Source: Acidobacteriota bacterium (lineage in GTDB: Bacteria; Acidobacteriota; UBA6911; RPQK01; JAJDTT01). From it: a stretch of DNA of 64,000 bases. The notes beneath the pieces were generated by a model. That model had not been told where the DNA came from. It saw only the letters and a list, made by a program, of their open reading frames with translations, and did not search any database. The translations under genes and the position numbers were made by a program. The DNA is taken from assembly GCA_028874215.1 (NCBI GenBank), contig JAPPLF010000066.1, forward strand, positions 62,001 through 126,000, given 5' to 3'. Of this stretch, positions 1 through 64,000 are shown piece by piece. How positions within the stretch are numbered: the stretch's first letter is position 1; the number at the start of each line of letters is the position of its first letter.

Positions 1-1584
<1,584 letters not shown>

Positions 1585-1630
1585 CTCAGGTTCTCCTCAC
1601 TCGCAGGCCCTGCTCCAGGCCTGGAAGATC

Positions 1631-2218
1631 TCACGGTTCGCTTGTGGCGGTGTGCTCCGAATGCGCGATGGACGGCTCCTCTTTCGGACTCCGGAGGGCC
1701 GCGATATACGGCAGGTTGCGATACATCTGATTGTAGTCCAGGCCATAGCCGACAACGAACCGGTCGGGAACATCGAAGCCGACGTAGTCGGGGCGGGCGG
1801 GAAACTCCCGGCGGCTCGGCTTGGACAAGAGTGCGCAAAGCCTCAAGGAAGCCGGTTTTCGCTTCGGCAGCCAGTGGAACAAAAAGGAGGCGGTCCGGCC
1901 CGTGTCGACGATATCCTCAACCAGGACGACGTCCTTGCCCTTGATGTCATCCTCCAGGTCCTTGTCCAGCTTCAACGGGCCCACGGATTCCGTGGCGGCG
2001 CCGTAGCTGGAAACCGACAGGAAATCGATGGTCAGGGGAAGGGTCAATTCCCGGACCAGGTCGGCGTGAAATATCGCCGCTCCCTTGAGGACCCCCACAA
2101 AATGCGGTTCCCTGTCCCGGTAATCGGCCTCTATGCGGCGAGCCATTTCGGCGACACGCTGCCGGATCTCACCCTCTTGAATAAGAACGTCCAATGAGTT
2201 TGTCCGGCTTGGGGACAC
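1631..2218 (-). CDS. hpt: Hypoxanthine phosphoribosyltransferase
   Basis: Purine salvage enzyme that joins hypoxanthine or guanine to PRPP to give IMP or GMP. The PRPP-binding signature EDIVDTGRT lies at residues 101-109 and the conserved N-terminal segment VLIQEGEI is present. The length, about 190 residues, fits the family. The start is uncertain. A GTG at 2218 sits about seven bases after an extended -10 element, suggesting a leaderless message; a TTG at 2194 without a clear ribosome site is the alternative and would leave 187 residues. It is divergent from the PmtA-like gene and upstream of acs. Confidence 0.93.
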   Translation of the reverse strand: MSPSRTNSLDVLIQEGEIRQRVAEMARRIEADYRDREPHFVGVLKGAAIFHADLVRELTLPLTIDFLSVSSYGAATESVGPLKLDKDLEDDIKGKDVVLVEDIVDTGRTASFLFHWLPKRKPASLRLCALLSKPSRREFPARPDYVGFDVPDRFVVGYGLDYNQMYRNLPYIAALRSPKEEPSIAHSEHTATSEP

Positions 2219-2224
2219 GGATTG

Positions 2225-2233
2225 ATCATAGCA
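2225..2233 (-). promoter_or_regulatory. Extended -10 promoter element for hpt
   Basis: Read on the minus strand this is TGCTATGAT, a TGn extended -10 box. No good -35 is seen at 16-18 bases. The expected start of transcription falls on or next to the GTG at 2218. Confidence 0.45.
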
Positions 2234-2263
2234 CAGCCCGGTACCGCCCTCCGGCGGGGATAG

Positions 2264-2272
2264 TGCTACAAT
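2264..2272 (+). promoter_or_regulatory. Extended -10 promoter element for the PmtA-like gene
   Basis: TGCTACAAT on the plus strand, an extended -10 box 24 bases before the GTG start at 2297. No convincing -35 hexamer. It shares a 40-base divergent control region with the hpt promoter. Confidence 0.45.
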
Positions 2273-2296
2273 GGCGCGGAAAAGGGGGGCCGCTTT

Positions 2297-2917
2297 GTGA
2301 ATGCCGATGTCGAACACATCGAGAAGGTTTACAACTGGTACTCCCGTTTCTACGATCTCCTGTTCGGGCCCATCTTCCGCAGTGGCCGCGAAATAGCTCC
2401 CCTCCTGCTGGACCCGGCGCCGGGCTCTCGTCTCCTGGAAGTCGGCGTGGGAACCGGCCTCTCCCTCCCGATGCTCCCACGAAACATCCAGATCACCGGT
2501 GTCGACCTGTCGGAGAAGATGTTGGAGCAGGCACATCGCCGGACGAAGGAATTGGGGCTGGAGAACGTCGAGCTGCTCAAGATGGACGCGACCAGGCTCG
2601 ATTTTCCGGCCGGGAGCTTCGATCGAATCCTCGCCGCCTATTTCATCTCCGTAGTCCCGGACCCCGTGATGGTGATCGAAGAAATGAAGAGAGTCTGCAA
2701 GAAGGGTGGATACCTGGTCTTTCTGAACCACTTCCGCAACGAGAATCCTGTCCTCGGCTCCCTTGAGGCGCTGATTTCCCCTCTCTGCTACCGGATCGGC
2801 TTCCGGACCGATCTGGATCGAAAAAAGTTGATGCGCGAGTGCGGGCTGGAAATCGAATCGGAAATGCCCATCGACTTCCTGGGCCATTGGAAGGCGATCC
2901 GCTGCGTCAATCCCTGA
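2297..2917 (+). CDS. PmtA-like class I SAM methyltransferase (phospholipid N-methyltransferase type)
   Basis: A 206-residue Rossmann-fold methyltransferase. The SAM-binding motif EVGVGTG is at residues 48-54, followed by the acidic strand GVDLSEKML and the post-II motif region. The N-terminal YNWYSRFYDLLFGPIFRSGR resembles the Rhodobacter-type phosphatidylethanolamine N-methyltransferase PmtA and related UbiE-like enzymes. That suggests methylation of phosphatidylethanolamine towards phosphatidylcholine, but small methyltransferases of this group have varied substrates. The GTG start follows a purine-rich AAAAGGGG stretch; no other in-frame start lies close. It stands alone between the hpt promoter and rpsU. 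Confidence 0.75.
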   Translation: MNADVEHIEKVYNWYSRFYDLLFGPIFRSGREIAPLLLDPAPGSRLLEVGVGTGLSLPMLPRNIQITGVDLSEKMLEQAHRRTKELGLENVELLKMDATRLDFPAGSFDRILAAYFISVVPDPVMVIEEMKRVCKKGGYLVFLNHFRNENPVLGSLEALISPLCYRIGFRTDLDRKKLMRECGLEIESEMPIDFLGHWKAIRCVNP

Positions 2918-3001
2918 GAAAATAGCTGGACGCCCGCCGGTGAGAGCCGGTCAGGTGCGTGTAACGGGCAGGTGAGGGGGTCCGGAGACGAGGCGCGCGT
3001 A

Positions 3002-3205
3002 CTATCTGGTGCGCTGCTGCTTCATGAACTTCTTCCGGGCTCTCTTCCGGGCCAAGGCCTGCTTGAGGCGCCTCTTCTCGCCCGGCTTCAAATAGTAGGA
3101 ATGGCGTTTGACATCCTTGATGATGTCTTCCTGCTGCACCTTTCGCTTGAAGCGCCTCAGCGCGCTTTCCAAGGGCTCACCATCATGAATGAAAACGTAT
3201 GCCAC
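3002..3205 (-). CDS. rpsU: Small ribosomal subunit protein S21
   Basis: A 67-residue basic protein of the 30S subunit. The conserved core ESALRRFKRKVQQE and the lysine/arginine-rich C-terminus match S21, whose usual length is 58-71 residues. A longer reading is open upstream to 3277, but the GTG at 3205 is preferred because it follows an AAGGTGG ribosome site and matches the family N-terminus. It has its own promoter just upstream. Confidence 0.93.
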   Translation of the reverse strand: MAYVFIHDGEPLESALRRFKRKVQQEDIIKDVKRHSYYLKPGEKRRLKQALARKRARKKFMKQQRTR

Positions 3206-3231
3206 TTCGTTCCACCTTTCCCGGAGGCGCC

Positions 3232-3261
3232 AATATAGTCCCGGTTCGGCCCTCGTGTCAA
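3232..3261 (-). promoter_or_regulatory. Sigma-70-type promoter of rpsU
   Basis: On the minus strand a perfect -35 TTGACA (3261-3256) is followed after 18 bases by TATATT (3237-3232). Transcription would begin near 3225, giving a leader of about 20 bases. Confidence 0.7.
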
Positions 3262-3303
3262 CGGAGACGGGCGCCATGCAATGCGGGCGAGTCCGGCGAA
3301 AGC

Positions 3304-4095
3304 CTACTTCTTATCGGCGTAGAAATCCCGTTTCTGCCGAAGCCGGACCATCAACTCGACGGCCTTCGAGTAACCCGTCTTGTCCAGGACTCCGGCGATC
3401 TCGATGGCCTTGTCCAGTTCGCCCGTGTATTCGAAACTCTCGATCATGCTGAGCCGGCACTGGAGCAGGCATTCGCCGCAGCGACCCAGCTCCCGCGTCT
3501 TCTCAAAGATGCGGACCGCCTCCTGGTGGTCTCCCCTGATCTGGGCGATGGTGCCGAGACAGACATGCGCCTGCTGGGACAGGTGGTCCGCCTCGTCACC
3601 CGCCGCCGCGCGCAAGTCGCGCTCCGACTCGTCGAGTTGTTCCAGCTTCAACAGCGTACGGCCCCGCTTGTACAGGATCTCCCTTCGGTCCTCGGAGGGC
3701 AGTTGCCTGTCCAGGGCCAGGGACCAGTAGTTCACGGCCGCGGCCAGGTCGGCTTCGCCGGCTTCGTGGATTTCCGCCAAGCGAAGAAGGGCCTCGTTGA
3801 CACGGGGGCTGGCGGGATAGAGGGAGAGCAACTCCTCAAGGCGCTCGCGGGCCTCCGTCAGGTCGTAGTGATGGGAATAGTAGATGGAGGCGATCTCCCA
3901 GAGGGCTTCCGCAGCATGCCGGCTGTTGGGGTATTGGCGGCGGATTTTTTCGTAGGCCCGGGTCGCCGGCCGGTACTCGCCGGCGAGCCACATTTCCCGC
4001 GCCCTCTCGAATTCCGCTCCCGCCCGATCTTGGCCGTAGTGGAACAGAATTGCAGCCACCGCGACGAGAACCAGCCAGGGGGCGGCGGATCTCAT
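3304..4095 (-). CDS. Membrane-anchored tetratricopeptide-repeat protein
   Basis: A 263-residue protein with one N-terminal hydrophobic segment (about residues 5-19, no lipobox cysteine) followed by helical TPR-like repeats over residues 28-250, such as [20 protein letters not shown] and later copies. The architecture resembles BamD- and YfgM-type periplasmic scaffolds, with the repeats expected outside the inner membrane. Its ATG overlaps the gyrA stop by four bases, so it is translationally coupled to gyrA as the last gene of that unit. No enzymatic motif is visible and the partner proteins cannot be named from sequence. Confidence 0.7.
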
Positions 4096-6551
4096 TCGGC
4101 GGCCCCTGGTTCCAAGCTGTCGGTCCCGGCGGCCACCAGGCTCACGCCGGCCACCGTGTCCCCATCCCCCAACTCCATCAGCGTCACGCCCAGAGCGTTG
4201 CGACCCGTCATCCGAATAGTATCGGCCCCCAAGCGAATGATCTTCCCTTTTCCAGTGATAATGATCAACTCGGCCCCCGGCCCGACGGGAAAGGTTCCCA
4301 CGACCTTGCCGTTGCGAGCGGTGGTCTTGATGTTGATCACACCCTGCCCCGCGCGCCCCTTCGTTGCATATTCGACGACGGGCGTGCGTTTTCCAAAACC
4401 ATGTTCAGTGACCGCCAGGATACTCTCGTGGCCTTCCCGAATAACGCCCATGCTCACCACTGAGTCCCCCGGCTTGAGGCGTATGCCCCACACGCCTTGC
4501 GCGACACGCCCCATCTCCCGAACCTGGTGTTCCGAGAACCGCGCGGCCTTCCCCTGTTCCGTGCAAAGAAGAATGTCGTCCTGGCCGCTGGTCCGGCTCA
4601 CCACGATCAGTTCGTCCCCCCGCTCCAGCGAACAGGCGATGATTCCTTTCGCCCGCGGGTGGGAGTACGCCGCCAGCGCCGTCTTCTTCACTCGTCCCCG
4701 CCGCGACGCCATGACGATGAATCCCGGAGTCTTGAAGTCCTGTACGGCGATCATGTCCGCCACCTTCTCGCCCCGCTCCAACTTGACCAGGTTGACGATC
4801 GGCTTCCCCTTGCCGGCGGCGCCCACGTCGGGAATCTCATACACCTTCAACCAGTAGACCCGCCCCTGGTTCGTGAAGATGAGGATGTAACTGTGTGTGG
4901 AGGCGACGAAAAGATAGTCGACCACATCGTCGGCCGTCCGCACCGACATGCCGATGCGGCCTTTGCCGCCGCGATGCTGGCTGCGATAGATGTGCAGCGC
5001 CGTCCGCTTGATGTAGCCGCCATGCGTTGCCGTGATGACGACCTGCTCCTCGGCGATGAGGTCTTCGACCGTCAGGTCGATCGCCTCGTCCAGAATCACG
5101 GTGCGGCGCGGCGAGTGGTACGCGTCCTGAATTTCCATCAGTTCGCCTCGGATCACCCGCCGGAGTTCGGCCTCGTGGGTGAGGATCTTCTTCAGTTGCG
5201 CGATGCGGCCCCGGATCTGTTCCAGCTCCTCCAGGATCTTGTCCCGCTCCAGGCCCGTGAGCCGCTGCAGCCGCATGTCAAGAATGGCCTGGGCCTGAAT
5301 TTCGGTGAATTCGAAGCGCTCCATCAATTGCGTCCTGGCCTCAGCCGGAGTCCTTGAGCCCCGGATCAGCGCGATCACCAGATCCAGGTGGTCCAGGGCC
5401 TTGGCGAGGCCCTCCAGGATGTGCGCCCGTTTTTCGGCTTTTCTCAGGTCGAACTGCGTCCGCCGCCGCACGACGATCCTGCGATGGGACAGGAAGTGGT
5501 TCAAAGTTTCCTTGAGGGTGAACACTTGGGGGCGCCCTCCCGCCAAAGCCAGCAGGATGATGCCGAACGAACTCTGCATCGGCGTCAATTTGTATAGCTG
5601 GTTCAGGACGATCTGCGGTTGCTCCCCCCGCTTGAGCTCGATGACGACCCGCATCCCGTCTCGATCAGACTCGTCTCTCAGATCACTGATCCCCTCGACC
5701 TTCTTGCTTCGCACCAACGCGGCAATCGTCTCGATGAGCTTCGCCTTGTTGACCTGATAGGGAAGCTCATCGACGATGATGGCCTCCTTGTCTTTTCCCA
5801 CCTTTTCGATGGCGGCCTTGGCCCGCAACTGGATTATGCCGCGGCCCGTGGCATACGCCCTCAGGATGGCATTGCGGCCGGAGATGATTCCCGCGGTCGG
5901 AAAGTCCGGGCCGGGGATCAACTCCATGAGCTCCGCGAGGCTCGCTTCCGGGCGGTCGAGCAGCAGCAACAGTCCATCGATGAGCTCGGCAAGGTTGTGA
6001 GGAGGAACATTGGTTGCCATTCCCACGGCAATCCCGGACGCGCCGTTGACCAGGAGGTTGGGATAACGGGCCGGCAGCACCTCAGGCTCCTCCAACGACT
6101 CGTCGTAGTTGGCCTGGAAATCGACCGTCTCCTTCTCGATGTCCGCCAGGATCTCCCCGGCGATCTGCGCCATCCGGACCTCGGTGTACCGCATGGCTGC
6201 CGGAGAGTCCCCGTCGATGGACCCGAAATTCCCCTGCCCGTCGATCAGCATCTCCCGCATGGAGAAGTCCTGCGCCATCCGGACCAGGGCGTCGTAAACG
6301 GCCGCATCGCCATGGGGATGGAACTTTCCGATGACCTCGCCAACAACCCGCGCCGACTTCTTGTGAGGGCGGTTCCTGGTGTTCTTCAGCTCGCTCATGG
6401 CGTAAAGGATGCGCCGGTGGACCGGCTTCAAGCCGTCCCGGACATCCGGCAGGGCCCGGCCTACGATGACCGACATGGCGTAGTCCAGGTAGGAGGTCTT
6501 CATCTCCGCTTCGATGGTGACCGGAATCTCCCGGCCCTGGTACTCTCTCAT
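4092..6551 (-). CDS. gyrA: DNA gyrase subunit A
   Basis: The breakage-reunion subunit of gyrase, which introduces negative supercoils with GyrB. It has 819 residues. The active-site tyrosine is Y122 in AAMRYTE. The C-terminal domain carries the GyrA box QHRGGKG, which separates gyrase from topoisomerase IV. In the quinolone-resistance-determining region the helix reads [10 protein letters not shown], with Ala at position 83 and Asp at 87. No long acidic tail is present. It follows gyrB after 137 bases on the same strand. Confidence 0.97.
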
Positions 6552-6688
6552 CGACTCGTTCCTCCGATCACAGACACTCGAAAGATTACGATGCGCGGAC
6601 GAGGCAGTGTCCGATTGGTGAAGGTCACGGCGCGCAGGTCACGGCGGAAACGCTGAGGCGCCAGCGCGCCGGCCCCCACCGCAAGCGC

Positions 6689-9319
<2,631 letters not shown>

Positions 9320-10459
9320 TCAGAGGCTCAGCGGCATGACGACATATTGGATCTTGTAATCGTCGGCCGAGTCGGATTCGTCGGCATCGGGCATACCGAC
9401 GGGCTGGAGCAGACCCTGGGTATCCGAGTCCTTGAGCGAGACGCGCACCTGTTCGCTATCGACCACGTTGACGAAGTCCAACAGGTAGTCCACGTTGAAA
9501 CCGATCACGACCGGTGTCCCCTCGTAGCTTGTCTCCATTGCTTCGGCGGCCCGCTCCCCATTTGCATTCTGGCACGCAAGTTTGACCTGTCCCTCGTTGA
9601 GGCTCAGCTCGACAGCCCGCGTCTCCCGATCCGCCACCACCGCAACGCGCCTCAAGGCCGCCGTGAAACTGGAGGTGTCCAAATCCGCATCCAGGTCGTT
9701 TCCTTGCGGTATGACCATCTTGTAGTTGGGAAACTCGCCGCTGAGGATGCGGGAGATCAAGAGCCGGTGGCCCATGCCAAACGAGATCCGCCTCTCTCCA
9801 CTTCTGAACTCGATGCCCCCGCCAGTTTCACTGAGCAACTTCATCAGTTCGACCAGTGCTTTCTTGGGAATCAGGACTCGAAGCTCCTCCTGGTCGAGAT
9901 TCAGATCGACTGTCCGCCGGACAATGACGAGACGGTGCCCATCGGTGGTGACCAGGGACAGATTGGAAGGGGTGATCACGGCCAGCGCCCCCCCCAGAGT
10001 ATACCGGCTTTCCTCCTGGGTGACGGCGAAGACGCAGCTCCCGATCATATGGCGAACCATAGCCGCGTCCAGGCGAATGTCCTGGCCTTCCGCCTCCCCG
10101 ATCTCGGGGAAGTTTCCCCTCCCCAGGGCCGCCACCTTGAAGCGGGACCGGCCATAGCCGATCTCGACCCAGTCCCCTTCGCCGATGGACTTGATGTGGA
10201 TAGCGGAATCTTGAGGGGCGAGGCGGACGATCTCGAAGAGTTTCCTCGCTGAAATGGTCAGTGCGCCGCCTACCCGCACCTGCGCTTCGCAGCGACAGCG
10301 TAAAGAAACATCCAGGTCGGTGGCCGTGAGGAGAATGTTGTTCCCGATCGTTTCAAGAAGAACATGGCCAAGAATCGGCACCGTCGTTTTTCTCTCGACA
10401 ATGGTCTGGAGGTGTTGGACCTCGGGGAACAACAGGTTCCGTTTCAAAGTTATGTCCAT
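9320..10459 (-). CDS. dnaN: DNA polymerase III beta sliding clamp
   Basis: Ring-shaped processivity factor that tethers the replicative polymerase to DNA. Its 379 residues contain three clamp repeats, the N-terminus MDITLKRNLLFPEVQHLQ and the C-terminal YVVMPLSL close to the canonical YVVMPMRL end that lines the protein-binding cleft. It lies between dnaA and gyrB in the common dnaA-dnaN-gyrB order. A -10-like TATAAA (minus strand, 10497-10492) precedes it. Confidence 0.96.
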   Translation of the reverse strand: MDITLKRNLLFPEVQHLQTIVERKTTVPILGHVLLETIGNNILLTATDLDVSLRCRCEAQVRVGGALTISARKLFEIVRLAPQDSAIHIKSIGEGDWVEIGYGRSRFKVAALGRGNFPEIGEAEGQDIRLDAAMVRHMIGSCVFAVTQEESRYTLGGALAVITPSNLSLVTTDGHRLVIVRRTVDLNLDQEELRVLIPKKALVELMKLLSETGGGIEFRSGERRISFGMGHRLLISRILSGEFPNYKMVIPQGNDLDADLDTSSFTAALRRVAVVADRETRAVELSLNEGQVKLACQNANGERAAEAMETSYEGTPVVIGFNVDYLLDFVNVVDSEQVRVSLKDSDTQGLLQPVGMPDADESDSADDYKIQYVVMPLSL

Positions 10460-10687
10460 GGTGTTCTTCGACTCCGGATGACAAGAATGATTTTATATGG
10501 AATCGTCGCCCCAGAAATCGACGAATCTGTGGATGAGTAGGAAAACGCTTTTATTTCCAAGAGGATGGAGCCACTCGTCAATTGTGAATTCAACTCTTGA
10601 AACGACGTTGAAAACGACACGGAGAGGGTCCGCTCGACCTTTTCCACAGCCCTGACATTCTACCACCAGTGGAAAAGCGGGAAAACG
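10460..10687. other. Candidate replication origin (oriC) between dnaA and dnaN
   Basis: A 228-base gene-free stretch that is AT-richer than its surroundings, especially near 10478-10505. It holds two DnaA-box-like 9-mers with one mismatch to TTATCCACA: 10528-10536 (minus strand TCATCCACA) and 10640-10648 (TTTTCCACA). A third site at 10668-10676 (minus strand TTTTCCACT) has two mismatches. Position between dnaA and dnaN is a typical origin site. GC skew has not been computed. Confidence 0.5.
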
Positions 10688-12013
10688 TCATGAAACTTCG
10701 TCGGTCAGCTTGTTGACGGTGGAATGCAGCAGCGGATCTTCCTCGATGAGTCCGGAGATCTTCCGGATCGCGTGAAGCACGGTTGTGTGATGCCTTTTGC
10801 CGAAAGCGCGGCCGGTCTGAGGGAGTGAGGCCCGGGTCAACTTTTTGCAGAGGTACATGGCGATCTGCCTCGGAACCACGAATCGCGGCGAGTTGCTGCG
10901 GCTGATGAGTTGGGACACGGTCAGGGAGTAGTGTTGGGCGACAACTCGTTGAATCTCTCCGATGGTGATCTCCCGTTGCGCGGACGCCGTGAGGTCCTTG
11001 AGGGTGGATTGAGCCAGGTCGAGGCTGATCTCCTCGCCGATCAGACTGCTGTAGGCGATGAGGCGAATGAGCGAGCCTTCCAGTTGGCGGATGTTCGACT
11101 TGGTGTTGCTGGAGATGAAGAACGCAACGTCATCCGGGAGTTCCACCCGTTGCAGCGCGGCTTTCTTCCGCAGAATGGCCACTTTGGTCTCCAGGTCGGG
11201 GGCCTGGATGTCTGCAATCAGGCCCCACTGGAAGCGGCTGTGGAGACGCTCCTCGAGAGTCGGGATTTCCTGCGGGGGAGAATCGCTGGAGATGACGATT
11301 TGCTTTTGGGCGTCGTACAGGCTGTTGAAGGTGTGGAAGAATTCGTCTTGGGTCTTTGGCTTGCCGGCGAGGAACTGGACGTCGTCCATCAGCAGCACGT
11401 CGATGTTCCGGTATTTCTCTCGAAAATCCGCGGTCCGGCCGTAGCGGATGGAGGTGACCAGGTCGTTGGTGAAGCGTTCCGAGGAAACGTAGGCGAGATT
11501 GACGTTGGGATGCTCGATCATGATCGAGTGTCCGATCGCGTGCATGAGGTGGGTCTTGCCCAAGCCGACGCCACCGTAGAGAAACAGGGGGTTGTAACTT
11601 CTGGATGGGCGTTCCGCGACTGCCAGCGCGGTGGCGTGCGCGAATTGGTTGCTCGACCCGACAACGAAATTGGCGAAAGTGTAACGTTGATTCAGGTCGC
11701 ACTCGGTGGCGCCGACGTACGAGCCCGACAGGCGGGGTGACGAGATCAGGTCCGATTGCGGCTCGTCCAGATCCGCATGGAAAACGATTTCCCCATTCGG
11801 AAACCCCATCTCTCCCATCTTGGTTTGCAGCAGGTCTCCATATTGGTGGGAGATCCACCTGCTGAAGCGGTTGTTGGGAACCCGCACCACGAGTCGCCGT
11901 GAGTCTTGTTCGTAGCGAACCTGGGATGTGGCCTGGAAATAGACGGCCATATTCTCGGGTGAAATCTGCCCCGCAGCTTCCAGCGAAGCGACGATGTCTT
12001 GCCACAAATCCAA
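10688..12013 (-). CDS. dnaA: Chromosomal replication initiator DnaA
   Basis: AAA+ ATPase that binds DnaA boxes and opens oriC. With the TTG at 12013 it has 441 residues: domain I begins MDLWQDIVASLE, Walker A GGVGLGKT is at 147-154, Walker B VLLMDDVQF at 206-214, and the DNA-binding signature GRAFGKRHHTTVLHA at 401-415. The TTG is chosen because the family N-terminus starts at xLWQ and a GGGAGGAG ribosome site lies upstream; in-frame ATGs at 12091 and 12277 would add residues that look like untranslated leader. Rare-codon initiation fits the tight dosage control known for DnaA. Confidence 0.95.
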   Translation of the reverse strand: MDLWQDIVASLEAAGQISPENMAVYFQATSQVRYEQDSRRLVVRVPNNRFSRWISHQYGDLLQTKMGEMGFPNGEIVFHADLDEPQSDLISSPRLSGSYVGATECDLNQRYTFANFVVGSSNQFAHATALAVAERPSRSYNPLFLYGGVGLGKTHLMHAIGHSIMIEHPNVNLAYVSSERFTNDLVTSIRYGRTADFREKYRNIDVLLMDDVQFLAGKPKTQDEFFHTFNSLYDAQKQIVISSDSPPQEIPTLEERLHSRFQWGLIADIQAPDLETKVAILRKKAALQRVELPDDVAFFISSNTKSNIRQLEGSLIRLIAYSSLIGEEISLDLAQSTLKDLTASAQREITIGEIQRVVAQHYSLTVSQLISRSNSPRFVVPRQIAMYLCKKLTRASLPQTGRAFGKRHHTTVLHAIRKISGLIEEDPLLHSTVNKLTDEVS

Positions 12014-12461
12014 GGCCGGCCCTCTCCTCCCGAGCCCCTGGTTGACTTTGTAATGAAAGAACGGGCCGGTCGATGCACGGCCCGTGGTCATTTTCGGTCT
12101 CGGTCCGAAAAGAAGGTAGCATAGTCTGTCTCGATGGCGAAAGAAGTTTCTTTCGCGGTCCCGGGAGACGCTTGGTCGGATCCCGGAAAATCCTTTATTT
12201 ACTTGAATTTGAAGAACAAAAACGAGCCGTTCAGTCAGGTTGTGTGACAGGGAGGGCCCTTTCTCCAATTCTCGCAAGGGTTTTGTGAAGATTGCGTAAA
12301 TGATGGGCCCGCTTGGGCGGCCCCAGCGGCAGCCCTTGGGTGTTTTTTTGACGTTTTGGGTGTTTTTCAGGTCGCTGGCTCCACTCCTCGCCGGCGCCGG
12401 CCCGGCGAGGAGCCGGGAGCATTCGGGGGCTGGGGCGGCGACTTGGGGGCGCCACCGCCGT
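12014..12461. other. 448-base gene-free region between the HU gene and dnaA
   Basis: This is the long upstream region of dnaA and the 3' flank of the HU gene. A weak extended -10 (minus strand TGCTACCTT, 12121-12113) could start dnaA transcription. A GC-rich perfect inverted repeat with 11-base arms (12384-12394 and 12402-12412) follows the HU gene, and two T-rich tracts lie at 12340-12366. I see no DnaA box consensus and no small gene here. Confidence 0.5.
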
Positions 12462-12737
12462 TCAGGAGTTGATCAGCTCTTTCAGGTCCTTGCCCGGTTT
12501 GAAATAGGGAACCCGCTTGGCGGGAACGTGGACCTTGGCGCCGGTCTTGGGGTTGCGTCCGATGCGGGCCGCGCGGTTGCGGAGCCGAAAGCTTCCAAAG
12601 CCTCTCAATTCGACTTTGGAGCCGCTCTTCAGAGAATGGACGATGCTGTCCAGGACGGCCTGGACGACCACCTCGGCTTCCTTTCTGGTGAGGCTTGAGC
12701 CGCCGGCGACCCGCTCAACCAGTTCGGCTTTAGTCAT
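12462..12737 (-). CDS. HU/IHF-family nucleoid DNA-bending protein
   Basis: A 91-residue DNA-bending protein. MTKAELVERVA, the dimer core KVELRGFGSFRLRNR and the DNA-inserting arm GRNPKTGAKVHVPAKRVPYFKPGKDLK are typical. The arm and the position directly after rpsA resemble IHF beta (ihfB/himD), but HU cannot be excluded, so no symbol is given. Its ATG overlaps the rpsA stop by four bases (ATGA), implying coupled translation. Confidence 0.92.
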   Translation of the reverse strand: MTKAELVERVAGGSSLTRKEAEVVVQAVLDSIVHSLKSGSKVELRGFGSFRLRNRAARIGRNPKTGAKVHVPAKRVPYFKPGKDLKELINS

Positions 12738-14518
12738 TTTTTTGTTCTCGCTGCGTCGATGGCCCGCTGCTTGAGGCCACCCAGTTGGCTGCCCGCCAGT
12801 TCGCCAATGGAGGTCTTGCCCACCTCCGGCCGGTAGGACCAGGTTTCCCGGTGGTCCCGCTCAACCAGGGCCTTCAGGGAAAGCCCGATTTTCCGCTCGA
12901 GGAGATTGAGCTTTATGATCTCGAAATCGAGCTCCTGGCCCACCGAGACGTGGGATGTGGGGTCCTCGACCCGCTCTTCGGACAACTCGGAGATGTGGCA
13001 GAGTCCTTCGACGCCCTCGTCCAGCTCCACGAATGCGCCGAACGAGGTCAGCCGCACCACCTTGCCCGGGACGCGGTCCCCAACTTGATGCCGCGAGAAA
13101 AAATCCTCCCACTTGTCGGGTCCCAGCTGCTTGATCCCGAGCGACAGGCGTTGGCTTTCGCCGTCGACGCTCAGCACCACCGCGGTGACGTCGTCCCCTT
13201 TCTTGAGAACCTCCGACGGATGCTTGATTTTTTTCGTCCAACTCAGGTCGGAGATATGGACCAATCCCTCGATTCCCTCCTCCACCTCGACGAAGGCGCC
13301 GAAATCGGTCAGATTCCGGACGGTGCCGTTGACCACGGAATTGATCGCGTAGCGCTCCTCGACCGAATCCCAGGGATTCGGTTCGGTCTGTTTCATCCCC
13401 ATGGAGATGCGGCGGGCCTTGGCGTCGACGTCGAGGACGACAGCCTGGACCTGGTCGCCGACGGAAAGGATCTTGGAAGGATGCTTGATCCGGCGGTTCC
13501 AGGTCATTTCGGAAATGTGAATGAGTCCCTCGACACCCTCCTCCAATTCGACGAAGGCGCCGTAGTCGGTGATGCTGACGACCACCGAAGGGACGCGGGA
13601 CCCGCGCGGGTACCGTTGGGCCACGGTGTACCAGGGATCGGTGGTGAGCTGCTTGTATCCCAGGGAGACCTTCTCGTCGATTCGGTCGAACTTGAGAACC
13701 TTGACATCGATCTTGTCTCCGACCTTGAAGAGGTCGGAAGGGTGGTTGACCCGCCCCCAAGACATGTCGGTGATGTGAAGCAGGCCGTCGATGCCGCCCA
13801 AGTCGACAAAGGCGCCGTAGTCGGTGATGTTCTTTACGACTCCCGGGGTGACCTTCCCCTCCTCGAGGCTGCGGAGGGTTTCCTCCTTCCGCTTGAAGTA
13901 TTCTTCCTCCAGGACGGCCTTTCGCGACAGCACAATGTTGCCGCGGCGCTTGTTTACCTTGATCACCCGGAGCTGGAGTTCCTGGTCGCGCAAGCTGTCC
14001 AGGTTCCGAACCGGATGCATGTCCACCTGGGAGCCCGGCAGGAAGGCGCGAACCCCGATATCGACCGAGAGCCCCCCCTTCACCCGCTCGATGACGCGCC
14101 CCTGGATCACCGCCTGTTCCTGGTAGGCGCGCTCGATGCTGTCCCAGATCTTCATTCTCTCGGCCTTCTCGCGAGAGAGAATCACGCCGCCGTCCAACGT
14201 CTCCGAATTCTCCATCAGAACGTCGACCGTGTCGCCGGCCTTGACGTTGACCACGCCGCCCCGCTCACGGAACTCGCCGATGGGGACCAGGCCTTCGGAC
14301 TTGAATCCAATATCCACGAGAACATGGGAATCGGAGACCTCGATGACCGTTCCGGGGATCACCTCGCCCTCGGAGAGGTTCTTGAAACTTGTATCGTACG
14401 CTTCGACCAGCGCATCGCGATCAAGGTCGTCGGCGATCTCGATGGTGGGGAGTGCGACGTTGGAAAGCCCCGCAGCAATCAGGCTTTCAAGCTCTTTGTC
14501 GGTTCCGGTTGGAGCCAT
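12734..14518 (-). CDS. rpsA: Ribosomal protein S1
   Basis: RNA-binding protein of the 30S subunit that helps recruit mRNAs with weak ribosome sites. The 594 residues hold six S1 RNA-binding repeats; repeats three to six show the recurring pattern DYGAFVxL...GLxHISxMSW (for example around residues 222, 307, 395 and 480). The length is slightly above the 557 of E. coli because of both termini. The ATG at 14518 follows an AGGAGG ribosome site. Given several genes here with GTG or TTG starts or no leader, S1 matters for local translation. Confidence 0.96.
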   Translation of the reverse strand: MAPTGTDKELESLIAAGLSNVALPTIEIADDLDRDALVEAYDTSFKNLSEGEVIPGTVIEVSDSHVLVDIGFKSEGLVPIGEFRERGGVVNVKAGDTVDVLMENSETLDGGVILSREKAERMKIWDSIERAYQEQAVIQGRVIERVKGGLSVDIGVRAFLPGSQVDMHPVRNLDSLRDQELQLRVIKVNKRRGNIVLSRKAVLEEEYFKRKEETLRSLEEGKVTPGVVKNITDYGAFVDLGGIDGLLHITDMSWGRVNHPSDLFKVGDKIDVKVLKFDRIDEKVSLGYKQLTTDPWYTVAQRYPRGSRVPSVVVSITDYGAFVELEEGVEGLIHISEMTWNRRIKHPSKILSVGDQVQAVVLDVDAKARRISMGMKQTEPNPWDSVEERYAINSVVNGTVRNLTDFGAFVEVEEGIEGLVHISDLSWTKKIKHPSEVLKKGDDVTAVVLSVDGESQRLSLGIKQLGPDKWEDFFSRHQVGDRVPGKVVRLTSFGAFVELDEGVEGLCHISELSEERVEDPTSHVSVGQELDFEIIKLNLLERKIGLSLKALVERDHRETWSYRPEVGKTSIGELAGSQLGGLKQRAIDAARTKK

Positions 14519-14672
14519 CCGCTAAGTTCCTCCTGCTGGCCGGCGCGATCTATCCTGGCGGACTGCAAACTCCCCCCTGTCCTCACCGGCCGACATACTC
14601 ATTCAAGGAGGGAACAATCAGAATAGGATATTCCGGTCGCCTTCCGCAACCGGCGCAGCGCGCGAAGCTGTT

Positions 14673-14702
14673 CATTTAGCGTCGGTCCGCCTGGATTGTC
14701 AA
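14673..14702 (-). promoter_or_regulatory. Probable rpsA promoter
   Basis: On the minus strand TTGACA (14702-14697) is followed after 18 bases by the poor -10 TAAATG (14678-14673). The -35 is perfect; the -10 keeps only the first bases. Confidence 0.45.
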
Positions 14703-14776
14703 GCGCCGCGGTCCGGACGCTCGAGGCGGAAGAAACGAGCCCCCGGGCTGGCCGGCTCGACTGGGCGGGGCCGATT

Positions 14777-14785
14777 TGCTAAACT
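14777..14785 (+). promoter_or_regulatory. Extended -10 element for rpmE
   Basis: TGCTAAACT on the plus strand, an extended -10 box 47 bases before the rpmE start. No clear -35. Confidence 0.4.
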
Positions 14786-14832
14786 TCGCGGCGGCTGCAT
14801 GCGAGGCGAGTGAGAAAGGGGAGCGGTCAGAG

Positions 14833-15039
14833 ATGAAAGCAGGCATCCATCCCGAATACGGCGTCGTCACGGTGCGCTGTGCGTGCGGCGCGGGGTGGGA
14901 AACCCGATCCACCCACAAGGGCCAATTGCGCCTCGATATCTGCTCCAGTTGCCATCCCTTTTTCACCGGTAAGCAGAAGCTGATAGACACCGCAGGCCGC
15001 GTCGAGCGGTTCCAGAGGAAGTACGGCCTCATCAAATAG
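14833..15039 (+). CDS. rpmE: Large ribosomal subunit protein L31, zinc-binding type
   Basis: A 68-residue 50S protein. The four zinc ligands are C16, C18, C37 and C40 (CAC...CSSC), marking the C+ form as opposed to the cysteine-free form made under zinc limitation. The ATG at 14833 has a GGGAG site; an in-frame ATG at 14776 would add a non-conserved leader. It precedes prfA, a frequent arrangement. Confidence 0.95.
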
Positions 15040-15167
15040 GAGGCTGCGGTGACGGTTCAGCGTCGCACTGGCGCCGGTGTTGCGCCCGAATGCCGTGGCG
15101 ACTCTCGCCGCGGGACCCTGGAACCCCAAACCGGAGTCGGGGAGACGAGTCTTCCCAAGCCCCCGCC

Positions 15168-16241
15168 ATGTTAGAGAAATTGCGCGCCCTGGAGGCAGAC
15201 TACGAGCAGATTTCCCGGCAATTGGGAGATCCCCAGGTCGTTGCCTCCCGGGATCGTTACCGGGAGGCCGCAAGAACCTATGCGGAGTTGCGTCCACTGG
15301 TCGAAAAATACCGGGCGTACCGGCGCGCCCTCCACGAGGCAAAGGATCTCGAGGAGATGGCCGGGGCCGAGACGGATTTTGAATTGGCGGAGTTGGCGAA
15401 GGCTGAGTTGACGTTGCTCGAGGTCCGCCTTGCCGAGCAGGAAGGGGAGTTGCGCATCCTGCTTCTGCCGCGCGACCCCAACGACGAAAAGAACGCGATC
15501 CTGGAGATCCGCGCCGGCACGGGGGGCGTCGAAGCCAGCCTGTTCGCCCAGGAAGTTTTCCGCATGTACGTCAGGTATGCCGAGTCGCACGGGTGGAGGG
15601 TGGACATCATCTCCGCTCATGCCACCGATGCGGGCGGACTGAAAGAAGTGAGCGCCACCATCGAAGGCAAGCAGGTTTACGGACGTCTCAAGTTTGAAAG
15701 CGGCGTGCACCGCGTCCAACGCGTGCCCCAAACCGAGACCCAGGGAAGGGTTCACACTTCCGCCGTAACGGTCGCGGTCTTGCCGGAAGCGGATGACGTC
15801 GATGTCAAGATCCAGCCCAAGGACCTTCGGTGGGACACCTACTGCTCCTCCGGTCCCGGTGGCCAGTCGGTGAATACGACCTACTCGGCAGTCCGTGTCA
15901 CGCACATTCCCACCGGGGAGGTCGTGACCTGCCAGGACGAGAAGTCGCAGCTCAAGAACAAGAACAAGGCGCTCAAGGTGTTGAGGTCGCGGTTGTACGA
16001 GCGGGCTCGCCGGGACCGTCACGACGAGATGGCGGCCACTCGCCGCGCCTTGGTCGGCAGCGGAGACCGCAGCGAGAAGATCCGGACCTACAACTTTCCC
16101 CAGAACCGCATCACCGACCACAGGATCGGCGTCACGCTGCACCGGCTGGAGGCCGTTCTGGGGGGCGCGCTCGACGACATCCTCGATCGCCTGACCGCTT
16201 TCGATCAGGCTGAAGCGCTGAAAGCACAGAAAATTGCTTGA
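15168..16241 (+). CDS. prfA: Peptide chain release factor 1
   Basis: Terminates translation at UAA and UAG. The 357 residues carry the codon-recognition P-x-T motif as PQT at 187-189 (RF2 would have SPF) and the GGQ catalytic loop at 231-233, whose glutamine is the usual PrmC target. The ATG at 15168 fits the family N-terminus MLEKLRALE; upstream in-frame sequence to 15090 is not conserved. No canonical ribosome site is obvious. prmC overlaps its 3' end by eight bases. Confidence 0.95.
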
Positions 16242-17151
16242 CACGCACCTGGACAGGATTCCGACGGAGTTGACGGTGGGGGACGCGGTTCGGCAGGGAA
16301 CCTCGTGCCTCAAGCGGAAACGCATCCGCAATCCCCGCCTGGATGCGGAGTTGATGCTGGGTTCCCTTCTGGGGCGCTCCCGTGCGTACCTGCTGGCGCA
16401 CCCCGAACTGCGCTTGGACCCGGTCCAGGCCGGGAGATGGACGAGCTGGCTCCGGAAGCGGGCGGGGCACTATCCGATCCAGTATTTGTTGGGGAATCAG
16501 GAGTTTTACGGAAGGGATTTCGCCGTTGGACCGGGCGTGCTGATCCCACGGCCGGAAACAGAGCTGTTGGTGGATGTCTGCCTGGAACGGATCGACGCCA
16601 TGGCTCTGCCGAACCCGACAGTGCTCGACGTGGGAACGGGTTCGGGGGCCATTGCGGTGACCTTGGCCGCCGAACGGCCGCGGCTCCGGGTAACGGCCAC
16701 GGATATTTCAGGCCGCGCCCTGGCGGTGGCCAGGCGGAACGCGGAGCGCTACGGTTGCGAATCCCGGATCGAGTTTTTGGAGGGGCGAAACCTGACGCCG
16801 TTGGAGGGGCGGGCCACCCGCTGGGATCTTGTGGTATCGAATCCCCCCTATGTCTCAACAGCCGACCGGGACCGGGTCGACCGGTCCGTGGCCGCGTATG
16901 AGCCCGGAGCCGCCGTCTTTGCGGGTCCCGACGGTCTGGAGATGTACGAAACGTTGCTGAAGGGATGTCCGTCGGTCATGACGCCGACGAGCCCTCTGGT
17001 ATTGGAGATCGATGCAGGCGCCCGGGGGCGTGTGTGCCGCTTGGCGCGGCGCCGGAACTGGCGCGCCGTGGAGACGCGGAGAGATTTGGCAGGCATCGAA
17101 CGATGTCTGGTGTTGGTCCGGAGGAACCACGGCGAGGTGTACGATGAGTGA
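16234..17151 (+). CDS. prmC: Release factor glutamine N5-methyltransferase PrmC
   Basis: Methylates the glutamine of the GGQ motif in RF1 and RF2, using SAM. The 305 residues contain the helical N-terminal domain, the conserved RPETE segment (106-110), the SAM motif DVGTGSG (132-138) and the catalytic NPPY at 203-206. The TTG start lies inside the end of prfA (overlap of eight bases), consistent with coupled synthesis of enzyme and substrate. Confidence 0.94.
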
Positions 17152-17485
17152 TTGCCTGTTCTGCCGGATCGTGAACGGAGAGCTTCACGCGGCAGTGGTG
17201 GCGGAGGACAAATGGACCATGGCGTTCCGGGACATCAACCCTCAGGCGCCCACCCATGTCCTGGTGATCCCCAAGAAGCACGTTGGCTCATTGGGCGAAG
17301 CGGCGGAGGAGGACACTGCCCTTCTCGGCCGGCTGTTGCTGCTTGCGAAGAGGGTCGCGCGCGATGAAGGTTTGGCCTCGGGCTATCGAGTCGTCCTGAA
17401 CAACGGCGCTGCGGCCGGGCAGAGTGTTTTTCACATTCACGCCCATGTTCTGGGGGGTCGACACATGGGCTGGCCGCCGGGTTGA
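17144..17485 (+). CDS. hinT: HIT-family nucleotide hydrolase (HinT-like)
   Basis: A 113-residue histidine-triad protein; the triad HIHAH is at 97-101 and CLFCRIV near the N-terminus is typical of HinT, which hydrolyses adenosine phosphoramidates and aminoacyl-adenylates. The ATG overlaps the prmC stop and follows a GGCGAGGTG stretch. Substrate is assigned by family only. Confidence 0.9.
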
Positions 17486-17537
17486 TTCCGGTTGCCGGGT
17501 CCCAGGTTCGGAAATCGAGAGTTGCAGGAGGTCGGCC

Positions 17538-18089
17538 TTGGAGGATCTGGTCAGGAAGTTGCTTCATGAGATCGGCGAGGACCCCAATCGGGAGGGGCTT
17601 GTGGGCACTCCCGAAAGAGTCGAACGCGCCCTGCGGTTCCTGACCAGGGGATACGCGCAGGATGTGGACGAGCTGCTCAACGGAGCGTATTTCAACGTGG
17701 AATACGATGAAATGGTCATCGTCAAGGACATCGAGGTCTATAGTCTTTGCGAACATCACCTGTTGCCCTTCTTCGGACGGTGCCATGTCGGATATCTCCC
17801 AACGGACCGGGTCATCGGGCTCAGCAAGATTCCGAGAATCGTGGACGTGTTCGCGCGGCGCCTTCAAGTCCAGGAACGGCTCACCCAGCAGATTGCCGAG
17901 ACCGTCAACGACAAGATCCGCCCCAAGGGCGTGGCGGTCGTCGTCGAAGCGCAACACTTGTGCATGTTGATGCGAGGGGTCGAAAAGCGGCAAACTCGGG
18001 TCATGACTTCCGCCATGCTGGGCAAGTTCAGGGACGATCAGCGGTCCCGGAGTGAGTTTCTGCACCTGGTGGGTGCCCGGAAAACTTGA
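17538..18089 (+). CDS. folE: GTP cyclohydrolase I
   Basis: Converts GTP to 7,8-dihydroneopterin triphosphate, the first step of folate (and tetrahydropterin) synthesis. The zinc ligands C71, H74 ([10 protein letters not shown]) and C142 (QHLCMLMRG) are in place. It is 183 residues from the TTG at 17538, chosen because a strong GCAGGAGG site precedes it; the open frame extends upstream to 17424 inside the HIT gene but without conservation. Confidence 0.95.
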
Positions 18090-18090
18090 A

Positions 18091-19575
18091 ATGAGACGTG
18101 AGGTCCGGAGTCGGCGACGTTGGGGACAGCTCGGGCGGCTGACCCTGGCCCCGTTGCTCTGGATCTGTCTGGGCCCGGCCTGGGCGAACGGGCAGGACCA
18201 GGACCAGGACGAAGCGATCCGGGTCAGAGTCGATCTGGTTCTGCTTCGTTTCACCGTCAGAGATCCCGGGAACAAGTTGGTCAATACCCTGACGCAGGAG
18301 GACTTCCGCGTGGTCCAGGGCGGCAGGGAAAGGGAGATCGTCTTCTTTCGGCCCCCGCGAAAACGGACGGCTGACCTGGGCCGGCTCTGGATCGCCTTTC
18401 TTCTGGACGTGAGCGGAAGCACCTTTGCCACCCGGGCGGAAGAGATCATGGCCGCCCAGAACTTTCTGGACAACATTCACCTGTTCACCCAGATCGGCGT
18501 CTTCGGGTTTACCGACAAGTTGCTGGTTTTTCAGGAGTTCACTTCCCGCAAGCAACTTGCGGAAAAAGCCTTCGCGGCGGCCCGGCCGCATCAGGGACGA
18601 ACCGCGATTTACGAGTCGGTGGAGGCGCTGCTGGCGCCCCTTGGGACCCGGGCGAGGCCCGGCGACGGAAAGGTGTTGATTCTGGTCTCTGATGGGATGG
18701 ACGATGCCTACCACCGGGCCGAGAGGGCCGCGGCCCGGGCCCGGCGCGAGGATGTGAGGATCTATACGATTCTGGTTCCGTCGGCGACCGCTTTGCCGAC
18801 GGCTCCGGGACTCGTGGCGGCGGAAGATCCGAAGGAGGAGGAGAAGGCGGCCGCCTTCGCTCGTTTGGCCGTGCAGACCGGCGGAATGCACTTCAGCGGA
18901 ATCGAAACCATCCTGGACTTCGATTCCACCCTGGCACAGATCAACGACGACGTTTTCGGCAATCTCTATTCCATCGGCGTCTCCGGCGACCCGACTCCGG
19001 GAATCGACCCCGACTCGCCGGCTCTCGTCACCACCTCAAACCCGGATCTACTGGTGTCGCGTCCCTTCACCCGGGCGCCCGGCCGCCTCCGCGCCAAGAA
19101 GAAGTTCATCGAGGCGCTCTTCTACAGCGAAGTCGAGCTGGGACCCCCCGAAGACGAGGGTCTGGAACGGTACGAGCTGGGCGCCGACGTGGACATCCTC
19201 CGGCCCAGGGGCCAGATCTCGGGCAAGGTCGGGTTGCCGTTCCGAATCAAAATCAGTCCCTACACGCTCTCAAGGGAGCCGGATGGAGACGTCCGGACCC
19301 AATTGGGAATCATCGGCCAGTTGGTGGACGCGGACGGGCGGGAAGTGGTCAGGATGAGAGAATTCTTCCGGGCCACCCTGGAAAGAAAGGAGCTTCGGGA
19401 CGGCCGGGGGATCATCTATACCAACAAGCTCTTCGTGCAGCCGGGGCGGTACAATTTGCGGCTGGCCCTGCTGGAAATTCCCACCTGGAAGATGTTCTTC
19501 TTCCAGCGTGAAGTCAGTGTGAGCTCTCCAGCCTTCTCTCGCGGTTCCAGGGGTAGGACTCGCAGTATTCCTTGA
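18091..19575 (+). CDS. Secreted von Willebrand factor A protein, acidobacterial VWFA-related type
   Basis: A 494-residue protein. Residues 1-34 form a signal peptide (arginine-rich start, hydrophobic core, WANGQ near the cleavage site). A small region before the VWA fold (VDLVLLRFTVRD..NTLTQEDFRVVQGG) matches the lead-in of the TIGR03436-type VWFA-related proteins frequent in Acidobacteria. The metal-ion site DVSGS is at 106-110. The rest is beta-rich with no recognised domain. Such proteins are thought to mediate metal-dependent adhesion or complex assembly outside the cytoplasm; the ligand is unknown. Its 3' end overlaps the facing acyltransferase gene by 62 bases. Confidence 0.8.
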   Translation: MRREVRSRRRWGQLGRLTLAPLLWICLGPAWANGQDQDQDEAIRVRVDLVLLRFTVRDPGNKLVNTLTQEDFRVVQGGREREIVFFRPPRKRTADLGRLWIAFLLDVSGSTFATRAEEIMAAQNFLDNIHLFTQIGVFGFTDKLLVFQEFTSRKQLAEKAFAAARPHQGRTAIYESVEALLAPLGTRARPGDGKVLILVSDGMDDAYHRAERAAARARREDVRIYTILVPSATALPTAPGLVAAEDPKEEEKAAAFARLAVQTGGMHFSGIETILDFDSTLAQINDDVFGNLYSIGVSGDPTPGIDPDSPALVTTSNPDLLVSRPFTRAPGRLRAKKKFIEALFYSEVELGPPEDEGLERYELGADVDILRPRGQISGKVGLPFRIKISPYTLSREPDGDVRTQLGIIGQLVDADGREVVRMREFFRATLERKELRDGRGIIYTNKLFVQPGRYNLRLALLEIPTWKMFFFQREVSVSSPAFSRGSRGRTRSIP

Positions 19576-20203
19576 GGGCATCCATCGTTTCCTGATACCT
19601 GGGCAGCCAGTCCGAGGCGGATTGTCCGCGGGGCACCAGGAGCGGGTGTCCGATCTTCACCAAGGTTTGAGAGAAGGGTTTGGGGATTCGAAAGCCGTCC
19701 CAGCCGGAACCGGCCCAGAATCGGCGAGGCTGGATGTGGAACGGGAGAATGGGAAACCCTGTCTTCATGGAGAGCCAGATCGGCCCCGGTTTCACCCTGT
19801 AGGCCGGACCCACCGGCCCATCGGCGGCAAACCCCACGGGCCGGCCGCCGGCCAGGTGCCGCTTGAGCTGAAGGAGGGCCCGGGTCGAACCTCTGCGGCT
19901 GGATCCCCTGGCCGGATGGTATCCGAATCGGCGAATGATGCGGGCCATGTACTCCCCGTCGGCGTGCTGGCTTGTGATCACGCCGATCTCCCGGAATCGC
20001 CAGAAATGGGTGGCGCAAAAGATCTGGTTGTGCCAGAAGCTGAAGATGAAGGGAGTGCCTCGCCGATTCAACCGGGAAAAATGTTCCCAGCCTTCGACCC
20101 GGTATCGAAGAAGTGTGCCGAGACCCCAGATCAGGGCCCACCCGGCCGTACTTCCTGCAGCCAGGGAAATGCGCTGCGACAGAGGCGCGTCAGCGGCTTT
20201 CAT
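19514..20203 (-). CDS. DUF374-family lysophospholipid acyltransferase-like protein
   Basis: A 229-residue protein of the DUF374 group (LPLAT superfamily, COG2121). FSFWHNQIF supplies the catalytic-histidine region near residue 57, and the later FAADGPVGPAYRVKPGPIWL matches the family's substrate-side motif. These proteins are predicted to acylate lipid A-like or other glycolipid precursors at the inner membrane; the actual acceptor is not established. It is six bases downstream of the prephenate dehydrogenase gene and runs into the convergent VWA gene. Confidence 0.8.
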   Translation of the reverse strand: MKAADAPLSQRISLAAGSTAGWALIWGLGTLLRYRVEGWEHFSRLNRRGTPFIFSFWHNQIFCATHFWRFREIGVITSQHADGEYMARIIRRFGYHPARGSSRRGSTRALLQLKRHLAGGRPVGFAADGPVGPAYRVKPGPIWLSMKTGFPILPFHIQPRRFWAGSGWDGFRIPKPFSQTLVKIGHPLLVPRGQSASDWLPRYQETMDALKEYCESYPWNRERRLESSH

Positions 20204-20209
20204 GGTGGC

Positions 20210-20959
20210 TCAAGCCGTCCCGGGCATGTCGCCGCGAGCGAGAATTTCGTCGATCTCCACCAGTTTGCTGATGAACTCCCGCCGGGCCGCGCCGGCGTAG
20301 CGATTGCGCTGTTCCATGTCCCTGAATAGCTCGGAGGTGTCGTTCTGAACGGTTTCGGCGAGGCGGTAGAAGGCGTCCGGTCCCGGTGTGGAGAGCCGCT
20401 GTCCTCGCCAATCCAACTCCTTCAGCGCCTGGGAGATCAGGTGGAAGATGGCTTGGGTGCGAGCGAGTCTCCGGTCGTGCTCCTGCGGCGTCGTCTCGAT
20501 GATCTCCAATCCGAGGCCTTGGAAAAAATTGCGTATGCAGTCGTAGTTGGCGGAGTCGATTCGCACTGGACAGACTGCGATCTTCATTCCTCCGATGCCA
20601 TCCCTACCGCTGTCGGGTCCGAAGAGGGGGTGGGTGCCCAGGATCTGAACGTCGTCCGGCAGGCGGGACGACATGCAGTCGACGGGGTATTGCTTGACGC
20701 TGCAGGTGTCAATCACCACCTGGCCGGTTCGGAGAGCCGGAGAAATCTGCCGGCAAATGGCGTCGATGGCGGAGATGGGGGTGGCCAGGATGACGTACTG
20801 GCCCTCGAGAACCTGCTCCAGAGTGGCGGCATCCGCCAGCCCGGCCAGTTTTTCGGGATCGCGGTCGTATACGCCGGCGACCTTGCCGGCGGGCAGGTGG
20901 CGGTGGACCAGGCGCCCGAAACGCCCGAAGCCCACGAGACCGATATTGCCGGTGCTCAC
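20210..20959 (-). CDS. tyrA: Prephenate dehydrogenase family protein
   Basis: A 249-residue NAD(P)-dependent dehydrogenase of tyrosine synthesis acting on prephenate or arogenate. The dinucleotide site is GLVGFGRFG at 7-15; the motifs GTHPLFGPDS and the histidine in QEHDRRLARTQAIFH match TyrA. No fused chorismate mutase and no ACT domain are present, and the length is shorter than the usual 280-370 residues. The choice between prephenate and arogenate cannot be made from the sequence. pheA, for phenylalanine, is 13 kb away. Confidence 0.83.
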   Translation of the reverse strand: MSTGNIGLVGFGRFGRLVHRHLPAGKVAGVYDRDPEKLAGLADAATLEQVLEGQYVILATPISAIDAICRQISPALRTGQVVIDTCSVKQYPVDCMSSRLPDDVQILGTHPLFGPDSGRDGIGGMKIAVCPVRIDSANYDCIRNFFQGLGLEIIETTPQEHDRRLARTQAIFHLISQALKELDWRGQRLSTPGPDAFYRLAETVQNDTSELFRDMEQRNRYAGAARREFISKLVEIDEILARGDMPGTA

Positions 20960-20975
20960 GGCGGGGCATTATAAT
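20946..20975 (+). promoter_or_regulatory. Promoter upstream of rnhB
   Basis: TTGCCG (20946-20951), 18-base spacer, perfect TATAAT (20970-20975). It drives rightwards from within the 5' end of the divergent tyrA gene. Confidence 0.6.
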
Positions 20976-21049
20976 GGATTTGCAAACACCCGAAAAAGAA
21001 TCAGCCTCTTCGCAATCCCTGCTTGCCGGTGCCGGTGCCGGGCTCACGC

Positions 21050-21862
21050 ATGTCGAAATCGGCTGGAGTGGCGAACCGAATGGCGGCACTGGAGTTCTCT
21101 CGATTGACTTTTTCCCAGATCAGGCAAGCTCTTGCGTCCCGTGAAGTCCAGGTGACTTCCGCGGTGTTGTCCGAATTGGCGGGCGATCGGAGGGTCGGCG
21201 TGCGGCGTCTGGCGCGGCGTCTGGCGCGCGCGCGAGCCGCGACCCGGGCGGAAAGTCGCCGATTGAAGTCGATGCTGGAGAAGGAGCGCGCGCTGTGGCG
21301 CCGCGGGATGGTGCGTGTCGCCGGTGTCGACGAAGCCGGCATGGGCCCTTTGGCGGGTCCGGTCGTCGCCGCCGCGGTGATTTTCGAACCGGGCATCGAA
21401 ATCCGCGGCGTGGACGACTCCAAGAAACTCTCGAGCGCGAGGCGCGACGAGCTGGCCGGGATCATTGCCCGGGACGCGGTCGCCATGGGAATCGGAGAGG
21501 CGTCGGTGGAGGAGATCGACCGGCTGAATATTTTCCATGCCGGTCTGCTGGCCATGAAGCGGGCCGTCGCGGCTCTCTGCCCGGCGCCGGAGTTCGCTTT
21601 GGTGGACGGCCGCCGGATCCCGGAGCTCGAAATCCCGCAGGAGGCCTGCGTCGGTGGGGACCGCAGGCATTTCTCGATTGCCGGGGCATCGATCCTGGCG
21701 AAAACTCATCGGGATCGGCTCATGAAGAAGCTGGACCGCTTGTTTCCGGAGTATGGATTTGCCCGCCACAAAGGCTACGGGACGCAACAGCATCGACTGG
21801 CGATCGAGAAACACGGGCGGACACCCGTGCATCGGAGATCGTTCTGCCGGAGAATGGCGTGA
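21050..21862 (+). CDS. rnhB: Ribonuclease HII with N-terminal helical extension
   Basis: Removes RNA from RNA-DNA hybrids and single ribonucleotides in DNA. The acidic catalytic DEAG is at 94-97 (VDEAGMGPLAGP), with further acidic residues in DDSKKLS and VDGRR. About 85 residues precede the catalytic core; this includes the segment FSQIRQAL..LAGDRRVGVRRLARRL, similar to the extra N-terminal domain of Gram-positive-type RNase HII. The start is uncertain between TTG 21023, ATG 21050 and ATG 21080. Confidence 0.92.
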   Translation: MSKSAGVANRMAALEFSRLTFSQIRQALASREVQVTSAVLSELAGDRRVGVRRLARRLARARAATRAESRRLKSMLEKERALWRRGMVRVAGVDEAGMGPLAGPVVAAAVIFEPGIEIRGVDDSKKLSSARRDELAGIIARDAVAMGIGEASVEEIDRLNIFHAGLLAMKRAVAALCPAPEFALVDGRRIPELEIPQEACVGGDRRHFSIAGASILAKTHRDRLMKKLDRLFPEYGFARHKGYGTQQHRLAIEKHGRTPVHRRSFCRRMA

Positions 21863-22527
21863 AGCGGGGAGCTTCCTACGGCCGGCAACGCCGCGACATG
21901 GTGGAGAAGCAACTGAGAGGTCGAGGCATCCGGGACGATCGTGTGCTGGAGGCGTTCCTGGAAGTTCCCCGTCATCGTTTCGTGCCCGACAAATGGATTG
22001 AGCGGGCATACGATGACGGCCCCCTTCCCATCGGCCATGATCAGACCGTCAGCCAGCCCTACATGGTTGCCGCCATGATCAGAGCGGCGAGGGTGTCCCC
22101 GGGGAACCGTGTGCTGGACATCGGGACCGGAAGCGGATATCAGGCGGCGTTGCTTGCGGCCATGAAGGTCCAGGTCTTCAGCGTGGAACGGATCCCGGAA
22201 CTGGCCGGCCAGGCGGCGAATCGGCTCGCCGGGCTCGGCTACCGGGATGTCCGGCTGCGAGTGGCCGACGGGACGCTGGGTTGGGAGGAATACGCGCCTT
22301 TTGAGAGCATCATCGTCGGCGCCGCGTCTCCCAGGATTCCCGAACCGCTGCTGCAGCAGTTGCGCGAGTCGGGGCGCCTGGTGATCCCCTTGGGACGGGA
22401 TTATTCCCAGGTGCTGCACATCGTGACCCGGAAGGGGGATGGATATCGAACCGACCGCGCGGAACGATGTGTGTTCGTGCCCTTGATCGGTAAATATGCC
22501 TGGAAGCGGAAACCGGCGGCTGACTGA
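21859..22527 (+). CDS. pcm: Protein-L-isoaspartate O-methyltransferase
   Basis: Repairs isomerised aspartates in ageing proteins by methylating L-isoaspartyl residues with SAM. The 222-residue protein has the family segments VPRHRFVP, DGPLPIGHDQTVSQPYMVA and the SAM motif DIGTGSGYQAALLA. The GTG start overlaps the rnhB stop (GTGA) and follows CCGGAGAA, so it is coupled to rnhB. Confidence 0.94.
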   Translation: MKRGASYGRQRRDMVEKQLRGRGIRDDRVLEAFLEVPRHRFVPDKWIERAYDDGPLPIGHDQTVSQPYMVAAMIRAARVSPGNRVLDIGTGSGYQAALLAAMKVQVFSVERIPELAGQAANRLAGLGYRDVRLRVADGTLGWEEYAPFESIIVGAASPRIPEPLLQQLRESGRLVIPLGRDYSQVLHIVTRKGDGYRTDRAERCVFVPLIGKYAWKRKPAAD

Positions 22528-22582
22528 AAGGCCACAGTCCGGCGTCCCGGCTTCCCCGGCCAGTGTCGAACCAATGCCCGCC

Positions 22583-23386
22583 ATGAAAACTACGATTCAC
22601 CGTTACGGCGTCCTTCTTTTGCTGATCGCGGTTTGTCCCGCGGCGATTGAAGGGATCGTTCGGGCCCAGGGCTGGAGCGTTACCGAGGCTCAATACCAGG
22701 GAGGCCGCGCACTGCAGCCGCACCTGGTCAGCCCCAGCGGGTTCCAGAGCATTCTCACCATTCAGCACGCCAGCGGCTGGAGCTACGGAGAGAATTTCTT
22801 CTTCATGGATATGATCTGCTGCTCGGGTTCGAATGCGGACCGGGACATCTACATGGAGTGGTATCCCTACTTCAACCTGGGTGCGATCAGCGGACAGAAG
22901 TTGTCGTGGGGACCGATCCGCGGGATCGGCCCCCTGGCCGGACTGAATTGGGGAGCCCAGGCCAAGGTTCTCAAGCTCGGTCCCGGATTCCGGTTCCAGC
23001 TCGATCTTCCCGGCTTCGCCTTTGCGAACGTCGACTACGTGTATCTGGTGGATCGCAACCAGGGGGTGGCGGCTGGCGGAGCGCCAAAAGAAGGCAACAG
23101 CCACCTGGTCGATTTCAACTGGGGTCTCCCCTTCGAGATCGGCGGCGCCTCATTTTCGTTCGAAGGGCACGGGGAATGGCTGAGTCCGCGCGACACCGAG
23201 TTCGGGTTCCGCGCGCCCCATTGGATCCTCTTTCAACCCCAGTTGCGCCTGGACCTGGGCAAGGCGGTGGCCCGGCGCCCGGGGCGCGTCTTCGCCGGGA
23301 TAGAAATGCATGTCTGGGTCAACAAGTTCGGGTTTGAAGACGCGGACGAAGTGCTGCCTCAGCTCTTGCTGGTGTTTCGTTTCTGA
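22583..23386 (+). CDS. Outer-membrane beta-barrel protein, Tsx/OmpK-like
   Basis: A 267-residue exported protein. The signal peptide is about residues 1-27 (hydrophobic YGVLLLLIAVCPAAIEGIV). The mature part has alternating aromatic/hydrophobic strands, the segment GWSYGENFFFMDM and DIYMEWYPYFNL reminiscent of the nucleoside channel Tsx and related DUF5020 proteins, and ends in ...LLVFRF, a terminal phenylalanine as expected for recognition by the BAM machinery. Transport of nucleosides is a family inference only. It follows pcm by 55 bases. Confidence 0.7.
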   Translation: MKTTIHRYGVLLLLIAVCPAAIEGIVRAQGWSVTEAQYQGGRALQPHLVSPSGFQSILTIQHASGWSYGENFFFMDMICCSGSNADRDIYMEWYPYFNLGAISGQKLSWGPIRGIGPLAGLNWGAQAKVLKLGPGFRFQLDLPGFAFANVDYVYLVDRNQGVAAGGAPKEGNSHLVDFNWGLPFEIGGASFSFEGHGEWLSPRDTEFGFRAPHWILFQPQLRLDLGKAVARRPGRVFAGIEMHVWVNKFGFEDADEVLPQLLLVFRF

Positions 23387-23454
23387 GAAACCGTGGAAAA
23401 ATTGAAAGGGCGCACCCCCAAGGCCCGGCGCGGAAGGAATCGAGCCGGTCCGGT

Positions 23455-23546
23455 TGGCGGAGAGGGGGGGATTCGAACCCCCGACCCAGGTTCCCCCGAG
23501 TAACTGCTTAGCAGGCAGCCCTGTTCAGCCACTCCAGCACCTCTCC
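23455..23546 (-). tRNA. tRNA-Ser (anticodon GCT)
   Basis: A 92-base tRNA with a seven-pair acceptor stem (GGAGAGG/CCTCTCC), anticodon loop CTGCTAA giving GCT for AGC/AGU codons, a long class II variable arm, T loop TTCGAAT, discriminator G and an encoded CCA. The long arm and discriminator G are serine identity elements. Confidence 0.96.
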
Positions 23547-23563
23547 GGCCAGAGAAGGACGCC

Positions 23564-23593
23564 ATTCTAGAGGCGCCGCGCTTGCCGGGTCAA
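23564..23593 (-). promoter_or_regulatory. Promoter of tRNA-Ser
   Basis: On the minus strand TTGACC (23593-23588), 18-base spacer, TAGAAT (23569-23564), about ten bases before the mature tRNA 5' side. Its -35 overlaps the stop codon of the upstream multidomain gene. Confidence 0.6.
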
Positions 23594-26500
23594 ACCGGTT
23601 CGTTCCGGTTCCCGTCCCCCATGCGCACGACATGCTCCCGGACGTCGTCGGCGATCTTTCGGTAAACCTGGACGCGGGACTCCTCGGCGCCGTCCGCGAA
23701 ATACCGCTCGGTCCTGATGGGCTTGCCGAAAGTCACTTCCAGCCGTCCGGGACGGGGAAGGGTGCGGCCCGCAGGCAGCGCCTGATAGGCGCCGTCGATA
23801 CGGACGGGGACGATCGGCACCCTGAGTTCCCGCGCGATGAGGCCGAGACCCGGCTTGAAGGATCGAAGCTCACCGGTCCGCGATCGAGTGCCCTCCGGAA
23901 AGATGAGAACGGGTTCCCCTTCCTGCAGGATCGTTTGGATGGTGCGGAGTCCCTCCAGCGAGGTTTCCTCCCGTTCGATGGGCACCACGTTGAGAAAGGT
24001 GCTGAAAAACCAGGCGCGAACGGCGTTGTTGAAGAAGTAGTCGCGGGCGCCCAGAAGATGGAGCTTTTTGGCTTGCCTGGTCCCCAGGGCCCCGGCCAGG
24101 GCGGCGATGATGGCGCCGCTGTCGAGATGGCTGGAATGGTTGGCGGCGATGATGTAGGCCTCGTCCCGGGGAAGACGTTCCGGAAAACGCAGCCGCAACC
24201 GGAAATAGCTTGCGTAGAGGAGCCGCAGAGCGGAGAAGGAGAGCCCGAGGAAGGCTCGGTCGACGGACGGGCGCTGTGACCACGGCAAGGCGGACCGGAC
24301 GGCGGGCGCGCCGCCGGCACCGTCTGCAGTTGCAGCCATGCCTTCCCGGACCGCATCGACCAGATCGCCAAAGCTCACCAGGGAGGCGACGCGCTCTTCC
24401 GGGAGAGAGATGCCGAACCGATGCTCCAGTTGAATCAGCAGCTCCATGGCGGCGAGCGAATCCAGGCCCACGTCGGTGAACAGATGGGAGTCGGGCGTGA
24501 TTTCCGCTGAGGGAATCCCCGAGATCCGGCTCAACTCCCGAGTCAGCTCCGTGGCGACGTCACTGCCGCGGGGACGCGCCGCCCGCCCGCCGCGAGCTCG
24601 AGAGCGGGCGACGCTCCGGTGCACGTTCTGCAGGATCACGTCGCGGGCGAGCGAGCCGTCGCCGCGCCTCGGGAGGGGTGTTTCCGAAAGATGAATGTGC
24701 TGCAGCCGCTGATATCCCGGAAGCTGGCGGGCCAGGGCGCGAGTCGCCCGCTTCATGGCCCGGGGCCATTCCGCCGCGGCCACGTCCCGCAACGTCTCCT
24801 TCCCGGGCACGATGACCGCATGGACATCTTCGGTCAGTCCCTTGGGAGTGCCCACCACGCAGATGTCTTCAACGGCCGGAACGTTGCGGTAGATGGCCTC
24901 CAGGTCCACGGGGTAGACGTTCTTGCCGGCCCCCGTGACGATGACGTTTTTCTTGCGCCCCGTGATGTAGAGGTATCCGTCCTCGTCCACCCATCCCAGG
25001 TCCCCGGTGTGGAACCAGCCGTCCCGCATCACGGCCCGGGTGGCTTCCGGGTTCTTGTAGTAACCCTGCATGAGGCTGGGCGTACGGACGATGATCTCCC
25101 CTTCTCCCCGGTCATCGGCCTGAAAAATCCGCAATTCGGTCCCGGGCAAAGGCTTGCCGGCCGAGCCGCGGCGGCTTCGATTCAGTGGGTTGACCGTGAG
25201 GACCGGCGCGGTCTCGGTGAGCCCGTAGCCCTCGTAGATCGTCAGCCCCAGGGCCTTGAAGTCATCGTAGAGTTCATCTCCGAGAGAAGAGCCGCCACTG
25301 ACGAAGGCTCGGATCCTGCCCCCGAATTCCTGGTGCACCCGGGCGAAAATCTGCCGTCCCAGGTTCTTCCCGAAAGTCTTGTCGATGGACTTGCTGAGTT
25401 GGCGCGACTTGGCCACCAGGTTGGACTTCAGAGACGACTTCGAGGCGCGCAGTGTGCGCCGGTTGATGTCGTCGCGGATCAGCGCGTAGAGACTGGGGAC
25501 GCCCAACATGCAGGTGGTGCCCGTCTCTCTCATGGTCTTCAGGATGACTCTTGGCTTCAGGGAGTGCAGGTAGGTGACGGTCGCGCCGCCAAACAAAGGG
25601 GAAAGAAAGCCGCAGGTGAACTCCAGAGCATGGTAGAGAGGGAGTACCGACAGGATCTGATCCGTCTGCTCCGCCGCCAGGTAGCGGTTCATGCCGTGGA
25701 GATTGCTCAGGAAGCTGGAGTGCGTGTGAACGGCGCCCTTGGGGTCGGCTGCCGTGGTCGTGGTGAAGATGATGGAAGCCGGGTCCCCGGCGTCGACCTC
25801 CACCGGGCGGCCGCCGGCGGGCGGGGAAACGGGTCCCACGGCGCCGGTGCTGCGCGGGTATTGCGGGAGGCCGAACGGTTGGGCCAACTCGTTGATGTTC
25901 AGGATTCGGATCGGGGCCTCGCCGGATTCATTGCGTGCCATGCTCTCAGGGGGCAACCGCTCGATGGAGCGTGCCGAAGCCAGGATGGCCCGGGCCCCTG
26001 TGAAGCGGGCGACGGACCAGACTTCACGGTGCCACGACTGCGAATCGAGGGGAACGACGACGAGTCCTTGAGAGGCCGCCCCGAGGTACGCGACACCCCA
26101 GTCCGGTTGGTTCTCCGCGAAGAGCACCACTCGATCTCCTTTGGCGAGGCCTTCGGTCCGGAGTTGCCGGCCGACGGTCGCGGCCCGGCGCTGAAGATCC
26201 GAGTAGGTATAGCGGATCCACTCGCCGTTGCGCTGCATTTGCAGCGCGGTCTTCGCGGAGTATCGGGATACGCTGTAAGCGAGGAGGTCGTTGATGGTCG
26301 AGACCGATCCGCCTTCGCCGGACGGTTGGACGTTCGGCTCCAGCGTGCCGGCTCCCTCCATCTTCAAGATGAATTTCTTGACTCCCGGGATGTGGATGTT
26401 CTGAATGTAGTGGCGCCAGTTCAGGCGCGTCACGTCGAAGTTGAAGGCTTCCCGCTCCTCCTGGGACATGGTGTCCAGCAGGCCCATCGTGTTCTCGATT

Positions 26501-27960
26501 CCGAAGCGGCAATTCAGGTTCAGATACGGTTCGTAGATCTCTCCGTAGTAGTAGAGTTTTTCGTGCGCGGCCTTCAGCGCCGAAAGGCGCCGCTTGTAGC
26601 GCTGGACGCCGCCCGGCGAGTCGAGTTCGGAGAGCTTGTCCAAGGCGCCCGACACCAGGTTCAGCGGCAGCGCCTTGAGTCGATGTTGCAAGCGGAAAAT
26701 GGCCGGCTTCGGGAAGCGGAGGTAGCGAATGTTGATGGGCCGCCCCGCCTTGTCGAACATGGGGTTTCTTTTGAAATAGCGGTAGATGAGATCGTAGAGG
26801 TAGCCCAAAGTGATGGGATTGCAGGATCCGGTGGCCACCTGGTAGATCTGGACACCGGTCGCGTTCGAGACGGCGGGAAGGGACGCCAGCAACGCGTTCA
26901 CCACCATATCCACGGGCACCAGGTCGATGATGACCTTGGGGCTCAGGGGCAGGGCCCGGAGTCGGCCCTTGCCGATGGCGGCGATGAGTGGATCGGCCAT
27001 GCGCAGGCCTTCGAGCCATCCGGGGCTGGGCTCCGAAAAACCGCTCTCGATGACGGCGGGGCGAATGATGATGGTGGGTGCGCCGTTCCGGGTGCGCAGG
27101 ACGATCCGTTCGCCGATGGACTTGGTGTAGGTGTAGGTGTCGTTCCAGCCCCGCTCGCGAGCCCAGCTCATCCCTTCCCGGGAGAGCTCGTTCTGGATCC
27201 ACTTCTTGCGGAGGTTCTCGATCTTCTCCCGCCTCCGGACGTTCCGCCCCCCCTTGGACCGCTTGAATCTCCGCAGCAGCGCCGCCGCGAATTCCCGCTC
27301 CCGTTCGGGCGCATAGGCGCGCTCGCGGACCGAGTCGAGGATTTTCTCGATGCGTTCGATGTCCAGGTCCACGTCGCTGAAGGCGCGCGCCGGAAAGGGC
27401 TCGCCGCCCCCGGCCGGAGCCTCCGGGATCGTTTCCGGAACCGACCCGACGACGGCGCCGCACACATAGGCGGTGGAGACGTGCACCAGGACACAGTCGT
27501 CACAGGACTGGGCAAAGCGGGCCACCCGTTGAGCGCCCAGCACATTCAGGTGGTAGGCCTCATCCAGCGGAGCGTCGAAGGAGACGACGGCGGCACTGTT
27601 GATGACGACGTCGGTTTCGCTCTGAAGGCGCTGCCGTGTCTCCTCGTCGATGTTCAGGTCGTCTCTGGACAGATCGCCCGAGACCGGGACCAGTTTCTCT
27701 TTCAGAAAGGCCGGAAAATCGTCGCCGAGCCTGCTTCGGAGCCGGTCGAAGCAACTGGCTTGGCAGAGTTCCCTTTCCAGTCTCATCCGGGCGGTCACGA
27801 CCGCGCCGCGCAGGTTCGTTCGCGGGCGGATCAGGACATAGACCCGCTTGACGCCGGGCACGGACCAGAGGATTTTCTCGACCAGGCACTGTCCCAGGAA
27901 GCCGGTGGCTCCGGTGATGAACAGTGTTTTGCCCTTGAGATATTCGCCTACCGAGTTCAT
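23590..27960 (-). CDS. Four-domain fusion: fatty acyl-CoA reductase, AMP-dependent acyl ligase, acyl carrier protein, PlsC acyltransferase
   Basis: One continuous 1,456-residue reading frame. Domain 1 (about 8-520) is a fatty acyl reductase of the male-sterility/FAR type: NAD(P) site TGATGFLG at 16-23, catalytic Y276-x3-K280 in YTYTKSIGE, and a FAR C-terminal region. Domain 2 (about 555-1105) is an AMP-forming acyl ligase with YEGYGLTE at 909-916 and the GWFHTGDLG segment; its P-loop (732-747) reads FTTTTAADPKG, and the usual catalytic lysine near the C-terminus is Ser1103. Domain 3 (about 1135-1210) is an ACP with the phosphopantetheine serine S1168 in GLDSL. Domain 4 (about 1260-1440) is PlsC with H1275-x4-D1280 and FPEGTR at 1354-1359. 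Inferred role: load a fatty acid on the ACP, reduce it to an alcohol and/or transfer it to a glycerolipid. The composition recalls the myxobacterial ether-lipid enzyme ElbD. An earlier in-frame TTG at 28035 is less likely. Membrane association is expected through PlsC. Confidence 0.88.
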   Translation of the reverse strand: MNSVGEYLKGKTLFITGATGFLGQCLVEKILWSVPGVKRVYVLIRPRTNLRGAVVTARMRLERELCQASCFDRLRSRLGDDFPAFLKEKLVPVSGDLSRDDLNIDEETRQRLQSETDVVINSAAVVSFDAPLDEAYHLNVLGAQRVARFAQSCDDCVLVHVSTAYVCGAVVGSVPETIPEAPAGGGEPFPARAFSDVDLDIERIEKILDSVRERAYAPEREREFAAALLRRFKRSKGGRNVRRREKIENLRKKWIQNELSREGMSWARERGWNDTYTYTKSIGERIVLRTRNGAPTIIIRPAVIESGFSEPSPGWLEGLRMADPLIAAIGKGRLRALPLSPKVIIDLVPVDMVVNALLASLPAVSNATGVQIYQVATGSCNPITLGYLYDLIYRYFKRNPMFDKAGRPINIRYLRFPKPAIFRLQHRLKALPLNLVSGALDKLSELDSPGGVQRYKRRLSALKAAHEKLYYYGEIYEPYLNLNCRFGIENTMGLLDTMSQEEREAFNFDVTRLNWRHYIQNIHIPGVKKFILKMEGAGTLEPNVQPSGEGGSVSTINDLLAYSVSRYSAKTALQMQRNGEWIRYTYSDLQRRAATVGRQLRTEGLAKGDRVVLFAENQPDWGVAYLGAASQGLVVVPLDSQSWHREVWSVARFTGARAILASARSIERLPPESMARNESGEAPIRILNINELAQPFGLPQYPRSTGAVGPVSPPAGGRPVEVDAGDPASIIFTTTTAADPKGAVHTHSSFLSNLHGMNRYLAAEQTDQILSVLPLYHALEFTCGFLSPLFGGATVTYLHSLKPRVILKTMRETGTTCMLGVPSLYALIRDDINRRTLRASKSSLKSNLVAKSRQLSKSIDKTFGKNLGRQIFARVHQEFGGRIRAFVSGGSSLGDELYDDFKALGLTIYEGYGLTETAPVLTVNPLNRSRRGSAGKPLPGTELRIFQADDRGEGEIIVRTPSLMQGYYKNPEATRAVMRDGWFHTGDLGWVDEDGYLYITGRKKNVIVTGAGKNVYPVDLEAIYRNVPAVEDICVVGTPKGLTEDVHAVIVPGKETLRDVAAAEWPRAMKRATRALARQLPGYQRLQHIHLSETPLPRRGDGSLARDVILQNVHRSVARSRARGGRAARPRGSDVATELTRELSRISGIPSAEITPDSHLFTDVGLDSLAAMELLIQLEHRFGISLPEERVASLVSFGDLVDAVREGMAATADGAGGAPAVRSALPWSQRPSVDRAFLGLSFSALRLLYASYFRLRLRFPERLPRDEAYIIAANHSSHLDSGAIIAALAGALGTRQAKKLHLLGARDYFFNNAVRAWFFSTFLNVVPIEREETSLEGLRTIQTILQEGEPVLIFPEGTRSRTGELRSFKPGLGLIARELRVPIVPVRIDGAYQALPAGRTLPRPGRLEVTFGKPIRTERYFADGAEESRVQVYRKIADDVREHVVRMGDGNRNEPV

Positions 27961-28141
27961 TGACAGCACCCCGAAAACATCCGGGTTCGAACCGTTGCGC
28001 CGCCCTGAAAATGTTGTCTGCAGCGGCTCCGTCAACTCATCAACGCATGGGAGAGATTACGCGGACGCTCTCTCCCCCGCAAGCTTTCCGGGTCCGTGAC
28101 GATGGTGGCCAGGGGCGGACAAAATCCACTGAACGCGAGAC

Positions 28142-28170
28142 TTGTGGGGGTGGCCGCGCTTTGCTGTAAT
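28142..28170 (+). promoter_or_regulatory. Promoter of the npdG-cofD-cofC-cofE operon
   Basis: TTGTGG (28142-28147), 17-base spacer, TGTAAT (28165-28170) preceded by an extended TGC. A leader of about 60 bases precedes the npdG GTG. The rest of 27961-28239 shows no gene. Confidence 0.5.
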
Positions 28171-28239
28171 GCGGCTTCCGGCAGGCGTGGACCCCGGGGT
28201 CGGGACCCCGCGCCTCAGGCAAAAAAACGAGGGCGGGTT

Positions 28240-28899
28240 GTGAAGCTTGGCGTGCTCGCCGGCACCGGACAGGAAGGCCGAGGCATTGCGCTGCGTCTTG
28301 CGAAGGCGGGGTGCGAGGTCCTGCTCGGATCCCGGAGGCGGAGCCGGGCGGCCGGGGCGGCGTCGGAGTTGAATCGTCTGCTGGGGGATGGAGCCCGGAT
28401 TCGGGGCGCCCTGAACCAGGAGGTGGCGGCGCGATCCGCAGTTCTCTTTGTGGCGTCTCCTTTCGCGGCGGCCGCCGATCTCGTCGCCAGGTGCTCACCG
28501 CACGCTGCCCCTGAAGCCACCTGGGTCGATGTCACGGTGCCGGTGTCGTTCGACTCCGGTCGGGTTCGATTGGCCTCCCTGGAGGCCCCCTCCGGCAGCG
28601 AGCAAGTGGCCGCGGCTCTTCCTGATCCGGATGCTTTGGTGGCGGCGCTGAAGACGGTTCCGGCCCGCCTCCTGGGCGAGGTCGCGGCGCCTCTCGACTG
28701 CGATGTCTTCGTCTGCGGGAACTCGGTGCGCCGGAAGTGCGAAGTGGCGGAATTGCTGAGCCCATGGCCCGGAGTCCGAACGGTGGACGCCGGCCCGCTC
28801 GAAGTGGCTCGGACGCTGGAGAGAATGAGCGCCCTTCTGATCGGCATCAATCGCCGATACCGGGTTCACGGGTCGCGTTTCCGCGTCGTGGGGCTTTGA
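28240..28899 (+). CDS. npdG: NADPH-dependent F420 reductase
   Basis: Transfers hydride between NADP(H) and coenzyme F420, linking the deazaflavin pool to cell redox. The 219 residues carry the NADP site LGVLAGTGQEGRG near the N-terminus, LLGSRRRSRA after the second strand, and the F420-side segment CGNSVRRKCEVAEL. The GTG at 28240 follows GAGGGCGG; the open frame extends upstream without conservation. It is the first gene of the F420 operon, seven bases before cofD. Confidence 0.9.
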   Translation: MKLGVLAGTGQEGRGIALRLAKAGCEVLLGSRRRSRAAGAASELNRLLGDGARIRGALNQEVAARSAVLFVASPFAAAADLVARCSPHAAPEATWVDVTVPVSFDSGRVRLASLEAPSGSEQVAAALPDPDALVAALKTVPARLLGEVAAPLDCDVFVCGNSVRRKCEVAELLSPWPGVRTVDAGPLEVARTLERMSALLIGINRRYRVHGSRFRVVGL

Positions 28900-28905
28900 A
28901 GATCC

Positions 28906-29886
28906 GTGGCGCCCGTCCCTCCCCGTGTCGAGATCGGCGATGAGTTTTCGAGGCCGGACGCCGTTCCCGTGGTGGCGTTGGCCGGAGGCGTCGGTGCCGC
29001 AAAGCTGGTCTGGGGTTTGGCGCTGGAGGGGCTCGGACGCCGCCTGTCCGTCGTGGTCAATACCGGGGATGACCTGGAGGCCGTCGGGCTGCGGATCTGC
29101 CCGGATCTCGACACCATCACCTACACCCTGGCGGGGCTGTCCAACCGGACCTGGGGCTGGGGCATCGAGGGAGACACGTTCCGCTGCTTGAATGCCCTTG
29201 GCCGCTTGGGTGCGGACACCTGGTTCGGCTTGGGAGACCAGGACCTGGCAACCCATCTCTGGCGAACCTCCCTGTTGAACCAGGGCTGGGGCCTGGCGGC
29301 CGTGACCGCACATATCTGCGAAGCGCTGGGGGTGGAGGTTTCGGTCCTGCCCATGGCCGAAGGCTACGCGCCGACTCTCGTGGAGACCGATGCCGGCCGC
29401 CTTCATCTCCAGGAATACCTGGTCAGGGAGAAGTGCGGTCCCCGGGTCCGGGGATTCGAGTACACGGGTTTGGATTCACAACGCCCCGCCCCGGGAGTGG
29501 AGAAGGCCATACGAAACGCCCGGATCATCGTCATCTGTCCCAGCAATCCCTTCATCAGCGTGGGACCGATTCTGGCGGTCCCCGGAATCAGGCAGGCGGT
29601 GGCGTCGAGTCCTGCCTTGGTGGCGGCGGTCAGTCCCATCGTCGGCGGGCGGGCCCTCAAGGGACCGGCGGCGAAAATGCTCGAGGAACTGGGGCATCCG
29701 GTCTCGGCCGAAGGGGTTGCCCGGATCTACCGGGGTCTCTTGGATGTCTTCGTGTTGGACGAACGCGATGCCGGAAGCGCGCTGGCCATCGAAGGTCTGG
29801 GCATGCGGGTCGTGGTCCGAAATACGATCATGGACACCCCCAGCGCGAAACGGGCGCTGGCACGCGCTCTCTTGCGGTTGGTATGA
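28906..29886 (+). CDS. cofD: 2-phospho-L-lactate transferase CofD (F420 biosynthesis)
   Basis: Joins the activated phospho-lactate (or PEP/3-phosphoglycerate) moiety to Fo, the deazaflavin, to make F420-0 or a variant. The N-terminal ALAGGVGAAKLVWGL and NTGDDLEAVGLRICPD are hallmarks, as are WFGLGDQDLATHLWRT and CPSNPFISVGPIL. The 326-residue length is typical. Overlaps cofC by four bases (ATGA). Confidence 0.95.
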   Translation: MAPVPPRVEIGDEFSRPDAVPVVALAGGVGAAKLVWGLALEGLGRRLSVVVNTGDDLEAVGLRICPDLDTITYTLAGLSNRTWGWGIEGDTFRCLNALGRLGADTWFGLGDQDLATHLWRTSLLNQGWGLAAVTAHICEALGVEVSVLPMAEGYAPTLVETDAGRLHLQEYLVREKCGPRVRGFEYTGLDSQRPAPGVEKAIRNARIIVICPSNPFISVGPILAVPGIRQAVASSPALVAAVSPIVGGRALKGPAAKMLEELGHPVSAEGVARIYRGLLDVFVLDERDAGSALAIEGLGMRVVVRNTIMDTPSAKRALARALLRLV

Positions 29887-30557
29887 ACGTCGTTCTGTTG
29901 CCGGTCAAGGAATTGGCGCAAGCCAAACGGAGAATGGCGCCCTGGCTGTCCCGCCGGGAAAGGGCTGGTCTGGTCCGGGCCATGTTGGAGGATGTGGGCC
30001 GGGCGCTGGCGAGCGCGAGATTGCCGGACAAGGTGGTGGTGGCCGGCCGGGACCCTGAGCTTGCGGCCTACGCTGAACGACGCCGGTGGGAGTTCATTCG
30101 GGAGTGGTCCCAAACCTCCGAGAGCCGCTCCGTGGATGAGAGCGCAATCGCGCTGCGCCAGCAGGGAGCAACCTCCGTTCTCAGGGTGCCGCTTGACGTC
30201 CCCCTCATCGAGGGGCGTGACGTGGACACTTTGCTGGGGCGTCCGTTGGCCGCTCCGGCGGCGCTCCTGGTGCCCTCACGGGACGGCCGGGGCACCAATG
30301 CCTTGCTGAGAATGCCTCCGGATGCATTTCCGTCCCGCTTCGGCCGTGACAGCCTGCGCCGGCATCTGGCAGAGGCGCGCCGCGCCCGGGTTGACGCCAC
30401 CGTGTTGTCGAACCCGCGGTTCGGCCTGGATCTGGACGGGCCCGAAGACCTGGTGCGGTTCTGGCAGGGAAAGGGGGGAGCGGCGACCAGGGGCTATCTC
30501 GCCGAGAGCGGTCTCGCCGCCCGCCTGGCCGGGAAGGGGTGGAGCCTTCATGGGTGA
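29883..30557 (+). CDS. cofC: 2-phospho-L-lactate guanylyltransferase CofC
   Basis: Activates a phosphorylated three-carbon acid with GTP for CofD. A 224-residue nucleotidyltransferase: LLPVKELAQAKRRMAP at the start, the central VPLDVPLI corresponding to the usual PADLPL, and the strongly conserved SRDGRGTNALLRMPPDAF plus LDLDGPEDL. The usual GLN-containing substrate loop is poorly kept (SESRSVDESA), so acceptor choice among phospholactate, PEP and 3-phosphoglycerate is open. Coupled to cofD and cofE by overlaps. Confidence 0.92.
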   Translation: MNVVLLPVKELAQAKRRMAPWLSRRERAGLVRAMLEDVGRALASARLPDKVVVAGRDPELAAYAERRRWEFIREWSQTSESRSVDESAIALRQQGATSVLRVPLDVPLIEGRDVDTLLGRPLAAPAALLVPSRDGRGTNALLRMPPDAFPSRFGRDSLRRHLAEARRARVDATVLSNPRFGLDLDGPEDLVRFWQGKGGAATRGYLAESGLAARLAGKGWSLHG

Positions 30558-31305
30558 CGGCGGCGTGCGCATCCTGGCCATCCCGGGGCTCCCGGAGGTG
30601 AAACGGGGGGACGCTCTGGGTCCACTCCTGTTGGAGGCGCTGAGGGGGATCCCATTGCGGGTCCGCTCAGGGGATATTCTGGTGCTGGCTCACAAGATCG
30701 TTTCCAAGGCGGAAGGGCGGACGGTGCCTCTGGCGGCGGTCGCCCCGTCTCCGTTGGCCGACTCCTGGGCGCGTGAATGGGGCCGTGATCCCAGGGTGGT
30801 CGAATTGGCCCTCACCGAGAGCCGGAGGATCGTGAAGATGGATCGCGGCGTCCTGCTGGCTGAAACCAGGCACGGGTTCGTGTGCGCCAATGCCGGTGTC
30901 GATCTCTCCAACAGTCCGCAGGGAACGGCCACCCTGCTTCCGGAGGATCCCGACCGCTCCGCGGCCGCCATCAGGGATTGCCTGATCGAGGCGACGGGTT
31001 CTGACTTGGCGGTGATCATTTCAGACACTTTCGGCCGGCCCTGGCGCGAGGGACAGGTGAACGTGGCCATCGGCATGGCGGGGGGAATGCCGTTGTCGGA
31101 CTATCGGGGAAGGAAAGACGGGTTCGGCCGAACGTTGCGGGCCACCTGCATCGCCCGAGCCGACGAAATCGCCTCCGCCGCGGAGCTGGTGATGGGAAAA
31201 CGGCGCCGGGTGCCGGCGGCGCTGGTCCGGGGAGTGAGCTTGGAAGACGGGCCAGGCGACGGATCGAGTCTGGTGCGTCCCGCGGAACGGGACCTGTTTC
31301 GCTAG
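30550..31305 (+). CDS. cofE: F420-0:gamma-glutamyl ligase CofE
   Basis: Adds gamma-linked glutamates to F420-0 using GTP. The 251-residue single-domain protein has SGDILVLAHKIVSKAEGR, SDTFGRPWREGQVNVAIG and ADEIASAAELVMGK, the family signatures. There is no C-terminal nitroreductase-like domain, unlike actinobacterial FbiB. The ATG overlaps the cofC stop and follows GGGGTGGAG. Its TAG stop shares CTAG with the convergent cofH stop. Confidence 0.95.
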   Translation: MGDGGVRILAIPGLPEVKRGDALGPLLLEALRGIPLRVRSGDILVLAHKIVSKAEGRTVPLAAVAPSPLADSWAREWGRDPRVVELALTESRRIVKMDRGVLLAETRHGFVCANAGVDLSNSPQGTATLLPEDPDRSAAAIRDCLIEATGSDLAVIISDTFGRPWREGQVNVAIGMAGGMPLSDYRGRKDGFGRTLRATCIARADEIASAAELVMGKRRRVPAALVRGVSLEDGPGDGSSLVRPAERDLFR

Positions 31306-32606
31306 TTCTCCGCGGTGAAAGTCCCACGCGTCCGCCCGCCCGGGGCGGCGCCGCGGCTGAAGCGAAACTTCCGCGACCGGGTCAACTGGGCATAGGAGCC
31401 GAAGCGGTTCCGGTCGCCGTCCCGCAGGGAGTCCAGCGGATGAGGCCCGTCTTCATCGTCGCCGGTGAAGGTGCGCAGAGTCCCGTAGAGCGTGTTCCGT
31501 TCCGCCGGGACTCTGCCCGCGTCGCGAATCACGCGATGCAGCTCTTCAGGGGTCACCAGTTGGCCATGACCGGCCCCGGCGGCGGTGGATATGCTCTCGT
31601 TGATCAGCGTCCCCCCCAGGTCGTTGCCGCCGGCCGCCAGGCAGAGTTGCGCCAGCTTCATCCCTTCCTTGACCCAGGAGACCTGGAGGTTGGGAATGTC
31701 CTTGTCCAGCGCCATCCGGGCGACGGCGTGGACCTTCAGAACCTCCCAGCCCGTGGGACCGGGCCGGAGATTGGGCAGCCGTCTGCTCTGGTAGAGGGGC
31801 GCCTCCGTGTGGACGAAGCCCAAGGGTACGAACTCGGTGAAACCGCCGGTCTGGCGTTGGATGGTTCTCAGGTGCGCCAGGTGCCGCGCAATGTGGACCG
31901 GGGTTTCAAGGTGGCCGAACATCATGGTGGAGGAGGTTCGGATGCCGAGGGAGTGGGCCGTCGAAATGACCCGGGTCCATTCTTCACTGCTGATGCGCCC
32001 GGGCGAGATGAGGTCGCGCAGGTCGTCGTCCAGGATTTCGGCGGATGTGCCGGGGAGGCTGCCGATCCCCGCATCGCGGAGTTCCGCCAGGTAGTCCCGG
32101 ACCGGCATCCCGGAGCGCTGGCACCCGTACGAGATCTCCTCCGGCGAAAATGCGTGGACGTGCAGGCCCGGCAGGGCGTCGGTCACGGCCTGGCAGATGC
32201 GGATGTAGAGGTCACCCGGCATGGCGGGAGGCAGCCCGGCCTGGATGCAGACCTCCGTAGCGCCGAATTTGCGCGCCTCGCGGGCCCGCCGGACAATTTC
32301 GGACACGGGCAGCAGATAGCCTTCGTCGCTGCGGTAGGTTCGGCTGAAGGCGCAAAAACTGCATTTCTTGGCGCAGACATTGGTGAAATTGATGTTGCGG
32401 TTGACCACGTAGGTCACCCGGTCGCCGACGGAACGGCGCCTCAGAGAGTCGGCGGCTTCGAGGAGGGCGAGAAACTCGGGTCCCTGGCACTCCAACAGCC
32501 GGACCAAATCGGGAACCGCCAGGTCGCGGCCCTCCAGCGACTTGCCCAGAATCCGGGCGACGTCGACTCGAACGCCGCTCAGCGTCCGCTCCGGATCAAC
32601 CGGCAC
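31302..32606 (-). CDS. cofH: CofH, 5-amino-6-(D-ribitylamino)uracil-L-tyrosine 4-hydroxyphenyl transferase
   Basis: Radical SAM enzyme for the first half of Fo (deazaflavin) synthesis, joining tyrosine to a riboflavin precursor. The [4Fe-4S] motif is C78-x3-C82-x2-C85 (CAKKCSFC). VNRNINFTNVC, the FSPEEISYG segment and ESISTAAGAGHG match CofH and not CofG. 434 residues. It overlaps the upstream cofG by 11 bases and ends against cofE. Confidence 0.94.
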   Translation of the reverse strand: MPVDPERTLSGVRVDVARILGKSLEGRDLAVPDLVRLLECQGPEFLALLEAADSLRRRSVGDRVTYVVNRNINFTNVCAKKCSFCAFSRTYRSDEGYLLPVSEIVRRAREARKFGATEVCIQAGLPPAMPGDLYIRICQAVTDALPGLHVHAFSPEEISYGCQRSGMPVRDYLAELRDAGIGSLPGTSAEILDDDLRDLISPGRISSEEWTRVISTAHSLGIRTSSTMMFGHLETPVHIARHLAHLRTIQRQTGGFTEFVPLGFVHTEAPLYQSRRLPNLRPGPTGWEVLKVHAVARMALDKDIPNLQVSWVKEGMKLAQLCLAAGGNDLGGTLINESISTAAGAGHGQLVTPEELHRVIRDAGRVPAERNTLYGTLRTFTGDDEDGPHPLDSLRDGDRNRFGSYAQLTRSRKFRFSRGAAPGGRTRGTFTAEN

Positions 32607-33762
32607 CGGCGGCCTCCACGGCTGAAACCGGGGTCTGCGCCCGGAGGGAGGCGGCCGGGAAATACCCGTCCGGGTCCGCCTCGGCCCGCAGCCGGGAGCG
32701 GAGAGCCGACGGCAGGAATGAAGAAGGCTCCCGAATGTATTCGGGATAGACGGGAAAGCGGGCCTTGAGCCGGAAGCCGCGCGATTCGGTTTGACTGGCC
32801 AGGGCGGCGATTCGGGGCCAGGGGGCCTCGGGATTCACGAAGTCGATGGTCAGCGGAGAAATGCCGCCCCAATCGTTGATTCCGGCGTCGAGGTAATTCA
32901 GATAACGAAGACTGCGGGCCGAGAGATTGGGAGGCGCCTGCAGGTTGGCTGAGCCGCCCAGAATCAGACGGGCGCGTGAGAGCGTTTCCATCATCTCCCG
33001 GCCGGTTGCACCCGGCGTTGCCGCCATGGGAGTTCCCGGCTTGGGGACGAAGTTCTGGATGATGAATTCCTGCAGGTGGCCGTACCGGCTCTGAAGGCGC
33101 CGGAGCTGGTGAAGGGAGTCGACCCGGTCCTGGGCGGTTTCCCCGATTCCGACCAGAAGTCCGGTTGTGAAGGGGATCTTCAGTTCGCCGGCGTCCCGAA
33201 GCACTCGAAGTCGCAACCGGGGGTCCTTGGTTGGATTCCGATGATGCGGGCCTCCCGGTTCGCAGAGTCGGCGGCTCGTGCTTTCCAGCATCAGTCCCAT
33301 GGACACGTTGACCTGTTTCAGGGCCGCCAGCTCGCCCCGGGTGAGAATGCCGGGATTGCTGTGGGGGAAGAGGCGGCTCTCCGCCAAAACCAGCGAGCAC
33401 ATGTCGTAGAGATACTCGATCGTGCTGTCGTATCCGTGCCGGCGAAGCCAGCGGCGCGCTTCCGGGTAGCGCCGCTCCGGCCGGTCGCCCAAAACGAAAA
33501 GGGCCTCGCGGCAGCCCAGTTCCTCCCCCCGGCGAACGACGGTGAGAACCTGGTCCGGGTTCAAGTAGGGTGGGAACTCGTCATTGGCATCCTTCCGGAA
33601 GGCGCAGTAGCCGCAACGGTCACGGCAGAGGCGGGTCAGGGGGATGAAGACTTTGGGCGAAAAGCTGATGGTCCGGCCCTTGACCCGGTCGCGCAGGCGC
33701 GCGGCGGCGCGGCAAAGCGTTTGCACGGACTCCGGGAGCCGCCGTTCCCGCGTCTTGGCCAT
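32596..33762 (-). CDS. cofG: CofG, 7,8-didemethyl-8-hydroxy-5-deazariboflavin synthase
   Basis: Second radical SAM enzyme of Fo synthesis, closing the deazaflavin ring. The cluster motif is C46-x3-C50-x2-C53 (CRDRCGYC); HSNPGILTRGEL, QEFIIQNFVPKPGTPM and the late DWGGISPLTIDFVNPE are CofG signatures. The 388 residues include a C-terminal extension. CofG and CofH are separate here, as in archaea and proteobacteria, not fused as in actinobacterial FbiC. The ATG has almost no leader if the extended -10 upstream is used. Confidence 0.94.
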   Translation of the reverse strand: MAKTRERRLPESVQTLCRAAARLRDRVKGRTISFSPKVFIPLTRLCRDRCGYCAFRKDANDEFPPYLNPDQVLTVVRRGEELGCREALFVLGDRPERRYPEARRWLRRHGYDSTIEYLYDMCSLVLAESRLFPHSNPGILTRGELAALKQVNVSMGLMLESTSRRLCEPGGPHHRNPTKDPRLRLRVLRDAGELKIPFTTGLLVGIGETAQDRVDSLHQLRRLQSRYGHLQEFIIQNFVPKPGTPMAATPGATGREMMETLSRARLILGGSANLQAPPNLSARSLRYLNYLDAGINDWGGISPLTIDFVNPEAPWPRIAALASQTESRGFRLKARFPVYPEYIREPSSFLPSALRSRLRAEADPDGYFPAASLRAQTPVSAVEAAGAG

Positions 33763-33771
33763 TCCAGCGTG

Positions 33772-33780
33772 ATGGTAGCA
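33772..33780 (-). promoter_or_regulatory. Extended -10 element for cofG
   Basis: TGCTACCAT on the minus strand, with only nine bases between the -10 and the cofG ATG, implying a leader of a few bases at most. No -35 seen; the ATG lacks a clear ribosome site. Confidence 0.4.
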
Positions 33781-33804
33781 GCCGCCGTCCAGCCGGAAAA
33801 GAGC

Positions 33805-33810
33805 TAAAAT
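33805..33810 (+). promoter_or_regulatory. -10 element of selC
   Basis: TAAAAT eight bases before the tRNA-Sec 5' end, the right distance for direct initiation at the mature end. No good -35. Confidence 0.4.
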
Positions 33811-33818
33811 ACCGGCAC

Positions 33819-33914
33819 GGAGGCACTTCTCGTCTGGTGACGGGCCTGGTCTTCAAAATCAGTCGGGCCGCGGCGGGAGCCGGGGCCGGTGGGTTCGATT
33901 CCCATGTGCCTCCG
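33819..33914 (+). tRNA. selC: tRNA-Sec (anticodon TCA)
   Basis: A 96-base selenocysteine tRNA. The acceptor stem has eight pairs (GGAGGCAC/GTGCCTCC) and the T stem five including a G-T pair (8+5). The D arm has six pairs around a four-base TGGT loop, as in bacterial tRNA-Sec and unlike serine tRNAs. The anticodon loop is CTTCAAA, anticodon TCA. A long variable arm precedes TTCGATT. Discriminator G; the genomic CCA is not complete (CCG follows). It sits between cofG and pheA. Its presence predicts selA, selB, selD and selenoproteins elsewhere. Confidence 0.95.
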
Positions 33915-33952
33915 CCGGATGGCGCTGGGCCGGAGGTCGGACGAGAGCGGAA

Positions 33953-34834
33953 ATGGAGGTTTTTTTGGACGCGGATCTGCACGACAAGCGAAATGCGACC
34001 CGAGTCGCCATTCAGGGAGAACGTGGATCGTTCAGCGAGGAGGCGGCCATGCAGATGGTCCCGGGGCCCGTGGAGTTTCTCTGCTGCCGGACTTTCGACG
34101 AAGTCTTCCTGCGTACGGCCCAGGGAGAATGCGGCTGTTGCGTCATTCCCATAGAGAATTCCCTGGCCGGGTCGATTCACCGGAACTACGATCTGCTGGT
34201 CCGTCACGGATTGAGGATTCGACAGGAGACGAATCTGCTCGTCCAACACAGCCTGATCACGTTGGCCGGGAGCGCCTTCGAGGACGTGAAGACGGTCCGC
34301 TCCCATCCGGTGGCATTGGATCAGTGCGAGCTCTTTTTCGAGCGCCATCCGCATCTGGTGCGGGAAACCGGCTACGATACGTCCGGAAGCGTCAAGGAGA
34401 TCGTCGAGGAAGGCCTCCGGGACCATGCCGCCATCGCCGGCAGGAACGCTGCACGGTTCTACGGCGCGAAAGTCCTGATGGAGCGGATCGAGGACCGAGA
34501 GGAGAACTTCACCCGTTTCTTTCTGCTCTCGAGCAAATCCTCGGTATCCGAAACCGCGGATAAGACCTCCGTCGTCTTCAGTTTCAAGAATGCCGCCGGG
34601 GCGCTCTTCAAGTGTCTGAGCGTCTTCGCCCTGAGGGACATCGACCTGACCAAGATCGAGTCCCGTCCCATCCATGGCCGTCCCTGGGAGTACCTGTTCT
34701 ACCTCGACTTTCTCGGGAACACCGGCGAGACGCGGGTGCGCAACGCGTTGGGGCACCTCGGCGAGCTGACGGAGGTCCTGACGGTGTTGGGCTGCTATCC
34801 TAGGGATGCGACGCATGAAAAGAAGGGCATGTAG
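33953..34834 (+). CDS. pheA: Prephenate dehydratase with ACT domain
   Basis: Converts prephenate to phenylpyruvate for phenylalanine. The catalytic domain holds VIPIENSLAGSIHRNYDLL and the T187-R-F motif in NFTRFFLL. The C-terminal ACT domain has the allosteric ESRP at 236-239 (IESRPIHGRPWEYLFYLDF), so feedback inhibition by phenylalanine is likely. 293 residues; no fused chorismate mutase. The N-terminal 15 residues before RVAIQGERGSFSEEA are not conserved, so a later start is possible. Confidence 0.95.
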   Translation: MEVFLDADLHDKRNATRVAIQGERGSFSEEAAMQMVPGPVEFLCCRTFDEVFLRTAQGECGCCVIPIENSLAGSIHRNYDLLVRHGLRIRQETNLLVQHSLITLAGSAFEDVKTVRSHPVALDQCELFFERHPHLVRETGYDTSGSVKEIVEEGLRDHAAIAGRNAARFYGAKVLMERIEDREENFTRFFLLSSKSSVSETADKTSVVFSFKNAAGALFKCLSVFALRDIDLTKIESRPIHGRPWEYLFYLDFLGNTGETRVRNALGHLGELTEVLTVLGCYPRDATHEKKGM

Positions 34835-35224
34835 CCGCGCCCGCGGAGCGGATAGGAATGGAATGCCAGCCCGTCGTAAAAGTCGTCACGGTATTTGACC
34901 GTCCCTGCACAGGTTCGGACTGCGTTGCGATTGGGGAGTATCAGGAACGGTTGACGAACCCGGTGAACGCCCCTCCCCCGCTTCGTGGTATCATGCCCCC
35001 GAATAGTTGACACTTTGCAGTTCCGAGGGAGCGGCGATGGATTTGGCGTTACAGTGTCGATTGCTCCCACGAATCTTCAATCGCCCGGGCGGGGATCTTC
35101 CCGGGGGGAGCGGAACGTAGCGGGTTGCCGCAAGCGTGCTCCCGGAACTGTAGGGCTCGGTGCGAACCGTTTCCTATAAAATCCCCATAGCATCTGGTTC
35201 CTTTCGACGCGGGCGGAGACCGAG
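34835..35224. other. 390-base gene-free region upstream of rpmH
   Basis: The rpmH leader. A -10-like TATAAA at 35175-35180 precedes rpmH by about 45 bases without a convincing -35. A perfect TTGACA at 35007-35012 has no -10 at the right spacing. A minus-strand open frame here looks non-coding. No DnaA-box consensus was seen, although in many bacteria this junction faces dnaA. Confidence 0.5.
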
Positions 35225-35365
35225 ATGAAGCGAACCTTTCAACCGAACAATCGCCGTCGCAAGAAGAATCATGGGTTCCGGGCGCGCATGGCGTCGCCTG
35301 CGGGCCGCGCAATTTTGAGGCGGCGACGAGCCAAAAAGCGGACGATGCTTTCGGTGAGCGGGTGA
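35225..35365 (+). CDS. rpmH: Large ribosomal subunit protein L34
   Basis: A 46-residue, highly basic 50S protein: [19 protein letters not shown] start, then [15 protein letters not shown] end. It has the usual length. First gene of the conserved rpmH-rnpA-yidD-yidC-khpB-mnmE operon; its stop overlaps the rnpA start (GTGA). Confidence 0.98.
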
Positions 35366-35721
35366 AACAGTTTGGTTTCTCCTGGGAAGAGCGCCTGCAC
35401 ACCCGGAAAGAATATCTAGCCGTTTACCGGAACGGGTACAGGGTCTTCACGCCCTACTTCGTCCTCTACTTTCGTGAGAACGGGCGGACGCGCAGCCGGC
35501 TGGGGATCGCCGCGTCCCGCAAGGTGGGTCCGCCGGTGGTGAGAAACCGCATCCGGCGTCGCCTGCGGGAGAGCTTCCGCATGAACAAGCGGGGGATTCT
35601 TCCCTGCTCCGACGTCGTGGTCAATGTTCGGCGTGGCGCCGTGGCGGCGACCTTCCAGGAACTTCAAGGAGAGTTTCTTCGAATGGTTTCACGCTGGAAC
35701 GGAAGGAGGCAGGGGGCGTGA
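35362..35721 (+). CDS. rnpA: Ribonuclease P protein component
   Basis: Protein cofactor of the tRNA 5'-processing ribozyme RNase P. The 119-residue protein has the signature [13 protein letters not shown] after the [12 protein letters not shown] strand. The GTG start lies in the rpmH end and its end overlaps yidD, as in the classic arrangement. Confidence 0.96.
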
Positions 35722-35927
35722 GGCGGTTCCTGACCGGATGGTTGCGTCTGTACCAGAAGTTCGTCTCTCCGTTCTTGCCTCCGTCCTGTCGATTTCACCC
35801 CACCTGTTCGGAGTACATGCGCCAGGCAATTCAGAAAAAGGGAGTGCTCAAGGGGATGCTGCTCGGGCTCAGGCGAGTGGCTTGTTGTCACCCATGGCAC
35901 GCTGGAGGGTTCGACCCTCTTCCGTAG
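35718..35927 (+). CDS. yidD: Membrane protein insertion efficiency factor YidD
   Basis: A 69-residue protein with RLYQKFVSPFLPPSCRFHPTCS and the CCHPWHAGGFDP end, both diagnostic. It is peripheral to the inner membrane and assists YidC-dependent insertion. The GTG start overlaps the rnpA stop. Confidence 0.95.
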   Translation: MRRFLTGWLRLYQKFVSPFLPPSCRFHPTCSEYMRQAIQKKGVLKGMLLGLRRVACCHPWHAGGFDPLP

Positions 35928-35997
35928 AGGCCGGGCCGCGAGCGGCGCAATTCGTGGATTGGTTTAGACGATGCAGGGTGGTCAAGGACCGGAACAG

Positions 35998-37689
35998 ATG
36001 GACATGGAGAAGCGCCTCCTTATGGCGATGCTTCTTTCCATGGCCGTTCTGCTGCTGATTCCCTTCCTCTACCAGCGGTTTGAACCGCCTCCGCCTCCGG
36101 CCGTTGTGGAAACGCCTGAGGAGCAGGAGGTTGAAGAGCAGCGGGCCGAGCCCGAACCGCCTCCGGAGCGCGTTTCCCGGGAAACTCCCCCCAGCAGCGA
36201 GCCCTTGAGTCCAACCCAGGGGCAGGATCGCAAGATTCAGGTCGAGAATGACGACATGGTGCTGACCTGGAGCAGCACCGGCGCCCGGCTGGAGAGCGTG
36301 CACCTCAAACGGTATTCGAATGAGTCGGGCGAGCCTGTCGAGCTGTTGGTGCAGGGACTCTCCGAAACCTTCCCCAGACCCATGCAATTGCGTCTGGATG
36401 ATGAAGAACTGGATCTGGAACTGGCCACCTCCCCGTTCGAAGTCGCGGGAGCGGCGGCCGGCCGGGTGCAGGCGCCGGCGCAGATTGCATTCAGCTACCG
36501 GAGCCAGGGCCTTTTGGTGGAAGAGGAGATCAGCATCCCCGGATCGGGGCACACGTTGGATGTCCGGACACGGGTCGAGCTCGGGGGAAGGCCGGCATCT
36601 TATTCGGTCCTGTTGGGGCCGGGCATCGGAGAAGCGGACCCGGAGGGAGGCGCTTCTACCGATTTCTGGTGGCCTGGCGTTGCCTACCACGCAGCGGGGT
36701 CGATGGAAAAGTACGAGGCTTCCGACCTGGCCGAGGGAGCCCACCGGATCGAGACGGCTGCCCGATGGGTGGCTGTCGACAGCAAGTACTTCACCTGCGT
36801 CGTGGTCGGGCCGGGAGAAATCCGCGCGGCGCGTCTTTCGGCGGTCCCTTTGGCTGGGTTGGACGGCAGCGAGGCCGATGAAACCACACTCGTATTGGGA
36901 GAAGCCGAATTCAGGGGCACGGCGCGGTACACGTTGTTCCTGGGGCCCAAAGACCAAGAGGAGCTGGTCCTCGCCGACCCCTCATTGGGGGACATCATCG
37001 ACTATGGCTGGTTCGACCTTCTGGTGAGGCCCCTGCTCTATTGCCTGAAGCTGACCTATGCCTATGTGGGCAATTACGGCGTTGCCATCATCGTTTTAAC
37101 CTTCCTCATCAATCTGGCTCTTTTCCCGCTGCGCTACAAGCAGATCGTGTCCATGAAGAAGATGGCCGAGCTTCAACCCAAGGTCCGCTCCATCCAGGAT
37201 CGGTACAAGCGGATGAAGCGCACCGACCCCAGGCGCCAGCAGATGAATGCGGAAATGATGGGGTTGTACAAGAAGCATGGTGTGAATCCATTGGGCGGGT
37301 GCCTGCCGCTCGTGATCCAGATGCCCTTTCTCTTCGCCTTCTACCGGATGCTGGATTCCTCCATCGAATTGCGGGCGGCGCCGTTTATGGGCTGGATCCA
37401 GGATCTTTCCCGGCACGACCCCTACTACATCACCCCTGTCGTCATGGGGGCGAGCATGGTTGTGCAACAGAAGATGACGCCTGCGGCGGGAGATCCGATG
37501 CAGAGGCGCATGATGATGTTGCTGCCGGTGGTCTTCACATTCTTCTTCTTGAACCTGTCCAGCGGCCTGGTGGTTTACTTTCTGTTCAGCAACCTCTTTG
37601 CTATGATGTTCCAGGTTTTGATGCAGAGATGGAAGCCTGAGTTGGCCCCGAAGCGTAAGTCCTCCCCCAAGAAAACCAGGAAGAAGTGA
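35998..37689 (+). CDS. yidC: Membrane protein insertase YidC
   Basis: Inserts and folds inner-membrane proteins, alone or with Sec. About 563 residues: one N-terminal transmembrane helix (LLMAMLLSMAVLLLIPFLY), a Pro/Glu-rich linker, a large periplasmic beta domain (about 80-340), then the conserved five-helix core with KKMAELQPKVRSIQDRYK and NPLGGCLPLVIQMPFLFAFY, and a basic tail ending KKTRKK. The periplasmic domain marks the Gram-negative form. The ATG at 35998 follows AAGGA; an upstream ATG at 35971 is possible. Confidence 0.96.
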   Translation: MDMEKRLLMAMLLSMAVLLLIPFLYQRFEPPPPPAVVETPEEQEVEEQRAEPEPPPERVSRETPPSSEPLSPTQGQDRKIQVENDDMVLTWSSTGARLESVHLKRYSNESGEPVELLVQGLSETFPRPMQLRLDDEELDLELATSPFEVAGAAAGRVQAPAQIAFSYRSQGLLVEEEISIPGSGHTLDVRTRVELGGRPASYSVLLGPGIGEADPEGGASTDFWWPGVAYHAAGSMEKYEASDLAEGAHRIETAARWVAVDSKYFTCVVVGPGEIRAARLSAVPLAGLDGSEADETTLVLGEAEFRGTARYTLFLGPKDQEELVLADPSLGDIIDYGWFDLLVRPLLYCLKLTYAYVGNYGVAIIVLTFLINLALFPLRYKQIVSMKKMAELQPKVRSIQDRYKRMKRTDPRRQQMNAEMMGLYKKHGVNPLGGCLPLVIQMPFLFAFYRMLDSSIELRAAPFMGWIQDLSRHDPYYITPVVMGASMVVQQKMTPAAGDPMQRRMMMLLPVVFTFFFLNLSSGLVVYFLFSNLFAMMFQVLMQRWKPELAPKRKSSPKKTRKK

Positions 37690-38264
37690 TGGAGTCCCGG
37701 TCCTGGAGACCTCCGTCCGGAGGCCAGTCCGGGCGTCGCCGGGAGCACTGGCGCCGTCCGCGAGGGCGCCGCGGACCGGACCGGCCCTGGAAGGCTCAGC
37801 CGAAGGTAGACAACGGCGAGATCCTGGCCAGCTCGGAGATGTTTCTGACCAACTTGTTGAAGAGGATGGACCTGGAACTCTCCTTCGAATCGAGTCTCGA
37901 TGACGACCTGATCAGTTTTCGCCTCAGCGGACACGACAGCGAGTTGGTTCTTGCCAACAACGCCCGTTTCCTCTATGCGGTGAACCACCTGCTGAACCAG
38001 ATCTACTACCGTAAGTCTTTGACAGGCTGTAACTTCTGGGTCGATTGCGATGGTTATCGCACGGATCGGGACGGGGAGTTGAGGCTGCTGGCGGGCCATG
38101 CCGCCGAGCAGGTGCGGCTCACCGGCCGGGAGTTCGTCCTCCAGTCTCTGCCGGCGGCCGAGCGGAGAATCATCCATTTGAGCTTGGCCGACGAGCCCGG
38201 AGTTCGGACTGAAAGTGAAGGCACGGGACCCAATCGGCGCGTCATCATCTACGCCACTTCCTGA
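37689..38264 (+). CDS. khpB: KhpB/Jag-like RNA-binding protein (KH and R3H domains)
   Basis: A 191-residue protein with a KH-like region (about 75-130; RLSGHDSELVLANNARFLYAVNHLLNQIYYR) and a C-terminal R3H domain (ERRIIHLSLADEPGVRTESEG..RRVIIY). The operon position after yidC is that of Jag/KhpB, an RNA-binding regulator of cell division and envelope genes. The N-terminal Jag-N domain of Gram-positive members is replaced by a short Arg/Pro-rich stretch. Confidence 0.85.
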   Translation: MESRSWRPPSGGQSGRRREHWRRPRGRRGPDRPWKAQPKVDNGEILASSEMFLTNLLKRMDLELSFESSLDDDLISFRLSGHDSELVLANNARFLYAVNHLLNQIYYRKSLTGCNFWVDCDGYRTDRDGELRLLAGHAAEQVRLTGREFVLQSLPAAERRIIHLSLADEPGVRTESEGTGPNRRVIIYATS

Positions 38265-39642
38265 CGCCACCGAACCGTACAGTGAAACCATAGTTGCGGC
38301 GGCCACACCCCCGGGGCGCGGCGCCATCAAGTTGATTCGCGTCAGCGGTCCGGCCAGCCGCAACCTGGTGGGCCGGCGGCTTCCTCCCTCGCTGAACCGG
38401 CCATGGAGACCCCGGCATTCATCGTTGACCGACTTTCTGGACCGGGACGGGAAGCGAATCGACCAGGTGCTGGTGACGTTTTTCGCGGCTCCGGCCTCGT
38501 ATACCGGGGAGGATGTGGTGGAGATTTCCTGTCATGGAAGTCCGGCCGTGGAGGCGCAGATCGTGAGTGGTCTTCTGGAAGCGGGCGCCCGGCTGGCTGA
38601 ACCGGGAGAGTTTACGTTGCGTGCGTTTCTCAACGGGAAGATGGATCTGGTCCAGGCGGAGGCGGTTCGCGATCTGATCCGAAGCCAGACGGTCCACCAG
38701 GCGCGCGTCGCACGGGACCAACTGGATGGCAAGTTGTCGCGGTTGCTCCGGTCGGCGAAGGAACGCCTGGTGCGGATCATCTCCCACATGGAAACCGGAT
38801 TGGAATTCGTTGAAGATCCCGTGGAACCCGACAGCCGGGAGGATTTGCTTCGGGACTTGCGGCGGATCGTCGGCCGCATCGGCCGCCTGGAGGAGACATT
38901 TCGGGTGGGGCGGGTTCTCCGGGATGGATTCACAGCCACCATCGTCGGTCGTCCGAACGCTGGTAAGTCCAGTATTTTCAATGCGTTATGTAGATATGAC
39001 CGAGCGATTGTGAGCACTCTCCCCGGGACCACCAGAGACGCCATCGACCAAACGGTGGATCTGGAGGGCATCCCGATGCAGTTGGTGGATACGGCAGGAA
39101 TCCGAACAGCGCGAAGCCCGGTGGAGCGGCTCGGTGTTCGAAAATCATTGGACTACGTCGGCGCTTCGGACTTGACTTTGTTCGTGGTCGATCGCAGCAG
39201 AGGCTTCTCGGCGGAGGACGCCAGAATCTGGACGGAGCTCAAGGATACGCCCTATCTGTTGGTGGTGAACAAGGTGGACCTGGAGGCGGTGGTTCGAATT
39301 CCATCGGAACTGGAGTCGGGCGCACGCTGCAGGTCGGACGTTTCCGCCCTGACGGGGGAGGGGCTGGACGTCCTCAGGCGGGCGATCCGGAAGGCCGTGG
39401 CGCCCGAAAGCGACTGGGAACGGGAACGCGTCGTGATCACCGAGCTCCGGCACAAAGAGTGTCTGCAGCGTGCCCGGCTGCGGCTCTGCGAGGGAATGAA
39501 AGGCTACCGGGACGGTCTGAGCGAAGAGTTTCCGCTCTACCATCTGCGGGGCGCCCTGTCCGAACTGGACGCTGTGACGGGCGAGACGACAGTGGAGGAC
39601 CTGCTGGGACAGATCTTCAGCACGTTCTGCATTGGGAAATAG
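38215..39642 (+). CDS. mnmE: tRNA modification GTPase MnmE
   Basis: Works with MnmG to place the carboxymethylaminomethyl group on U34 of tRNAs. The N-terminal tetrahydrofolate-binding domain begins SETIVAAATPPGRGAIKLIR; the G1 motif is GRPNAGKSS, with DTAG and NKVD following; the C-terminal FCIGK supplies the catalytic cysteine. The only plausible start is the GTG at 38215, which lies 50 bases inside khpB; no start codon occurs between it and the conserved core. Confidence 0.95.
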   Translation: MKARDPIGASSSTPLPDATEPYSETIVAAATPPGRGAIKLIRVSGPASRNLVGRRLPPSLNRPWRPRHSSLTDFLDRDGKRIDQVLVTFFAAPASYTGEDVVEISCHGSPAVEAQIVSGLLEAGARLAEPGEFTLRAFLNGKMDLVQAEAVRDLIRSQTVHQARVARDQLDGKLSRLLRSAKERLVRIISHMETGLEFVEDPVEPDSREDLLRDLRRIVGRIGRLEETFRVGRVLRDGFTATIVGRPNAGKSSIFNALCRYDRAIVSTLPGTTRDAIDQTVDLEGIPMQLVDTAGIRTARSPVERLGVRKSLDYVGASDLTLFVVDRSRGFSAEDARIWTELKDTPYLLVVNKVDLEAVVRIPSELESGARCRSDVSALTGEGLDVLRRAIRKAVAPESDWERERVVITELRHKECLQRARLRLCEGMKGYRDGLSEEFPLYHLRGALSELDAVTGETTVEDLLGQIFSTFCIGK

Positions 39643-39655
39643 CGAGAGGAAGGGC

Positions 39656-40483
39656 TCACTCCTCCTTCATGAGGTTCTCGTACAGACGATCCAGTTCGTC
39701 ATGGGAATTGAAGTAGAAGACGATCCGGCCCTTTGAGCCCCGGCTACGGATCTGAACCCTCGTCTTCCAACGTCGTTGCAGCCTCTGTTGCGCGGCCTTG
39801 ACGTTGGGGTCAAGGGCGGACGGCCGCGAGGGTGGGAGGCGCAGGGCCCGGACGCGGCGCTCCACCTGCCGGACCGAGAGGTCCTCCGACACGATTTGGC
39901 GGGCCAACTTCAATTGCTGTGCCTGAGTCAGGGGAATCAGCGCCCGGGCGTGTCCCATGCTGATCCTGCCGCCCAAAAGGGACTCCTGGACTGTTTTGGG
40001 AAGCCGCAGCAGGCGAAGAGTGTTGGCTACGGCCGCGCGGCTGCGGCCGACGCGTTGAGACACCTGTTCCTGGGTGAGCTGAAAATCTTCGATCAGGATG
40101 TGGTACGCGTGCGCTTCCTCGATGGGACTCAATTCGTCCCGCTGAATATTCTCGACGACGGCGACTTCCACCATTCTTTGGTCGGAAAGATCCTGAACGA
40201 CGGCAGGGATCCGAGGAAGACCGGCCTGTTGAGCCGCCTTCCAGCGTCGTTCTCCGGCGACGATTTCGTAACCCTCTGGCCGGGACCGGACGACGATGGG
40301 TTGTAGAACGCCGTTTTCGGTGATCGAATCGGCGAGCTCCTGTAGTTTGGCGCGGTCCATGTGGATTCTGGGCTGGAAGGGATTGGGGCGGATCCGATTC
40401 AGCTCGATCTGGAGAAAATAGGAGCTGGTTTCTGTTTTGGGCAGCAGGGCGTCCAGTCCGCGTCCAAGAACTTTTCGCATCAT
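39656..40483 (-). CDS. parB: Chromosome-partitioning protein ParB
   Basis: CTP-dependent DNA clamp that loads at parS and spreads. The 275-residue protein has the N-terminal ParA-interaction start RKVLGRGLDALLP, the CTP-binding AGERRWKAAQQ motif and ENIQRDELSPIEEA, the helix-turn-helix LTQEQVSQRVGRSRAAVANTL, and a C-terminal dimerisation region. It overlaps parA by four bases and ends 13 bases from the convergent mnmE. Confidence 0.96.
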   Translation of the reverse strand: MMRKVLGRGLDALLPKTETSSYFLQIELNRIRPNPFQPRIHMDRAKLQELADSITENGVLQPIVVRSRPEGYEIVAGERRWKAAQQAGLPRIPAVVQDLSDQRMVEVAVVENIQRDELSPIEEAHAYHILIEDFQLTQEQVSQRVGRSRAAVANTLRLLRLPKTVQESLLGGRISMGHARALIPLTQAQQLKLARQIVSEDLSVRQVERRVRALRLPPSRPSALDPNVKAAQQRLQRRWKTRVQIRSRGSKGRIVFYFNSHDELDRLYENLMKEE

Positions 40484-41280
40484 CCATTGACCTCATGCGG
40501 TAGCGGGGACAGCCCCAGCTTGTAGCGTTCGAGCAATTCCCGGGCGAGATTCCGATAGCTGATGGCGCCTTTGCACCGGGCGTCATAGAGAAGGATGGGT
40601 TGACCGAAGCTGGCGCATTCTGCCAGCCGCACGTTGCGGGGAATGAAGGTGTCAAAAACCCACGAACCCAGGTGGGAACAGACATCGGCGCGAATCTGGG
40701 AGGAAAGGATGAGCCGTTCGTCGTACATGGTCAGGAGTATGCCTTCCAGCAACAGGCTGGAGTTGTAACCCTCCCGGATTCGCCGGATGGTCTCCATCAG
40801 ATCCGTCAGTCCCTCCAGGGCCAGGTACTCGGCCTGGATCGGAATGAGGACCGCGTCGGCCGCCACCAATCCGTTCAGCGTGAGGATTCCCAGCGACGGC
40901 GGGCAGTCAATCAGGATGAAGTCGTAGTGGTCGCGAATCGGCGCCAATGCGCGGCCGAGCAGCCATTCCCGATCCGGCGCGTCGAGCAGTTCCACCGTGG
41001 CCCCCACGAGGGCGCGGTTGGCGGGCAGGAGGTGCAAGCTCTCCACCTCGGTCTGCCTGAGAGCCGAAACAGGATCCGCGGCGCCCGCAAGGATGTCATA
41101 GATGAAGGGGGCGTCTTCGTTCTTGTCGATTCCCAATCCGGAGGTGGCGTTTCCCTGGGGGTCCAGGTCAACCAGGAGGACCCGCCACGTTCCGAGAGCG
41201 AGCGAGGCTGCCAGGTTGATTGCGGTGGTGGTCTTGCCGACACCACCCTTCTGGTTGGCAATGGCGATGGTTCTCGTCAT
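40480..41280 (-). CDS. parA: Chromosome-partitioning ATPase ParA
   Basis: Walker-type ATPase that moves ParB-parS complexes over the nucleoid. The deviant Walker A motif KGGVGKTT occupies residues 11-18, followed by LLVDLDPQGNATSGLGI and the FILIDCPPSLGILTLN segment. 266 residues from the ATG at 41280; the open frame upstream to 41367 has no conservation. An extended -10 lies just upstream and the parS site about 110 bases upstream. Confidence 0.96.
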   Translation of the reverse strand: MTRTIAIANQKGGVGKTTTAINLAASLALGTWRVLLVDLDPQGNATSGLGIDKNEDAPFIYDILAGAADPVSALRQTEVESLHLLPANRALVGATVELLDAPDREWLLGRALAPIRDHYDFILIDCPPSLGILTLNGLVAADAVLIPIQAEYLALEGLTDLMETIRRIREGYNSSLLLEGILLTMYDERLILSSQIRADVCSHLGSWVFDTFIPRNVRLAECASFGQPILLYDARCKGAISYRNLARELLERYKLGLSPLPHEVNG

Positions 41281-41301
41281 TTTTCGGTTCCGGATGCGGA
41301 A

Positions 41302-41310
41302 ATAGTAACA
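41302..41310 (-). promoter_or_regulatory. Extended -10 element for parA-parB
   Basis: TGTTACTAT on the minus strand, giving a leader of about 15 bases. No strong -35. Confidence 0.45.
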
Positions 41311-41390
41311 GTAGGCGGTGAAAGATCCGGGGGCTTTGCCGCCCGGTTGTCCCGGTTCAGGGGACACGCCCGTGGAACCCGGGGCAGCAA

Positions 41391-41406
41391 TGTTTCACGT
41401 GAAACA
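41391..41406. promoter_or_regulatory. parS centromere site
   Basis: TGTTTCACGTGAAACA, a perfect 16-base palindrome identical to the widely conserved bacterial parS. It lies between rsmG and parA, outside any coding sequence. It nucleates the ParB clamp complex and may bring the parAB promoter under ParB influence. Confidence 0.95.
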
Positions 41407-41428
41407 ACCGCGCAATTTTCAGCGCGAC

Positions 41429-42022
41429 TCACCCGAAGAGCGTCGCATAACGTCGGCGCGAGCCCGGAACCCGTTCGCGCCGGACCCAGCGGCGTCCCTT
41501 CAAGGGTTCGCTGAGCTTCTCGCCATGGAGCGCCAGCAACGGGATTCGGCGATCGGCCAGGGTTTCGGTCAATCCGGGTGACGGTTTGAGGCCACGGATC
41601 GTGACCAGTTGGATGCCCTTCCAATCGGCGACGGTTTCGGCCTCTCCGTGAACGATCCGTGCCCGAAGGGAAAGAGCCCGGGCGACTTCCTTCAGAAAGA
41701 CGGTCTTTTTGAAGCTTCTTTCGATCAGGGTCACGGAGAGGCTGGGGCGATAGAGTTGCATGGCCAGTCCCGGGAACCCCGCTCCGCTGCCGACGTCCGC
41801 TATTGTGTGGCGCGGATCCAGAAACTGCTGAGCGAGCCAGAACGACTCGAAGAAATGAAATCGCAGCCTGTCGTCCGTTCGGGCGACGCGGGTCAGGTTG
41901 ACCCGCGAGTCCCATTTGGCCAGCAATCGGAGATAGGTCCGAACGCCGTTTCGTTGCGCTTGGTCGAGGGTCAGGCCGAACAGGGTTTCAAGCGAAGAGA
42001 CGCATTTCGAGAAGCGTGTCAT
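41429..42022 (-). CDS. rsmG: 16S rRNA (guanine-527-N7)-methyltransferase RsmG
   Basis: Methylates G527 of 16S rRNA; loss gives low-level streptomycin resistance in characterised species. The 197-residue protein contains [21 protein letters not shown] and the SAM site [16 protein letters not shown]. It overlaps mnmG by four bases and precedes parS. Confidence 0.94.
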
Positions 42023-43923
42023 GCTGGGGAGGTCGTTGCAGTGACTGGCTGCCGGACCGAAGCCCTCTTTCTCACTTCCAGGTGAATGCTCAGCATCGAC
42101 AGAGCGGCGGGAGTGATACCGGGAATCCGGGACGCCTGACCCAGGCTGGTGGGGCGAACCCGCTCCAGACGCTCCTTCATTTCCAGGGAAAGCCCGTTGA
42201 CGCGGCCGAAGTCGAGTTGGGCAGGGATGATTCTGCCCTCCATGTTCTTCAGCCGCCGGACATCCTCCATCTGCAGGCGGATATAGCCTTCGTACCGGAT
42301 CTGCGTCTGGACCACCTGTCCCTCTTCACGGCTCAGATGATGCCCGTGGGCCCTCAAAATGGGAGTCATGTCACGAATGTCGACCTCTGGCCGCTTGAGC
42401 AGGCGGTCCAGGCAGGCGCCACGGGGAGCGCCGGTGCGAACCCTCAGCTCCTCCAGCAGGCGGGACGCTTTCTTCAGGCGGGTTTTCCGCAAGAAATCGA
42501 TGGCGTCGTCGATCCGCTGCCATTTGTCCCGGAATTTGTCGAAGAGTTTCGACGACACCAGTCCCAGCCTGTGGCCGTGAGGCATGAGTCGCCGGTCGGC
42601 ATTGTCGATCCTGAGCAGCAGGCGGCACTCGGCTCGGGACGTGAACATCCGGTACGGCTCGTCGACATCCTTGGTGACCAGGTCGTCCACCAGGATGCCC
42701 AGATAGCTCTCGCTGCGGCTGGGCACGAAGGGCTCGCCTCCCGCGGCCTTGAGGGCCGCATTGATGCCGGCGAGGATTCCCTGGCCGGCGGCTTCCTCGT
42801 AGCCCGTGGTTCCATTGATCTGGCCGGCATGAAACAACCCCTCGACCTTCTTGGTCTCCAGCGAGGGCCGCAGCTCCGACGGTTGAACGTAGTCGTACTC
42901 GACCGCATAGCCCGGCCGGATCATGGTCGCGTCTTCCAAGCCGTCGATCTGGGCCAGGATCTCTGCCTGCACGTCCACCGGAAGGCTGGTGGAGAGGCCG
43001 CTGACGTATATGAGTTCGGAATCGAGCCCTTCCGGCTCCAGAAAGAGTTGATGGCGGTCGTGGTGCGGAAACTTCACCACCTTGTCCTCGATGGAGGGGC
43101 AGTAGCGGGGACCGAGGCCCACGATGTCTCCGCTGTAAAGAGGACTGCGGTGCAGATTGTTGCGAATCACCTGGTGGACGCGATTGTTGGTGAGCGTGAG
43201 CCAACAGTCGACCTGGGGCAGTCTCGGCCCAGGGCTTTGGAACGAGAACAGGGTGGGGTCCGGATCGCTCGACTGGACTTCGAAACGCGAGACGTCGATG
43301 CTCTTCCTTTCGAGCCGCGGCGGCGTTCCGGTCTTCAGGCGCCCGAGGCGAAAACCGATGGATTTCAACGACCGGGCGAGCTGCACGGAAGCCTTTTCGC
43401 CCGAACGGCCGGCGCGGAACTTCTTTTGCCCCAAATGGCAGAGGCCGTTCAGGAAGGTGCCGGTGGTCAAGACGACGCAGGCCGCGTCGATCCGGTCGCC
43501 GGCAGCGGTTTCGATACCGGCGATCCGGTTCCCACGCCGCAGCAGGGCGGTGGCCTCGGCCTGGACGACCGTCAGGTTGTCCTGACAACGCAGCCGGTGC
43601 TGCATCTCCTGCCGGTAGAGTTTCTTGTCGCACTGGGCGCGAGGGGCTTGGACGGCAGGGCCGCGACTCCGATTGAGCAGCCGGAAATGGATTCCGTTGG
43701 AATCCCCCACTTGGCCGATGAGGCCTCCCAGGGCATCGATCTCCCGCACCAGGTGTCCCTTGCCGATGCCCCCGACCGACGGGTTGCATGACATCTGGGC
43801 AATCATTTCCCGGTTTATGGTGACCAGGGCGGTCTTGGCCCCCATTCGGGCCGCGGCTGACGCCGCCTCACAACCCGCGTGGCCGCCCCCAATGACAATG
43901 ACGTCGACGGAGAGATCGGGCAT
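42019..43923 (-). CDS. mnmG: tRNA uridine 5-carboxymethylaminomethyl modification enzyme MnmG
   Basis: FAD-dependent partner of MnmE in wobble-uridine modification. The 634 residues start with the FAD site [21 protein letters not shown] and contain [33 protein letters not shown]-like [15 protein letters not shown], and the C-terminal tRNA-binding GidA domain. First gene of the minus-strand unit mnmG-rsmG-parA-parB. Confidence 0.96.
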
Positions 43924-43989
43924 ATGGTGGGGAAGGTAGCCCCTTCGCGTCCGGAGGCTCCCAAAATGGACCCGGACAGAAAGGGTGTG

Positions 43990-44253
43990 CTACTCGGGGC
44001 TGATCTTCAGCGAACGCAGAAACTTCTCGTCCTGACCCGTCAACTGAAGCCTTACCGCTGACAGTTTCTTGGCTGGCGCCGCGCCGCTCCCCCGGGCATT
44101 GAAGCCGATGGTGGCTTCGATGATGAGGAAGACATCGTATCCGTGCTCTCGAATGCCTTGAATGGCGGCGTTGATCTGGGGGGAGTTGACGAGGGCGTCG
44201 TTGATGGCCGACTCGAGTTTCTTCTTGTAGTCCTTCAACTGCCCGTCTCGCAT
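43990..44253 (-). CDS. Small conserved protein of unknown function (87 residues)
   Basis: I do not recognise this family. The 87-residue product starts MRDGQLKDYKKKLESAIND, has a helical first half and a short strand-like IREHGYDVFLIIEATIGF, and ends in a mixed charged stretch. There is no signal peptide, membrane helix or metal motif. Support for a real gene: a GGGAAGGGTGG ribosome site before the ATG, a good promoter upstream, and sense-like composition. It is divergent from the mutase gene and upstream of mnmG by 66 bases. Confidence 0.7.
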   Translation of the reverse strand: MRDGQLKDYKKKLESAINDALVNSPQINAAIQGIREHGYDVFLIIEATIGFNARGSGAAPAKKLSAVRLQLTGQDEKFLRSLKISPE

Positions 44254-44339
44254 TTGAGTTCCACCCTTCCCGTTGCTAACATCCAGCCGAAATCGAGCAA
44301 GGCCATGGCCTTGCGGCTTGCTGGCCTTGGATTGAGCCC

Positions 44340-44367
44340 ATGATATCAAACGCGAGGGGCTTGTAAA
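44340..44367 (-). promoter_or_regulatory. Promoter of the 87-residue gene
   Basis: On the minus strand TTTACA (44367-44362), 16-base spacer, extended -10 TGATATCAT (44348-44340). It abuts the start codon of the divergent mutase gene. Confidence 0.55.
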
Positions 44368-45969
44368 GTGAGGAAGGATGCCACCAAATTGAGCTCCGGC
44401 GACGGCGCCGGCGAGCCCGGGAAGGCATGCCACGGGCCTCGCGACATGCCGGAGTTCGACGAGATTTCGGATCTGGGGGAACCGGGCGGCTATCCATTCA
44501 CTCGGGGCGCTTATCCGGGCATGTATCGTGACCGGCACTGGACGATCCGCCAGTATTCGGGTTACGCCACCGCTCGGGAATCCAATCGCCGATACCGCTA
44601 CCTCCTCTCTCAGGGAAACCGGGGCCTGTCCGTAGCGTTCGACCTGCCGACTCAGTTGGGCTTGGATTCGGACCATCCCCTGGCGGAGGGAGAGGTGGGC
44701 CGCGCCGGTGTTGCCATTGACGGCCTGTGGGACATGGAAACCCTGTTTCGTGAAATCGACCTGGGCAGGGTTTCCACCTCCATGACCATCAACGCCACCG
44801 CGCCGATTCTGCTGGCGCTCTATCTGGTTCAGGCCCGCCGGCAAGGAACGTCCTGGGGGGCGGTACGGGGCACGGTCCAGAACGATATTCTCAAGGAATA
44901 CATTGCGCGCGGCACTTATCTCTATCCGGTGGAAGCGTCCCTCCGGCTGGTGACCGACCTGGTGGCGTTCTGCCATGAGGCGGCGCCCGGATGGAACCCG
45001 ATTTCCATCAGCGGCTACCATATCCGGGAGGCCGGGTCTACGGCCGCTCAGGAGATCGGCTTCACGCTGGCCAATGCCGAAACCTACGTCGAATCGGTCT
45101 TGAAGGCGGGACTCCACATCGATGATTTCTCCCCCCGGCTCTCCTTCTTTTTCGCTGCCCACAACGACCTCTTCGAGGAGGTGGCCAAGTTCCGCGCGGC
45201 GCGCCGGCTCTGGGCCCGTTGCGTCAAGGAACGCTGGGGCGCCCGGAATCCCAAGTCCTGCATGATGCGTTTTCACACCCAGACCGGCGGAAGCACGCTG
45301 ACGGCGCAGCAGCCGGACAACAACGTGGTCCGAACCGCCGTGCAGGCATTGGCCGCGGTTCTGGGAGGCACCCAGTCGCTTCACACCAACGGGAAAGACG
45401 AGGCCATGTCTCTTCCGACGGAAGCCGCCGCCGAGCTGGCGCTCCGGACCCAGCAGATTCTGGCCCACGAATCGGGCCTGACGGAGGCGGTCGACCCGCT
45501 CGGCGGAAGTTGGTATCTGGAGAAGCTCACAAACCGCCTGGAGGAGGAGTCGGAGAGCTACCTGGAGCGCATTCGGTCCATGGGAGGGATGGTGCCGGCC
45601 ATCGAGAGCGGTTTCATCCAAAGAGAGATCCAGGACTCGGCTCATCGTCTCCAAAGAACCCTGGAGTCGGGGGAGCGGGTGGTCGTGGGCGTCAATCGAT
45701 TTCAAGATGAAGATCCGGTGGACATTGAGTTGTTGAGGGTGGACCCCGAGACGAGAGAGCGGCAGATGATGGAATTGTCACAGCATCGGGCCGCACGGAA
45801 CCGGGACCGCTGGCGGCGGTCCATGGAGAAGCTGAGCCGAACGGCCCGTGGGCGGAAGAACCTGATGGCCGCCATCGTGGAGGGGGTCGAAGCGGGCGCG
45901 ACGGTCGGAGAAATGTCCGAGGCCATGGGAGAGGTGTTTGGAGAGTATCGGGAACGGGTGGTGCTGTAG
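44368..45969 (+). CDS. Methylmalonyl-CoA mutase large (catalytic) subunit, without B12 domain
   Basis: Catalytic half of the B12-dependent rearrangement of methylmalonyl-CoA and succinyl-CoA. The 533-residue TIM-barrel chain shows [50 protein letters not shown] and [15 protein letters not shown]. The tyrosine in GMYR and the RxWTIRQY motif favour methylmalonyl-CoA over isobutyryl-CoA. The cobalamin-binding domain (DxHxxG) is absent, so a separate small subunit is required; none is in this window. The GTG start is uncertain, with about 30 unconserved residues before the core. Confidence 0.9.
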
Positions 45970-46007
45970 CCTCCAGGTTCCGTAACCGCAGACGGAGAGT
46001 GAACGAA

Positions 46008-47237
46008 ATGGTCGATTTGCTTCCCTACGAGGAGGCCTTGGAGCGAATTCTCGCCCAGTGTCCGCCCCCGGTGACGGTGAAGCTGCCATTGGAGCAGTGT
46101 CTGGATCGAGTTCTGGCGGCTCCCGTGCGTGCGGACGCTGACGTTCCCCCGTTCAACAAATCGTTCATGGATGGTTTTGCCGTCCGCAGCGCCGACGTCA
46201 GGAAGGTCCCGGCCCGCCTGGACGTGGTTGGAGAGGTGGCGGCCGGGGCGGATTCATTGCCGTCCGTGGCTCCGGGCGAAACGGTGCGGATCATGACCGG
46301 GGCGCCTGTCCCGCGCGACACCGATGCGGTCCAGATGGTGGAGGAGTCGAGAATGGTCGATGGGTCCACCGTGGAGATCCTGAAAACGGTGGCGGCGGGA
46401 GCCAACGTCGCCAGCCGGGGCAGGGAAGTCGCCCGGGGAAGCGTGGTTCTGGAAGCAGGAAGATTGATCGGTCCCGCCGAGATCGGCGTCCTGGCCACGT
46501 TCGGCCAGGCTCGACCGGAAGTCTTTCGGCCCCTCTCCGTGACCGTGGTCTCCACCGGGGATGAGTTGGTTCCGGTCGAAGCCCGGCCCCGATTCGGGCA
46601 GATACGGAATTCCAACGGCCCCATGATCTCGGCGCTCTGTCGCCGCCTCGGGCTGAAGGTCGAATCGGAGGTCTCGGTGGGGGACGATCCGGAGCGCATC
46701 GCGGAGGTCATTAGATCCGGCCTGAAATCCGACCTCCTCCTCCTCTCCGGCGGTGTGTCCATGGGGGAGTATGATTTCGTTCACCGGATCCTGGAGCGGG
46801 AAGGAGCCAGTCTGATTTTCCACAAGGCCGCCGTCAAACCGGGAAAACCGATCTGCGTGGGCCGCAGGGGATCGACGCTGGCCTTCGGTCTTCCCGGCAA
46901 TCCGGTTTCGGCGTTCGTTACCTTTCAGCTTTTTGCAAGGCCGTTGGTTCGCCGCTGGATGGGATTCGTATCGGTTTCATTGCGCAGGATCGAGGCCACG
47001 TTGACGCAGGCGGTTTCCCAGAAGCCGGGCCGAACCTTCTTCAAGCCGGCCCGCACGGAATGGAGCGGCGGCCTTCGGGTTTCTCCCGTCGAGACGGGAG
47101 GGTCCGCCGATCTGACGGGGTTTGCGAGGGCCGATTCCCTGTTGATCATTCCCGCCCACGTCTCCGGGATCGCCGCCGGCGAGCGGGCCTCGGTCCTGCT
47201 CCTGGACGCCGACCCGGGCCGTGGCCGGCTGGCATGA
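46008..47237 (+). CDS. moeA: Molybdopterin molybdenumtransferase MoeA
   Basis: Inserts molybdate into adenylated molybdopterin. The 409-residue protein has PPFNKSFMDGFAVRS, IMTGAPVPRDTDAVQMVEE, STGDELVPVEARPRFGQIRNSN and the catalytic-loop SGGVSMGEYD, followed by the C-terminal barrel domain. The ATG at 46008 is preferred to an in-frame GTG three codons upstream. It is followed by moaC after 12 bases. Confidence 0.94.
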   Translation: MVDLLPYEEALERILAQCPPPVTVKLPLEQCLDRVLAAPVRADADVPPFNKSFMDGFAVRSADVRKVPARLDVVGEVAAGADSLPSVAPGETVRIMTGAPVPRDTDAVQMVEESRMVDGSTVEILKTVAAGANVASRGREVARGSVVLEAGRLIGPAEIGVLATFGQARPEVFRPLSVTVVSTGDELVPVEARPRFGQIRNSNGPMISALCRRLGLKVESEVSVGDDPERIAEVIRSGLKSDLLLLSGGVSMGEYDFVHRILEREGASLIFHKAAVKPGKPICVGRRGSTLAFGLPGNPVSAFVTFQLFARPLVRRWMGFVSVSLRRIEATLTQAVSQKPGRTFFKPARTEWSGGLRVSPVETGGSADLTGFARADSLLIIPAHVSGIAAGERASVLLLDADPGRGRLA

Positions 47238-47249
47238 GAGGAGGCGAAA

Positions 47250-47705
47250 ATGTCGCGGCTGACTCATGTGGACTCCACCGGGAAAGCGCGCATGGTGGAT
47301 ATCGGCGCCAAGAAACTGGTCCGCAGGACGGCGGCGGCCGAGGGACGGGTCCTCATTGCGGAGAGGACCCGGCGGGCCATACTCGAAGCCGGTCTTCCCA
47401 AGGGCAACCCGTTCGAGGTCGCCCGCTTGGCCGGGATCGAGGCGGCCAAGCGGACCAGCGGCCTGATTCCGCTCTGCCACAACATCAACCTGGATTTTGT
47501 GGACGTGGACGTGGAGTTGGACGAGTCGGGGTTCCTGATCCGGAGCCGGGTCAGTTGCCGCTGGGCGACCGGCGTGGAGATGGAGGCCTTGACGGCGGTG
47601 GCTGTCGCCGCCCTGACTCTCTACGACATGTGCAAGGCCGTGGACCCGGGATTGGAGATCGGCCGGATTCGCCTCCTGGAAAAGACGAAGTCCCCCCTGG
47701 CCTGA
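47250..47705 (+). CDS. moaC: Cyclic pyranopterin monophosphate synthase MoaC
   Basis: Completes the first stage of molybdenum-cofactor synthesis after MoaA, forming cPMP. The 151-residue protein begins [18 protein letters not shown] and carries the substrate-binding [16 protein letters not shown] and [24 protein letters not shown] strong GAGGAGG site precedes the ATG. moaA is not in the window. Confidence 0.95.
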
Positions 47706-47730
47706 CCCCGACCCAACGCCGATCCTCCGT

Positions 47731-47736
47731 TATAAT
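47731..47736 (+). promoter_or_regulatory. -10 element of the second VWA gene
   Basis: Perfect TATAAT with six bases before the GTG start at 47743, so the transcript would begin at or very near the start codon. No -35 match is seen. Confidence 0.5.
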
Positions 47737-47742
47737 GGACGC

Positions 47743-48735
47743 GTGGCCCATCTGGCATTGTTGATCTGGGGTTTCTTCTGGCCCGCCATCCAGGACGACG
47801 TCCCCCCCGAAGCCGAGGAAACCGACACCGGCTTTCGAATCGGTGTCGCCGTAGACCAGGTCTTCCTTTCGGTGAACGCGCGATCCGCCCAGGGCGGCTT
47901 CCTCCGGGGTTTGACCCGCGACCAGTTCTCCGTCTACGAGGACGGCGTCCGGCAGGAGATCCTGAACTTCTACAGCGAGGCGCTGCCCGTGCGCGTGGTG
48001 CTGCTGGTGGATGTCAGCGGAAGCACCCGGGGAAGCCAGAGCGAGATCCGGCGGGCGGCTCTCCGCTTTGTGGACAGCCTCGGCGAGGAAGACCAGATCG
48101 CCGTCATCACTTTCAGCAACCTCCCCAAGCTCATCCTCGATTGGACCAACGACCGCCAGCGCATCGAAAACGCGATGCTGAAGATCTACGCCAAGGGAAA
48201 GACGGTTCTAAACGATGCCCTCTACGTCACCTGCGACGATCTCCTGGCCGGCGTGTCGGGAAGAAAGGCGATCATTCTGCTGTCCGACGGAATCGACACC
48301 AACAGCATGGTCACACCCGACGAGGTCCTGGACCTGGTGACCCGCTCGGAGGCCATGACCTACGTCGCGTCCACGGTGGAAGCATACTGGGTAAGCGCCA
48401 GGTACATGCGAATCCAACTCCAGAGCCGCGGCCGCCTCATCCCCAGGCAGATGACGGACGAGTACATCGTCGGGGTGAAGAAATTCCTCCGTACGCTGGC
48501 GGATCGGACCGGCGGCCGCGTCCTTGACAGCGAGGCCTTCGGAAGCCTTTCCGACGTCTATGTGAGGGTCGCGGAAGAGCTTAAGAATCAATACTATATT
48601 TCTTATCGTCCGACGAATCGCGCCCGTGACGGCTCATGGCGCGACGTGACCATCCGGGCGGCGGTTCCCGGTGCCGTCGTCCATACCCGGCCCGGATACT
48701 ACGCCCCCGGTTCGCCGCCGGGGCCCCGTCCGTAG
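47743..48735 (+). CDS. von Willebrand factor A protein, acidobacterial VWFA-related type
   Basis: A 330-residue protein of the same class as the one at 18 kb but smaller. A short hydrophobic N-terminus (residues 3-16) may export or anchor it. The lead-in VDQVFLSVNARSAQGGFLRGLTRDQFSVYEDG is typical, the metal site DVSGS is at 90-94, and ILLSDGIDTNS and the conserved ending ELKNQYYISYRPTN match the TIGR03436 group. The GTG start appears leaderless. Function outside the cytoplasm is inferred; no ligand is known. Confidence 0.82.
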   Translation: MAHLALLIWGFFWPAIQDDVPPEAEETDTGFRIGVAVDQVFLSVNARSAQGGFLRGLTRDQFSVYEDGVRQEILNFYSEALPVRVVLLVDVSGSTRGSQSEIRRAALRFVDSLGEEDQIAVITFSNLPKLILDWTNDRQRIENAMLKIYAKGKTVLNDALYVTCDDLLAGVSGRKAIILLSDGIDTNSMVTPDEVLDLVTRSEAMTYVASTVEAYWVSARYMRIQLQSRGRLIPRQMTDEYIVGVKKFLRTLADRTGGRVLDSEAFGSLSDVYVRVAEELKNQYYISYRPTNRARDGSWRDVTIRAAVPGAVVHTRPGYYAPGSPPGPRP

Positions 48736-48840
48736 CCGTTCTTCCCGGCGTCGACAGGCTCACGACGTGCCGGATCCCGCCGCGTGACGCCGGTGGGCGG
48801 CAGGGCCTGAGAGCCGCTCCAAAATAGACCGCCGCGCGCG

Positions 48841-48870
48841 TTGACATAAACAGGACCAAATTAGTACTAT
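48841..48870 (+). promoter_or_regulatory. Promoter of the rrf2-suf operon with overlapping palindrome
   Basis: Perfect -35 TTGACA (48841-48846), 18-base spacer, -10 TACTAT (48865-48870). The -10 overlaps the palindrome TAGTACTA at 48862-48869. A GAGGGTGA ribosome site lies before the GTG. Confidence 0.65.
48862..48869. promoter_or_regulatory. Putative Rrf2-type operator
   Basis: TAGTACTA, an eight-base palindrome inside AATTAGTACTATAT, sitting on the -10 box of its own regulator gene. Such a position fits autorepression by a dimeric Rrf2 protein when it holds its cluster. Confidence 0.45.
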
Positions 48871-48895
48871 ATGCGCTCCAGAGGGTGACGAAGCC

Positions 48896-49366
48896 GTGAT
48901 TCGAATGAGCAAGGAGGCCGACTACGGAATCGTTCTGTTGACGCATTTTGCCGGTGGCGAGGGACTGACCTACAGTGCTCGAACACTTTCCGACGAAACC
49001 CGGATCCCGCTGCCCATGGTCAGCAAGATCCTCAAGGTCCTGACTCGGCAAGGAGTCCTGTCGTCCCGCCGCGGCGCCAAGGGGGGCTATAGTCTGGCAC
49101 TCAAGCCGGGGCGAATCTCGGTGGCGGACATCATCAACGTCATCGAGGGGCCCATTGCCATGACCGAGTGCATCGGGACCCCTGGCGAGTGCAAGCAGGA
49201 GCCGGTCTGCTGTATCCGGAGCAACTGGCAAGTGATCAATCAGGCGGTTCTGGACGCACTGGAGAGGATCAGTCTGCTGGACATGACATCGCCCCTCGCA
49301 GACTCGTTGGTCCCGCTGGAGGCGGGACGCGGGAACGAGTTGGACCCGCCGCAGGCCAGAGGCTGA
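48896..49366 (+). CDS. Rrf2-family Fe-S-sensing transcription regulator (SufR/IscR-like)
   Basis: A 156-residue winged-helix regulator heading the suf operon. The N-terminus [19 protein letters not shown] and the recognition helix region [18 protein letters not shown] match the family. Cysteines C92, C99, C105 and C106 lie where IscR binds its [2Fe-2S] cluster (C92, C98, C104), so it probably senses cluster supply and controls suf. The GTG at 48896 is chosen for its ribosome site and family N-terminus. Confidence 0.9.
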
Positions 49367-49416
49367 ATACCGGGAAGGATTGCCGGAACGACCATCGTCG
49401 GCGAGAGAGGAATCCC

Positions 49417-50874
49417 ATGCCTACTGAGATGGAACAGTTGCAGGATCTGGCGGCGGAGGAATACAAGTACGGCTTCTACACCGATGTGGAGACCGACGAA
49501 GTTCCTCCCGGCCTGGACGAAAACACCATCGGGTTGATTGCCTCCAAGAAGGAGGAGCCCGAGTGGATGCTCCAGTGGCGGCTCAGGGCCTATCGCCGCT
49601 GGCGGAAGATGGCGGAGCCCGAGTGGCCCAATGTCCACTATCCCCCCATCGACTACCAGGACATCGTCTACTATTCGGCTCCCAAGTCCAACGGCGACGG
49701 CCCCAAGAGCCTGGACGACATCGACCCGGAGATCCGCGCCACCTACGAAAAACTGGGCATACCTCTGCGGGAGCAGGAAATGCTGGCCGGAGTCACGGAG
49801 GTGGCCGTGGATGCCGTCTTCGACAGCGTCTCGGTGGCCACGACCTTCAAGGAGAAGCTCTCGGAACTGGGAATCATCTTCTGTTCGTTCAGCGAAGCCA
49901 TTCAGGAGCATCCGGAACTGATTCGACGCTATCTGGGGACGGTGGTGCCCCACACCGACAATTTCTTTGCGGCCTTGAACTCGGCCGTCTTCACCGACGG
50001 TTCCTTCGTGTACGTTCCCAAAGGCGTCCGCTGTCCCATGGAGCTCTCCACCTACTTCCGCATCAATGCCGCCAAGACCGGCCAGTTCGAGCGCACGCTG
50101 ATCGTCGCCGACGAGGGGTCCTACGTCAGCTATCTCGAGGGTTGCACGGCCCCCATGAGAGACGAGAACCAGCTCCACGCGGCGGTGGTGGAGCTGGTGG
50201 CGCTGGACAATGCCGAGATCAAGTACTCCACCATTCAGAATTGGTACCCGGGAGACAAGAACGGCAAGGGCGGCATCTACAATTTCGTCACCAAGCGGGG
50301 CAAGTGCCAGGGCGTCAATTCCAAGATCTCATGGACGCAGGTGGAGACAGGATCGGCAATTACCTGGAAATATCCGAGCTGCATCCTGCTGGGCGACAAT
50401 TCCGTGGGGGAGTTCTACTCGGTGGCCCTGACCAACAACCGGCAGCAGGCGGATACCGGGACGAAGATGATCCACATCGGCAAGAACACCAGGAGCAACA
50501 TCGTCTCCAAGGGGATTTCGGCCGGCCATGGACAGAATACCTACCGGGGCCTGGTCCGGATCGGCTCCGGCGCCGAAAGGGCCCGCAACTATACCCAGTG
50601 CGATTCCATGTTGATGGGGGACGAGTGTGGAGCCCATACCTTCCCCTATATCGAGGTGAACAACAGCAGCGCCCACATGGAGCACGAGGCGTCGACCTCA
50701 AAGATCGGAGAGGATCAGATCTTCTATTGCCAGCAGCGGGGACTTTCGGCGGAGGACGCCGTCTCCATGATCGTCAATGGCTTCTGCAAGAAGGTCATCA
50801 AGGAACTGCCGATGGAATTTGCCGTCGAGGCCCAGAAACTGTTGTCCATCAGCCTCGAAGGAAGCGTCGGGTAA
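49417..50874 (+). CDS. sufB: Fe-S cluster assembly scaffold SufB
   Basis: Core subunit of the SufBC2D complex on which new clusters form. The 485-residue protein has the long N-terminal region, [20 protein letters not shown] and [18 protein letters not shown], and the beta-helix with [19 protein letters not shown] near the C-terminus. ATG at 49417 with AGAGAGGAA upstream; the earlier in-frame sequence overlaps the regulator. Confidence 0.97.
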
Positions 50875-50932
50875 ACCGCCGCGCCGCCAATCCATCAAGC
50901 CGCGAGGCTCCTGAACTCAGGAAGGGAATCCA

Positions 50933-51697
50933 ATGCTCGAAATCAGTGATCTGCATGTGAGATCGGGGGATACGAAGATCCTGAAGGGTGTGGATCTTAC
51001 GGTCCGCAAGGGAGAGATCCACTCCATCATGGGGCCCAACGGGTCCGGGAAGAGCACCTTGGCCCAAGTGTTGGCCGGCCGGGAAGACTACGAGGTCACT
51101 CGGGGATCGATCGCCTACAAGGGCGAAGACCTGTTGGAGTGCTCACCGGAAGAGCGGGCCCAGGCGGGGATATTCCTGGCCTTTCAATACCCGGTGGAGA
51201 TTCCCGGAGTGAGCAACACCTATTTCTTGAGGGCCGCCCTCAACTCGATCCGGGTCAGCCGCTCCCAGGAGGAGGTCGACGCCCTGGATTTCCTCAAGCT
51301 GGTCCGTGACAAGACCCGGCTTCTGAAGATGGACGAGAGCCTCCTGACCCGGCCGGTGAACGAGGGTTTCTCGGGCGGCGAGAAAAAACGCAACGAGGTC
51401 TTCCAGATGGCGGTCCTGGAACCGGACCTCTGCATCATGGATGAAACCGATTCGGGGCTGGATATCGACGCGCTGAAGGTCGTCGCCCACGGTGTCAACG
51501 CCATGAGGTCGTCCGAGCGGGCCATCATCGTCGTGACCCATTACCAGCGTCTGCTCAATTACATCGTCCCCGACTTCGTCCATGTCCTGGCCCGCGGCCG
51601 CATCGTCCGGTCGGGGGGCAAGGAGTTGGCTCTGGAACTGGAAGAAAGAGGGTACGCCGGCCTGGAGCAGAACCGGCCGCGGGCGGTGGCGGGCTAG
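50933..51697 (+). CDS. sufC: Fe-S cluster assembly ATPase SufC
   Basis: ABC-type ATPase of the Suf complex, 254 residues. Walker A GPNGSGKSTLAQ, the SufC-specific FLAFQYPVEIPGVSN, the signature SGGEKKRNE and Walker B LCIMDETDSGLDID are present. It is soluble and pairs with SufB and SufD, not with a membrane permease. Confidence 0.97.
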   Translation: MLEISDLHVRSGDTKILKGVDLTVRKGEIHSIMGPNGSGKSTLAQVLAGREDYEVTRGSIAYKGEDLLECSPEERAQAGIFLAFQYPVEIPGVSNTYFLRAALNSIRVSRSQEEVDALDFLKLVRDKTRLLKMDESLLTRPVNEGFSGGEKKRNEVFQMAVLEPDLCIMDETDSGLDIDALKVVAHGVNAMRSSERAIIVVTHYQRLLNYIVPDFVHVLARGRIVRSGGKELALELEERGYAGLEQNRPRAVAG

Positions 51698-51721
51698 CCC
51701 GCAATCGAGGCACGAATCGAA

Positions 51722-53065
51722 ATGAAGGTCGCACGAAAGTCCCTGGACTCCTACCTGGAACGATTCAACCGGCTGGACGATGCGGCGTCGGACAGTCCCG
51801 CCTGGTTGTCCCGGCTGCGCCGGGAAGCCATGTTGCGTTTCGCCGAGACGGGTTTTCCCACCATTGCCGATGAGGATTGGCGTTATACCAACGTCGCCCG
51901 TTTGGCGGCCACCTCTTATGAGACCGCTCCCGCGCCTTCTCCGGACGGACACTGGCGGACGGAGTCCCTGGCGGCCGGGGGCCAGGGCGGCGTCCGTTGC
52001 GTCTTCCTGAATGGACGATACTGCGCCGAGTTGTCCCACGTGGACGAGAGGGAGAGCCGGGTCCGGGTCGGCTCCCTGGCGTCCATTCTTCGGGAATGTC
52101 CCGAAGAGGTCGAGGCTCATCTGGCCCGGTATGTGGAGGCTGACCGCCATCCGTTCGTCACTCTCAACACGGCGTTCATTGAAGACGGAGCAGTGGTTCG
52201 GGTCTCCGCCGGATCCCGGATCCCGGATCCCATCCATCTCGTTTTTCTTTCCACCGGCAACGGCGGGCCGGCATTCGTGACGCATCCGCGGAATCTGATC
52301 CTGGTGGGCGCCGGGAGCGAATGCTCGGTGGTCGAGCACTACCTGGGAGTTGGAGACAAGTCCTATTTCAGCAATCCCGTCACCGAGGTGGCGGTGGGCG
52401 AGAACGCCAACCTGGATCACTATCGGCTGCAGGAGGAGAGTCCCGCCGCACACCATGTCTCGACCCTGGAGATCCGGCAGGAATCCAATAGTGTGGCTCG
52501 CACCATGTCGGCAGACGTGGGAGGCCGGCTGACACGCAACGACCTGAACGTGTTTCTCGGGGGCGAGGGGGCGGACGCAAAGCTTGACGGAATCTTTGTC
52601 GTTTCCGGCGAGCAGTTGGTGGACAACCACACCCGGATCGAGCACGCCGCTCCCCATTGCGGCAGCCGTGAGATTTACAAGGGCATTCTGGGCGATCGAT
52701 CCCGGGGAGTGTTCCGGGGCCGCATCGTGGTCCATCCGGGAGCCCAAAAGACCGACTCGGTGCAGACCAACAACAATCTGCTGTTGTCCGACCGGGCCTT
52801 GGTGAACACGAAGCCCCAACTGGAGATCTACGCCGACGAAGTCAAGTGCACCCATGGCGCCACCATCGGCCAGCTCGACCAGGAAGCCATCTTCTACATG
52901 CGGTCGCGAGGCATCGATGAAGACATGGTCCGAAGCATTCTGACCTACGGTTTCGCCGAAGATGTGATCCGCCGCGTCCGGCTGCCCGGCCTCCGGAATC
53001 GACTCAGCTCCCTGCTCTTCGACCGGCTGCCGCAAGGTGTTTTTTTGAGGAAGGCGCTGACGTGA
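51722..53065 (+). CDS. sufD: Fe-S cluster assembly protein SufD
   Basis: SufB-related partner subunit. The 447-residue protein has the N-terminal helical region with DEDWRYTNVARLA and the beta-helix core ending in KCTHGATIGQLDQEAIFYMRSRGID, diagnostic of SufD. The stop overlaps the sufS GTG start (GTGA). Confidence 0.95.
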   Translation: MKVARKSLDSYLERFNRLDDAASDSPAWLSRLRREAMLRFAETGFPTIADEDWRYTNVARLAATSYETAPAPSPDGHWRTESLAAGGQGGVRCVFLNGRYCAELSHVDERESRVRVGSLASILRECPEEVEAHLARYVEADRHPFVTLNTAFIEDGAVVRVSAGSRIPDPIHLVFLSTGNGGPAFVTHPRNLILVGAGSECSVVEHYLGVGDKSYFSNPVTEVAVGENANLDHYRLQEESPAAHHVSTLEIRQESNSVARTMSADVGGRLTRNDLNVFLGGEGADAKLDGIFVVSGEQLVDNHTRIEHAAPHCGSREIYKGILGDRSRGVFRGRIVVHPGAQKTDSVQTNNNLLLSDRALVNTKPQLEIYADEVKCTHGATIGQLDQEAIFYMRSRGIDEDMVRSILTYGFAEDVIRRVRLPGLRNRLSSLLFDRLPQGVFLRKALT

Positions 53066-54327
53066 GCTTCAGCACAACCGCCCGAAACCATCGCCGGCGC
53101 GTGTCCGGAGGGCTGAATCCGGGACGCATCCGCCGGGATTTCCCGATCCTCTCCCGGAAGGTTCACGGCAAGCCGCTGGCCTACCTGGACAATGCGGCCA
53201 CCAGCCAGAAACCGCAGCAGGTCATCGATGCGGTGAGCCGCTACTATTCCCGCACCAACGCCAACATTCAGCGGGGGGTCCATCTTTTGAGCGTCCGCGC
53301 GACGGACGCCTATGAGGCGACCCGTGAGAGAGTGCAGCGGTTCGTCAACGCCACGCGGGCGGAAGAGATCGTCTTCGTCCGGAGCACGACCGAGGGCATC
53401 AATCTGGTGGCTCAGACCGCCGGACGGAGCCTTCTGAACCCGGGTGACGAGGTCATCGTTTCCCAAATGGAGCACCATTCCAATATCGTTCCCTGGCAGA
53501 TGCTCTGCCAGGAAAAGGGCGCCCGGCTTCGGGTCATTCCCGTCTCCGGCCAGGGTGAGATGCTTCTGGACGAGTACGAGAAGTTGTTGAACCCTCGCAC
53601 CCGGATCGTCGCGGTGACCCATGTGTCCAACGTTCTCGGGACCATCAACCCGGTGCGGAAAATGGTCGAAATGGCGCATGGGCACGGGGCCCTCGTCCTT
53701 CTGGACGGGGCGCAGGCGGCGCCGCACCTGAAGGTGGACGTGCAGGAACTGGATTGCGATTTCTATTGCTTCTCAGGACACAAGGTCTACGGCCCCACCG
53801 GCATCGGCATCCTTTACGGCAAATGGAAACATCTGGAATCCATGCCTCCCTATCAGGGAGGAGGGGAGATGATCCGTTCCGTCTCCTTCGAGAAGACGAC
53901 GTACAACGAACCTCCGCACAAGTTCGAGGGGGGGACGCCCAATATCGCCGGCGTCGTCGCGCTGGCCGCGGCGCTGGATTATCTGGAGAATCTGGGCCTC
54001 GATCGCATTGAGGCCTACGAGAACGAGCTTTTGGAGTACGCAACTTCCCGGCTTTCCCAGGTTCCCGGACTGCGCCTGATCGGCACCGCGCCGTCAAAGG
54101 CGGCCGTGCTCTCCTTCGTTCTGGACGAAATCCATCCTCACGACATGGGCACCATTCTGGATCTGGAGGGGGTGGCGATTCGGACCGGCCATCACTGTGC
54201 CCAGCCTCTGATGGATTACTATGGGCTCCCGGCCACGGCGCGGGCGTCGCTGGCGTTCTACAACACGCGGGAAGAGATCGATGCCATGTGCCGAGGCCTC
54301 AGGAAGGTGATCGAGGTGTTTGAGTGA
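53062..54327 (+). CDS. sufS: Cysteine desulfurase SufS
   Basis: PLP enzyme that takes sulfur from cysteine for cluster assembly. The cofactor lysine is K241 in SGHKVYGPTG and the persulfide cysteine C379 in RTGHHCAQPLM, the short-loop arrangement of class II (SufS) enzymes. 421 residues. SufU immediately downstream is the likely sulfur acceptor. Confidence 0.96.
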   Translation: MSFSTTARNHRRRVSGGLNPGRIRRDFPILSRKVHGKPLAYLDNAATSQKPQQVIDAVSRYYSRTNANIQRGVHLLSVRATDAYEATRERVQRFVNATRAEEIVFVRSTTEGINLVAQTAGRSLLNPGDEVIVSQMEHHSNIVPWQMLCQEKGARLRVIPVSGQGEMLLDEYEKLLNPRTRIVAVTHVSNVLGTINPVRKMVEMAHGHGALVLLDGAQAAPHLKVDVQELDCDFYCFSGHKVYGPTGIGILYGKWKHLESMPPYQGGGEMIRSVSFEKTTYNEPPHKFEGGTPNIAGVVALAAALDYLENLGLDRIEAYENELLEYATSRLSQVPGLRLIGTAPSKAAVLSFVLDEIHPHDMGTILDLEGVAIRTGHHCAQPLMDYYGLPATARASLAFYNTREEIDAMCRGLRKVIEVFE

Positions 54328-54782
54328 TGCCGGACCTGAGCGCCCTCTACCAGGAGGTCATCCTGGATCACAACCGGCGGCCTCGGAATTTCGCTGTTCT
54401 GGAGGGCGCGGATCATCAGTCGGAAGGCTTCAATCCCCTCTGCGGCGACCGGGTCACCGTATATGTCAAGTTGAAGGGCTCCGTCGTCGTCGACGTCTCG
54501 TTTCAGGGTTCGGGGTGCGCCATCTCCATGGCATCCGCCTCGATAATGACCGAGAGCCTGAAGGGGAAAAAACTGGAGGAAGTCGAGGCGTTGTTCAAGC
54601 GTTTTCACCAACTGGTGACCGGGAAGCTCGATTCGGAAGATCATTTCGAACCGGATCTGGGCAAATTGGTGGTGTTTGAAGGGATCAGCCGTTATCCGGT
54701 TCGGGTGAAATGCGCCACCTTGACCTGGCATGCATTGCGGGCGGCGCTCGAAAAGAGAAACGAGGTCGTCTCGACTGAATAA
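54327..54782 (+). CDS. sufU: Sulfur-transfer protein SufU
   Basis: A 151-residue IscU-fold protein. Zinc/sulfur ligands are C39 and D41 (PLCGD), C64 (GSGCAIS) and C129 (VKCATLTW). The insertion before the third cysteine (GKLVVFEGISRYPVR) and lack of the LPPVK chaperone motif identify SufU, a zinc-dependent sulfur acceptor for SufS. The ATG at 54327 shares bases with the sufS stop. Confidence 0.94.
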   Translation: MPDLSALYQEVILDHNRRPRNFAVLEGADHQSEGFNPLCGDRVTVYVKLKGSVVVDVSFQGSGCAISMASASIMTESLKGKKLEEVEALFKRFHQLVTGKLDSEDHFEPDLGKLVVFEGISRYPVRVKCATLTWHALRAALEKRNEVVSTE

Positions 54783-54813
54783 GACTCTCGCGGAGCGCCG
54801 CGGAGGGGGAACC

Positions 54814-55185
54814 ATGGCAGAAGAACCGAACCCGGAACCGGGTTTCCAGGCCGAAACGGAAAGTGGGACTGCTCCGGTGGGCGGCCCCATCCACGAAGAG
54901 GTGATTTCGGTCCTCAGGAGTTGTTACGATCCGGAGATTCCGGTGGATATCTACGAATTGGGTCTGATCTACGGAGTCGACGTCAACTCCGTTGGCGCTG
55001 TAGACATCAAGATGACCCTGACTTCGCCCAGCTGTCCGGTGGCCGAGTCGTTGCCGTTGGAGGTCGAGTCCAAAGTACGGACGCTTCCCGGTGTTGAAGA
55101 AGTCGCCGTAGAAATCGTCTGGGACCCGCCTTGGACCATGGAGAACATGTCCGAGGCGGCAAAACTTCAACTGGGCCTTCTCTAG
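54814..55185 (+). CDS. sufT: SufT / MIP18-family (DUF59) Fe-S maturation protein
   Basis: A 123-residue protein whose core EEVISVLRSCYDPEIPVDIYELGLIYGV and MTLTSPSCPVAESLP are DUF59 signatures. SufT helps deliver clusters to client proteins in other bacteria. The 25 N-terminal residues are acidic and variable. A GGAGGGGGA site precedes the ATG. Last gene of the suf operon. Confidence 0.93.
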   Translation: MAEEPNPEPGFQAETESGTAPVGGPIHEEVISVLRSCYDPEIPVDIYELGLIYGVDVNSVGAVDIKMTLTSPSCPVAESLPLEVESKVRTLPGVEEVAVEIVWDPPWTMENMSEAAKLQLGLL

Positions 55186-55342
55186 GAGTCTGCGCCGCAG
55201 GCTCCCGGGCTTCGGTTCCACCCGGAACTCAATCACCTGCAAGTGTCTTCGGGCGCCCTCCCGGACGCGCCCTCCCTCCCAACGTTCCGGCAGAGGCCAC
55301 CACGGCTCACGTTGCGGGGCGGGAGGGGTCCCGACGGGCTGC

Positions 55343-55351
55343 TGGTAGTAT
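55343..55351 (+). promoter_or_regulatory. Extended -10 element for glmS
   Basis: TGGTAGTAT, 12 bases before the glmS ATG; the transcript leader would be only about five to seven bases. A GAGGGA ribosome site overlaps the expected start point. The rest of the 178-base gap shows no riboswitch-like glmS ribozyme core that I can recognise. Confidence 0.4.
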
Positions 55352-55363
55352 TTTGAGGGAACG

Positions 55364-57190
55364 ATGTGTGGAATTATCTGCTACCTGGGGGATCGTCCCT
55401 CCCTGCCGATCCTGCTCAACGGCTTGAGAAGGCTGGAATACCGCGGCTACGACTCCAGCGGTGTCGCGGTGGCCGTGAATGAGAAGATTCACTGCCGGAA
55501 AGCGGTGGGGAAGATCTCGGATCTGGCGGGGCTTGTCGGGGACAAGTCCTGGACGGGTTGGGGCGGCATTGCCCACACCCGTTGGGCCACCCATGGGGTT
55601 CCCTCTCCCGAAAACGCTCATCCGCATGGCGACTGCCGGGACCGCATCTTCGTGGTGCACAACGGCATCATCGAGAACTACCGGCAGTTGCGGGAGGAGC
55701 TTCGGGACAAGGGACACCGGTTCCGCTCTTCCACCGATTCCGAGGTCCTGGCCCACCTGATCGAGGAATACTATCGAGGCGACCTGGAAGATGCGGTCAA
55801 TTCGGCCCTTCAACGTGTCGACGGGACCTACGGAATCGGTGTGATCTCCTCCGACAATCCTTCCCAGATCGTGGTCGCCCGGCTGGGCAGCCCCTTGATC
55901 CTGGGAATCCGGGACCGTGAGATCTTCGCCGCGTCGGACGCGGCGGCCCTGATGAGTCACACCCGGGAGGTGGCCTACCTCCATGACGGGGAGGTGGCGT
56001 TGCTGAAGCCCGGGAGCTACCGGATCCGAACTCTCAGCGGGATGCCCATGAATCGCTCCGTCCAGACCCTGGACTGGGACATGTCTTCCGCCGAGAAGAG
56101 GGGTTACCCCCACTTCATGCTCAAGGAGGTCCATGAGCAGCCCGAGGTGGTCGGAGAAGCCATCAGGGGAAGGCTGATCGAGGCGGAAGGACTGGCCAAG
56201 CTGGGCGGCGTGGAGCGAGTCTGGTCGCGCCTGAGGAACATGCGGCGGCTCATCATCCTGGCCTGTGGGACCTCCTATTATGCCGGCTTGTTGGGGCGTT
56301 ACGTCATCGAGAGCTGCACCAACTATCCTGTCGACGTCGATTTCGCTTCCGAGTTCCAGTACCGCAAGCTGAATCTGCAGGCGCGGACGGCGGTTCTGGC
56401 CATCAGCCAGTCGGGGGAGACGGCCGACATCCTGGCCGTGGTCCGCGAAGTCAAGCGGCGCGGAGCTCTCAGCCTGGGCCTCGTCAACGTGGTGGGCAGC
56501 ACGGTCGCCCGCCTGACCGACGCCGGAATCTACAATCACGCCGGCCCGGAAATCAGTGTCGCCTCCACCAAGGTTTTCGTCTCCCAGATCGCCATTCTCT
56601 ACCTGGTGGGCCTCCTGCTGGGCCGTCACCAGCAGATGTCGTTGAGCGAAGGCCAGGAATTCGTCCATGAGCTCCGGGCACTGCCCGGCAGGATGCGGTC
56701 CATGCTTGCGCAGGCGCCCGCCATTGAAGAAATCGCCCGCCGTTACGCCCGACATCGGAGCCTTCTCTATCTGGGAAGAAGATTCAGCTACCCGGTGGCG
56801 ATGGAGGGCGCCCTGAAGATGAAGGAGATCTCCTACCTGCACGCCGAGGGGTATGCCGCGGGAGAAATGAAACACGGACCTCTTGCCCTGGTGGACGAGA
56901 GTTTCCCGACCGTCTGCCTGGCGCCCCGCGACAGTGTCTATCGAAAGATGATCGGGAACATCCAGGAGATCAAGAGTCGCAACGGGCCGGTCATCGCGGT
57001 GGGGACGGAAGGAGACACCCACTTGGCGGAGCTGGCCGACGACCTCATCGAGATTCCGCAATGCGGGGAGATGTTCACGCCATTCCTGAGCGTGATCGCG
57101 CTCCAACTGCTGGCCTACTACGTGGCCGAAGAGCGAGGCTGCGACATCGACCGGCCCCGGAATCTGGCCAAGTCGGTCACGGTGCAGTAG
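55364..57190 (+). CDS. glmS: Glutamine-fructose-6-phosphate aminotransferase (isomerising)
   Basis: Makes glucosamine-6-phosphate from fructose-6-phosphate and glutamine, the entry to peptidoglycan and lipopolysaccharide amino sugars. The N-terminal nucleophile is C2 (MCGI), followed by HTRWATHG and HNGIIENY. Two SIS sugar domains follow (ACGTSYYAG; SQSGETADILA), and the C-terminus DRPRNLAKSVTVQ is canonical. 608 residues. Confidence 0.97.
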   Translation: MCGIICYLGDRPSLPILLNGLRRLEYRGYDSSGVAVAVNEKIHCRKAVGKISDLAGLVGDKSWTGWGGIAHTRWATHGVPSPENAHPHGDCRDRIFVVHNGIIENYRQLREELRDKGHRFRSSTDSEVLAHLIEEYYRGDLEDAVNSALQRVDGTYGIGVISSDNPSQIVVARLGSPLILGIRDREIFAASDAAALMSHTREVAYLHDGEVALLKPGSYRIRTLSGMPMNRSVQTLDWDMSSAEKRGYPHFMLKEVHEQPEVVGEAIRGRLIEAEGLAKLGGVERVWSRLRNMRRLIILACGTSYYAGLLGRYVIESCTNYPVDVDFASEFQYRKLNLQARTAVLAISQSGETADILAVVREVKRRGALSLGLVNVVGSTVARLTDAGIYNHAGPEISVASTKVFVSQIAILYLVGLLLGRHQQMSLSEGQEFVHELRALPGRMRSMLAQAPAIEEIARRYARHRSLLYLGRRFSYPVAMEGALKMKEISYLHAEGYAAGEMKHGPLALVDESFPTVCLAPRDSVYRKMIGNIQEIKSRNGPVIAVGTEGDTHLAELADDLIEIPQCGEMFTPFLSVIALQLLAYYVAEERGCDIDRPRNLAKSVTVQ

Positions 57191-57258
57191 TCGCCTGAGA
57201 CACCGGCGTCGGTGCAGGGGAGCAAATGGCGGGGACCGGCCGCGCCGGCCGATGCCGG

Positions 57259-59163
57259 CTAACCGGTTATGCGGTCCACCGTCTCCTGGTTGATGGTAAT
57301 GGCGTCGTCCCCGCGCAGGCGCTCCAGCGTGCCTTCCACATAGGCGTTGAAGTAGTCCGTGCGCTTCTTCTCCGTCAGCTCCTTCTCCAACTGACTCTTC
57401 TCGCGTTCGAACTGCTCCTGGTCCAGCGGCGTCTTCTCGGCGACCTGGAACACGAAGTACTTTCCGGTGACGAGTACCGGCGGAGCGACCTCTCCCTTCT
57501 CCAGCCGAAAGGCATGTTCGTGAACCTGCGGCGAGAATCGGAGGTTCTCGTCGATGGTGCCGCCCCGTTTGAAGAAAGGGGTCGTCATGACCTGCAATTC
57601 CCCTTCCTCCGTCAGTTTTTGGAACTCGCCACCGTCCTGGATCGCCTTGTGCATGGCGAAGGCATTCTCCCGAGCGGCTTCGTCGCCCTGGGTGGAGCGG
57701 TAGTCGGCGAGAACCTTTTCACGGATCTCTTCGAAAGGCGGCATGTGTCCGGGCCGGATTTCGATGAGCTGAGCCACCACGAAGGAACCGGCCGCCTCGT
57801 ACGGTTTCAGCGACTGGTTGTCCTGGAGATCGAAGATTTTCTGATTGAAGTCGTTCTTGACGGACAGGCCGGGAATGAAACCCCCGAGTTCGAAGTACTC
57901 CGATTCCTCAACCGCGAGACCGCGAGCGCTCGCCGCCTTCGCCAGATCCGGGTCCTCCGCCAGCTCTCCGGAGATTTTCTCCGCCAGGTCCTTGGCCTGG
58001 TCTTCCGCCTCCTGCCGCCGGGCTTCGTATTCGGCGATCGGACGCCGGGCATCGCCGTCGTGGTGCTCGGGATTGAAGGCGCCGAGGAGTATGTGGTAGC
58101 CGAAGGGGGTCACCACCAGATCGCTCAGCTCGCCGGGCTTCAACTCAAAAGCGGCCTTCTCGAACTCCGGCATCATTTTCCCTCGGCCGAAAAAGCCGAG
58201 GTCCCCGCCGGCCGCTGCCGAAACCGGGTCCTCGGAGTGCTCTCGAGCCAATTCCGCGAAATTCCCACCGGACCGAAGCTGTTGCAGGAGGCCCTGGGCC
58301 TTGGCCCTCGCCGGGGGTTCGTCTTCGGGGCTCCGCACCGAAACCAGAATATGGCTGACTCTCGCCTGGTCCGTGTCGGTGACGCGCTCCATTCGATCGC
58401 GGATCTGCTCTTCGGAGACGCTGACATTCTCAGGCTCGACGCCGACGGAAACGTAACGTATCCTGCGTTGCTCGCCGACCCGGTAATTCTCTTGCCGTTC
58501 GTCGAAATACTCCTTGAGTTTGTCGTCTTCGACGTTCCCCGGAGCCAACTGTTCCGGGTCGAAGCCCACGTACCGGAGCTTCACCTCCTGATTCCGCTTC
58601 AGAAACTCTCGCCGGACCTCGCCCGACGTGGGGAAGATCCCATCCGTCAGGATTCTGCGCAGCTTCTCCTGGGCAAGCTGTCTGCGGATGCTCTCCTCGA
58701 AATCCTGGGGCGCCCAGTTGTTGGCCCGCAAAATGGCGCGATAGCGATCGACGCCGATGAAATTCCCGTTTTCCTGGAATACGGGAGTCCTGGTGATGAA
58801 TCGAACGATTTCCTCCGAGGTCACGGCGATGCCCATCTGCCGTGCTTCGTGAAACGTTGCGTATTCGGCCACCAGTTGATCGAGCGCCTGTTGGCCCAGG
58901 CCCAACTGCTTGATGATGGCAGGGTCCTGCCGGTCCAGATTGTAGACGCGGCGGTAGGCTTCGAAGAGTTGGATGTAGTGTCTCCGGAATTCACCGGAGG
59001 TAATGACGTAATCGGCCACCTCGGCCGCGTGGGCGGAGGAAACGCCGGAACCGGTACCCGGGGTATCGACGAACAGGCCCACCATGCCGATGCCCAACCC
59101 GACGATGACCAGCCACAGGATCCATTTCAGACCTCGTCGCTTCTCTCGGAAAAAGGGTAGCAT
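57259..59163 (-). CDS. ppiD: PpiD-like membrane-anchored periplasmic folding factor (SurA-N and parvulin domains)
   Basis: A 634-residue protein with one N-terminal transmembrane helix (about 13-32), a SurA-like helical chaperone domain and a parvulin-type peptidyl-prolyl isomerase domain around residues 265-365 (VSHILVS...GGDLGFFGRGKMMPEFEKAAF..PFGYHILL). The long C-terminal half matches PpiD. It faces the periplasm and aids folding of exported and outer-membrane proteins. Convergent with glmS; divergent from mreB. Isomerase activity is not assured, as E. coli PpiD is nearly inactive. Confidence 0.87.
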   Translation of the reverse strand: MLPFFREKRRGLKWILWLVIVGLGIGMVGLFVDTPGTGSGVSSAHAAEVADYVITSGEFRRHYIQLFEAYRRVYNLDRQDPAIIKQLGLGQQALDQLVAEYATFHEARQMGIAVTSEEIVRFITRTPVFQENGNFIGVDRYRAILRANNWAPQDFEESIRRQLAQEKLRRILTDGIFPTSGEVRREFLKRNQEVKLRYVGFDPEQLAPGNVEDDKLKEYFDERQENYRVGEQRRIRYVSVGVEPENVSVSEEQIRDRMERVTDTDQARVSHILVSVRSPEDEPPARAKAQGLLQQLRSGGNFAELAREHSEDPVSAAAGGDLGFFGRGKMMPEFEKAAFELKPGELSDLVVTPFGYHILLGAFNPEHHDGDARRPIAEYEARRQEAEDQAKDLAEKISGELAEDPDLAKAASARGLAVEESEYFELGGFIPGLSVKNDFNQKIFDLQDNQSLKPYEAAGSFVVAQLIEIRPGHMPPFEEIREKVLADYRSTQGDEAARENAFAMHKAIQDGGEFQKLTEEGELQVMTTPFFKRGGTIDENLRFSPQVHEHAFRLEKGEVAPPVLVTGKYFVFQVAEKTPLDQEQFEREKSQLEKELTEKKRTDYFNAYVEGTLERLRGDDAITINQETVDRITG

Positions 59164-59207
59164 CCAGTCCTCCGTCAGCCCCCGAAACAGGTTTGCGTCA
59201 GTCGCCG

Positions 59208-59216
59208 ATTATAACA
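59208..59216 (-). promoter_or_regulatory. Extended -10 element for ppiD
   Basis: TGTTATAAT on the minus strand, a perfect -10 with the TGn extension; leader about 38 bases. No clear -35. Confidence 0.55.
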
Positions 59217-59256
59217 TGAGGCGGATACTGCTACGCGGTCTCCGGAGAGAGTTTTC

Positions 59257-59286
59257 TTGCGGTAAAAACCGGCGGCGTCCGATAAT
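59257..59286 (+). promoter_or_regulatory. Promoter of the mreB operon
   Basis: TTGCGG (59257-59262), 18-base spacer, GATAAT (59281-59286). Leader about 65 bases ending in AGGAGCAATAGGGG before the mreB ATG. Confidence 0.5.
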
Positions 59287-59358
59287 GGACGACAGCGAAA
59301 CGGGACTGCCTTGGCTGACGGTGTGGTCCCGCTGAATTTCGAGGAGCAATAGGGGCCT

Positions 59359-60381
59359 ATGATCTTTCGTTCCCTGTTCAAATCCTTTTCCCACGATTTG
59401 GCCATTGATCTGGGCACGGCAAATACTCTCGTCTTCGCGCGGGGGAAGGGAGTGGTTGTCGACGAACCTTCCATCGTCGCCATCAACAAGTTCACGAACA
59501 AAGTGGAAGCCGTTGGGACTGACGCCAAGGAGATGCTGGGGAGGACGCCGGGCAACATCGTCGCCATCAAGCCCATGAAGGATGGGGTCATCGCCGACTT
59601 CGACGTGACCGAGGAAATGCTCCGTTATTTCATCAGAAAGGCTCAGAACAGGAGCTTTCTGCTGAGTCCCCGGATCATCATTTGCATCCCTTCCGAGATC
59701 ACACAGGTGGAAAAGCGGGCGGTTCGCGAATCTGCGCTCCGCGCGAAGGCCAGCGAGGTCTACCTGGTGGAGGAAGCGATGGCGGCGGCCATCGGAGCCG
59801 GTCTTCCCATTACCGAGCCGAACGGGAACATGATCGTCGACATCGGCGGCGGGACCACCGACATCGCCGTCATCAGCCTTGCGGGGATCGTCCACAGCCG
59901 TTCCGTCAGGGTGGCGGGAAACGAAATGGACGAGGCCATCATTCAGTACATCAAGCGAAAGCACAACCTGCTCATCGGTGAACGGACGGCCGAGCGAGTG
60001 AAGATCCAGCTCGGATCGGCGGCCGAACTGCCGGATCCCATCACCGCGGAGGTGAAGGGACGGAATCTCATCGAGGGAATTCCCAAGACCGTGACCGTCA
60101 CCGACGAGGAGATTCGCGAGGCGTTGGCCGACTCCATGGTGGCCATCGTGAATGCGGTCCGCGTCGCCTTGGAGAGGACGCCGCCCGAATTGTCCGCCGA
60201 CATATCGGACACGGGAATCATCTTGACCGGAGGGGGCGCGCTGCTCCAGAAGATGGATCAACGAATCGGCGTGGAGACGGGCCTACCCGTCTATGTGGCC
60301 GAGAATCCGCTCTCCTCTGTCGCCATCGGGACCGGAAAGATGCTCGAGGACATCGAGCTCTTGAGGAGGATCAGTTCCTGA
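59359..60381 (+). CDS. mreB: Rod shape-determining actin-like protein MreB
   Basis: Forms membrane-bound filaments that guide lateral wall synthesis. The 340-residue protein has the phosphate-1 motif DLGTANTLVF, the central DIGGGTTDIAVISLAG and the adenosine motif TGGGALLQKMD. The N-terminal FRSLFKSFSHD can form the amphipathic membrane helix. First gene of the rod-shape operon; the organism is therefore probably rod-shaped. Confidence 0.97.
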   Translation: MIFRSLFKSFSHDLAIDLGTANTLVFARGKGVVVDEPSIVAINKFTNKVEAVGTDAKEMLGRTPGNIVAIKPMKDGVIADFDVTEEMLRYFIRKAQNRSFLLSPRIIICIPSEITQVEKRAVRESALRAKASEVYLVEEAMAAAIGAGLPITEPNGNMIVDIGGGTTDIAVISLAGIVHSRSVRVAGNEMDEAIIQYIKRKHNLLIGERTAERVKIQLGSAAELPDPITAEVKGRNLIEGIPKTVTVTDEEIREALADSMVAIVNAVRVALERTPPELSADISDTGIILTGGGALLQKMDQRIGVETGLPVYVAENPLSSVAIGTGKMLEDIELLRRISS

Positions 60382-60554
60382 GCATCTCCTGCAGCTCCCG
60401 GCACGAGTCGTCACGGCATTCTCCCGCGCGGGCGTCCCGGGGGCGACGCGTTTCGCCCCGGTCACATTCTCCCGATATACTTGGTAAGAGCGCCTTGTCC
60501 GGCGGGCGCAGCCACGGTCCCGGTGTCGGCGGGACCTTCATCACGGACTGCTGA

Positions 60555-61364
60555 ATGAGTTGGCTGGCTGAACGGAAATCACTGCCTCTGGTCATCTTGG
60601 CGGTCGTATTGCATTTGGTGCTGATCTCGGCGCAGGTGCGGAATCCCGACGGCCATACGCTGCTGAGGACCCTGGGGGTGGCCGTGATCTCCCCTCTCGC
60701 GCTGGCTGTATCGGCGGCGGCCGACAGTATCGAGGGAGCGCTGAATCGCTATGTGATTCTCTTCGGAGTTCAGGAGCGGAACGAGGAATTGGAGGCGGAG
60801 GTCGTCAGGCTTCGCCTTGAGAACGCGCAGCTCAGGAGCGTTCAGTCGATGCTGGGCCGCAGCACCGAACTCCAGATCCTCGCCCGGCAGCATCTTTTCG
60901 AAACCACGATGGCCACCATAATCTGGAAGACCGCTCCCTTCTTCAGTCGTCGTCTCGGCATCAACGTCGGGACCCGCCATGGCGTCAAGCGGAACCTGGC
61001 GGTTATCGGCCTGTCCGGCATCATCGGGCGCGTTGTGGCGACCACACCCATGAGCTCGGAGGTGGAACTGGTGACCAACCGTGGTGCTTCGGCCGGCGCC
61101 ATGCTGGCCGACTCCCGGCTGCAAGGCGTGCTCCAAGGCGACGGAAGCGATCTCCTCGAGTGGAAATTCATCGCCAATCACGAGTCGGTGGATGTCGGGG
61201 AGTTGGTCTACACTTCCGGGACCGACCGGATCTATCCCAAAGGCATTCCGGTCGGCCGCGTCGTGACCTCAGAGAAAGGGGAAATGGGCCATCGCAACAT
61301 CAAGGTCGAGCCCTTCGTCGATTTTTCCAGGGTCGAGGAAGTTCTCGTCGCACGTTTGCCTTGA
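60555..61364 (+). CDS. mreC: Rod shape-determining protein MreC
   Basis: A 269-residue bitopic protein: transmembrane helix about residues 11-27, a coiled coil about 74-97 (QERNEELEAEVVRLRLENAQ) and two beta-barrel domains with GxxGRVV and LVTNRGASAGAMLADSR segments. It links MreB to the periplasmic wall enzymes. The 173-base gap after mreB contains a weak TATACT box at 60476-60481. Confidence 0.94.
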   Translation: MSWLAERKSLPLVILAVVLHLVLISAQVRNPDGHTLLRTLGVAVISPLALAVSAAADSIEGALNRYVILFGVQERNEELEAEVVRLRLENAQLRSVQSMLGRSTELQILARQHLFETTMATIIWKTAPFFSRRLGINVGTRHGVKRNLAVIGLSGIIGRVVATTPMSSEVELVTNRGASAGAMLADSRLQGVLQGDGSDLLEWKFIANHESVDVGELVYTSGTDRIYPKGIPVGRVVTSEKGEMGHRNIKVEPFVDFSRVEEVLVARLP

Positions 61365-61930
61365 AGCGTCCGCGACCAGCCGCCGAGTCAAGTTGGGCCC
61401 CTCTGCAAGCCCGATTTTCCCGAACCGAGATTCTTATTCTGCTCCTGCTCGCAGGAGGCGTCGAAATCCTGCTCAGCCGGACGCTGCCGGATTTACGGCG
61501 CTACTTCGATCTTCCGCTGATACTGGTTCTGTACCTGGCCATGCATTCGACGGCGGCCAAGGGGGCGTTCTGGGGCACATCTTTCGGTTTGCTGTCCGAT
61601 TTGCTGGTCGGGACTCTCTTGGGACTCAATGGCTTGAGCAAGACCCTGGTCGGATATCTGGTTGGCCTGCTACGCGTGAGGGCGGCGGCGGAAGGCGTTC
61701 TCGGGCGCATGTTGTTGTTGGCGGCGGCCGCTGCCCTTGACACGGTTCTCATGGTTGCTATCTTGGACCTACTCAGCCAGCCGTTGCCGGATAGCTCGGT
61801 GTCGTTCGTCGCTATTCGCAGTTGTGTTGCGGCGGTGGCCGGAGTCTTCGTTTTTCGCGGTTACGATCGGATCAAGTTTCCTCCCAAGGATTTCACCCGA
61901 AACCCGATGGTCGAGGAAGATCCTTTCTAG
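61361..61930 (+). CDS. mreD: Rod shape-determining protein MreD
   Basis: A 189-residue polytopic inner-membrane protein with about five to six hydrophobic segments (for example ILILLLLAGGVEILLS and MLLLAAAAALDTVLMVAILDLL). The TTG start overlaps the mreC stop by four bases; an upstream open frame lies within mreC. The assignment rests on position and topology, since MreD sequence is poorly conserved; the FGLLSDLLVGTLLGLNGLSKTLVGYLVG stretch fits the family. Confidence 0.9.
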   Translation: MKRPRPAAESSWAPLQARFSRTEILILLLLAGGVEILLSRTLPDLRRYFDLPLILVLYLAMHSTAAKGAFWGTSFGLLSDLLVGTLLGLNGLSKTLVGYLVGLLRVRAAAEGVLGRMLLLAAAAALDTVLMVAILDLLSQPLPDSSVSFVAIRSCVAAVAGVFVFRGYDRIKFPPKDFTRNPMVEEDPF

Positions 61931-62023
61931 GAGATCCCTTTGGGCAGGGCAGTCCAAGCGCAGCAGTCCCCGGGCAACCGTTGACGGCTTTCGCCAAGGG
62001 TGGCTGGAGGTGCATCGGTAGTC

Positions 62024-63841
62024 ATGCCCATCTATCAGGACAATTCGCTCTGCTGGCTTCGCCTCAAATGGATTCAGCGGCTTCTCGTCGTTTTGTTTCT
62101 GGGGCTTTTCCTGAAGCTTTGGCACCTGACCGTCGTCGATTTCACCCAACATAGCGTGGCGGCGGAGCGCAACCGCGCCCGTAACATCCCCATCCGGGCC
62201 CCCCGCGGAGTGATCTACGATCGCGAAGGACGGGTATTGGCGAGCAGCGCGAACTCGTTCAGCTTGGTGTGTTATCGGAGCGAGGCATCGGATTTGGAGG
62301 CCACCGTGGACTATCTGGTCCAGGGTCTTGGTCTTGACAGAAAGCGTCTGGAGCAACGCTTCGCCGAGGCCGACGGCTATTCCCCTTACCAGCCGCTGGT
62401 GGTCAAAAGGAGCCTGACCATGGCGGAGGTGGCCTATCTCCTCTCCCGGAAAGGCGAGCATCCGGAGTTGGACATACTGTCCGAACTGAGACGGTCGTAT
62501 CCGCACGGAGAATTGGCCGCGCATGTCCTGGGTTATGTGGGCGAGGCGTCGCGGGGCCAGTTGGAGACCACGGAGTTTTCCGATTTCAAGGCCGGGGACA
62601 TTGTCGGCAAGTACGCTGTGGAACGGGTCTACAATCGTCACCTGGCCGGCCGGAACGGAACCCGTAAGATTCTCGTCGACAGCCTGGGGCGCACCATCGA
62701 CGAGTTGGGCCAGGTTCCACCCGAGGAGGGAGCCGCGCTTGAGCTCACGCTTGACCTCGACCTGCAGATGACGGCGGAAGAACAACTCGGCGGACGGCGA
62801 GGAGTGGTTGTCGCCTTCGATCCCCGAAACGGCGAGATTCTGGCCATGGTGAGCCAGCCGGCTTTCGACCCGAACCGGTTCGCAGCCCGCATCAGCCGGA
62901 GCGAATGGGACCGCCTCGTCGGAGACGAACACCATCCACTCCAGAACCGGGCGCTCCAGAGTACGTTTGCTCCGGGATCGGTCTTCAAGCTGGTCGTGGC
63001 GCTCGCCGGTCTGGAATGGGGAGATGTGGATCCGAACCGGCCCCACGTTTGCGGCGGCGGAGTGACTCTGTACGGGCACCATTTCCGCTGCTGGAAGAAG
63101 GAGGGGCATGGCCCGGTGTCGCTTCGGGAAGCGATCCGCAGCTCTTGCAATGTGTACTTTTACCAGCTCGGGAAGACCCTGGGCATCGATCTGATCTCCG
63201 GTTTTGGACAGGCCATCGGCCTCGACCGGCCCACCGGAATCGACCTGGTGGGGGAGGTTGCCGGATTGGTGCCGTCCAAGGAATGGAAACGGCGGACCTT
63301 TCGGGAGAAGTGGTATCGAGGGGAAACCGTTTCCGTCTCCATCGGTCAGGGCCCGGTCCACCTGACGCCGCTTCAACTGGCCCGGATGGTCGGTATCCTG
63401 GCCACCGGATCTGCCGCTCCCCTGCATCTGGCCCGGGACCAGGTTCCCAGGCGCCGGCCGGCAAGAAACGCGTCCGCGGTCGAGATTTCCAGTGACAATC
63501 TCGACCTGCTGCGGGAAGCCATGTGGGAAGTTGTGAATCGGTATGGCACGGGCCGCGCCGCTCAGGTCAACGGCTTCGACGTGTGCGGGAAGACGGGGAC
63601 GGCGCAGACCATCGGCCAGGCGGGCCTTTCGAAGCTCGACGAGGCCCAGGCCTCCCGATTCACTGCCAATGCCTGGTTTGTGGGTTTTGCTCCCCAGAAG
63701 TTTCCTGAGGTCGCCGTGGTCGTCCTGGTTGAAGCCGGCGGCTCGGGCGGAGCCGTCGCCGCTCCGATTGCGGCGAAGGTACTGCAGGTGTTCCACGACA
63801 AACGGAGGCCGGACAGGGTCAGGGAAATGGCGAGGCAGTAG
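62024..63841 (+). CDS. mrdA: Penicillin-binding protein 2 (elongation transpeptidase)
   Basis: Cross-links peptidoglycan during cell elongation, with RodA. The 605-residue class B enzyme has one N-terminal transmembrane helix (about 19-38), a dimerisation domain starting RAPRGVIYDREGRVLA, and the transpeptidase motifs S319-V-F-K322, S374-C-N376 and K523-T-G. An in-frame GTG at 62000 is an alternative start. The beta-lactam target role follows from the family. Confidence 0.96.
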   Translation: MPIYQDNSLCWLRLKWIQRLLVVLFLGLFLKLWHLTVVDFTQHSVAAERNRARNIPIRAPRGVIYDREGRVLASSANSFSLVCYRSEASDLEATVDYLVQGLGLDRKRLEQRFAEADGYSPYQPLVVKRSLTMAEVAYLLSRKGEHPELDILSELRRSYPHGELAAHVLGYVGEASRGQLETTEFSDFKAGDIVGKYAVERVYNRHLAGRNGTRKILVDSLGRTIDELGQVPPEEGAALELTLDLDLQMTAEEQLGGRRGVVVAFDPRNGEILAMVSQPAFDPNRFAARISRSEWDRLVGDEHHPLQNRALQSTFAPGSVFKLVVALAGLEWGDVDPNRPHVCGGGVTLYGHHFRCWKKEGHGPVSLREAIRSSCNVYFYQLGKTLGIDLISGFGQAIGLDRPTGIDLVGEVAGLVPSKEWKRRTFREKWYRGETVSVSIGQGPVHLTPLQLARMVGILATGSAAPLHLARDQVPRRRPARNASAVEISSDNLDLLREAMWEVVNRYGTGRAAQVNGFDVCGKTGTAQTIGQAGLSKLDEAQASRFTANAWFVGFAPQKFPEVAVVVLVEAGGSGGAVAAPIAAKVLQVFHDKRRPDRVREMARQ

Positions 63842-63847
63842 GATCCC

Positions 63848-64000
63848 ATGATACGGCGTCGTTTTCGCAACGGCCTGGACCCCGTTTTGTTGGTTCCGGT
63901 ATTGGCGCTCTCGCTGATTGGGGGCGTGGGCGTCTACAGCGCTGCGGAACCTGGCTCCAGCGGGCTCTTTATTCGGCAACTCATCTGGATTGCCCTGGGG
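63848..64000 (+). CDS. rodA: Rod shape-determining glycosyltransferase RodA, N-terminal fragment cut by window edge
   Basis: Only the first 51 residues are visible. NGLDPVLLVPVLALSLIGGVGVYSAA and FIRQLIWIALG match the first two membrane segments of RodA/FtsW SEDS proteins, which polymerise glycan strands from lipid II. Its position six bases after mrdA supports RodA over FtsW. Confidence 0.88.
   Translation, partial: MIRRRFRNGLDPVLLVPVLALSLIGGVGVYSAAEPGSSGLFIRQLIWIALG

Follow-up and report, generated by a model that had tools for sequence, protein, structure and literature searches.

How can bacteria form alkyl ether bonds outside the plasmalogen-synthase route, what does ElbC do, and by which mechanism does ElbD work (PMC9131029)? 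These questions are touched by one gene in the 64,000-nucleotide stretch of DNA analysed here (the window), whose host is an uncultured Acidobacteriota bacterium that is probably sponge-associated. The original prediction had read this gene as a possible assembly line in a single chain, in which a fatty acid would be loaded on the internal carrier protein and reduced to an alcohol, and chains would be placed on a glycerolipid, yielding ether or other neutral lipids. Our best explanation, to which we give a probability of roughly 55%, is a divergent ElbD-type ether-lipid enzyme with a probably non-adenylating ligase domain, for which an alkyl-DHAP synthase (AGPS) encoded elsewhere in the genome would form the ether bond.

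A four-domain protein related to ElbD

The minus-strand reading frame is open over 23590–28035, where it reaches a TTG start; counted from the ATG at 27960, at which the homologues start, the elbD-like gene spans 23590–27960 (−) and encodes 1456 amino acids. Pfam domains cover the chain nearly end to end in the order reductase, ligase, acyl carrier protein (ACP) and acyltransferase, all on the minus strand. The reductase part, which matches the solved fatty acyl-CoA reductase 7eoz (PDB; 3e-84), consists of a Rossmann domain with TGATGFLG and YTYTK motifs (NAD_binding_4, 2.6e-63; aa 15–356, 26893–27918) and the C-terminal Sterile domain (2e-14; aa 461–533, 26362–26580). It is followed by the N-domain (AMP-binding, 1.3e-69; aa 563–968, 25057–26274) and the C-domain (AMP-binding_C, 5e-6; aa 1020–1093, 24682–24903) of an ANL ligase, by an ACP domain whose GLDSL motif includes the phosphopantetheine serine Ser1168 (PP-binding, 2e-13; aa 1139–1204, 24349–24546), and by a PlsC-type acyltransferase with NHSSHLD and FPEGTRS (Acyltransferase, 1.2e-24; aa 1255–1388, 23797–24198). 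The predicted uninterrupted frame with four lipid modules is thus confirmed by the open frame, the Pfam order and the full-length homologues; NAD_binding_4, AMP-binding, PP-binding and Acyltransferase were each found in the expected order, and every quoted motif (TGATGFLG, YxxxK, YGLTE, GLDSL, HxxxxD and FPEGTR) is present. The reductase, ACP and PlsC motifs are intact, and the ligase is degenerate.

Full-length relatives in the window's genus and order share 92%, 88% and 55–58% identity (the last range for the order), and dN/dS among three species of the genus is ~0.09–0.28 in every domain. The frame is therefore no chance product, and the low dN/dS throughout shows that the gene is a working one in every part. 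The opposite strand carries an overlapping 1114-aa open reading frame (24619–27963, +), which the high GC content probably explains. Further full-length relatives occur in Gemmatimonadota (55–57% identity), Poribacteria (35–40%), Planctomycetota, Verrucomicrobiota and Armatimonadota; a Chloroflexi contig holds a broken elbD copy, and a plasmid search gave no full-length match. The window's genome contains a second strong NAD_binding_4 match (C51:71188–74895), a fatty acyl reductase that continues into sequence read by eye as a sulfotransferase, for which reason it was rejected as a second ElbD.

ElbD, a product of the elb operon of Myxococcus xanthus (Lorenzen 2014, reviewed in PMC9131029), unites an N-terminal FAR1-like fatty acyl reductase (FAR) domain with acyl-CoA synthetase (ACS), ACP and AGPAT-like domains in one protein. 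The window protein likewise contains FAR, ACS, ACP and acyltransferase in one chain of ~1450–1500 aa, and the comparison with ElbD made in the original prediction was correct. Moreover, NRPS-like clusters with an elbD homolog of identical domain set are described from sponge Acidobacteriota and Poribacteria (PMC9426513), the same phyla as here and a habitat that fits the probably sponge-derived genus of the window, and ElbD homologues of Acidobacteria have likewise been reported (PMC11868695). Given M. xanthus ElbD and the sponge data, the four-domain architecture is already known; it is not categorically new, and the ElbD idea has already been published for Acidobacteriota.

The likeness to M. 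xanthus ElbD is one of published domain description, and kinship at the sequence level was tested by proxy with the canonical-operon ElbD of other Acidobacteriota, to which the window protein is only 30–34% identical, end to end. These proteins make up another branch within the Acidobacteriota (family f29 and others), in which the operons encode a HAD phosphatase, a Lar_N protein, ElbD and an NAD-epimerase; if the ElbC of M. xanthus is the Lar_N protein, this order is that of the published elbB-C-D-E operon. A tree of the ligase, ACP and acyltransferase domains, the root of which was not independently placed, separates the window's branch and canonical ElbD jointly from Aas-like proteins (support 100/100). 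The two branches likewise group in the reductase tree, where two stand-alone reductases encoded beside elbC join the canonical one. These belong to Acidobacteriota without full-length ElbD, where they lie between an elbE-like gene and elbC (L162:1140–4500 and L163:706–4999), a gene order that couples the reductase to ElbC.

Other multidomain enzymes fit less well. E. coli Aas shares the fusion of a ligase with a PlsC acyltransferase, but has them in the reverse order, comprises 719 aa without reductase and internal ACP, and retains an intact P-loop and A10 lysine; an identity with the Aas type, in which the acyltransferase precedes the ligase and FAR and ACP are absent, was rejected. Carboxylic acid reductases also combine an adenylation domain, a carrier and a reductase in a single protein, but in A-T-R order and without an acyltransferase; that order is absent from the window protein, which scores 156 bits against an NCBIfam cut-off of 1300, and this identity was rejected as well. 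A wax-ester or other neutral-lipid enzyme, in which the acyltransferase would esterify the fatty alcohol made by the reductase, would account for FAR and acyltransferase in one chain, but the acyltransferase belongs to the PlsC type and carries glycerolipid motifs, and the neighbours of the relatives are HAD phosphatase, diacylglycerol (DAG) kinase, AGPS and LarA-like genes instead of wax genes. Domain order and scores also led to rejection of the wax-ester identity, and we regard this role, for which the original prediction had left room, as highly improbable.

Degeneration of the ligase domain

In the ligase superfamily, the A10 lysine serves the adenylation step. The A10 motif of the window protein, LPRRGDGSLARD (24640–24675, −), has Ser1103 in place of this catalytic residue, and in its A3 P-loop, IIFTTTTAADPKG (25735–25773, −), both glycines are replaced. 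In the window's genus the lysine is likewise missing, and the P-loop, which reads FTTTTAADPKG in the window protein too, has lost both glycines. With these residues exchanged, the A3 and A10 adenylation motifs do not look like working ones. Canonical-operon ElbD and Aas-like proteins, in contrast, possess the A10 lysine and the second P-loop glycine in 18/18 cases and, apart from single deviations elsewhere in the motif, have TSGTTGxPKG (in E. coli Aas, A3 reads TSGSEGHPKG and A10 contains GK). In the window's branch (Acidobacteriota, Gemmatimonadota, Poribacteria and Armatimonadota), the lysine is found in 2/20 proteins and the second glycine in 0/20; members from Planctomycetota and Verrucomicrobiota keep the lysine and have lost this glycine. 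A Poribacteria subgroup (L055, L058, L061, L063, L066, L070, L073, L089, L095 and L112) has also lost the A8 arginine, with GH for GR. The ligase-degenerate branch may be new, and the consulted passages of the sponge study mention neither a ligase defect nor an exclusion between AGPS and ElbC (PMC9426513).

An ordinary ElbD would activate free fatty acids with its ligase, load its own ACP and make ether lipids as in M. xanthus, with AGPS as a separate minor pathway. The window protein has the domain order of ElbD and keeps A5 (YGLTE), A7 (TGD) and A8 (GRKK), two close relatives (L041 and L043) possess the A10 lysine, and ACS and ACP activity has been demonstrated for M. xanthus ElbD (PMC9131029). 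However, neither the P-loop glycines nor the A10 lysine, a hallmark of its motif, survive in the window's genus and in the greater part of the clade, mutation of the two equivalent glycines in a related ligase lowered activity about 1000-fold and 14-fold (PMC8388817), and the window's genome lacks the elb partners, all of which makes an ordinary ElbD rather unlikely. The missing lysine lowers adenylation without proving that it is absent. Since its conservation equals that of the other domains, we read the ligase domain as retained though probably not adenylating. The original proposal that the chain charges its internal ACP with a fatty acid is accordingly weakened: the carrier with its GLDSL motif is intact, but with the P-loop glycine lost and the A10 lysine mostly lost, self-loading is doubtful.

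Gene neighbourhoods and proposed ether-forming partners

The HAD gene elbB is the immediate downstream neighbour of elbD, in the same orientation, in 62/80 loci of the window's branch, which come from several phyla. Two more genes follow in Gemmatimonadota and in part of the Acidobacteriota and Poribacteria, one of them alcohol-dehydrogenase-like (MDR) and the other the LarA-like elbC. This arrangement connects the clade with the elb system, of which canonical B-C-D-E operons are present in other Acidobacteriota. A YegS/diacylglycerol-kinase-like gene is frequent near elbD or elbC in several phyla (L044:2008–2895, L050:3833–4759, L111:16833–17738 and L149:11482–12405). In one poribacterial locus (L111:7986–12277), ElbD is encoded by two overlapping genes, one for the reductase and one for the ligase-ACP-acyltransferase part, followed by elbB, MDR, elbC and DAG kinase genes; the division is either natural or due to a frameshift in the assembly.

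Unlike in the elb operon and these relatives, elbB, elbC and elbE are all missing around the window gene, and no elbC (E<=1e-30) or elbB (E<=1e-15) was found in its genome. In the window's genus elbD stands alone, divergent from coenzyme F420 genes, a full set of which adjoins it at 28096–33762 (npdG, cofD, cofC and cofE on the plus strand; cofH and cofG on the minus strand), whereas the sponge clusters are flanked by hydrolase/dehydratase and oxidoreductase genes (PMC9426513). Divergent cofD and cofE, mostly with npdG, occur beside elbD in L040 and L047 as well as in the genus. L040, from another family of the same order, has npdG, cofD, cofC and cofE in the equivalent position and keeps elbB, MDR and elbC behind elbD, so that the window's lineage has probably lost these partners.

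Instead of ElbC, the window's genome encodes a true AGPS (C80:184498–186237) with the SHHHGVGK motif and a match of 5e-166 to mammalian AGPS (4bby), directly followed by a short-chain dehydrogenase (SDR) gene. Together with FAR, this set resembles the mammalian AGPS pathway, except that here FAR and acyltransferase are fused to a ligase and an ACP in one protein. Its position on contig C80 leaves this AGPS gene without linkage to elbD. Two other loci, L042 (Acidobacteriota) and L057 (Poribacteria), have an AGPS-SDR pair on the strand of elbD and downstream of it, at the usual place of elbB; the pair adjoins elbD in L057 and is separated from it by one or two small genes in L042. The elb-type neighbours of the relatives and the AGPS in the genome argue for the ether-lipid role that had been proposed from the domains.

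Among 65 genomes with the window's ElbD type, 48 have only ElbC, 12 only AGPS, two both (G005 and G016) and three neither (G014 and two Poribacteria). In the window's order, 11 of the 15 ElbD genomes encode AGPS and three others carry elbB next to elbD, none having both (Fisher p=0.009), and in the 50 ElbD-bearing genomes of other phyla, ElbC occurs in 45, AGPS in three and both in none (p=5e-4); these genomes are drafts, and shared ancestry and incomplete MAGs cause the Fisher values to overstate the exclusion. The remaining genome of the order, which is 72% complete, has neither AGPS nor elbB. On a quick ElbD tree, the AGPS-only state requires at least five changes, and the pattern therefore does not go back to a single inherited event. 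More than one AGPS lineage is involved, since one Planctomycetota AGPS is of the Dictyostelium type (3e-148 to 2uuu). Genomes that carry the canonical operon may have AGPS too (G165, G179, G240 and G310), as in M. xanthus. The AGPS/ElbC replacement pattern may be new.

Alternatively, the protein could be an ether-lipid enzyme to which AGPS is unrelated, elbB and elbC being replaced by another unlinked gene. The separate contig of AGPS in the window's genome and the three genomes without AGPS and ElbC would be in line with this, but AGPS and SDR follow elbD in two phyla and the exclusion of AGPS and ElbC recurs, and we consider such an arrangement improbable. As nearly every genome with the window's ElbD type has ElbC or AGPS, it is also doubtful that the chain is an assembly line by itself.

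Proposed alternative modules for the ether bond

For the divergent ElbD-type enzyme that we prefer, we infer every chemical step from gene content and motifs. The ligase-ACP part would hold or hand over chains activated elsewhere, as acyl-ACP or acyl-CoA, without adenylating free fatty acids; the reductase domain would convert activated chains to fatty alcohol, and the PlsC domain would acylate glycerol phosphate or DHAP. AGPS would then create the ether bond by putting the fatty alcohol in place of the acyl group on acyl-DHAP, and the adjacent SDR would reduce alkyl-DHAP as in the peroxisomal pathway of animals. In most relatives, the genes for ElbB, dehydrogenase and ElbC would take the place of AGPS and reductase, and we predict that ElbB/ElbC and AGPS are alternative ether-forming modules.

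A point against this scheme is that loss of AGPS alone had a minor effect in M. xanthus, where ElbD represents the main route and does not mainly feed AGPS (PMC9131029). This argues that ElbD can work with another ether-forming partner, for which the exclusion pattern suggests ElbB/ElbC. Both domains of ElbC are similar to those of LarA-like nickel-pincer enzymes (9q2u, 1.2e-30; structures in PMC12611868), and no paper listed in our literature search connects LarA with ether lipids. LarC, encoded by a cofactor gene for LarA-like enzymes, is present in 33/36 genomes tested and does not separate those with ElbC from those without. A search for the CarF/PEDS1 desaturase gave no match in the window's genome, with all controls equally silent. 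We tentatively suggest that ElbB and the LarA-like, probably nickel-pincer ElbC do the ether-bond job of AGPS for ElbD, that the modules were swapped several times, and that in the window's lineage a non-adenylating ElbD feeds fatty alcohol and acyl-glycerolipid to AGPS.

Ether lipids of the brGDGT type from Acidobacteria are widely used climate proxies. For the ElbD family, the degenerate ligase is a warning that an ElbD-like protein need not be a self-loading assembly line. The mutual exclusion of AGPS and ElbC singles out one candidate, ElbC, and makes the question of the ether bond directly testable; if true, the mutual replacement of AGPS and ElbB/ElbC would put a name to the ether-forming step that is missing from the elb pathway.
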